From a virus: a DNA stretch of 31,895 nt. Position numbers and translations under genes: made by a program. The stretch covers positions 1 through 31,895 of the IMG/VR virus record IMGVR_UViG_3300020056_000099, one strand, 5' to 3'. Below are positions 1-31,895 of the stretch, in pieces. Every line of letters starts with the position of its first letter. Within the stretch, counting starts at the first letter, position 1. The notes below the pieces were generated by a model that was not told the origin of the DNA, searched no databases, and saw nothing but the letters and a program-made list of their open reading frames with translations.

Positions 1-218
1 AGAATACTATGTTTATTTAACCTAATATCTGCACCTTGAGGTACAGTGAAAGCATATGGACCTAGTCCAATACCTTGTTGTGTTGCCATTAGAGCAAGAG
101 GTTTTTGAATTGTAAGTGTTGTATCATTTTCTTCTACAAAACGTCCGACAATTTCATCACCGCTAGTAATTTTTACAGTAATAGTGTCGTGTTTTTTATA
201 TGGTGCTTCAATTAACAT
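1..218 (-). CDS. Sm-like small beta-barrel protein, 3' end outside window
   Basis: Only the first 72 codons are visible; the gene runs off the left edge. The start ATG at 218-216 overlaps the stop of the glutaredoxin gene (TAATG), so translation is probably coupled. The protein begins MLIEAPYKKHDTITVKITSG and continues with a GDEIVGRFVEEND-type stretch, which resembles the Sm1 motif of Sm/LSm folds (short beta strands around a conserved glycine). Similar 100-130 aa proteins of unknown function occur in marine T4-like phages; this comes from memory of the family and was not searched. An Sm-like RNA-binding role is inference. The place at the end of the RNR operon does not by itself suggest a role in nucleotide metabolism. 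Confidence 0.6.
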   Translation of the reverse strand, partial: MLIEAPYKKHDTITVKITSGDEIVGRFVEENDTTLTIQKPLALMATQQGIGLGPYAFTVPQGADIRLNKHSI

Positions 219-469
219 TATAATGTGTATCCTGTTCCGTTATAGCCTGTGTCTTCAATATATTTTACAAATTGCTCGTAGCCTCCTACTTTAAGGCCGT
301 TTACAACAATCTGTGGAAATGTACGTGCTTCTGGAAACTCTGTTAGAACTTCTTCTCTATCAAAGTCTTTACCCAGTTCTCTGTATTCAAACATATAATT
401 GTATTTTTCGCATATTGCCTTTGCTTTTAAGCATGATGGACATGCTGGTTTACCCCAAATGTATATCAT
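218..469 (-). CDS. grx: Glutaredoxin (RNR electron donor)
   Basis: An 83-aa protein with a complete thioredoxin-fold glutaredoxin layout. The N-terminal redox motif is C10-P-S-C13, TFPQIVV carries the cis-proline, and the glycine pair of VGGYEQF is the usual glutathione-binding turn. Phage glutaredoxins of this size reduce the disulfide formed on class Ia ribonucleotide reductase in each catalytic cycle. The context fits: its ATG overlaps the nrdB stop by 4 nt, so the two are coupled, and nrdA upstream keeps the C-terminal CxxC that must be re-reduced. CPSC differs from the common CPYC of glutaredoxins and CPQC of NrdH, so whether glutathione or thioredoxin reductase is the donor cannot be read from sequence. 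Confidence 0.9.
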   Translation of the reverse strand: MIYIWGKPACPSCLKAKAICEKYNYMFEYRELGKDFDREEVLTEFPEARTFPQIVVNGLKVGGYEQFVKYIEDTGYNGTGYTL

Positions 470-1593
470 AGCGAAAATCCTTTGAATGTATCTTCTGTTA
501 CATCTTGTTTTGTACCACCGTTGATGTAACTTGTGATTTCTGTTTCTTGTGGAGCAACTTGAACGTCTGCACCACTAATCCACTTCTGTGTCCAAGGTAG
601 CGGGTTTGTTTTAATTGTGTAAGGTGACTTCAACGCAACGTTTGTCATTCTGCGTGTGCAAATAAATTCAATGTAGTCGCTTAGTAGTTGTGTGTTAAGT
701 CCAATCATTGAACCATCTTTAAACAAATATTCTGCCCATGCTTTTTCTTGATCAACTGCGTCTACAAACATCTGAATGCATTCTTCTTCTGTTTCTTCTG
801 CAATTTTAGCAAAGTCAGGATCATCTTTTTTAAGGATCTTTAACAACATTTGTGTGCTTGCTAGGTGCAGGTTCTCATCACGTGCGATTAGTTTAATGAT
901 CTTGGCATTGCCTTCCATCTTCTTAAGTTCAGCAAATGCCCAACTACATGCAAATGATACATAGAAACGCACACCTTCAAGGATGTTCACGCTCATCAAT
1001 GTAAGCCACAAACTTTTCTTTAATTCGTAAAGATCTACCACAACCTTTTTACCATTTACTGTATGTGTGCCTTCACCCAACAAGTTGTAATACATACTTG
1101 TTTCAATCAGTTCATCATAATACTTTGAAATGTCGCCGGCGCAATCAACAATCTCTTCGATGTTCATTAATTCATCAAAAATCTTACTTGGATTGCTGTA
1201 AACATTACGGATGATATGTGTATATGAACGTGAGTGAATAGTTTCTGAAAAGGTCCATGTTTGGATCCAGTTTTCTAACTCCGGTAAGGATACAATCGGA
1301 GCAAATGCTTCTACTGGTGCTCTCCCTTGTACTGAGTCTAATAGAATTTGGCGTTTTAGATTTGAAGTAAAGATATGCTGTTCAAAGTCAGTCAAGCCTT
1401 TGAAGTCTTTTGCATCTTTATAGATATCAACTTCTTCCGGACGCCAAAAGAAACCCAACTGTTTATCTGTAAGATTATCAAATTGTTTATACTTCAACGT
1501 GTCGTACCGTTGAATAGTTGGGCCGCCTGTAGGATCTAAAAATGCTAGAACCTGTGTATGGTCGGCACGGTTAGTTGTGTCAAAAACGCTCAT
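466..1593 (-). CDS. nrdB: Class Ia ribonucleotide reductase, small (beta) subunit
   Basis: A 375-aa R2 protein that carries the diiron-tyrosyl radical cofactor needed by NrdA to make dNTPs in the cytoplasm. All expected residues are present: D86 (LLDSVQGR), E117 and H120 (FSETIHSR), E206 (ILEGVRF), E240 and H243 (RDENLHL), and the radical tyrosine Y124 in HSRSYTHIIRN. The HSRSYTHIIRN block is nearly identical to that of T4 NrdB as I know it. Length is normal. The ATG at 1593 follows an AAGGA ribosome-binding site about 9 nt upstream. A consensus sigma70 promoter (1615-1642) sits directly upstream, so nrdB-grx can be transcribed by host polymerase independently of nrdA. Downstream it overlaps grx by 4 nt. 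Confidence 0.97.
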   Translation of the reverse strand: MSVFDTTNRADHTQVLAFLDPTGGPTIQRYDTLKYKQFDNLTDKQLGFFWRPEEVDIYKDAKDFKGLTDFEQHIFTSNLKRQILLDSVQGRAPVEAFAPIVSLPELENWIQTWTFSETIHSRSYTHIIRNVYSNPSKIFDELMNIEEIVDCAGDISKYYDELIETSMYYNLLGEGTHTVNGKKVVVDLYELKKSLWLTLMSVNILEGVRFYVSFACSWAFAELKKMEGNAKIIKLIARDENLHLASTQMLLKILKKDDPDFAKIAEETEEECIQMFVDAVDQEKAWAEYLFKDGSMIGLNTQLLSDYIEFICTRRMTNVALKSPYTIKTNPLPWTQKWISGADVQVAPQETEITSYINGGTKQDVTEDTFKGFSL

Positions 1594-1614
1594 GTCTGTC
1601 TATCCTTTTTTATT

Positions 1615-1642
1615 ATTATAACGATTTTAGGTTATTTGTCAA
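1615..1642 (-). promoter_or_regulatory. Sigma70 promoter for nrdB-grx
   Basis: On the minus strand TTGACA (1637-1642) is separated by 16 bp from TATAAT (1615-1620); both hexamers are perfect consensus. The predicted start near 1608 leaves a leader of about 15 nt holding the nrdB AAGGA site. It lies in the gap between the nitroreductase-like gene and nrdB. Confidence 0.85.
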
Positions 1643-1643
1643 C

Positions 1644-2285
1644 CTATACTTTAATTATCTCTAAAGGTTTGGATTGTTTCTCGAGAGAGTAAAATTTTTT
1701 CTTATGAACTGGGTGTTGCCTTGGATTTAATCTTTTATTGGGATGTCCTATCCCGATTGCCATCATAGGATTGAATTTTTTATTAGTATATCCATATAAT
1801 AAATCTGCTAATCCTTGGTGATCTAAACAAATACAATTACCTGTTCTTAGACCAATTCTATTTGCTTCAAAGTTTATAATACCTGTAATTGTTCCTATAG
1901 CGATGTTTTTGAATTGTTCATATTCTTCATCATCATTCCAATACTTGCGCTTATCTGTAGCAGTATTTTGGCATAGGATTGCAACACATGGAGCATCTAA
2001 CTGCGGATTACCTAAAAATACTGCTTTAGGATCAGTTTGTTCTTTAAAAAACTCGTTGTACTCTCTTACATGTGTTTGTTCATCAGGGTGACCTGATAGG
2101 CTATAAATATTTTTTATTAAATCTTTATTTTTAGTAAAGATCACTTTTACAAAATTATAGCCATCTTTCATGTTTGCCCATTTTATACACTCTGCAAGAT
2201 AATCTATAAAATGATCTGAAACTTCAGCATCATCGAAATTACGATGACAGATTTTCATATGCTTAATGTTTTCTAAATCACGCAT
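1644..2285 (-). CDS. Nitroreductase-like flavoprotein
   Basis: A 213-aa protein resembling the FMN-dependent nitroreductase fold. The N-terminus has a basic-aromatic stretch (CHRNFDDAEV) where family members usually carry RRSxRxF. The C-terminal half has NFEANRIGLRTGNCICL, which matches the family's helix-glycine-leucine segment, and MMAIGIGHPNKRLNPR, which matches the conserved iaiGyP strand-turn. Homologues reduce nitro compounds, quinones or flavins with NAD(P)H. Any role beside RNR, for example supplying reduced flavin for diiron assembly, is inference. The start at 2285 overlaps the nrdA end by 13 nt; ATGs at codons 9-10 are alternatives, since the upstream Shine-Dalgarno is weak. It is inserted between nrdA and nrdB, which are usually adjacent. 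Confidence 0.6.
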   Translation of the reverse strand: MRDLENIKHMKICHRNFDDAEVSDHFIDYLAECIKWANMKDGYNFVKVIFTKNKDLIKNIYSLSGHPDEQTHVREYNEFFKEQTDPKAVFLGNPQLDAPCVAILCQNTATDKRKYWNDDEEYEQFKNIAIGTITGIINFEANRIGLRTGNCICLDHQGLADLLYGYTNKKFNPMMAIGIGHPNKRLNPRQHPVHKKKFYSLEKQSKPLEIIKV

Positions 2286-4588
2286 GTCTCACAGTACTCG
2301 TCATCTTCAACTAAGGTATAACCGTTTGCATCTGGTTCTTCTTGTTCTACAACAAGTTTGGAAATATCTAACTCTCCCTGCCCATCATTTGTATTGAAAT
2401 AGTAAAGTTGTTTGCCGCCATACTTGTAAAACATAAGCATATGTTGTAGCATTGTTGACATAGGAATCTTTTCATCTTCGTAGAACACAGGGTTATAACT
2501 TGTGTTAACTGAAATACCTTGATCAATATACTTTTGTAGCACTGCCATAATTTTTAAATAGCCTTCTGGTGACTGTTGATCCCATAGTAAATCATACTTG
2601 TTCTTGAGACGCTTGAACTCTGGTACAACCTGTTTCAACACACCATGCTTTGATTGTTTTACACTAATATAGGCACGTGGTGGTTCAATGCCGTTTGTAG
2701 CATTTGCAATCTGCGCACTTGTTTCCGAAGGCATTAGAGCCATTAGTGTTGAGTTTCGAATGCCAGTATCTTTTAGTTGCTTACGCAATCCTTTCCAATC
2801 CATACGCTCTTTGTGTTTCACTAGATCGTCTACATCTTTTTTGTATGTTTGGTTAGGTGTAATACCCTGTCCGTATTTTGTTTCTGGTGTGCCAGGACAT
2901 GCACCCTGTTCTGCTGCAATATCAGCACTGGCTTTGATTAGATAGTAACTCCATGCTTCTGCATATTCATCTACTAGTGCAAGTCCGTCGCTGTCAATGT
3001 CTTGGTAGTTGAGCCCATTTTTTGCAAGCCAGTAAGCAAAGTTAATAATACCAACACCTAGCGGACGGCGTTTTTCTGTTGAAAGTTGTGCAGCAATAAT
3101 TGGATAGTTTTGATAGCTTAATAGTGCATCTAAACCACGCACTGCCAACGTACAAGCCTTTTCAAAGTCTGCTGGTGTGCGCACGTTGCCCCAATTGATT
3201 GCACTCAATGTGCATAGGCTGATTTCACCTTCTGGATCGTTTAAATCCTTTAGCGGCTTAGTTGGCAAGTCAATTTCTGCACACAGGTTACTCTGTCTAA
3301 TAGGTGCAACGTCTGGCAAGAATGAGCCGTGGTCATTTGCATTGTCTACGTTTTGTAGGTAGATACGTCCAGTGCTTTTGCGCTCCTCCATAAACAATGC
3401 AAAAAGTGTAGAAGCAGGAATAGTTTTCTTACGTAGTCTTGTATTTCTTTCTGCTGTTTCATATAGTTCACGGAACTTGTCTTGGTCCGCAAAGAACGCA
3501 TCGTATAAGCCTGGTACATCACTAGGCGAGAATAGTGTAATGTCACCGCCACTGACAAGTCTTTCATACATTAGTTTGTTAAACTGCACACCATAGTCCA
3601 TATGACGCACACGATTTTCTTCTGTGCCTTTGTTGTTTTTTAGTACAAGTAACTCTTCTACTTCTAAATGCCAAATTGGATAATAGATTGTTGCTGCTCC
3701 GCCACGCACGCCACCTTGTGAGCATGACTTTGTTGCTGCTTGGAACATTTTGTAGAATGGAATAATACCTGTGTGATATGCATCACCTTTACGTATTGGG
3801 CTGCCAATAGCACGGATACTACCGCCTCCGATGCCAATGCCTGCTTTTTGACTTACATACTTAACAATACTACTACTGGTAGCATTAATGCTATCGAGAC
3901 TGTCATCAGTTTCAATGAGTACACAACTTGAGAACTGTCTTTGGGGAGTGCGGACACCAGCCATAACAGGAGTAGGCAAACTGATATCGTGTAAACTAAT
4001 AGCATCATAATAATCCTTTACCCATTTTAATCTTGTTTCTTTTGGATAGTTAGCGAACAAACTTGCTGCAATAAGAACATAACACATTTGTGGTGTTTCA
4101 AAAATTTCACCAGTCACTCTGTTTTGGCAAAGATATTTGCCACGTAACTGTTCCATAGCAACATATGTTAAGTTTTCATCACGCTCGTGTTTTACAAAGT
4201 TTTCAATCTTTTTCCATTCTTCATCGTCATACGTTCCAAGCAATTCAGGATCATAAAATCCTGCTTCTGTATTACGCTCTACTAATTCAACCACTGTGCA
4301 TGGCTCATAGCCTCCGTATACTTCTTTGCGAAGATGATAGTTAATCAATCTACCACCAACATATTGGTAGTTCGGTGTTTCTTCTGAAATAAGATCTGCT
4401 GCTGCTTTGATAAGTGTTTCTTGAATCTCACTTGTCTTCATACCATTAAAAAATTGGATTTGACTTTTGATTTCTACCTCGCTCGGACTAACACCTGTTG
4501 TATCTTTACATGCATTAAAAACAACCTTATGTAGTTTTTCAATGTCTAGTGGTTCTTTTCGTCCGTCTCGCTTGGTAACTTGAATCAT
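2273..4588 (-). CDS. nrdA: Class Ia ribonucleotide reductase, large (alpha) subunit
   Basis: A 771-aa catalytic subunit that reduces ribonucleoside diphosphates to deoxy forms with NrdB. The N-terminal residues 1-90 form an ATP-cone (VTKRDGRKEPLDIEKLHKVV). Active-site residues are in place: C222 (FSSCVL), N434-C436-E438 (SNLCAEI), C459 (SLCTLSAINWGN), the radical-transfer tyrosine pair Y729-Y730 (QLYYFNT), and the C-terminal redox pair C766-x-x-C769 two residues from the end. I chose the ATG at 4588 over an in-frame upstream ATG at 4618 because an AAGGA site lies about 7 nt before 4588 and family N-termini start just before the ATP-cone. No consensus sigma70 site was seen directly upstream, unlike nrdB. 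Confidence 0.97.
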   Translation of the reverse strand: MIQVTKRDGRKEPLDIEKLHKVVFNACKDTTGVSPSEVEIKSQIQFFNGMKTSEIQETLIKAAADLISEETPNYQYVGGRLINYHLRKEVYGGYEPCTVVELVERNTEAGFYDPELLGTYDDEEWKKIENFVKHERDENLTYVAMEQLRGKYLCQNRVTGEIFETPQMCYVLIAASLFANYPKETRLKWVKDYYDAISLHDISLPTPVMAGVRTPQRQFSSCVLIETDDSLDSINATSSSIVKYVSQKAGIGIGGGSIRAIGSPIRKGDAYHTGIIPFYKMFQAATKSCSQGGVRGGAATIYYPIWHLEVEELLVLKNNKGTEENRVRHMDYGVQFNKLMYERLVSGGDITLFSPSDVPGLYDAFFADQDKFRELYETAERNTRLRKKTIPASTLFALFMEERKSTGRIYLQNVDNANDHGSFLPDVAPIRQSNLCAEIDLPTKPLKDLNDPEGEISLCTLSAINWGNVRTPADFEKACTLAVRGLDALLSYQNYPIIAAQLSTEKRRPLGVGIINFAYWLAKNGLNYQDIDSDGLALVDEYAEAWSYYLIKASADIAAEQGACPGTPETKYGQGITPNQTYKKDVDDLVKHKERMDWKGLRKQLKDTGIRNSTLMALMPSETSAQIANATNGIEPPRAYISVKQSKHGVLKQVVPEFKRLKNKYDLLWDQQSPEGYLKIMAVLQKYIDQGISVNTSYNPVFYEDEKIPMSTMLQHMLMFYKYGGKQLYYFNTNDGQGELDISKLVVEQEEPDANGYTLVEDDEYCETCVI

Positions 4589-4613
4589 TATCTTTTCCTT
4601 TTTAATAAAATGA

Positions 4614-4638
4614 GGCACCTACAATAATAGTAGATGCC
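4614..4638 (-). terminator. Hairpin upstream of nrdA, weak terminator or attenuator
   Basis: A 9-bp stem with one G-U pair (GGCATCTAC / GTAGGTGCC on the minus strand) and a 7-nt TATTATT loop, followed by TCATTTTATT. It begins 2 nt after the 4641 stop and lies 26 nt before nrdA. The imperfect U-tract suggests partial termination, which could lower read-through from the tail-spike unit into nrdA. Confidence 0.5.
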
Positions 4639-4640
4639 GA

Positions 4641-5066
4641 TTAACGTAATTGTAATAATTGGTATTTATTATCTATGACAAGGTGCTCAGGTAAACTAGA
4701 TGCTTTTACTGCTTTGCTTCTATCAAAGCCAATTACAGCATTATCTACAAGAAGCAAGTGCATTAGTTCTGATTTCTCCCTATCAATGCATGTATGTATC
4801 TCGAATTGCTTCTGGGAAAAACGTTCGGTTAACTGAAGCGTATACGCTTTTCCTAGGATTGTTGCAAACTCGCAATACGAATTTTCATAAATTAGTGTCC
4901 AGGGATCTGGCCACGTAAAACGATCATATGGATCAATATGTATACTGACTATAGGTGCAGTATTATATAAATTTATTACATCTTGGATTGGATCCTTAGC
5001 AGTTTCTAAGCCATTTCGAAATGACTTCCAAGCACTGAGCCTATCCTCATATTTTAAATTAAACAT
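4641..5066 (-). CDS. Conserved phage protein of unknown function
   Basis: A 141-aa soluble protein with no recognised domain. It is rich in aromatic residues (DPYDRFTWPDPWTLIYENSY near residues 46-65), with a later YTLQLTERFS stretch and an IHTCIDREKSE segment. I know broadly similar hypothetical proteins next to tail genes in cyanophages but can assign no function. Its ATG overlaps the stop of the tail-spike gene (TAATG at 5066), so it is probably translated with it, which suggests a role linked to the spike such as a chaperone. That is inference. A hairpin follows directly before nrdA. Confidence 0.7.
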   Translation of the reverse strand: MFNLKYEDRLSAWKSFRNGLETAKDPIQDVINLYNTAPIVSIHIDPYDRFTWPDPWTLIYENSYCEFATILGKAYTLQLTERFSQKQFEIHTCIDREKSELMHLLLVDNAVIGFDRSKAVKASSLPEHLVIDNKYQLLQLR

Positions 5067-6694
5067 TAAGACCTATAGTTTACTGTATATACAAAATTAT
5101 CGTTCGCTACTGGGATTGTGTTTTTTAAAGTAATATGGATAGTGTCATCTGTGCCATCGCTGTTGTTATCAACAACAGATGCTGCCCATGTAAATGCTGT
5201 GTTATATAAAGCCGGTCCTGTATGTGTATACACATCGCTTAACTGTGGTGCTGCTAAACTTGAGTTGTTAACAATCGAAAGGGTGCCTTCTCTTTGGATA
5301 CCTTGTCCGGTTTCTGTATAAAGGTATTCAACTTCAATAACACCATTTTCAATTAAAGGAACTTTAAGCATTTCTTTAGGAACGCTTTGTTCACCAATTT
5401 CAAATTGGTTGGTAAATTTTCCTACTACTTTAGTTTGACCATCTACTTCAGGATAGTATACAGAGTCAATAAAGAAGAAGCCTCCATCTGGATTGTTAGG
5501 AAGTAACTTACCTGTTCTGTCAAAGAAGTCTGTTTCACTAACGTTTGTGTTACTTGAAAGTGCAATCACTGGACTTACTGTGCCGTCTGTTGTATCACCA
5601 AGATTTGTACCTACTTCGAAAAACTTATTATCTCTAGATACGTTGTATTCTCCGTGTACAATTTTTATACCTTCACGCTTTATCTGATCAAATTTACAAT
5701 TTGAGATAGTGCTGAATCGTGGACCATAGTTACTACCAGGAGTACCTAAACTCATAGCCTCACCAAATGCCATCGCAACATCTCCATATACAAATTCACA
5801 ATCTTTCCATGTATTATCTCTAATATCATGATCACTATACACGTGATATTCGAAACTGTCAATCATTATATTGTCAAACATATTGCCGATACAAGTTACA
5901 GTATCGCTATCAGCATTCATTTCGATTGCCTTTTGATTTCCTACTGCTGATACTGTCCACTTGCCTGTCATCTTAAGATTTTTAAATTCTCCAAATGCAC
6001 AGTTATTCAAGAATAGGATTCTTCCTGTTTCGCCTTGGTGCTCTAGATGCATATCACTTATACCAATAAATCTACACTGTTGTGGATTTATAGCATTGTA
6101 AGGCTCTGGACTATCTACAGGAATGACACCATTGCCTGTATAATTACTGCTGACTGTCGTAAACATTGGAGTGTTTGCTTTAGTCATTGTAATCTTTGTA
6201 TTTTCTACGCCTGCGCCTATTAACTGTACAAACGGTGGAATAGGAATTGTAGATTCAATAGCATAATTTCCTGCAGGAAAATACAATTTATATCTTAACG
6301 CACGGTCTGTAAGTCCGTTTAAAAACAAAGCATCAATAGCTTGAATTAATTTTGTTGTAACATTTGTTCCATCGCCTATAACACCAAAGTCTGCTACAGA
6401 AACAAAGTCATCTAATTTATCTTGTAAACTTCTTTCGTAAGGAGCACTTGTTCCCCAAATAGAACTTGTCTTTTTAAAACTATATGAGTCAGTAAAGTCA
6501 AATATATCGTCATTGGCGGTTAGTATTTGTGTATTACCTACTGCCGGTGCACCTTCTGATACTGCTCCGTTACCAATGTATAATTTTTGTGTATCGATTG
6601 CCCAACCAATTTCACCTGATGCGAGTTGTGGGATACCTGTTGTACCTTCACGCCCTCTACGGTTTTGAATTCTTGAAATTTGAATAACAGCCAC
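5066..6694 (-). CDS. Tail spike / fibre with right-handed beta-helix
   Basis: A 542-aa receptor-binding candidate. Residues 1-50 (IQISRIQNRRG, then LASGEIGWAIDTQKLYIGNG) match the N-terminal attachment domain of phage fibres like Mtd. Residues about 92-125 (DDFVSVADFGVIGDGTNVT) are the typical entry of a pectate-lyase-3 beta-helix, followed by N/D/G-rich short strands up to residue 350. The C-terminal 180 residues look like a beta-sandwich. Such proteins bind or cut surface polysaccharide; no catalytic residues can be assigned with confidence. The start is GTG at 6694, supported by AAGGAG 8 nt upstream. A late-type octamer GCTAAATA (6717-6724) precedes it. Confidence 0.85.
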   Translation of the reverse strand: MAVIQISRIQNRRGREGTTGIPQLASGEIGWAIDTQKLYIGNGAVSEGAPAVGNTQILTANDDIFDFTDSYSFKKTSSIWGTSAPYERSLQDKLDDFVSVADFGVIGDGTNVTTKLIQAIDALFLNGLTDRALRYKLYFPAGNYAIESTIPIPPFVQLIGAGVENTKITMTKANTPMFTTVSSNYTGNGVIPVDSPEPYNAINPQQCRFIGISDMHLEHQGETGRILFLNNCAFGEFKNLKMTGKWTVSAVGNQKAIEMNADSDTVTCIGNMFDNIMIDSFEYHVYSDHDIRDNTWKDCEFVYGDVAMAFGEAMSLGTPGSNYGPRFSTISNCKFDQIKREGIKIVHGEYNVSRDNKFFEVGTNLGDTTDGTVSPVIALSSNTNVSETDFFDRTGKLLPNNPDGGFFFIDSVYYPEVDGQTKVVGKFTNQFEIGEQSVPKEMLKVPLIENGVIEVEYLYTETGQGIQREGTLSIVNNSSLAAPQLSDVYTHTGPALYNTAFTWAASVVDNNSDGTDDTIHITLKNTIPVANDNFVYTVNYRS

Positions 6695-6716
6695 TCGTCT
6701 TACTCCTTGCTAAATG

Positions 6717-6724
6717 TATTTAGC
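6717..6724 (-). promoter_or_regulatory. T4-late-like promoter octamer before tail spike
   Basis: GCTAAATA followed by C on the minus strand, 6/8 to T4 TATAAATA. The likely start near 6710 leaves a short leader that includes the AAGGAG of the tail-spike gene. It lies just downstream of the KOW gene stop. Confidence 0.5.
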
Positions 6725-6725
6725 C

Positions 6726-6905
6726 TCATACCTTGACGAAGTAAGTCATAGGATACCAATCATTCTCAGTGGTAATAGGTGTTGTAACAGCAACAAAACA
6801 CTTGCCAGTGTCGCCGTCATTACGCACTTCTAAAATTGTTCCTCTATAAGTTGAGTACGGTCCTTCAACAAATTCTACGGTATCGCCTACCCTATATTCT
6901 TCCAT
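6726..6905 (-). CDS. Small KOW-domain protein
   Basis: A 59-aa protein (start MEEYRVGDTVEFVEGPYSTY). The YRVGDTVEFVEGPYSTYRG run followed by TILEV is a near-textbook KOW motif as in the C-terminal domain of NusG and in ribosomal L24/L26: a V-x-D-x-V strand, the GPY/F turn, then a glycine and a hydrophobic strand. The remaining 30 residues give two more strands ending WYPMTYFVKV, enough for one SH3-like barrel. KOW barrels bind ribosomal protein S10, Rho, or RNA. A phage protein consisting of this barrel alone might act on transcription-translation coupling or antitermination; that is inference. ATG at 6905 follows AAGGAGAAAATC. A late octamer (6924-6931) sits immediately upstream. Confidence 0.8.
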   Translation of the reverse strand: MEEYRVGDTVEFVEGPYSTYRGTILEVRNDGDTGKCFVAVTTPITTENDWYPMTYFVKV

Positions 6906-6923
6906 GATTTTCTCCTTGTATCG

Positions 6924-6931
6924 TATTTATG
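6924..6931 (-). promoter_or_regulatory. T4-late-like promoter octamer before KOW gene
   Basis: CATAAATA (7/8 to TATAAATA) followed by CG on the minus strand. It contains the TAA stop codon of the upstream nuclease gene (6927-6929) and lies 18 nt before the KOW start. Confidence 0.55.
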
Positions 6932-7607
6932 CGTGTTTTTCGTAATATGCATAAACTCTGTTCCACCATTCTTGTTCCCATTCTGCAAACTCATCTGGCC
7001 ATAAATCAAACTGTTGATACTCTCCTGCACGACTGCACATAAAGATATGTCCTTCACGTATGTCTGTGCCATGCACTTCGTTATGTGCAATAGCGTAGGC
7101 AGTAAGTTGTAGGAAATAATCTTCAACCCATTCTAGTTTCTTAGGTTTATTAGTTTGCTTGAAGTCCATTATACATGGATTGCCTTTGTATACACCTACA
7201 AGGTCAGTTGTACCTGCATACATTTGTGGCACATAAAGCGGAACTTCGCTACCCCATATTTCATCTACATCATCCATTGCATGTACTTTAATTGTAGTTG
7301 CCATCATGTGTGCTTGTTGTGCATATGGATTGCTGCCTGCACTAGGCCATTCGCCTGTGTCAATATAATCTTCAAGATACTTGTGCATACGGGTACCAAC
7401 ACCTGCTGCTTCTGTAACTATCTCTTGTGCTTTCTTTTCACCTACACGCCTCTTCCAAGCAATAAGATGTGTTTTATCTTTGGTTTCGCCTAGAATAGTT
7501 GTGACACTTGCTACCGGTGGTCCGCCTGGGGTTTCGTACCTGCGCTTGCCATTTACTTCTACTCGTTTTAGTTTATTGTATTTGTATTTTTCTAATATTA
7601 AGGACAT
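6927..7607 (-). CDS. PD-(D/E)XK exonuclease, RecB/MGME1-like
   Basis: A 226-aa nuclease. The RecB-family motifs appear in order: GTRMHKYLE (71-79, H75), SEVPLY (E121), AGTTDLVGVY (131-140, D135), CIMDFKQT (145-152, D148 and K150), and YFLQLTAYA with Q167. This is the arrangement of lambda-exo/Cas4/MGME1-like exonucleases, which use two metal ions to degrade DNA ends. Cyanophages encode similar proteins, thought to help degrade host DNA or process replication intermediates. The gene has no Shine-Dalgarno. A sigma70 promoter (7614-7642) places its transcription start at or within 1-2 nt of the ATG, so the mRNA is probably leaderless. It ends inside the late octamer for the KOW gene. Confidence 0.88.
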   Translation of the reverse strand: MSLILEKYKYNKLKRVEVNGKRRYETPGGPPVASVTTILGETKDKTHLIAWKRRVGEKKAQEIVTEAAGVGTRMHKYLEDYIDTGEWPSAGSNPYAQQAHMMATTIKVHAMDDVDEIWGSEVPLYVPQMYAGTTDLVGVYKGNPCIMDFKQTNKPKKLEWVEDYFLQLTAYAIAHNEVHGTDIREGHIFMCSRAGEYQQFDLWPDEFAEWEQEWWNRVYAYYEKHA

Positions 7608-7613
7608 AACATT

Positions 7614-7642
7614 TTTATAACATATAATAGTAGATTAGTCAA
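7614..7642 (-). promoter_or_regulatory. Sigma70 promoter for the exonuclease
   Basis: TTGACT (7637-7642), 17-bp spacer, TATAAA (7614-7619) on the minus strand, each 5/6 to consensus. The -10 ends 6 nt before the ATG at 7607, so the expected +1 coincides with the start codon. No Shine-Dalgarno is present. Confidence 0.7.
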
Positions 7643-7644
7643 TA

Positions 7645-8610
7645 TTATTCTGTTGCATGATATAAAGTAACAATTTCTTTGATAGGACGATCCTTGAATA
7701 ACGATTGATGTCTTTTTGCTAAACTAACAAAAAGATTGTAATTATGATTTACTATATCAGTAAAATCTTGTGTGGCAAATAATTCTTTTGCAAATTTGAT
7801 TCTTTCAATAATTTTATCCATATTACTTGCAAATGTTATATAAGGATATGGCAAGTATTTTTCAAATGTTTTAAATCCTAAACTTTCTAACAACTCATTT
7901 GAGCCGTTGCCGGCAATTAAAACAAACGGACTACGATTAGCAATTGGCCACCATGTTTTTTCTGTTATGATAGGAACAGAATGACACCACGTTTCTGCAA
8001 CTATTTCAAAATCAGTTTGTTTATATAATTTTTTATTTCTCCTACCCATAGAACTAAAACTACCGTTTTTGTCAAATGCTTTCTTCATATCTCTTATAGG
8101 AGCAGTTTTATCTGCAAATCTAAAAAATTTTTTATCAACTTTAAATTCTAGAGGAGCATCTAAATGTTCGCCATTGAAACTCCAAAGATTACCTTGAAGT
8201 AAACAATTTTCATGTAATTGGCGTGCAACAGGATATCTATTGTCTTTCCAAACTTTACCCATTAAAAATAAAAACTTTTTATGTCCATAAGAGTATGGTG
8301 CTGGCTTACCATTATAATCATAAACATACATCAAACAAGCAGGAATTATTCTTACTTCATCCCATAGTGAAAAATCAGTAGACTTTTTTCCACAAGGATG
8401 CAAAGGATGATACCAAGAATTAACAATCAAAATATTTTTATATTTTGGGTATTTTTCTTTTGCTAAGGATGCAAATTTATTGAAGTCTATGTCATAAACT
8501 TCTCTAGTTGCATTCCAATAGATTTTATCATCTTGGACTTCTAATTCAAAATTACCATCTGAATATTGTAGTATTTCTAAATCTACTACACTACTTTTGA
8601 ACTGGAGCAT
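7645..8610 (-). CDS. Putative glycosyltransferase-like protein
   Basis: A 321-aa protein. The best clue is FEIVAETWCHSVPIITEKTW (201-220) followed by PIANRSPFVLIAG and LLESLGFKTFE. This E-T...T-E-K-T...PFV pattern resembles the nucleotide-sugar-binding half of GT10 fucosyltransferase-like folds (usual form: FENS..TEKl..a..a..VPVv), and related hypothetical proteins are common in marine phages. The N-terminal half has an LIVNSW strand and a YGHKKFLFLMGKVWKDNR segment of Rossmann-like appearance. The acceptor is unknown; DNA or surface glycan are both possible. Its ATG overlaps the stop of the gene upstream (TAATG). The exonuclease promoter lies just downstream. Confidence 0.5.
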   Translation of the reverse strand: MLQFKSSVVDLEILQYSDGNFELEVQDDKIYWNATREVYDIDFNKFASLAKEKYPKYKNILIVNSWYHPLHPCGKKSTDFSLWDEVRIIPACLMYVYDYNGKPAPYSYGHKKFLFLMGKVWKDNRYPVARQLHENCLLQGNLWSFNGEHLDAPLEFKVDKKFFRFADKTAPIRDMKKAFDKNGSFSSMGRRNKKLYKQTDFEIVAETWCHSVPIITEKTWWPIANRSPFVLIAGNGSNELLESLGFKTFEKYLPYPYITFASNMDKIIERIKFAKELFATQDFTDIVNHNYNLFVSLAKRHQSLFKDRPIKEIVTLYHATE

Positions 8611-8903
8611 TAATCAAAGTCGCCTACCTTTGTTGCCCTCTTTGCCATTTTAGAAACAGTGTCTTTTTCTTTACGCTTCTTTTGCGGTAAATCATCTGTT
8701 TCACTTGTTTTGAATTCAATAATGTCCCTACTAGGATCTACATTTTTTATAGCATCATCAATTCTAGGATCTTCTTTCATTGCCCTCATAAGAACATCAC
8801 CGTTGAATTGAGTCTCGCCTGCATTGCGCATCAAACGATCCATTTGTGAAATACTAATTTGTGACACATCTTTATCTCGTAAGATATTAATCACACGATA
8901 CAT
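8610..8903 (-). CDS. Small charged phage protein, unknown function
   Basis: A 97-aa protein with no recognised domain. The first 60 residues are amphipathic helix-like (MYRVINILRDKDVSQISISQ, then MDRLMRNAGETQFNGDVLMR). The C-terminus is lysine/arginine-rich (QKKRKEKDTVSKMAKRATKV) and could bind nucleic acid or act as a flexible tail. It is downstream of the acidic structural-type gene (24-nt gap) and coupled by TAATG to the glycosyltransferase-like gene. The start lacks a good Shine-Dalgarno; the ATG at 8903 is the only plausible one near the N-terminus. Confidence 0.65.
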   Translation of the reverse strand: MYRVINILRDKDVSQISISQMDRLMRNAGETQFNGDVLMRAMKEDPRIDDAIKNVDPSRDIIEFKTSETDDLPQKKRKEKDTVSKMAKRATKVGDFD

Positions 8904-8926
8904 GTTACCAGTGTCAATATTTTCAC

Positions 8927-9736
8927 TTACTTTTTTTTTGAAAGTGTTTGAGCAATTTTACGTGGATTAACAGATTCTTTTTTTACTTTTTTAGTAATGC
9001 GTTCAATGCTTTCACGCTTTTCACGACCTGCGTCTTCTTCACCGCCTGCTGCTGCTGCGTCTGCTCCGAACTGATCGTCTGAACCTTCTGCATCACCATC
9101 TAAGTCTGGCATGTCGTCCATGTCTGCTGTTGGTTCCATTTCTGGTTCCATGTCCATGTCGTCATCGCCCATCATGTCAGTTGGTTCTGCTTCACCTGTA
9201 AGTTGACCAACACCACCTGTCAATGCAGCACGAGTTGACTCTAATGCACCATACAATTCATCCAGTGCTGGCTTAACTGTTTGTGTAAAGGTTTCTGCTG
9301 CTTCTGTACCCATTTCATCACGAATTGCATCTGCAAGTTCTAGCATTGATTCTGACTGCATCTCTGCTGTGTCTTCCATCCAACCTGTAACTCTATCAAC
9401 CATGTCTTTGGCTGCCATTACTAGTTCTGCTTCGTCTTCTGCACCTTCAGTAACTGCTACTGCTTCTTCCATTTCTTCAATGTCACCACGCTCTGATAAT
9501 TCTGCATTTAGAACATCAAGCATCATTCTTGATTTTTGGTATTCATCACTTTCGATAACTTTACTAAAACTTTCACTCATTTCAACTTGTGATAGTTTTG
9601 TACGGATTCTGTTACGAACATCCTGTAGTTGTTCTAAAGTAAATTGCTCTAGATTAATTTTTTTACCAAATCTCTTTCCTAGAGACTCGTTTAAACTTTT
9701 TGCTGTGATAGGTGTAGCGAACTCTTTTATCTGCAT
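8927..9736 (-). CDS. Acidic virion or prohead-core-type protein
   Basis: A 269-aa protein in three parts. Residues 1-90 are helical with a KINLEQFTLEQLQDVRNRIR block that I associate with a structural-type protein of cyanophages. Residues 90-170 are helical and acidic. Residues 180-240 are a disordered, methionine- and aspartate-rich acidic stretch (MMGDDDMDMEPEMEPTADM). The protein ends with a basic tail (ITKKVKKESVNPRKIAQTLS and four lysines). An acidic core with a basic tail recalls prohead scaffold or internal head proteins of T4-like phages; this is inference. It has a late octamer (9766-9773) upstream and an AGGAAGAG ribosome-binding site, which supports late virion expression. Confidence 0.6.
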   Translation of the reverse strand: MQIKEFATPITAKSLNESLGKRFGKKINLEQFTLEQLQDVRNRIRTKLSQVEMSESFSKVIESDEYQKSRMMLDVLNAELSERGDIEEMEEAVAVTEGAEDEAELVMAAKDMVDRVTGWMEDTAEMQSESMLELADAIRDEMGTEAAETFTQTVKPALDELYGALESTRAALTGGVGQLTGEAEPTDMMGDDDMDMEPEMEPTADMDDMPDLDGDAEGSDDQFGADAAAAGGEEDAGREKRESIERITKKVKKESVNPRKIAQTLSKKK

Positions 9737-9765
9737 TATTCTCTTCCTAATGGGTTTGTTATAGT

Positions 9766-9773
9766 TATTTATC
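9766..9773 (-). promoter_or_regulatory. T4-late-like promoter octamer
   Basis: GATAAATA (7/8 to TATAAATA) on the minus strand, 29 nt before the 9736 start. It includes the TAA stop codon (9769-9771) of the upstream gene. Confidence 0.55.
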
Positions 9774-10200
9774 TAATTTGTGATAATATTACTTGATCTA
9801 GAAGTCTAGTTGCTTGGTCAATTCTATCCTGTGCATCGTCTCTTCTGATTTCTAAATTATTACGTTTGTCATCATTTTCGGTAGATGCAATAACCGCATC
9901 ATAAAAACAGCAATCGTTGGTAAACTTTTCTATAATACTATCTTGTTGTTTAATAGTATATGTTTGCGATTTGTTTAAATGTGCATAAGATAATGCAATA
10001 CCTGCAATTTTAGAAAATACAACATCTACAGTTGTGTTTTTACGTGTATCAATTATCACATGTCCATGACGCCTACTAGGACGCATCATATAGTGACCTA
10101 CACGAATTTTGTCGCCTTTTTTATAAGGTGCGACTACTTCCTTTGTCTTTTTATCAACAATTTCTTGAAGTTCAGTGAGTGCTTGGGCCAGAGTTTTCAT
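9769..10200 (-). CDS. Conserved phage protein of unknown function
   Basis: A 143-aa protein. Residues 25-75 contain YKKGDKIRVGHYMMRPSRRH and VIIDTRKNTTVDVVF, a strand-rich segment like a small barrel, followed by a helical C-terminal half (DDAQDRIDQATRLLDQVIL). Similar proteins exist in marine T4-like phages without known function. It overlaps the upstream gene by 29 nt, which implies tight coupling. Its stop codon is part of a late promoter octamer. An internal sigma70-like site at 10301-10329 could add separate transcription. Confidence 0.65.
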   Translation of the reverse strand: MKTLAQALTELQEIVDKKTKEVVAPYKKGDKIRVGHYMMRPSRRHGHVIIDTRKNTTVDVVFSKIAGIALSYAHLNKSQTYTIKQQDSIIEKFTNDCCFYDAVIASTENDDKRNNLEIRRDDAQDRIDQATRLLDQVILSQIR

Positions 10201-10393
10201 TTGGTTTTACCACCATCATACCTTTATAATTAACTCTTGTTAAGAGACTTTTCTTAACTAGATTTTCAGCAACGAATCTTTCTCGTTCTGTTAAGTTATC
10301 AATATAACAAGGACTATTGATTTTGTCAAGAAGATTTTGTTCTTCATTTGTGACAAAAATATCAAAGTCTGTTATAAGGTCGTTCATCTTCAT
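10172..10393 (-). CDS. Small phage protein, unknown function
   Basis: A 73-aa mostly helical protein (DIFVTNEEQNLLDKINSPCY, then LTERERFVAENLVKKSLL). No domain recognised; it may fold as a small winged-helix-like unit, but that is a guess from secondary structure. Its ATG overlaps the stop of the upstream gene by 4 nt (ATGA), and its 3' end overlaps the next gene by 29 nt. A second ATG two codons downstream is an alternative start. Confidence 0.6.
   Translation of the reverse strand: MKMNDLITDFDIFVTNEEQNLLDKINSPCYIDNLTERERFVAENLVKKSLLTRVNYKGMMVVKPNENSGPSTH
10301..10329 (-). promoter_or_regulatory. Possible internal sigma70 promoter
   Basis: TTGACA (10324-10329), 17 bp, TATATT (10301-10306) on the minus strand, inside the 73-aa gene. 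It has the same -35, spacing and -10 as the promoter at 18573. It could serve the 9769 gene, but it may be a coincidence of codons in an AT-rich coding sequence. Confidence 0.35.
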
Positions 10394-10818
10394 ACTGAAA
10401 TTGATCTCTTAACATCTGCTTTTTTATATGTTACACTATTAGGTTGTGATGGTGACTTTGTACCCTCTGGATTTTCTAATTCTACTTCGTCACCTTTGAC
10501 TGCTTTTACTTTAAACTCTGTAGGGCCACCTGCTTGCCCTGTTGGTAATTTCACTGATTTACCTGGTTGTAGTAATTTATCCTTTGCAGCATCTATTGCT
10601 GATGCTGCTGCTGTTCCAGTTGCTCCAACTGCTTTTCCGACGCCCTGTGCTGCTGCGCCTACACCTTTTGCTAGGCCGCCTACTGCTTTTCCAATACCGC
10701 CCACTGCGCTTGCTGCGCCTCCTACTGCTTTTGCTGCACCTACTGCTAGTGGAACTGCCAATAGAGGCAGAATTTCGTCTAATTGTTCTTCTTCTTTTAT
10801 AAACTCTTCTGCTCTCAT
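10390..10818 (-). CDS. Putative internal head protein with capsid-targeting N-terminus
   Basis: A 142-aa protein in three parts. The N-terminus MRAEEFIKEEEQLDE closely resembles the T4 internal-protein capsid-targeting sequence (MKTYQEFIAE of IPIII), where gp21 protease cuts after (L/I)-x-E; here the cut would follow FIKE. Residues 16-70 are a glycine/alanine-rich hydrophobic stretch (AVGGIGKAVGGLAKGVGAAA) that could insert in membrane. Residues 85-142 form a lysine-rich beta domain (VKLPTGQAGGPTEFKVKAVK). It overlaps both neighbours by 4 nt. A packaged, membrane-active protein ejected with the DNA is a reasonable inference, not shown. Confidence 0.6.
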   Translation of the reverse strand: MRAEEFIKEEEQLDEILPLLAVPLAVGAAKAVGGAASAVGGIGKAVGGLAKGVGAAAQGVGKAVGATGTAAASAIDAAKDKLLQPGKSVKLPTGQAGGPTEFKVKAVKGDEVELENPEGTKSPSQPNSVTYKKADVKRSISV

Positions 10819-11135
10819 CTTCTTCTCTTTGTTTTAAGTCCTTTTCTATACTTTGGACGTAACTTATTTAACCTCGTTATCTTATTTGCAGTAGGACGTC
10901 TGACTGTGTGATAACGTCTAATACTTTGACTACGTGCCCGTGTGCGTCTAGTCTTCTTTGCAGTAATGCTCTTTTTACCACTTATTGGTGTTGAACAAGT
11001 GCTAGCTTTAGCAACTACTCGACCACGCTTGGGGCCACTTGTACATCTATAACGCCTTACCATTGTGCCTTTAGGACCACGTCCCCAAGTAGCACGAAAG
11101 TTTTCACCTATGTCTATGACTTCTGCTACTATCAT
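10815..11135 (-). CDS. Histone-like basic protein, likely packaged with DNA
   Basis: A 106-aa extremely basic protein. Residues 17-47 carry WGRGPKGTMVRRYRC and GRVVAKASTC, with cysteines C31 and C47 exactly 16 residues apart; the rest is Arg/Lys-rich, ending KTKRRR. The same WGR-VxRxYRC-GRxV-C block with identical cysteine spacing forms the C-terminus of the adjacent 259-aa protein, so the two are paralogous. A short N-terminus (MIVAEVIDIGENF) could be a reduced capsid-targeting segment. The role is probably DNA condensation in the capsid or after ejection; the cysteine pair might bind zinc or form a disulfide. Function is inferred from composition and context. Confidence 0.65.
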   Translation of the reverse strand: MIVAEVIDIGENFRATWGRGPKGTMVRRYRCTSGPKRGRVVAKASTCSTPISGKKSITAKKTRRTRARSQSIRRYHTVRRPTANKITRLNKLRPKYRKGLKTKRRR

Positions 11136-11911
11136 CTTCTTTTATTCAACTGTTTTAATCTTCTACTTGCAGGGTTGACACGCTTGGTTCTTTTTGCTTT
11201 ACGTGTCATTTTTGCACCAATTGCCTTTTTTAGTCTTTTGAATCTTGCACTTTGTTTAAAGTTGAGTGGTGCAAAACATTGACTCATTTTGCTAACAATC
11301 CTGCCGTGTCTTCTGCCCCCAGAGCATCTATACTTGCGGACAACTTTTTTACCAGTACGTCCCCATACCTGCTTTTCATCAAGCGATTCTTCTTTTGCTT
11401 TTTCTAGTTCTTCTTGTCCCTTATCAGATTTAATCCAATCATAAATCCATCTGCTCATTTTGTACATTGTGTAGATAGCCAAAAGTCCTAAACCTAAACC
11501 TACAAGTATTTTAAATGCTCTTAATCCGACAAGGGCTATTAACCATTCAATAACATCTTCAATAATATCTCCTGCTCTGCGTAAGGTTCTACCTAAACCT
11601 TTAGGACTTTTTGGTTCTTTAGGTGATCTACTATCTAGATAGGCTTGAATTTCTTCTGCTGGAATATCATATTGTTGTCTAGGTAAAGTCATTCCTGTAG
11701 GAATATCAATATTTTGTTCTATATCTTTTTGAAAATCTAAATCAATATCAGGAAATTTTATTTCTGCCTGCTCAAGTGCTTTGCTAGTAATATATGCTGC
11801 AAGAGCAGTGCCGCCTGCTATTAAAAGTTGATTTAGAATAGGAGCCAACGGAATAGCAATTGCTACTTCATCTATTTTTTGTTTTTCTGATATGAGGTCT
11901 CTTACTAACAT
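11132..11911 (-). CDS. Membrane-anchored basic internal head protein (putative)
   Basis: A 259-aa multi-part protein. Residues 1-9 (MLVRDLISE) look like a T4-type capsid-targeting peptide with an I-S-E cleavage site. Residues 15-45 are hydrophobic (VAIAIPLAPILNQLLIAGG). Residues 122-150 are a strong membrane segment (LVGLGLGLLAIYTMYKM). Residues 180-259 form a very basic tail with C196 and C212, 16 apart, matching the neighbouring 106-aa protein. A packaged protein with membrane and DNA-binding parts could tether incoming DNA to the inner membrane; that is inference. It has no Shine-Dalgarno: the late octamer CATAAATA ends 4 nt before the ATG, suggesting a leaderless transcript. It overlaps the next gene by 4 nt. 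Confidence 0.65.
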   Translation of the reverse strand: MLVRDLISEKQKIDEVAIAIPLAPILNQLLIAGGTALAAYITSKALEQAEIKFPDIDLDFQKDIEQNIDIPTGMTLPRQQYDIPAEEIQAYLDSRSPKEPKSPKGLGRTLRRAGDIIEDVIEWLIALVGLRAFKILVGLGLGLLAIYTMYKMSRWIYDWIKSDKGQEELEKAKEESLDEKQVWGRTGKKVVRKYRCSGGRRHGRIVSKMSQCFAPLNFKQSARFKRLKKAIGAKMTRKAKRTKRVNPASRRLKQLNKRR

Positions 11912-11915
11912 GTAG

Positions 11916-11923
11916 TATTTATG
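11916..11923 (-). promoter_or_regulatory. T4-late-like promoter octamer, 4 nt before an ATG
   Basis: CATAAATA then CTAC then ATG (11911) on the minus strand. The whole 12-nt gap between the genes is promoter. Expected +1 falls at or next to the start codon. Confidence 0.55.
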
Positions 11924-12163
11924 CTATAATTGCATTATAATTACGACAATTGTGGATAGTAATCCTGCTACAATAGTTCCTGCTGCACCGATAATAACTT
12001 TGGTTAAACTATTTTGTCCTGCTTGCATTTGATCTGAAATGTCATCTAGTTTGTTTTCAACAGTAGTTAATCTTTTATCCATTTGCTCGTAGCGGAGGGC
12101 GCACAGATCAACATGTGCTTCTAATGATTCTTTTTCTAATGATGTTGATGCGAGAGTTGACAT
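11924..12163 (-). CDS. Small coiled-coil protein with C-terminal membrane anchor (XhlA-like)
   Basis: A 79-aa protein. Residues 25-50 form a heptad-like helix (MDKRLTTVENKLDDISDQMQ) and residues 55-79 a single membrane segment (VIIGAAGTIVAGLLSTIVVI). This size and order resemble XhlA/hemolysin-type holin accessory proteins of phages. A role in lysis or membrane anchoring is plausible but not shown; no endolysin lies nearby in the window. Ribosome-binding candidates are AAGGAA 8 nt before the ATG and an AAGGA directly adjacent. A late octamer (12238-12245) precedes it by about 75 nt. Confidence 0.7.
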   Translation of the reverse strand: MSTLASTSLEKESLEAHVDLCALRYEQMDKRLTTVENKLDDISDQMQAGQNSLTKVIIGAAGTIVAGLLSTIVVIIMQL

Positions 12164-12236
12164 CCTTTTTTATTCCTTATAAGTAAACTCGAAGTTGGCC
12201 TTAATTGTGTAGATGCCTAAGTGTTTCACACTAATA

Positions 12237-12623
12237 TTATTTATCTCTTACAACAAAAGTATTTCTATCTGCACTTCCATTAGTCAAAAATGCAGAAACC
12301 GTGAAATTATTAGTTTCTTCTAAATCAGTTATTATTGGAACTAAATCAAAATCGTTGATTAAATCATCTAATGGAAATTCATTTTCATATTCAAATTCCA
12401 CTTGCCATACCCTATGCATACCTTTTACATTTTTTCCAAAGTCTAGGTTGTCTGTTTCTATTTCTGATACAGTAGGTTCATCGTTTACGATGGCATTTGC
12501 TCTTAAACTTGCTGTTTGAATTACTGTAAGATAATTTTGCTGTTGCTTATATTCGTAAGGATCATCGCCCTTACGTGCATCTGTTCTAGTTATATCAACA
12601 AGGGTATATAAACTACATCTCAT
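12237..12623 (-). CDS. Conserved phage protein of unknown function
   Basis: A 128-aa protein (MRCSLYTLVDITRTDARKGD, then YKQQQNYLTVIQTASLRANA), rich in acidic residues and beta-strand-like segments (VWQVEFEYENEFPLDDLIND). Proteins starting in this way are common in marine T4-like phages, with no known function to my knowledge. It begins 17 nt after the U-tract of a terminator and has no good Shine-Dalgarno; an AATAAGTA stretch 5 nt upstream of the ATG is a weak late-promoter candidate. Its stop codon is shared with the late octamer at 12238-12245. Confidence 0.7.
   Translation of the reverse strand: MRCSLYTLVDITRTDARKGDDPYEYKQQQNYLTVIQTASLRANAIVNDEPTVSEIETDNLDFGKNVKGMHRVWQVEFEYENEFPLDDLINDFDLVPIITDLEETNNFTVSAFLTNGSADRNTFVVRDK
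12238..12245 (-). promoter_or_regulatory. T4-late-like promoter octamer
   Basis: GATAAATA (7/8) on the minus strand, written across the last codons GAT AAA TAA of the 128-aa gene. It would serve the XhlA-like gene. A small AGTGT/ACACT hairpin follows in the leader. Confidence 0.5.
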
Positions 12624-12640
12624 GTTAATACTTATTCCAT

Positions 12641-12670
12641 AAAAAAAGGGTCCACAAAATTGTGAACCCT
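12641..12670 (-). terminator. Rho-independent terminator
   Basis: On the minus strand AGGGTTCAC pairs with GTGGACCCT (9 bp, one G-U; 6-nt loop) followed by seven Ts (12641-12647). It lies 23 nt after the stop of the 127-aa gene and isolates that gene from the one downstream. Confidence 0.9.
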
Positions 12671-12692
12671 CTGGTTAGCCCTATTGTGCTTA

Positions 12693-13076
12693 TTAAGCGA
12701 TAGAAGCACCTGATGCTGTGATTGCTGCGATTGTTGATGTTCCGCCTGTTGCGTCATCAATTGCTGCTTCTGCTGCACCCCATGAACCGTCAGCAGCACC
12801 TGCTGTTGAACCGTCGTTTGCTGAGTTGTCGTTGCATACAAACACAACGTTGCTTGATGCTGGTGTACCTACACCATATAGTTCTGCAAAACCTTCTAGT
12901 GCTGCAATTGCTTTATGAAATGTGCTGTTTGCTGCTGTGTATGAAGTTTCGATACCTGTTAGTGTGATTTTGTAAAAACCTAGTGCTGGTGTGCCGTGGT
13001 CGAAACCAACTTCTGTTGTTCTTGCGTTAGCGCCAACTGTTGTTGAGCCAACTGATACTGAATATACGTCTGCCAT
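12693..13076 (-). CDS. Probable abundant virion protein, unknown fold
   Basis: A 127-aa Ala/Gly/Ser/Thr-rich protein without recognised domains. The first 45 residues look beta-rich (VYSVSVGSTTVGANARTTEV), then comes a helix with aromatic and alanine residues (FHKAIAALEGFAELYGVGTP), then a low-complexity Gly/Ala region. It forms its own unit: late-type octamer GGTAAATA (13136-13143), a strong AAGGAGAT ribosome-binding site, and a strong terminator just after the stop. That arrangement is typical of highly expressed virion parts, such as a decoration or tail-tube-associated protein. This is inferred from expression signals only. Confidence 0.6.
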   Translation of the reverse strand: MADVYSVSVGSTTVGANARTTEVGFDHGTPALGFYKITLTGIETSYTAANSTFHKAIAALEGFAELYGVGTPASSNVVFVCNDNSANDGSTAGAADGSWGAAEAAIDDATGGTSTIAAITASGASIA

Positions 13077-13135
13077 TTTAATCTCCTTAAAATTTACTCT
13101 ATGGCTGTCCCACGCTCAGTGGAACTCTTATATTG

Positions 13136-13143
13136 TATTTACC
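13136..13143 (-). promoter_or_regulatory. T4-late-like promoter octamer
   Basis: GGTAAATA followed by CAATATAAG on the minus strand, about 60 nt before the 13076 start. 6/8 to TATAAATA. Confidence 0.4.
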
Positions 13144-13185
13144 ATTTAGGAAAAATTATAGGGGTTTATGGCTGAAAAACGAAGT

Positions 13186-14274
13186 TTAATCAGGTCTCCA
13201 ACGGTGTCTAGGTACTAATTTAACTTTACCAGTAACGTATCCTTCGCCGCCCTTTTCAGCACCAGTCATTTGTTTAATATCAGCAGGCGCATCATCTAAT
13301 TGATCAATAATATGATTCTTTACTGCTGCAACTTTATTCAATAACGCAAAGATTGCAGGTAAACTTTTAGGACTTTGCTTGTGTTTTTCATATATCTTTA
13401 CTTGTTTTGGTTGACTAACTTTACTTGTTTTCAACCAATTAAAAAATCCATCTACATTAATTTGATCTAGTTTTTGTGCTTTTACAGTTTGGTTACTAAA
13501 TGTATAGATAATATTTTTAAGATCTGATAAACCTTGTTGTGGCTCTAGAAAACTATCAATAAATTTTGCATTGGCTTTTGCCATTTGTCTAATTTCATTT
13601 GTTTCTTTTGTATCTACTTTAGGTGTATGTGGCACATATGTTTGTGCAAATGCAACAAGATCATTTGTTTGTATGCCTTTGACATCATCTAAAGGTTGTC
13701 CTACTTTTGCACCAAAACTATCATATTTGCCATGTAATGCAACGCCTACTTTACTATTTGCAATACGTTTACCAATTTCACTGTTAGGATCTACACTGTA
13801 AGTAACCTTGTTAGGAGTAAATTCAATTCCTGCTCTGCCCTTTGTTGCCGGCTTTCTTGGTGTGTAGAGCAAGTCTCCGTAAACATATCCTTCAAAGTCC
13901 TTCGGAAATCCCGCTTCAATAATTTTAAATAGATCTGACATCTCCGCAGCAAAATCTTTCCTCCATGGTTCTTGTTCGGCACCTTTGCCTGTGTTCATAA
14001 TAAACTGTGCTAAATCATTAGCATCAGTACTCATGTTTTTGCCCCAACCGTTTTTACCAGTAAGTACGAAAGTACCGTCAGGCTCGCGGCCAAAATATAC
14101 AGTTGGATTGCCGTCCCATTTAATAGCAACTTTGCCTTGTCCTTGACCTAGTTGATCTAATGTGTCAGCAGCTTTCATTGCACCTGCTGCACCATCAAAA
14201 AACACAAGATCTTCGAGGTGATTATATTCCCTACCTTGCTGTGCTTCTACTAAACGAAACTCTTTATATCTCAC
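13186..14274 (-). CDS. Ligase-like covalent nucleotidyltransferase (putative), possibly packaged
   Basis: A 362-aa protein. Residues 51-63 read IKWDGNPTVYFGR, matching the K-x-D-G nucleotide-binding lysine motif I of ATP-dependent DNA/RNA ligases (K52). Residues 128-139 (EGYVYGDLLYTP) resemble motif III, and residues 343-354 (GEGYVTGKVKLV) resemble motifs IV and V (EGxV, KxK). About 200 mostly helical residues separate motifs III and IV, an unusual insertion. The N-terminus MRYKEFRLVE is like a T4 capsid-targeting peptide with an L-V-E cut site. I believe the family is generally annotated only as a domain of unknown function in marine phages. Catalysis is unproven. It overlaps the upstream nucleotidyltransferase gene by 4 nt. 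Confidence 0.5.
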   Translation of the reverse strand: MRYKEFRLVEAQQGREYNHLEDLVFFDGAAGAMKAADTLDQLGQGQGKVAIKWDGNPTVYFGREPDGTFVLTGKNGWGKNMSTDANDLAQFIMNTGKGAEQEPWRKDFAAEMSDLFKIIEAGFPKDFEGYVYGDLLYTPRKPATKGRAGIEFTPNKVTYSVDPNSEIGKRIANSKVGVALHGKYDSFGAKVGQPLDDVKGIQTNDLVAFAQTYVPHTPKVDTKETNEIRQMAKANAKFIDSFLEPQQGLSDLKNIIYTFSNQTVKAQKLDQINVDGFFNWLKTSKVSQPKQVKIYEKHKQSPKSLPAIFALLNKVAAVKNHIIDQLDDAPADIKQMTGAEKGGEGYVTGKVKLVPRHRWRPD

Positions 14275-15068
14275 TGAATAAGTTCCTTAATTCTTTTTAG
14301 GTGTTTATCTGATAAACTTTCATTAGGTAGGCCTTTGCCTTCTTTTTCCATTGTATCTAGCCAAGGACCGACTAGTGTGTCAAAATTTGGATCTTTCCTT
14401 ATGAATGCAATTATACTTTCAACAGTGTGAGTATCTTTTTCTGTTGCACCTTTTCCAAGAAGCAATTCTGCAATGTCGTTCCAATTGTTGCCAATAACTT
14501 TATCACCTTGGGCTGGATCAACTACGCCAAACTTTGGACTAAATTTATATCCTCTGCCTCGTGCGATACTAGACAAAAGTATTGCTCTATCTTTACCACT
14601 GTAGGCTGCTGTGCCTCCACGCTTTGATCCACGCTGGAAATCTGGATCTTGTGTAAACATAAAGTCTGTTTGAACATATCCTTCGCCACCCTGAATAGGC
14701 ATACGAAAGTGTACTTGGTCTCCAGCATTATGTATCCAGCCGCTTGTAAACTTACGACCTTGATTCATTATTTCATTGTCTGGAATACCTTGCTTCTTGC
14801 ACCATGCAGTAAGTTTTGCAATTAACTCGTCTTTGCTTATCTTGTTTAGGTCAGTGTTTAGATCTAAGTCTCCTGATGAGTTCTTTTCAAAAGAGCCATC
14901 TGGATCTGTTTTCTTACCTGTTGTGCCTAACAAGTCGTCGTCGACAAACTCTAAACCTGTAATCTTTTCGATAGCATCAACAGTGGGTCTTACTGCTGAT
15001 GTAGGAATACGCTGTGTGAGCGGACCTTCTTCTGTTTTAAAAACATTTCCGCCTTCTTTAAGAATCAT
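14271..15068 (-). CDS. Pol-beta-like nucleotidyltransferase (putative)
   Basis: A 265-aa protein with the hallmarks of the DNA polymerase beta nucleotidyltransferase fold. A G-rich loop LLGTTGKK (46-53) is followed by SSGDLDLNTD with D67 and D69 as the metal-binding pair, and a third acidic strand VQTDFMF has D135. This fold transfers nucleotides to nucleic acids, proteins or small molecules; the substrate here is unknown. The C-terminal part (residues 190-265) is helical. The first residues MILKEGGN could be a minimal capsid-targeting peptide (L-K-E). The gene is coupled by ATGA to the ligase-like gene and overlaps the 86-aa gene upstream by 11 nt. The late promoter upstream suggests expression with virion genes. 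Confidence 0.6.
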   Translation of the reverse strand: MILKEGGNVFKTEEGPLTQRIPTSAVRPTVDAIEKITGLEFVDDDLLGTTGKKTDPDGSFEKNSSGDLDLNTDLNKISKDELIAKLTAWCKKQGIPDNEIMNQGRKFTSGWIHNAGDQVHFRMPIQGGEGYVQTDFMFTQDPDFQRGSKRGGTAAYSGKDRAILLSSIARGRGYKFSPKFGVVDPAQGDKVIGNNWNDIAELLLGKGATEKDTHTVESIIAFIRKDPNFDTLVGPWLDTMEKEGKGLPNESLSDKHLKRIKELIQ

Positions 15069-15318
15069 TTTTTTGTGACTCCTTGATTTTTTCTACTCCT
15101 GTGGAAAATTTTCTAGGATTAGAATTTCGTATACTATTAAGGAATCTGCGCTCCAAGTCAAGTGCTTGATCTTGTGGATAGGTGTCGTAAATTTTTCCTA
15201 AAAGATTGATTGCACTTTCAATGATGCTAGTACCCGTAGTTTGAATAAACTCGTTACTATTATCTTTGCGATGTATATTATTAAGTTCTTCAAGTATGCT
15301 TCTTGTTCTTTTTCTCAT
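15058..15318 (-). CDS. Conserved small phage protein, unknown function
   Basis: An 86-aa helical, charged protein (MRKRTRSILEELNNIHRKDN, then ALDLERRFLNSIRNSNPRKF). Closely similar short proteins are frequent in marine T4-like phages, from memory, with no assigned role. It is first in the unit with the nucleotidyltransferase and ligase-like genes and overlaps the former by 11 nt. A late-type octamer (15340-15347) lies 21 nt upstream. The ribosome-binding site is weak (AGGG about 11 nt before the ATG). Confidence 0.7.
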   Translation of the reverse strand: MRKRTRSILEELNNIHRKDNSNEFIQTTGTSIIESAINLLGKIYDTYPQDQALDLERRFLNSIRNSNPRKFSTGVEKIKESQKNDS

Positions 15319-15339
15319 TGGTTCAATTCCCTGATATTA

Positions 15340-15347
15340 TATTTAGC
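15340..15347 (-). promoter_or_regulatory. T4-late-like promoter octamer for the nucleotidyltransferase unit
   Basis: GCTAAATA followed by TAATATC on the minus strand, 6/8 to TATAAATA. It lies directly after the terminator of the UDP-glucose dehydrogenase unit, so it would start a new late transcript. Confidence 0.45.
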
Positions 15348-15352
15348 ATATT

Positions 15353-15382
15353 GAAAGAAAGAGGGGCTTACCGTTGGCCCCT
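15353..15382 (-). terminator. Rho-independent terminator after the UDP-glucose dehydrogenase unit
   Basis: Stem AGGGGC/GCCCCT (6 bp, 15362-15367 and 15377-15382; 9-nt loop) followed on the minus strand by CTTTCTTTC. It is 32 nt after the 15414 stop. Confidence 0.8.
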
Positions 15383-15413
15383 GCGTGTTTATTACGTAAC
15401 AACCCGGACTGTA

Positions 15414-16160
15414 TCAGTCATTCCTAAATGTGTTATTGTAATCTACTGCTTCTTGCAGTATCGATAAATCTACTCCTGCAGATTTTGCAGTAGTAAGTAT
15501 AGCCGCTGTATCTTTTGGAAAACAATGTCCTCCGAACCCCCTATCCTGTGTAATATTTGTATGACTTTCGCCAATGCGCTCGTCATGTGTAATCTCTTTC
15601 CTAACAGGTTCATAATCAATATCAAGCTTTTGACACATGTCAAATATTTGATTGAAAAATGCAACTTTTGCAGCAAGAAAACTATTACGGAAATATTTAA
15701 CTAGTATAAGTTGTTCTACATCTAACACTCTAATGTTAATATTACCTAATGCATCTAGGAAAAGAGTTTGCCAATCATAATAACCATTGCCTCCTATAAG
15801 AATAGTATCACATTTTTTAAAATCTTCTAGTGCCGATGCTGCTCTCAAAAACTCAGGTGAAAAACTAATTTGTTTATCAGGATACAGTTCTTGTATTGTA
15901 TTCCATCCTTCTAAACTAATTGTGCTTTTAATAAGAATAGGTACGTCTGGAGCATTGCGTAACACATCTAAAACATTGCTTATATCACAACTGCCGTCGT
16001 CTGCTTCTGGAGTCGACACACAAATTATCAACATATCAGCATGTCGCAAGTCACCATAGTGTTGTTTAGCAGGGTCACTTATAATAATAGTATGCGATTC
16101 CCTAAAAACACTTTCGTGTGCTTGTCCTACAAAGCCGTAACCTGCAATTCCTATCTTCAT
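15414..16160 (-). CDS. UDP-glucose/GDP-mannose dehydrogenase-like, short form
   Basis: A 248-aa enzyme of the UDP-glucose 6-dehydrogenase family, which oxidises a nucleotide sugar to its uronic acid with two NAD+. Residues 4-12 (GIAGYGFVG) form the NAD-binding Rossmann turn. SPEFLR (101-106), VKYFRNSFLAAKVAF (K155, N159) and the catalytic cysteine C213 in GGHCFPKD follow in order. Full-length enzymes are about 390-450 aa; this one stops after the central helix and lacks the C-terminal UDP-binding domain. Short forms also occur in marine phages, so it may be active with a partner or a changed substrate. Its ATG overlaps the zinc-finger stop (ATGA). It is the last gene of a sigma70-driven unit ended by a terminator. 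Confidence 0.85.
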   Translation of the reverse strand: MKIGIAGYGFVGQAHESVFRESHTIIISDPAKQHYGDLRHADMLIICVSTPEADDGSCDISNVLDVLRNAPDVPILIKSTISLEGWNTIQELYPDKQISFSPEFLRAASALEDFKKCDTILIGGNGYYDWQTLFLDALGNINIRVLDVEQLILVKYFRNSFLAAKVAFFNQIFDMCQKLDIDYEPVRKEITHDERIGESHTNITQDRGFGGHCFPKDTAAILTTAKSAGVDLSILQEAVDYNNTFRND

Positions 16161-16327
16161 TCGTTTTCTTTTCTAGCAAATAATATGTCACAATAACCAC
16201 ACACTACATAGCCATCGTGCGGCACTTTGTAATATGTAAGCGGATGATCGTTATTTTCACCAGAACACTTTGCAGTGTCACCATCTACATATACAATACG
16301 TTGTTCGTAACCTTCTACTCTATTCAT
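16157..16327 (-). CDS. zf-CHCC zinc-finger protein
   Basis: A 56-aa protein with C21, H28, C43 and C46 in the pattern KCSGENNDHPLTYYKVPHDG followed by VVCGYCDILF. This is the zf-CHCC domain (known from the NDUFS6-like subunit of complex I and alphaproteobacterial small proteins), where a C, the HP histidine and a CxYC pair hold one zinc. All four ligands are present and spacing is normal. The host version is linked to complex I assembly; the phage role is unknown. It overlaps both neighbours by 4 nt (ATGA at each end), so it belongs to the 16560-15414 unit. Confidence 0.85.
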   Translation of the reverse strand: MNRVEGYEQRIVYVDGDTAKCSGENNDHPLTYYKVPHDGYVVCGYCDILFARKENE

Positions 16328-16560
16328 CGTTTACCTAATGCTTTGAGCATCATCTCCTGGTCGTGTTTCTTAAGATATTCTTCTTCTGTACTACCATAGT
16401 CGCCGCATTTGTCTAGTTCTTTTTGTATAAAAAATAAAACTTCATATAAATCTCTTTTACATCCCCAAGTTACATATCCGTCCATTCTAGGATCAGTTGC
16501 AGCCCAAGTAATCTTGCCTATGGTTCTACAGATATCTCTTATATTCCAATCTTGTATCAT
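16324..16560 (-). CDS. Small conserved phage protein from a likely leaderless mRNA
   Basis: A 78-aa protein (MIQDWNIRDICRTIGKITWA, then YVTWGCKRDLYEVLFFIQKE). No domain recognised; similar short proteins appear in marine myoviruses. The -10 of a perfect sigma70 promoter ends 5 nt before this ATG and there is no Shine-Dalgarno, so transcription should start at the initiation codon. An in-frame TAA just upstream excludes an N-terminal extension; the next in-frame ATG is codon 26. It heads the unit with the zinc-finger and UDP-glucose dehydrogenase-like genes, overlapping the former by 4 nt. Confidence 0.75.
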   Translation of the reverse strand: MIQDWNIRDICRTIGKITWAATDPRMDGYVTWGCKRDLYEVLFFIQKELDKCGDYGSTEEEYLKKHDQEMMLKALGKR

Positions 16561-16565
16561 AAGCC

Positions 16566-16594
16566 ATTATAACAGGCCCCGAAGGGCCTGTCAA
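16566..16594 (-). promoter_or_regulatory. Perfect sigma70 promoter with a hairpin as spacer
   Basis: TTGACA (16589-16594), 17 bp, TATAAT (16566-16571) on the minus strand: both hexamers are perfect with optimal spacing. The spacer with three flanking bases is an 8-bp inverted repeat with a TTCG loop (ACAGGCCC-TTCG-GGGCCTGT, 16572-16591). In RNA from the upstream permease gene the same bases would fold into a C(UUCG)G hairpin, possibly a terminator or processing stop, although no U-tract follows. Confidence 0.85.
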
Positions 16595-16602
16595 GTGTTT
16601 TT

Positions 16603-17574
16603 TTACAGTCCGCTTGGTAGAATAATGTAATGTATAGCAAGGACTAGTGCAACTGAAGCACCTAAGCCTACCATCATCTTACCAAAGTCTTTTGCTACTA
16701 GTGGAAACACACTCTTTGTTTTCTTCTTACCAAAGTATGTTGCCATAGCCAACTCACGTCCTGCTAACAAGCCTACGAACACCCATGTTGTACTCATTGG
16801 AATGTCATTTAGTTCCTTAAAGAAGTACAAGCACAACCAATAGAACAAGTCAATCAGTGTTGCTGATCTAACATATCTTGTATTGTGTTTTTCTAATACA
16901 ATCTTTTGGATACGTCCGCCACGCTCTCTAAACATAAAGAACAATCCAGCGACAAACACAATGCTGATAAACACCATTAGGTCCACAGGCACTTGTCTTG
17001 GTAAGAACACTGCGATGTTTGCTACATCATGTGATAACCAAGTAAACCATAAACCACCTGTGGCCACCCATTGTGCTATGCGCCAAAACTTTTTGTTGCC
17101 TTCGCTTACTGGTTGTGTTTCATCATACCATTTGCCAAAGTATTTGTGTATTGCAAACCATACCGCATATGCAAATGCGGCTGCTACACCATAACCCATA
17201 ATAGATTTCATAAGCATCTTCTCTAGTACAAAGGTACTAGCAAACACTGACAACACCAGGAAACTTGTGCTAACTGGCACACCCATTCGTGTTAGCAACA
17301 CCAGTATAGCAGGTGCGGCTGCGTGATACCATTGTACTTCTTGGAATGGTATTTTGTTTAGGCGTCCATAACTGATGTCACCTCCGTTCATATACCATCC
17401 ATACCAGAGTGTATATAATAAAACAGCCGAAGCGGCTGCCCATAGTACTTTGTAGTTGAATCGCTCATTGTTTGATGCCATCCAAGTACCGAGCGTTTGT
17501 ACTGAATCGTTTGCTATAACTGCGTAGGCAGCAAGCAAGAAGCCAACAAGGCTCCATAGTGTGAGTAGTTCCAT
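16603..17574 (-). CDS. PiT-family inorganic phosphate transporter
   Basis: A 323-aa inner-membrane protein with about nine to ten hydrophobic segments. It shows the inverted duplication of PiT/PHO4 transporters: ANDSVQTLGT (21-30) pairs with SHDVANIAVF (181-190), and VPVSTSFLV (99-107) pairs with IPMSTTWVFVGLLAGRE (258-274). These signatures line the phosphate/cation path, so it should import phosphate, useful to a phage that must make much DNA in phosphate-poor sea water. Bacterial PiT proteins are usually longer; the central loop here is short. ATG at 17574 follows AAAGGAGA. A Pho-box match (17666-17684) and a hairpin-containing leader lie upstream. It is a probable host-derived auxiliary metabolic gene. 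Confidence 0.92.
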   Translation of the reverse strand: MELLTLWSLVGFLLAAYAVIANDSVQTLGTWMASNNERFNYKVLWAAASAVLLYTLWYGWYMNGGDISYGRLNKIPFQEVQWYHAAAPAILVLLTRMGVPVSTSFLVLSVFASTFVLEKMLMKSIMGYGVAAAFAYAVWFAIHKYFGKWYDETQPVSEGNKKFWRIAQWVATGGLWFTWLSHDVANIAVFLPRQVPVDLMVFISIVFVAGLFFMFRERGGRIQKIVLEKHNTRYVRSATLIDLFYWLCLYFFKELNDIPMSTTWVFVGLLAGRELAMATYFGKKKTKSVFPLVAKDFGKMMVGLGASVALVLAIHYIILPSGL

Positions 17575-17591
17575 TTCTTTCTCCTTTGCTT

Positions 17592-17634
17592 GACGGCTTT
17601 ACCCCGTCGCTCACAAATGTAACTGCAAGTTACA
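17592..17634 (-). promoter_or_regulatory. Two dyads in the phosphate permease leader
   Basis: TGTAACTGCAAGTTACA (17618-17634) is a perfect 7+3+7 inverted repeat. GACGG/CCGTC (17592-17596 and 17604-17608) forms a hairpin just upstream of the AAAGGAG site. They could be an operator and a translation-modulating hairpin; neither role is shown. Confidence 0.4.
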
Positions 17635-17650
17635 CGATTACTTAGTAACT

Positions 17651-17684
17651 GTCAATAAAAAAATTTGTAACAGAATTATGACAA
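17651..17684 (-). promoter_or_regulatory. Pho box (PhoB site) upstream of the phosphate permease
   Basis: On the minus strand 17684-17666 reads TTGTCATAATTCTGTTACA, two direct 7-8 nt half-sites 11 bp apart, very close to the PhoB consensus CTGTCATA-A-x-CTGTCACA (two clear mismatches). Downstream, TATTGA sits about where a PhoB-dependent -10 belongs, and a TTGACA (17651-17656) with a poor -10 gives an alternative promoter. The site lies between the divergent permease and small-protein genes. Confidence 0.75.
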
Positions 17685-17686
17685 TA

Positions 17687-17694
17687 GATAAATA
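17687..17694 (+). promoter_or_regulatory. T4-late-like octamer facing the small-protein cassette
   Basis: GATAAATA on the plus strand, about 100 nt before the 17796 start, adjacent to the Pho box. It would give a roughly 95-nt leader containing a CGTTG/CAACG hairpin. Confidence 0.4.
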
Positions 17695-17795
17695 GAACGG
17701 CCAGAAAAGAGAAGTTATTCACACCTTCGACCTGACACGTTGAAAAGACAACGGGCGTCCGCCATATAAGACAGCATTACATATTGGAGAAAACA

Positions 17796-17978
17796 ATGAC
17801 AAACTTAGCAAACATGCTTGGTAGTGTAATGACTGCGGTCAGACTACCAAAAAAACAAAAAGAAAACTTATATCCTATTGAAAAATATGTTCAGGCAGAA
17901 TTTCAAAAGGGTGATCAGGCATACGTTCTTGAATGTATGCTAACAGGCCAGCCTATAGATTATCGCAACATTAGATAG
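17796..17978 (+). CDS. Small protein of the phosphate-linked cassette, unknown function
   Basis: A 60-aa protein (MTNLANMLGSVMTAVRLPKK, then IEKYVQAEFQKGDQAYVLEC). I chose the ATG at 17796 because GGAGA lies 5-9 nt upstream; an in-frame TTG at 17784 overlaps that site and is unlikely. An amphipathic N-terminus is followed by a polar helix. No family recognised, but size and the neighbouring DUF1127 gene suggest the small host-like proteins typical of alphaproteobacteria. It is read divergently from the phosphate permease across the Pho-box region. A structured GC-rich segment with a T-tract follows the stop. Confidence 0.75.
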   Translation: MTNLANMLGSVMTAVRLPKKQKENLYPIEKYVQAEFQKGDQAYVLECMLTGQPIDYRNIR

Positions 17979-17979
17979 T

Positions 17980-18048
17980 TATGTGCTGCGCACATACGCA
18001 CAGTTGCGTGTAGCGCATAGCGGGTCTACGCTATTCGCACTTGTTTTT
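17980..18048 (+). ncRNA. Stacked-hairpin RNA element ending in a terminator-like stem
   Basis: Three consecutive stems start right after the 60-aa gene: TATGTGC-TGC-GCACATA (17980-17996), ACGCA-CAGT-TGCGT (17996-18009), and GCGCATAGCG/CGCTATTCGC (18013-18038, one mismatch, 6-nt loop) followed by ACTTGTTTTT. GCGCA-type words recur, so other pairings compete. It is GC-rich against AT-rich surroundings. It could be a terminator with upstream structure, an attenuator, or a processed small RNA. A CACG/CGTG mini-hairpin follows at 18049-18062. Confidence 0.5.
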
Positions 18049-18143
18049 CACGGCTGTACGTGTTAAATATACTTGTACAAGGAGTAAAACTAACGGTTGT
18101 TAGACTCGGATCACACATATACATATATACAAGGAAACACAAA

Positions 18144-18380
18144 ATGACTACATTGGTAGCAAACACACTTGGGTTTTTTGGCGGCGGCTTTGCCAAATGG
18201 CTCAAAACATTAACCGTAAAGGTTCAAGCCGCACAAGTTCGTAGAGCAACAATCAACGAACTATCAGCACTAGACAACAAAGACCTAGCAGACATTGGCC
18301 TTTCACGTGGAGACATCCGCTATCTAGCTGACCAACATTATAATGATGTTGTAAACGCAAACTTGAAAGGATGGGTGTAA
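18144..18380 (+). CDS. DUF1127-domain small protein
   Basis: A 78-aa protein. Residues 33-58 (RRATINELSALDNKDLADIG and LSRGDI) match the DUF1127 signature almost perfectly: an Arg-rich start, ELSALDxxxLxDIGLSRxDI. DUF1127 proteins are abundant in alphaproteobacteria. Known members such as CcaF1 of Rhodobacter bind RNA and affect sRNA maturation, and Agrobacterium homologues affect phosphate and carbon metabolism. I chose the ATG at 18144 because AAGGAA lies 8 nt upstream; the open frame extends further back without a supported start. Its stop overlaps the next ATG (TAATG). A phage copy beside a phosphate transporter is unusual and suggests control of host RNA during infection (inference). Confidence 0.88.
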   Translation: MTTLVANTLGFFGGGFAKWLKTLTVKVQAAQVRRATINELSALDNKDLADIGLSRGDIRYLADQHYNDVVNANLKGWV

Positions 18381-18556
18381 TGGATACAGTAATGAAATAC
18401 ACCTTCGCACCACTACAAGGTTTTTGGAGCGGATTATATAATACCTGTGAAATCATCGGTTATAGTAGAGCAGCATCAGAACTTGCTCGCATGGGGCTTC
18501 ATGAAGAAGCAAAACACTGTATGATGCAAATCAAATCTATTAGAGCGTCTAAATAA
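18380..18556 (+). CDS. Small host-like protein coupled to DUF1127 gene
   Basis: A 58-aa protein. The C-terminal half YSRAASELARMGLHEEAKHC recalls short alphaproteobacterial proteins related to the DUF1127 group (R-A-A-xELARMG-x-EEAK). The N-terminal part is hydrophobic-aromatic (YTFAPLQGFWSGLYN). I chose ATG 18380, which overlaps the preceding stop as TAATG and has GAAAGGA about 8 nt upstream; an in-frame ATG at 18371 would leave no spacing to that site. The gene is followed by a strong terminator, so it closes the first plus-strand unit. Confidence 0.7.
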   Translation: MDTVMKYTFAPLQGFWSGLYNTCEIIGYSRAASELARMGLHEEAKHCMMQIKSIRASK

Positions 18557-18571
18557 AGGCGCTCTTTTTTT
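18542..18571 (+). terminator. Rho-independent terminator of the DUF1127 unit
   Basis: AGAGCG (18542-18547) pairs with CGCTCT (18560-18565), followed by TTTTTTT (18565-18571). The last codons and stop of the 58-aa gene lie in the stem and loop. Confidence 0.88.
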
Positions 18572-18572
18572 C

Positions 18573-18601
18573 TTGACATAAATAAATATCTATGCTATAT
18601 T
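18573..18601 (+). promoter_or_regulatory. Sigma70 promoter with extended -10
   Basis: TTGACA (18573-18578), 17 bp, TGC then TATATT (18596-18601). The -35 is perfect, the -10 is 5/6 with a TGn extension. A late-like CATAAATA (18577-18584) lies within the spacer, so the same site may be used early and late. It drives the gene at 18649. Confidence 0.85.
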
Positions 18602-18648
18602 ATTAGAGGTAATGTAGCCAACACACACATACAGAGGAGAAAAAAAGT

Positions 18649-18951
18649 ATGGACAGTAAATTTTCTACTGAAATGATGGAACAAATGTCTAACATGATGA
18701 AGTTAGCAATTCCACAAGTAAAAACAAACAAAAATGGATATGAAATTAGAACAAAAGTTCTAGAGTTTGCCCAAGCACAAGCCTGGCAAGACTATCATGC
18801 GAAATGGGGAGCATGGGAAACTAATGTAAAAAAAGACGGCGACACAGTCGTGACAGAAGTTACTATGCCAGATGTACCAGGTGCTGATACAGTATTAGAA
18901 ACAGCCGAAAAGTTTTATAACTTTGTAAGCGGCAGCATAAATAAAAAATAG
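18649..18951 (+). CDS. Small phage protein under a strong promoter, unknown function
   Basis: A 100-aa protein. Its N-terminus is methionine-rich and helical (MDSKFSTEMMEQMSNMMKLA), its middle has NGYEIRTKVLEFAQAQAWQD, and the C-terminus has GADTVLETAEKFYNFVSGS. The middle and end remind me of cyanophage proteins of similar size with no assigned role. It has a strong extended -10 sigma70 promoter about 50 nt upstream and a GAGGAGA ribosome-binding site, so it should be abundant early in infection. That makes a host-takeover role possible but unproven. No terminator on the plus strand was seen after it. Confidence 0.75.
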   Translation: MDSKFSTEMMEQMSNMMKLAIPQVKTNKNGYEIRTKVLEFAQAQAWQDYHAKWGAWETNVKKDGDTVVTEVTMPDVPGADTVLETAEKFYNFVSGSINKK

Positions 18952-18994
18952 TAAACACTAAGTAATTTTCGGGCATAGCCTGTATAGTAATATT

Positions 18995-19067
18995 AAAAAA
19001 ACCCTTGCTTATGAAATCTCAGTTACACAATTTTGAACTTGATGTGCTGTAAAAATAAGCAGGGGTT
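18995..19067 (-). terminator. Long-loop terminator for the minus-strand virion transcript
   Basis: AACCCTTGCTTAT (19000-19012) and ATAAGCAGGGGTT (19055-19067) form a 13-bp inverted repeat with one mismatch around a 42-nt loop. On the minus strand it is followed by seven Ts (19001-18995). It lies 199 nt beyond the 19266 stop and past the whole plus-strand gene 19083-19298. On the plus strand it sits in that gene's leader. Confidence 0.65.
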
Positions 19068-19082
19068 AACCTTGGAGTATAT

Positions 19083-19298
19083 ATGGAAACTAAAAAAAAC
19101 ATTTTTTATGAAGTGTATGAACAAACCAATGAAGAAAATGATGAATGGAGTCTTCGTTCAAGCCATCTAACTGAAGAACTGGCAGAAGAATGGATAATGA
19201 ATTTAATAAAAGATAATCCTGATTATGAGGATATAAATTTTAGAGTAGACGAATGCACAGAGGAACTACTCGATCCAGATTTGTTTCCCGGAACTTAA
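19083..19298 (+). CDS. Small acidic protein, unknown function
   Basis: A 71-aa very acidic protein (YEQTNEENDEWSLRSSHLTE, then EEWIMNLIKDNPDYEDINFR). Its composition resembles small phage inhibitors that mimic DNA or bind host factors, but no family is recognised. The ATG at 19083 has TTGGAG 6-8 nt upstream. Its 3' end overlaps the convergent 1248-aa gene by 33 bp, and the minus-strand virion transcript appears to cross the whole gene before terminating. Antisense control in late infection is therefore possible. Confidence 0.7.
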   Translation: METKKNIFYEVYEQTNEENDEWSLRSSHLTEELAEEWIMNLIKDNPDYEDINFRVDECTEELLDPDLFPGT

Positions 19299-22200
19299 AG
19301 TCAAGGCTGCTCCTGAATTACTCCAGAACTGACGCACTTCATCACCATCTGGTCTTCTTATAAAGCCAACTGCTCTAATTGTAAGGCCTGTTTCGTCAGT
19401 TAAAACATATCCTTGACTTACTTGATCGCTTGTTCCTATTTCTAATTCTAAATCTGTTACAAAGGTTCGAGCATAAACAACGACATCACTAGCATCTAGA
19501 CTTACAGCCGCTTCTGATGAAATAACTCTTGCTCTACTTACTGCATCTTCTGCGTCTATATCAACTGCACCTGTATCAGTTATTACAAAACCTTTGTTTA
19601 CAATGTCACTTGCATCAATGTCTAATTGAGAATCATCTGTAAATGCTTTGGTCACACTATGTGAAGTTGTTGCTTCAATTTCTAGTTCGCCTAGGTTATG
19701 TGTATAATCTGTATAGTTGTATAGGACTTGTACTTCATCACTTGCTGCTACACCAACAAACGGAACATTTTCAATGGCATAAGCACGCTCTAAATCAAAC
19801 GCAGATAGTATTCCTAAATTAGTTGAATCTTCAAATGTTCTTGTAATACTTTGAGTTGCACTGTCTCCTATTTCAATAGAAGCAGTTGCAATAAATCCTA
19901 AACTTTTACCAATGACGTCTGAAGCATCTAGTTCAAAGAATGGAATATTATCAAATGCAAAAGTCCTTTCAAGGTCAAACGCAGATAGTATTCCTAAATT
20001 AGTAGAATCATCAAATGCATAGGCTCGACTTAATAGGAAGGTTGCTTCTAATTCTAAGTTTGAAGTATCGATACTATTAAGTGTATTACTCTGTGTTTCT
20101 GAAGCATCTAGTTCAAAGAATGGAATATTATCAAATGCATAAGTGATTTCATTATCACTTGCTGAAAGTATTCCTAAACTTGCTGTATCATCGAATACAT
20201 ATGCTCTAATGATAGTTGCAGTTGCTTCAATTTCTAAATTTGAAGTTTCTATGCTATTAAGTGTATTACTCTGTGTTTCTGAAGCATCCATTTCAAAGAA
20301 CGGAGTATTGTCAAATACATAAGTGATTTCATTGTCACTTGCTGAAAGTATTCCTAAATTAGTTGTGTCTTCAAATTTATAGGTTTGACTTTCTACGCTG
20401 CTTGCGGATAATTCTAATTCACCTAGGTTATGGGTATAATCTGTATAGTTGTATAATACACTTGTAACATGTGTTTCGTCAATTTCTAGTTCACCTAGGT
20501 TATGTGTATAGTCTGTATAGTTATATAGAACATTTTCTACACTTGTATCGCTAATTTCTAATTCAACAGTATCTTCTACGCCTATAGTAAATCCAAATGT
20601 TGCAGTATCAGCAATTTCAATGTCAGTGTAGATACTTGCTGACCATAACAAAACATCATCGCTGTCTGCAGGATCACCTTGGTAATATCTTATTTCATCA
20701 AAATCAAATCCAGAAGTTGAAAGATTATAAGCAACACCATTAAACGTTGCTGCTGTGATAGAGATTGCTCTTGGATTTGTATCAATTACTAGGGACTGAT
20801 TACTGTTTAAAGTTGACACTTGCACTCTAGGTTCGTTGTAATTATAATAACTTCTTGATCCTACAGACGTTTGACTTACTGATGCATGCCTAATAGCGTG
20901 TTGTATTGTACCTTGATTCCAGAAAGTAATATAAACTTCGCTATCATTTAAATCGTATCCAGTGTTATTCCTTTGTGTATTGACTATATCTGCAAATCTA
21001 GTAACAAGTGGATTTGTTGTTGAACTAAATTCTAGAACATATTCTGCTGCACTTTGTGAAATATTTCTATAGGAACTAGATACAGAAAGAGACTGAGTCG
21101 GTTTAATTCCTTGGTAAGGTATGTAAATTATATTTGGTGTATCACTTGCATCAATTTCATTTGATATAGTAGATGTAGGTTGACTGTAAGTGACTTCAGT
21201 TTGCTGCGTAGAATCTATTTCTAGTGCAGTGCTATCAACTATATTGAATGTTTTTTCAACTACACTAGATGCACCAACCACAAGTGGTGTTACCTCAATA
21301 GTAGTGCTAATTGATATTATAGATGTAGGTGTAAGTATACCTAATGATGCACTGTCATAATAATTAAATGCCTTACCAATTGTATCTGATGCTGCAATTT
21401 CTAATGCTGTGATTTCTGTTCTTGGATAAACTGCAACGACAGTATCATCTGCTGCAACTTCAAGTCCAACAGATTCAGTGTTAAAGTTATAAGTCTGTCT
21501 ACCTTGACCTAATACACCTGTTGCAGAAATCTCTAATGCAATTGTGTCTGCTACTGCTATAAAGTTAGCAAGTGCTCCTGCAATCTGTTGTTCTTCTGCA
21601 ATAGAACTGTAACTGATAGGACCGATAGGAATACCAGCTCCTGTCAGTGTTTGGTATTCTATACTAAATTCAAATTTATATTCTTCAGATGTTGCTGCAA
21701 GAGATTTAAATGTAACGTTGCTTCTATCTACTTCAAGTACCGGACGGAAATATGGATATTCTGTTTTACCATCGCTATCTCTAACAACACCAGCACCGTC
21801 GTTCCAATCAACACCAATTTCTAGTGTTGCTGTATCAACTATCACAGAAATATTTGCTATTGCATCATCTACATCTAATGTTAAACTACCACCACTAGGC
21901 TGATAGTCCATTATACCTTCATATTGTAAAGTGGCAATTGGGTTGAAACTGATAGGAGAAATAGGAATACCAGCATAGTTAGGCAACCTATCTATCCCTG
22001 CTGATGCAAAGAAGTATGCTGTACTATCACCGCCTAATGCACCAAATGTTAGTTCAGTAACATAACTGCGCTCAACTTCTAGTGCTGGTCTAAAGTGAGG
22101 ATATTCTGTCTTACCGTCTTCAATACGTACAGTTCCTGGACCTTGGTTATCAGTAGCACCAATTTCTAGAACACCAGTTGTAATACGTTGAACACTCTTA

Positions 22201-23012
22201 ACATCTTCTGAAGTACCTGCAATTTCCAAGTTACCAATACTAGGTTGATAATCCATAGGACCTTCGTATTGTAGTGCGCCGATTGGATTATAACTGATTG
22301 TCAGAATAGGTAAGTGTGCATATCTATCTAGCCTATCTAATCCTATGCTTGCAAATAGATAGGCTGTGCTATCTCCTGCAAGGGCTCCTAGACTTAGTTC
22401 TGATGTTTCGGTTAATCTAACTGAAAGGGCTGGACGGAACCAAGGCCATTCTTCTTTACCATCTTCCGGCCTTACATAGGCTGCTCTTCCATCATCATTA
22501 TCCGCTACACCAATTTCTAAAGCACCTTGCGTAATACGGCTTGTGCTCTTAATAGTATCATCTGTTGCATTTATAGAAAGTTCTACTAATGCAGGTTGGA
22601 AATTCTGTGCGCCTTCATATTGTATATCGCCAATAGCATTTACAGTAATAGGACCTACAGGTAATCCAGGAAAGTCATCTTGGAATTCTAAAATAAGGCC
22701 TTCAAATTCATATGCAGAATCTGCATTGACTAAACTAAAGGTAGCAGTATCTTCTATATTATGTATAACAGTAACGTCTGTGTCTTCGTTTATTTCTAAA
22801 GACGCTTGTTGTGATTGTAAAGCTTGTATTGCTGGTCTGAAATGATCGTAAACAGTGGCACCATCGTCTGATCGAACAGTGCCACTACTTTGATTATCGG
22901 TTGCTGAAACTACGAGTTCTGCTACTTCAAACTCAAATAAGTATTGACCTTGATTTACACTGGTATCAGCGACTGCGGATTCGGCAATCGTGTTTTCACT
23001 AATTGTCGACAC
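19266..23012 (-). CDS. 1248-aa repeat-rich virion/adhesin protein
   Basis: A large beta-rich protein built of repeats. Residues about 25-480 hold four copies of a 115-117-aa unit with conserved LEIGV..., DGKTEYPxFRPALEV, GDSTAYxFASxGxDRL and LQYEGxMDYQP blocks. A non-repeat region with SxYNYNEPRVQV lies at about 640-780. From about 800 to 1200 come 20-aa units of the form FDDTASLGILSASDNEIT, arranged as 60-aa super-repeats, plus three YNYTDYTHNLGELEI copies. No signal peptide or catalytic motif is seen. Regular Asp/Ser/Thr-rich strands suggest a long fibre or beta-solenoid. The start is GTG at 23012, with AGGAGG upstream. Function in tail fibre or host adhesion is inferred from context. Confidence 0.75.
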   Translation of the reverse strand: MSTISENTIAESAVADTSVNQGQYLFEFEVAELVVSATDNQSSGTVRSDDGATVYDHFRPAIQALQSQQASLEINEDTDVTVIHNIEDTATFSLVNADSAYEFEGLILEFQDDFPGLPVGPITVNAIGDIQYEGAQNFQPALVELSINATDDTIKSTSRITQGALEIGVADNDDGRAAYVRPEDGKEEWPWFRPALSVRLTETSELSLGALAGDSTAYLFASIGLDRLDRYAHLPILTISYNPIGALQYEGPMDYQPSIGNLEIAGTSEDVKSVQRITTGVLEIGATDNQGPGTVRIEDGKTEYPHFRPALEVERSYVTELTFGALGGDSTAYFFASAGIDRLPNYAGIPISPISFNPIATLQYEGIMDYQPSGGSLTLDVDDAIANISVIVDTATLEIGVDWNDGAGVVRDSDGKTEYPYFRPVLEVDRSNVTFKSLAATSEEYKFEFSIEYQTLTGAGIPIGPISYSSIAEEQQIAGALANFIAVADTIALEISATGVLGQGRQTYNFNTESVGLEVAADDTVVAVYPRTEITALEIAASDTIGKAFNYYDSASLGILTPTSIISISTTIEVTPLVVGASSVVEKTFNIVDSTALEIDSTQQTEVTYSQPTSTISNEIDASDTPNIIYIPYQGIKPTQSLSVSSSYRNISQSAAEYVLEFSSTTNPLVTRFADIVNTQRNNTGYDLNDSEVYITFWNQGTIQHAIRHASVSQTSVGSRSYYNYNEPRVQVSTLNSNQSLVIDTNPRAISITAATFNGVAYNLSTSGFDFDEIRYYQGDPADSDDVLLWSASIYTDIEIADTATFGFTIGVEDTVELEISDTSVENVLYNYTDYTHNLGELEIDETHVTSVLYNYTDYTHNLGELELSASSVESQTYKFEDTTNLGILSASDNEITYVFDNTPFFEMDASETQSNTLNSIETSNLEIEATATIIRAYVFDDTASLGILSASDNEITYAFDNIPFFELDASETQSNTLNSIDTSNLELEATFLLSRAYAFDDSTNLGILSAFDLERTFAFDNIPFFELDASDVIGKSLGFIATASIEIGDSATQSITRTFEDSTNLGILSAFDLERAYAIENVPFVGVAASDEVQVLYNYTDYTHNLGELEIEATTSHSVTKAFTDDSQLDIDASDIVNKGFVITDTGAVDIDAEDAVSRARVISSEAAVSLDASDVVVYARTFVTDLELEIGTSDQVSQGYVLTDETGLTIRAVGFIRRPDGDEVRQFWSNSGAALTLSSGKQIWIE
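19741..20400 (-). repeat. 180-bp tandem repeats coding 60-aa units
   Basis: Near-identical blocks recur exactly every 180 bp: GCAGATAGTATTCCTAAATT at 19801 and 19981, with variants at 20161 and 20341; GAAGCATCTAGTTCAAAGAA at 19921 and 20101, variant at 20281. Each unit encodes three 20-aa modules. High DNA identity suggests recent duplication or recombination. Confidence 0.9.
20421..20527 (-). repeat. 72-bp direct repeat (YNYTDYTHNLGELE)
   Basis: ACCTAGGTTATGGGTATAAT at 20421 recurs in slightly changed form at 20493, 72 bp apart. A third copy lies alone at about 19688-19722. Each encodes YNYTDYTHNLGELE. Confidence 0.85.
21570..22945 (-). repeat. Four 115-117-aa protein repeats (about 350 bp)
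   Basis: Diverged units recur about every 345-351 bp, for example GTAATACG at 22532 and 22181, 351 bp apart. At the protein level DGKTEYPxFRPAL and LQYEGxMDYQP mark each unit. DNA identity is lower than in the 180-bp repeats, so they are older. Confidence 0.75.
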
Positions 23013-23027
23013 GACAGCCCCCTCCTA

Positions 23028-23035
23028 TGTTTATG
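23028..23035 (-). promoter_or_regulatory. Weak late-promoter-like octamer
   Basis: CATAAACA (6/8 to TATAAATA) on the minus strand, straddling the end of the 2264-aa gene and 15 nt before the GTG of the 1248-aa gene. Confidence 0.3.
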
Positions 23036-26000
23036 CTTGTGATTCGCTCCAAGTTATTCGCCCTGCAACCTCAAACGGTGATGACGCTGTAATATCTGAT
23101 GTATCAATAACTCGAACTGCAATTGTTAACAAGTCAGGACCGTTTGGAAATACCCCGTCACCTCCTAATATACTGTTACCCAAATCAGTAATGTCAGTAA
23201 GGTCAAAGTCAGTAGCATTAGCCAAACGCTGTGAACCAGTGTCAGTACCACCTGCTGCTCTAAAACTAAAGATCGGTGTACCGCCTGTAATGCTATCTGC
23301 TGTTTCATGTGTAACAAGATTGCTCAAACTTGGAGATTGAACTTTTTCAAAATTAATGTTACTTAATGAACCATTCAATATCAATCTAACTTCACAGTCA
23401 TGTGTAAGCACAAGACCAATTTGTTTCAATTGCAACTGCATTCTATTGATAATATCACGTTCACCAATATTACCAGTAATTCCGTTGTCAACACTTGGTG
23501 CAAGTCTAATACTAATGAGCGGAATATCGTCCAGCAATGATTGGTCTGAACTTCCGCTCGACGGCGCACCTATGTTAACCAGTGTACTATTACTTACTAT
23601 TGGATAGATACTAGGTCGGTTCCATTGTCTTGCGATAAAGATTCTAACAATAATATTGTTTCCAGAGAAGTAAGTACTATAAACTGCTTCCCCGTTAAGT
23701 TCTCCGCCACTTGTATAAAGTGGAGTACCAACACTAAACTTTGTTGCATCACTTGAAGGGAATCTCAATTCAACATACCATTCTCTTGTTCTATATGTAT
23801 AACTGTATACTCCAACAATTGACGAATTATTATTAGTTGTAGCGGTTAAACTTTGACCGTTTGTAAACGATAGTGTATTACTTGTCGCTGTAAACAAATA
23901 TGCCTTATCGTCATCAAACGTACCGTCCATAATAACCGATGTACCCCAGTGGAACAATCTTGGTTGATAAGTTGTATCGCCTGTGTTTTCAATTTCATAT
24001 CTAGCAGGAATGTTACCAGAACGCATATATGCTTCTGTTTCTCTGTTGTTATGCACCATTTCGTGTGTATAAATTACATGCCCGTAAGTGTCTTTGAATC
24101 CAAAGCGTATTTTACCAGCACCATACCATGAATAGTCCATATAAGCCATTTGGATCTTGGTAACATCTAAATTAAAGTTACTAGGACCATTTCCATCTGC
24201 AACATCTAGATTCCAGTCTGCTTGCGCAACTTTATAATCTACTGTTTTGGTAATGATAATACCGTCTGTAGTAGAACCTTTATACTTAGGTTGTACGGTT
24301 ATATCTTCTTTACTACCTATGCTAGTTACTTTATAGGTTTGTCCTCGTAAAACAATCATATCACCTGTTGCTAGTTGCCCTATAAAATCAGTGTTAGTAC
24401 CTGAAACAACGTTGCTACCAAATGTTGCGCTTGCTGTACCACTTAACTGTAGTGTGCTGTTTCTTCTAACTGCATAGATATCTTGTCCATCATATTCGTA
24501 AAAGAATCCGTTTTGGAAATCATATAGACCGCAACGGACAGCACTGTTCTGCCATTTCTTAGGACGGAACTGTACAACACCACTTGGATTAAATGTTGGC
24601 GGTGTTCCAGGCAAACTGTATTGGAATGTAAAGTCATCAATGTAAGTTGTTACAGTATAGTCACCGTTGAAGTAATCTACATCACAATCACTTATATTAA
24701 TTAGTTGGCCTGCATTAATATAGTTTGGATATTTTGTTTGAATTCTTGTTGCATAACTTACTTTAAGAGTTGACATGTTAGTATCAATGTCATTTGCTGC
24801 GTCTTGTAATTCACTGCTTGCCCATGTAATACTTGGTTCAGTTCTTGTATAAGTTCCAGTAAATTCAGTAGCACTAGTTCCATATGTAACTGCGTCAATT
24901 GCAATATCAATTAAACCTTCTAGTGCTGTACCTTCTGATGCTCCTGCTGCTGTGCCACTTGTGTCTTGTGTTTCACTGTTACCAGTTGTTGGAGTTATTG
25001 CAACTTCTTGGACAATGTCTCCAACAATAGCCTTAAATCTATTAATAACTGCTAGAGATTCAGTTGGATGAGTACCATAAACTCTTGTGTTTGTAACATA
25101 CATCAATAGGATTGCTGTCTGATAAGTTGCATAGTTTCCGCCATAACTCATATCATACGCAAGAGCGTATGTCAATGTTTCCATATCTTCTAGCAATGTA
25201 GTTGTATCCCATGTAGTGTTTGGATACGTATCTGCTGCATATGCTGCTAGTTCTGCATTGATGAACGTTTTGTTGGCTACTAATTGATCTCTTGCATTTA
25301 ATTGTGCAGAAGTTCTACCTGCACTAGGATCAGTGTAAGTCGGAGCATCTGCTGCAATTCTATCGTTGTCAATAATATCTAAAATCTCTGTGAAATATGC
25401 AGTAACTCTTGCTTCTGCTGTACTACTGTCATCTACTTGAGGTAAAGCAAGAATATCATCTCTTAGTTTTTCAATACGTTGATTTACTACTGGATTTAGA
25501 TATAAACTTCTTAACTCAGCAATACCATTAAAGTATGCTTGGAATGTGCCACCTAATGCTGTTTCTAATTGGGCGCCGGTTGCAATATATTCAATATCTC
25601 TTTCACATTTTGTATCAGTTACCACACTGATAGTTTCAACTAAGATTGGCGGATTAAAGTTAATAGCCAAACTAATTTGAATACCTTTACCTGATTGATA
25701 ACGGAAATATTTACGTGTTTGTCTTACAATCTGCGAACCAGGAGCACTACCAGCAATAATTTCTACACCACCATCAAATGGTCTATGAGTAGTAGCACCG
25801 TCAGGTCTAGTGTAAATTTTTGTAGGAACCATATGAACAGCACTTGCACTTGTAAATGCAACAGGTTCAGTTAGGTTAATTGTACCATCATCAACAACAC
25901 TTGAAATAGTATAAGTCTCAAGTCTACCAGGAGTAGTAGATGGATCTTTTAGAATAATAGTATCTCCTGCTTTATAATATGTAAGGAATATACTGTCATC

Positions 26001-29000
26001 GCCTCCATCAATAACATAACTTCCTGATGTTACATCTACTGTAGGACTTATTGGAACTAAACCGTTAACTGTTGTACTTTCTAAAATATGGTCGCTTGAT
26101 GCAATTGCAGTCCAGTCTAATTCCATATACACAAGATCTCTTCTGTTTTCAATGCTGCTACTCAATTGCATATACTTGTCATCTACGATTGTAACATAAT
26201 AAGTTTGTCCTTCTACAAAGTTTGTCCAAACTGCATTTCCGTTTGAAGTATAAACAACAGGAGTACCATCTGCTAATGTATGACCGTTTGCAATGTAAAT
26301 AAAATCATTATCAGTTTGAACGCCTTGACTAACTGTTAAGGATTTTTTTCCAGCTTTAAAAGTTGTTTGGAATTCTAAAGTGGTGTTGGTAGGTATAGCA
26401 GAAGTTTCGTATACTCCATCTAACGTACCAATTTGGTTCGTAATATCAAGGAATGTAATAGCACCTGGACTGTCTGTTATAATAATTTGTCCATTCATTG
26501 CACCAGCATGATTTTGACAAACATAATAATAAGTGCCTAATGTGGCACCCGCTGGAACTGCCCATGTAATGGTACCATTTTCTGTACCATTGTTAGTAAC
26601 ACCGTCGCCTGTTGATAGCGTATTTCCACTATCATATCCTGCTGTATCTGGATCTGTAGTCTGTATCCAGAAAGGATGTCCTGCTGCACTAATTGTAAAT
26701 GTATAGGTATATCCAGGTTTTACATAGATAGTGTCGTTATTAACTCCGTCAATTGTGTATGCAGTTGTTGCATCATTGCCTATTGTGAATGCAGTATCGC
26801 CTGCTGGGCCTGTAATACCAGTTGAAGTAAGGTTTACAGGTACACCTGCGGTAGACTTCAGTCTAAATCTATTATCATTTACAACTTGTACCTTGTAGTC
26901 TGAACCTGCTGTCAATGATGGATATGTATAATCTTTGTACAGTGTATCCATTACGTATGCATCTAAGTTTTGTAACATTGTAGAATCAATAGTAATAGCA
27001 TCTGGAATTCTTATTAAGGCTGTGTATTTCAAATGGTTGTAACTGTTTGATGTAAAGTATGCATATGCAGGTGAGTTATCTCTATTGTATCCCATATAAT
27101 AAAAATTATAACTATCCCAGTTATCTTTCTTAATAGAATATTGAACTTGTAAAATACAATCTCTTCCTGTTGGGTTTACATACTGTGCAACTCTGGCAAA
27201 TCTCCAGTCGGTTGTAACTCCTCCTGTCGCACCATTTACACCTACAGTGGTCCATACAGTCGGATTAGTTTGGTTTACGTTTCTAGTGTTAATTGTGTAA
27301 CTATTAGAAATTGAAAATTGAACTCTAAAGTTTGAATAACCGTACCTGTTTAGCGGATTTTTTGTGGCAGCACTCCAAAAATCGATTGTTGAGTCTTGTA
27401 CAAAAGGAGTCATAATTACTGCGTGGCCTGATCCAGCAGGAGGATAACCTTGAGCAGCGTCTTCAACTTCTCCTGTGTCATAAGAGCCAGTATTCCAGTT
27501 ACTTCCGCTAATTGTCCAACTGCTCCACGTATTGTCATACATGTACAGATACATATTAAAACCTTGTTGCATTGTCGTATTGCTGCTACTACCCGAAGCA
27601 TATCTAAATGGAGTATTTCTACTTGTTCCATCCATGACCATATCTTCTGTACTTGCTAAACTTTGTCTCCATGCTTCTACACCAGAGTTAATTGTACTGT
27701 AGAATATTTCTAAATCACTATCACTGCTGGTGAATGAAATTTCGCCGCTAGATGTATCCGGCAGTCTGCCACCAAATTCTGTGCCTGCTGTAATAGTGTT
27801 GTTTTCTGCTAATCCATGATTTTCAATAAAGAATGTATCTCGTGTTGGACGTTGTCTCACACCTGTAAAGGTATATGTACCAGTGGCTGCTGCAACTCTA
27901 ATCAAAGTTGTACCACTTTTAATTCTAAATCTATTATCGTCTACAACTTCAACAAGGTAAGTTCCTGCACTTAAAGAACTCGGTGTATAGTTTGAACTAT
28001 AGTTACCTTGTCCGTGTGTGTAATAATAAACAGGATTTCCTGAAGTTGTAAAATTAATTGACTGACCGTTTGTTAATCCATGTTGTTCTTCATAGAATGT
28101 GTATGCTTCGTCATTGTCATTTAAAGGAACAAAGAAAAAGTCTCCTCTTCCAAAATACCAATAACCGCTATAGTAGTAGCCACCTGTGTTATTCCATGAC
28201 ATTTCACTAGTAGACCAATTTAAATAACTGCTGGTTGCAGGATAATCAAACTGCGGATTGTTATAACGATTAAAATCTTCAACAAAGTTAAATGAGTGTG
28301 GATAATTGCTATGATTGTCTGCTAAACGCATATCATTGTCGTAACTTTGTCCCCAATAAGTACCATAATAATTGAATAGGTAGTAAGGATAGTTTCTCCA
28401 ACTTGTGCTTGTACTGCTTTTGCGAGCGTGTACTGGAACTGTATAATCAGGACGTGATTGCATTTTACCATATTGTGATTGTGCTAGATCCCAACCCGAG
28501 TTATTAGTTGACGAGCCAAAATTTTGTCCTCGTGTGCGCCAATATGTATTATAAGTATACCACTGTGATCTACCATAATATATTTCATATGCAATCATCA
28601 TTACAGCTTCACCATAATTGTAGGTGCCAGTTGATGTAAAACTTATTGGGCTACCAGTAGCGGTTGCCTTCAATTGAAATGTGTTAGTTGTTGGATTGGT
28701 AATCCAATAAAAGTCTAAACTGTTAAGACCGCCAATTTGAGAATCAGTACCTGCAGGTTTCACATAAAGGATAGCATCGTTTTCTCTAAAACCATGACCA
28801 TTCCAAGTAATGGTATCGTTTGCTGTGCTGACTGCATCTGCATTAAATCTAAGTTCGTAAGCACCTCTTACAGCCTTTGTATCAGTTTTTGTTAAATCAG
28901 GTGATATGTTTGCAGTTTCTGTATCTACAATGTCTACATACAGTTCTCCGTCCGATGCAGTATCAGACATAATATCATCTAACACAAGTGTTTTTGGAGA

Positions 29001-29825
29001 CACCGTGTTTAGAAAATAAAATTTAGAACCTGATTCAAACCCATGTGCTTCGCTAGTTGTAACTGTAATTTTACTTTCGTTTGCTGTATCAGTTTGAATA
29101 CCGTCTTCGGCTACAAAGTTTACATCAGCACCTGTATAAAATTGTCCAGGAACAATCGTAGTATAAGGTGTTTTTACGTTTGCAGTTGCGGCTTGTATTC
29201 CTCTACAAGTGTAAGTAAAAACGTAGTCAGACTCGACATCAAGAACTAGGTACTTACCTTCGGCAGTCAAACTTGTTAGACCTTGTACGTCAATCGGAGT
29301 ACCCTTACTAATTCTGTGAGGATCTGTACAAGTAACACGGATAATATCTGAGCCAGAAGTTGCTCTAACAATGTTAATGCCTAGCAGTGTGTAATCACCG
29401 TTCTTACCATAGAAACTAGGTACATTATTTGATAATTCTAGTGTTTCCCATTTCGAACTTTGTAGTCCATATTCAAAGTCAGTGTCGATTAGGTTTTCAG
29501 GATTACTAACACGGAACTTATGAACTGGATCAACAAAAGCTTCTTCGGGCCTAAAAGTGCTTGCATCATCTTCAACAAATATTTGGATGTCGTCACTAGC
29601 ATTCATTGCCGTCGTATCAAAGTCTAAAACAATTGTAGTAGTTTCTGATGTACTACTAATTGAATGCGAAGATAACCCATTTACATTATCGTTAAATGTA
29701 AAAATTGTTTCATTTGTTGTCAAATTTGAAATAAGTAAAAACCTATTTAAATTATACATTCCATCTAGCACAAGAGTTCTTGTTGCTGGAGTAAATGTAT
29801 ACTTATGTATGAGTTTTTTTGCCAT
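23031..29825 (-). CDS. 2264-aa virion structural protein with cupredoxin-like domain
   Basis: A very large tail or fibre-type protein of the kind found in marine T4-like phages. Small beta modules ending in VVDDNRFRIKS or VVNDNRFRLKS recur at about residues 200, 382, 632, 982, 1217 and 1734. Residues 410-570 are unusually rich in Tyr, Trp and Asn (YYYSGYWYFGRGDFFFVP). Residues about 1010-1120 look like a plastocyanin-type domain: GHPFWIQT (H about 1050), GTYYYVCQNHAGAMNGQI with C about 1102, H about 1105 and M about 1109. Residues 1440-1680 are helical. The N-terminus (MAKKLIHKYTFTPATRTLVL) likely attaches to the virion. ATG at 29825 has AAGGATTAAAA upstream. Adhesion is inferred; metal binding is unproven. 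Confidence 0.8.
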   Translation of the reverse strand: MAKKLIHKYTFTPATRTLVLDGMYNLNRFLLISNLTTNETIFTFNDNVNGLSSHSISSTSETTTIVLDFDTTAMNASDDIQIFVEDDASTFRPEEAFVDPVHKFRVSNPENLIDTDFEYGLQSSKWETLELSNNVPSFYGKNGDYTLLGINIVRATSGSDIIRVTCTDPHRISKGTPIDVQGLTSLTAEGKYLVLDVESDYVFTYTCRGIQAATANVKTPYTTIVPGQFYTGADVNFVAEDGIQTDTANESKITVTTSEAHGFESGSKFYFLNTVSPKTLVLDDIMSDTASDGELYVDIVDTETANISPDLTKTDTKAVRGAYELRFNADAVSTANDTITWNGHGFRENDAILYVKPAGTDSQIGGLNSLDFYWITNPTTNTFQLKATATGSPISFTSTGTYNYGEAVMMIAYEIYYGRSQWYTYNTYWRTRGQNFGSSTNNSGWDLAQSQYGKMQSRPDYTVPVHARKSSTSTSWRNYPYYLFNYYGTYWGQSYDNDMRLADNHSNYPHSFNFVEDFNRYNNPQFDYPATSSYLNWSTSEMSWNNTGGYYYSGYWYFGRGDFFFVPLNDNDEAYTFYEEQHGLTNGQSINFTTSGNPVYYYTHGQGNYSSNYTPSSLSAGTYLVEVVDDNRFRIKSGTTLIRVAAATGTYTFTGVRQRPTRDTFFIENHGLAENNTITAGTEFGGRLPDTSSGEISFTSSDSDLEIFYSTINSGVEAWRQSLASTEDMVMDGTSRNTPFRYASGSSSNTTMQQGFNMYLYMYDNTWSSWTISGSNWNTGSYDTGEVEDAAQGYPPAGSGHAVIMTPFVQDSTIDFWSAATKNPLNRYGYSNFRVQFSISNSYTINTRNVNQTNPTVWTTVGVNGATGGVTTDWRFARVAQYVNPTGRDCILQVQYSIKKDNWDSYNFYYMGYNRDNSPAYAYFTSNSYNHLKYTALIRIPDAITIDSTMLQNLDAYVMDTLYKDYTYPSLTAGSDYKVQVVNDNRFRLKSTAGVPVNLTSTGITGPAGDTAFTIGNDATTAYTIDGVNNDTIYVKPGYTYTFTISAAGHPFWIQTTDPDTAGYDSGNTLSTGDGVTNNGTENGTITWAVPAGATLGTYYYVCQNHAGAMNGQIIITDSPGAITFLDITNQIGTLDGVYETSAIPTNTTLEFQTTFKAGKKSLTVSQGVQTDNDFIYIANGHTLADGTPVVYTSNGNAVWTNFVEGQTYYVTIVDDKYMQLSSSIENRRDLVYMELDWTAIASSDHILESTTVNGLVPISPTVDVTSGSYVIDGGDDSIFLTYYKAGDTIILKDPSTTPGRLETYTISSVVDDGTINLTEPVAFTSASAVHMVPTKIYTRPDGATTHRPFDGGVEIIAGSAPGSQIVRQTRKYFRYQSGKGIQISLAINFNPPILVETISVVTDTKCERDIEYIATGAQLETALGGTFQAYFNGIAELRSLYLNPVVNQRIEKLRDDILALPQVDDSSTAEARVTAYFTEILDIIDNDRIAADAPTYTDPSAGRTSAQLNARDQLVANKTFINAELAAYAADTYPNTTWDTTTLLEDMETLTYALAYDMSYGGNYATYQTAILLMYVTNTRVYGTHPTESLAVINRFKAIVGDIVQEVAITPTTGNSETQDTSGTAAGASEGTALEGLIDIAIDAVTYGTSATEFTGTYTRTEPSITWASSELQDAANDIDTNMSTLKVSYATRIQTKYPNYINAGQLINISDCDVDYFNGDYTVTTYIDDFTFQYSLPGTPPTFNPSGVVQFRPKKWQNSAVRCGLYDFQNGFFYEYDGQDIYAVRRNSTLQLSGTASATFGSNVVSGTNTDFIGQLATGDMIVLRGQTYKVTSIGSKEDITVQPKYKGSTTDGIIITKTVDYKVAQADWNLDVADGNGPSNFNLDVTKIQMAYMDYSWYGAGKIRFGFKDTYGHVIYTHEMVHNNRETEAYMRSGNIPARYEIENTGDTTYQPRLFHWGTSVIMDGTFDDDKAYLFTATSNTLSFTNGQSLTATTNNNSSIVGVYSYTYRTREWYVELRFPSSDATKFSVGTPLYTSGGELNGEAVYSTYFSGNNIIVRIFIARQWNRPSIYPIVSNSTLVNIGAPSSGSSDQSLLDDIPLISIRLAPSVDNGITGNIGERDIINRMQLQLKQIGLVLTHDCEVRLILNGSLSNINFEKVQSPSLSNLVTHETADSITGGTPIFSFRAAGGTDTGSQRLANATDFDLTDITDLGNSILGGDGVFPNGPDLLTIAVRVIDTSDITASSPFEVAGRITWSESQA

Positions 29826-29840
29826 TTTTAATCCTTAGTT

Positions 29841-30206
29841 TTACCCACCTAATGCAATGGCAAGTGCCGTTGCGTTTACTTGCGCTTTATCAAAAGCCTC
29901 AAAACTTGCGCTATTGACTGTGATAAAGACTTGTTTATTTCCTGCACTAAAGTTTGTTGCAGACCCACTGTTTGAACTTGCATAGATTGTAGTTCTTGTA
30001 ATAGAATTCGCACCCGAATTAAAAGTTCCTACACCTGTTTCCCATTCAGCAGTGCCTGGATTAGTCACTGCATAATCAAAAGTATCTCCGTCTGCACATT
30101 CTGCACTAAAGGTTACAAACCCTGTACCTGTTCCGGCTAATACTAAATCGCCGGTACCTTGTGATAGACTAACTTCTTTTACGCGGTCTGATCTTACTTT
30201 AGCCAT
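29841..30206 (-). CDS. Small fibre-associated virion protein
   Basis: A 121-aa protein. It follows a pattern common in phage fibre proteins: DRVKEVSLSQGTGDLVLAGT, then GFVTFSAECADGDTFDYAVT, WETGVGTFNSGANSITRTTI and YASSNSGSATNFSAGNKQVF. This beta-sandwich module is usually the N-terminal part of longer fibres and often precedes a coiled or catalytic part; here it stands alone with a short helical end (AQVNATALAIALGG). Its ATG has AAGGAGATG upstream, and 15 nt separate it from the 2264-aa gene, so it is probably in the same late operon and assembled with it. Confidence 0.75.
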   Translation of the reverse strand: MAKVRSDRVKEVSLSQGTGDLVLAGTGTGFVTFSAECADGDTFDYAVTNPGTAEWETGVGTFNSGANSITRTTIYASSNSGSATNFSAGNKQVFITVNSASFEAFDKAQVNATALAIALGG

Positions 30207-30217
30207 TGATCATCTCC

Positions 30218-30622
30218 TTAAGGGTTGTTCAATGTTATTGTTAGTGTAATACGGATTTCGTCTCCGTTGTTTGCAATATTAATCGGAGCATTGCTAAATC
30301 TGTTAGCAAACATTAAATCACCGCTTGTTGCTCCAACAACAAAGTATCCGTAAATATTTCCTGCTGCACCTGTGAAACTAAATGTTACTTGTGGATATGC
30401 AGCACTGCCTGGATCACCTGATGTAAAAGTAAAGCTTCCGGGTGTTAAAGTTGTTGCACTATAACCATTTCCTGAAACTTCTGTATAATCACCTGCGACA
30501 TCGGCACTAGTCGGAGTAACATCGTTGCTATATAATTTTAATACGAGGGATTCTGGCGTCAAAGCATTTAAAAAATTCTTTAAGGCTACCAATTCCGCTG
30601 CGTTTGTAAATACGACTGCCAT
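30218..30622 (-). CDS. Small virion protein, tail/fibre type
   Basis: A 134-aa protein. A helical N-terminus (FTNAAELVALKNFLNALTPE) leads into strands LVLKLYSNDVTPT, YTEVSGNGYSATTLTPGSFT and ITLTITLNNP. This pattern (short helix, then LxLYSN.VTP and a beta-sandwich) is known to me from phage structural proteins near tail fibres, without a defined role. AAGGA lies 8 nt before the ATG; an octamer GATAAATA is about 43 nt upstream. Confidence 0.7.
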   Translation of the reverse strand: MAVVFTNAAELVALKNFLNALTPESLVLKLYSNDVTPTSADVAGDYTEVSGNGYSATTLTPGSFTFTSGDPGSAAYPQVTFSFTGAAGNIYGYFVVGATSGDLMFANRFSNAPINIANNGDEIRITLTITLNNP

Positions 30623-30664
30623 TATTCATTCCTTAATAGTTAACTATGGTAAGTTTTATACATC

Positions 30665-30672
30665 TATTTATC
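30665..30672 (-). promoter_or_regulatory. T4-late-like promoter octamer
   Basis: GATAAATA followed by GATG on the minus strand (7/8), directly after the TGA of the 181-aa gene. A normal leader with AAGGA follows before the 30622 start. Confidence 0.55.
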
Positions 30673-30674
30673 AA

Positions 30675-31220
30675 TCAAGTGAATGTATAGGAAAACTCTA
30701 CACTAAGTCTAGTGCCAATTGTGTTGCTAGGACAACTTAGATCAACGGTTAAAAAGTCATCTACAGCCATGTTAAAACTTACAGTTTTTGTCTTTTTTTG
30801 ATCACCGGCGGATAATATGACTGATTCCTGTGCGCTACCGTTTTTCTTGACATCAATTTGCACATCTACGTCAGCAACATCGCCTATTCTCATTGTAATT
30901 GATTCTACTGTTATTGCAGCAGGGGCATACCATCTTACGGTACCTTCGGTGTCTTCTAACAAGCCATCTTGGAATAACTGAACAGTTCTAGAAATATGTC
31001 TACCTTCAAACGAGTTTGATGTTGCATTATAGACTAGAGTTTGTCCATCTTCTGCTGCTGATAAGTCTGGCACAACCCTAACTCCTCCAGGGGTAGACCC
31101 ATCGGATATTCTAAGATAAGGATCATTTGGATTGAAAAATAAATCTCCAATCTCTCCAACAAAATCACTTATATCTGCTGTAGGTTTATACTGTGGTCCT
31201 AATTTGTAAATACCGCTCAT
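30675..31220 (-). CDS. Virion protein with fibre-type N-terminus, leaderless start
   Basis: A 181-aa protein. Residues 20-50 (GEIGDLFFNPNDPYLRISDG, then STPGG) resemble the attachment segment of phage fibre proteins (GdiwfD...LrisDGvTPGG). Residues 75-181 look like a beta-sandwich with a conserved VRWYAPAAITVESITMRIGD strand pair and a VDVQIDVKKNGSAQESVILS hairpin. It is likely a small tail or neck-fibre part. The late octamer AATAAATA ends 4 nt before the ATG and no Shine-Dalgarno is present, so the transcript from it would be leaderless. Read-through from upstream genes is also possible. Confidence 0.7.
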   Translation of the reverse strand: MSGIYKLGPQYKPTADISDFVGEIGDLFFNPNDPYLRISDGSTPGGVRVVPDLSAAEDGQTLVYNATSNSFEGRHISRTVQLFQDGLLEDTEGTVRWYAPAAITVESITMRIGDVADVDVQIDVKKNGSAQESVILSAGDQKKTKTVSFNMAVDDFLTVDLSCPSNTIGTRLSVEFSYTFT

Positions 31221-31224
31221 ACAG

Positions 31225-31232
31225 TATTTATT
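31225..31232 (-). promoter_or_regulatory. T4-late-like promoter octamer, 4 nt before an ATG
   Basis: AATAAATA then CTGT then ATG (31220) on the minus strand, 7/8 to TATAAATA. It contains the TAA stop (31228-31230) of the upstream gene. Confidence 0.55.
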
Positions 31233-31515
31233 TCACAAGTCCTGCAAGTGTTTTTAGGTTATCAACATTATCGTCTTGGTCAGTTTCTTCTTCACTGCCT
31301 GTGTCTTCGTCATCTAACATTTTGTCAATGACTGGAGAATCTTTTCCTTGTTCTGCTTTTTTCAATTCAAGTTCTTGCTGCTGCGGTGATACCATAACAG
31401 GATTGTCTTCAATGTCATCATCTGTAGCATCTTTGCCTGCTACGTTGACTTTAGGTTCGGCTCCATCTAAATCAATCTTAATTGGAATGTTTATGGTAAT
31501 TTCATCAATACGCAT
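31228..31515 (-). CDS. Small acidic protein, unknown function
   Basis: A 95-aa acidic protein. It begins MRIDEITINIPIKIDLDGAE, then becomes polar and disordered with two acidic stretches (DATDDDIEDN, DDEDTGSEEETDQDD), ending in a short helix. The MRIDEI start is faintly like the capsid-targeting N-termini elsewhere in the window but lacks a clear cut site. Its ATG overlaps the stop of the upstream small gene (TAATG), and its stop lies in a late octamer. It may be a scaffold or tail-assembly helper; that is a guess from acidity and position. Confidence 0.6.
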   Translation of the reverse strand: MRIDEITINIPIKIDLDGAEPKVNVAGKDATDDDIEDNPVMVSPQQQELELKKAEQGKDSPVIDKMLDDEDTGSEEETDQDDNVDNLKTLAGLVK

Positions 31516-31661
31516 TATTCTTCTTCTTTTGCTAATTCTTCTGCTTCATCATAGATAACACTGCCTTCGTCTGCATTTTCAGGCTGAGCAATATCCTCTT
31601 CATCTGCATGAGTTTTAGTTTGTTCCTTGTTATCCCAAACAATATGTTTTGTCCAACCCAT
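31515..31661 (-). CDS. Very small acidic protein
   Basis: A 48-aa protein starting MGWTKHIVWDNKEQTKTHAD and ending EEAKEEE-like (LAKEEE). The reading frame is supported by AGGAG 7-11 nt before the ATG, by the TAATG overlap with the next gene, and by a late octamer (31684-31691) just upstream. No family recognised; acidic and probably disordered in its second half. Confidence 0.6.
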   Translation of the reverse strand: MGWTKHIVWDNKEQTKTHADEEDIAQPENADEGSVIYDEAEELAKEEE

Positions 31662-31683
31662 TTGATATCTCCTATTGTACTAT

Positions 31684-31691
31684 TATTTATT
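31684..31691 (-). promoter_or_regulatory. T4-late-like promoter octamer
   Basis: AATAAATA followed by ATAG on the minus strand (7/8), 23 nt before the 48-aa gene, between it and the partial gene upstream. Confidence 0.5.
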
Positions 31692-31699
31692 ATAATTTA

Positions 31700-31715
31700 G
31701 TGCATCTTTATGCAC
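31700..31715 (-). other. Hairpin over the stop codon of the partial structural gene
   Basis: GTGCAT-AAAG-ATGCAC on the minus strand, a perfect 6-bp stem with a 4-nt loop, spanning the TAA stop. No U-tract follows, so it is more likely an mRNA-end structure than a terminator. Confidence 0.5.
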
Positions 31716-31895
31716 CATATGAATTAGGATGATCTGGTTCGTCATCAATTAATAACATATCAAAACAGGCTGTGGTGCTACGGTTGTTGTCGCGTGGTAG
31801 AACTCTTATGTCAATGTCAGTTTTTTCTGGATAACGGATAGGAAAACTAAAGTTATATACATATTGTCCGCCGCCTGTGACATCCCAAACGTGTT
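31708..31895 (-). CDS. C-terminal end of a virion structural protein (partial)
   Basis: Only the last 62 codons are in the window; the start lies beyond the right edge. The visible end reads HVWDVTGGGQYVYNFSFPIR, then DIDIRVLPRDNNRSTTACFD and LLIDDEPDHPNSYGA before TAA. The strand pattern (YNFSFPIRYPEKTDIDIRV, then FDMLLIDD) is a beta-sandwich ending typical of marine-phage tail or neck fibre proteins. The exact identity cannot be told from this part. Confidence 0.6.
   Translation of the reverse strand, partial: HVWDVTGGGQYVYNFSFPIRYPEKTDIDIRVLPRDNNRSTTACFDMLLIDDEPDHPNSYGA

Follow-up and report, generated by a model that had tools for sequence, protein, structure and literature searches.

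The translational operators of phage T4 (RegA, gp32 and gp43) are structured elements beside a phage ribosome-binding site. Aquatic microbes are often limited by phosphorus, and phages require much of it. In cyanophages, pstS and other genes are under the control of host PhoBR (PMC10976474 and work cited there). Soil phages carry pit genes in a few cases (PMC10987575), and algal viruses carry PHO4 transporters (PMC3429862). Among DUF1127 proteins, CcaF1 binds RNA (PMC10253847), and Remme and colleagues (2025) reported for Agrobacterium and E. coli that members of the family bind PhoR and hold back the genes for phosphate uptake (PMC12501420).

The locus described here resembles each of these systems in part. 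As with cyanophage pstS, phage phosphate genes stand beside a host PhoB site (here a predicted one), but the hosts differ, the transporter is a PiT permease, the leader contains a structured RNA, and DUF1127 is found in the same phages. Soil-phage pit genes likewise encode a PiT-type transporter; here it belongs to one lineage with more than 400 relatives and a conserved leader and Pho box. Algal viruses also carry a member of the PHO4 superfamily, but they are viruses of eukaryotes. The phage DUF1127 protein shares the PF06568 core, and a link to phosphate control or RNA, with SDP1-3 and YjiS (PMC12501420) and CcaF1 (PMC10253847); unlike these, it is phage-borne and weakly basic, and has a C-terminal tail shared among the phage proteins. 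The structured leader lies beside a ribosome-binding site as the T4 operators do, but its target is a nutrient transporter, and RegA, which we rejected as a general leader-binding partner, occurs in only 2 of 19 large contigs of the group.

The window, that is, the whole stretch of DNA analysed, is an entire IMG/VR virus record of 31,895 bases. It encodes ribonucleotide reductase subunits and other phage proteins, one of which is a distant cyanomyovirus relative (26% identity). A small phage-borne zf-CHCC zinc-finger protein (PF10276, 36.6 bits) is encoded at 16157-16327 on the minus strand. The permease, 323 amino acids long, occupies 16603-17574 (minus strand) and scores 10.9 bits against Pfam PHO4 (PF01384), below the cut-off of 33.7; its bacterial homologs reach at most 25.8 bits, with the two halves swapped. 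The sole PDB match of the permease profile is the phosphate transporter TmPiT (6L85), with an E value of 7.8e-4 from phage sequences alone and 7.7e-6 when alphaproteobacterial homologs are added. Each half of the protein retains an ND...P-S-T signature, and ND 22-23, PVST 100-103, D183/N186 and PMST 259-262 are invariant across 13 phage and bacterial homologs. An AlphaFold model (pLDDT 75) was too weak to be informative, and a PDB fold search with it gave no significant match. The profile match, the invariant signatures and the weak PHO4 matches of the cellular homologs place the permease in a divergent branch of the PiT superfamily, with phosphate as its predicted substrate. The proposal of a PiT-type phosphate permease, made previously from the sequence alone, is thus supported despite the PHO4 score.

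We found 432 relatives of the permease in IMG/VR, the best 80 of which are at least 91% identical to it, and a search by leader pattern recovered relatives with identity down to 70%. About 50,000 records of cultured phages yielded none. Alphaproteobacterial homologs occur in 8-9 of 385 genomes, besides a metagenome-assembled genome (MAG) that includes phage contigs. At one related locus (L040:6988-7070, plus strand), an Rfam freshwater-2 RNA (58.9 bits, cut-off 49.9) lies directly 3' of the permease stop codon.

Between the Pho box and the permease start codon is a conserved RNA leader element that we call hairpin 2 (17587-17614, minus strand; GTGAGC-GACGG(GGTAAAG)CCGTC-AAGCA; R1, 72.7 bits). 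Its consensus is GYGAG-N-stem-KGUAAAR-stem-AARCA, with a stem of 5 bp, followed by a Shine-Dalgarno sequence. When sequences preceding the start codon are aligned, the region from hairpin 2 through the Shine-Dalgarno sequence is constant, whereas everything farther upstream differs. Among 63 distinct sequences, all 315 of 315 stem cells are paired, 55 of them by two-sided, compensatory changes, and covariation is 0.563 versus 0.145 in shuffled alignments. The outer pairs 6-32 and 7-31 hold in every sequence; pair 5-33 was rejected as a stem member, as it is broken in 7 of the 63. The loop and flanks are invariant. A leader peptide was rejected, since variable spacing to the Shine-Dalgarno sequence and changing stem codons indicate that the motif is not coding. 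The Shine-Dalgarno sequence itself (AAGGAG, 17581-17586, minus strand) lies outside hairpin 2 and is not sequestered by it, so there is no obvious on/off switch.

Our viral pattern scan, whose site counts are lower bounds, detected at least 120 distinct hairpin 2 sites. At least 106 precede the permease and at least 6 precede PstS, while at least 4 lie before a 180-amino-acid outer-membrane-like protein, at least 1 before a Phage_OMP protein and at least 1 before a 55-amino-acid gene just ahead of the permease. The 2 remaining sites are an unpaired chance match and a fragment at a contig end whose start resembles that of the permease. No site was found at structural genes among the matches listed. 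Of 27 contigs spanning 40-230 kb that were searched with a covariance model, 24 contain one or two copies, and the places inspected in large contigs are beside the same types of gene (permease, PstS and outer-membrane proteins). The window contains a single match, where 0.01 is expected. The stem is paired in 237 of 239 viral matches, among the matches listed, versus 3 of 50 bacterial ones. These 50 come from 85,000 bacterial and archaeal GTDB genomes, in which about 45 were estimated by chance, and the sole true match lies in a Rhodobacteraceae MAG, on one of four phage contigs there that carry the permease; a host origin of hairpin 2 was therefore rejected. The element is absent before the cellular permease homologs checked and from cultured phages. 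The leader has no match above gathering score to a known Rfam family, and judged from Rfam and the open-access literature, hairpin 2 is undescribed.

The stem thus covaries, and the element stays constant beside the genes of one pathway in otherwise unrelated contexts. Covariation and gene context together indicate that hairpin 2 is a real structured element tied to the phosphate genes of this group. The sequence-only reading had made no mention of it, and it is more constant than either the Pho box or the permease-DUF1127 pairing on which that reading relied. The core idea of that reading persists in altered form, and its RNA theme belongs to the leader, not to the DUF1127 protein. Not all phage phosphate genes have hairpin 2; it is missing from the PstS genes of phages without this permease. 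Relatives of the permease at 60-71% identity have another hairpin or none in its place; at four loci with about 70% identity (L356, L372, L385 and L386) the substitute is GAGGC-AATGTC-GCCTC, and the loop before more distant permeases is AAUGUC. Separately, PstS loci of other phages (L321, L323 and L328) share a hairpin, TTAGT-TGAAA-ACTAA, before the ribosome-binding site.

Just upstream of hairpin 2 is an inverted repeat of variable sequence, hairpin 1 (17618-17636, minus strand). Its stem can be formed in 90 of 97 distinct leaders (made distinct by k-mer overlap dereplication) versus 26 in shuffles; the sequence is free, with the recurring loop classes GGUAAA and AAYGUYGA. In the window phage, hairpin 1 may straddle the predicted transcription start, which is preceded by a putative sigma70-like promoter (17627-17655, minus strand) consisting of TTGACA (17655-17650), 17 nucleotides and TAACTT (17632-17627). 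Promoters of the TTGAC type were found in 41 of the 97 leaders. Some leaders have tandem hairpins with GGUAAA loops and a U-tract. At L012:5430-5545, L021, L011 and similar loci, a hairpin with a GUAAA loop and then a U-tract come just after the Pho box and -10 element, an arrangement that looks like an attenuator at the start of the transcript.

Leader hairpins could also act in a general way, stabilising the 5' ends of strongly expressed phage mRNAs or enhancing their translation without any control specific to a signal. Such a role would suit hairpin 1, which is conserved in structure and free in sequence, and it agrees with the location of the hairpins near the 5' end and with the accessible Shine-Dalgarno sequence. 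Against it stand the mere one or two copies of hairpin 2 per contig, found only at phosphate-uptake genes, and the loop and flanks, which are invariant even though pairing alone would suffice. We consider this explanation doubtful. Even less likely, in our estimation, is a minimal riboswitch whose small-molecule ligand would be tied to phosphate status. A covarying stem with invariant unpaired positions around it, in one pathway, is suggestive of a ligand, as are the tandem GGUAAA-loop hairpins with a U-tract in some leaders, but about 28 nucleotides with one stem would make a very small sensor, Rfam holds no match, and the Shine-Dalgarno sequence has no switching partner. We favour instead a leader that is read by a trans-acting factor and that would control translation or mRNA stability.

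Upstream of this leader RNA is the predicted Pho box (17666-17684, minus strand; TTGTCAT-AATT-CTGTTAC), with two 7-bp repeats at 11-bp spacing. We used a graded score on the published E. coli consensus (PMC3465305), against which TTGTCATAATTCTGTTACA at 17684-17666 reaches 13.2 of 14, the phage host being known only indirectly. This is the joint best score among the 97 distinct related leaders. Scores of at least 12/14 were obtained for 15 of the 97, versus 0.25 of 97 when shuffled and 2.8% of 290 control intergenic regions, and scores of at least 11/14 for 31 of 97, versus 3.8 in shuffles. The best boxes are also clustered in position: 20 of 26 lie 50-54 or 64-66 nucleotides before GYGAG, distances about one 11-bp step apart. 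The sequence-only reading had located the box at these coordinates and called it strong, and had looked to related phages for its conservation. The coordinates and the strong match are confirmed, the box recurs at a fixed distance in related phages, and the lack of conservation of box or pairing by which that reading would have been refuted is not observed.

The box in the window lies upstream of the predicted -10 element by 34 bp, where the canonical distance is ~10 bp; in other phage lineages, PstS genes are preceded by canonical promoters consisting of a Pho box, 10 nucleotides and TATAAC (locus L326). With strong support from the sequence, PhoB probably activates the permease through this box. 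A good Pho box is present in only about a third of distinct leaders, and some leaders without one use TTGACA or TATAAATA-like promoters. These leaders suggest that PhoB control, though common, does not extend to the whole group, whereas the RNA is nearly constant.

Divergently from the permease, the window encodes a cassette of three small proteins. It is preceded by GATAAATA (17687-17694, plus strand), a putative promoter resembling T4 late promoters that recurs in relatives, and by a leader (17727-17753, plus strand) with TCGACCTGA and the hairpin CGTTG(AAAAGA)CAACG. In a small sample of 8 sequences, this hairpin keeps the same pairs with compensatory changes. Small protein 1 (17796-17978, plus strand, 60 amino acids) gave no match in family searches, and is divergently encoded within 600 nucleotides of the permease at 16 of 125 loci. 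A 78-amino-acid protein at 18144-18380 (plus strand) matches PF06568 at 44.8 bits (cut-off 23.3), confirming the earlier description of a divergent cassette with a true DUF1127 protein. The predicted start of small protein 3 (18380-18556, plus strand, 58 amino acids) overlaps the DUF1127 stop codon, and this ORF recurs at 22 of 125 loci.

DUF1127 is the divergent neighbour at 27 of 125 distinct permease loci with sufficient flanking sequence. Among 19 large contigs of the group, 16 have one copy, a count inflated by the selection of some contigs through DUF1127 itself; the 16 include all 8 contigs of at least 107 kb, which were reached via the permease or the motif. It was found in 1 of 16 contigs of a comparison set that mostly lacks the strict motif and is mostly smaller. 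Chance proximity in a plastic region, with the Pho box serving the permease only, has an appreciable probability, although we lean against it. Such an explanation would account for the 98 of 125 permease loci (78%) without an adjacent cassette, and for the ATAAATA element and leader that the cassette has of its own. Yet where the arrangement persists, the spacing to small protein 1 is constant (196-222 nucleotides) while DUF1127 diverges to about 40% identity, and DUF1127 co-occurs with the permease genome-wide, sometimes tens of kilobases away in large contigs. The proposed pairing of permease and DUF1127 is therefore upheld as a recurring association, but not as one regulatory unit.

DUF1127 proteins are typically, though not by strict definition, arginine-rich and strongly basic. 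The protein in the window is only weakly basic (net +2, 5.1% Arg), and its relatives range from 5 to 15% Arg. The suggestion that it reshapes host RNA was not sustained; given the published binding of DUF1127 proteins to PhoR (PMC12501420), PhoR is the likelier target, and by analogy with homologs is our most economical guess. That contact has been proposed to depend on positive charge, of which the phage protein has little. RNA binding like that of CcaF1 is possible. If so, DUF1127 might itself read the leader, a proposal that draws on CcaF1 (PMC10253847) and on the 16 of 19 contigs with the gene. We judge it very unlikely: identity among the phage proteins falls to 33-50%, yet the RNA loop does not vary, three motif-bearing contigs (fragments) show no DUF1127, and DUF1127 proteins also act through protein contacts (PMC12501420).

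The phages that carry this module belong to the T4 superfamily, and their hosts are probably Alphaproteobacteria. In one large related contig the major capsid protein is closest to those of Sinorhizobium phages such as phiN3 and phiM12 (67%), and in a second to the PA5oct group (66%), so the T4 superfamily has at least two lineages with the module. That the host class is Alphaproteobacteria is indicated, not proven, by the cellular permease homologs, by tmRNA matches and by four permease contigs of phage origin binned into one Rhodobacteraceae MAG. The tmRNA matches, to alphaproteobacterial and permuted types, lie near the permease at L012:6572-6937 (plus strand) and L047:4224-4533 (minus strand) and score 105-120 bits, above the gathering score, although ARAGORN calls neither. 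The collections searched consist of fragments.

The gene identities, the Pho box in part of the group, the covarying leader RNA and the genome-level co-occurrence of DUF1127 are direct observations. A permease gene that often stands behind a Pho box and nearly always behind the folded leader suggests two levels of control over phosphate uptake in infected cells. With somewhat more confidence than doubt, we propose that host PhoB and a phage-specific translational leader jointly govern a phosphate-acquisition module of alphaproteobacterial phages, with DUF1127 acting on PhoR. When the host is starved for phosphate, phosphorylated PhoB would bind the Pho box and raise transcription of the phage permease; in some relatives, PstS or an outer-membrane protein would be expressed from similar leaders. 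A factor acting in trans, most probably a protein that binds RNA and less probably a small molecule, would then recognise the invariant loop and flanks of hairpin 2 and set the translation or stability of the mRNA. DUF1127, expressed from the divergent and probably late promoter, would contact host PhoR and damp or reset phosphate signalling. The net effect would be to maintain phosphate for phage DNA synthesis while host control is taken over. A bolder version, which we think improbable, makes hairpin 2 the first member of a regulatory RNA class found only in phages and responsive to phosphate status through a protein or a ligand; combined with the Pho box and the action of DUF1127 on PhoR, it would let the virus take over the host's phosphate control in three layers.

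If the proposed control is correct, a viral nutrient gene would be regulated at the RNA level in a widespread group of uncultured phages. The covariance model of hairpin 2 provides a marker with which to find such phages, and their DUF1127 proteins make it possible to test directly whether PhoR is tuned by viruses.
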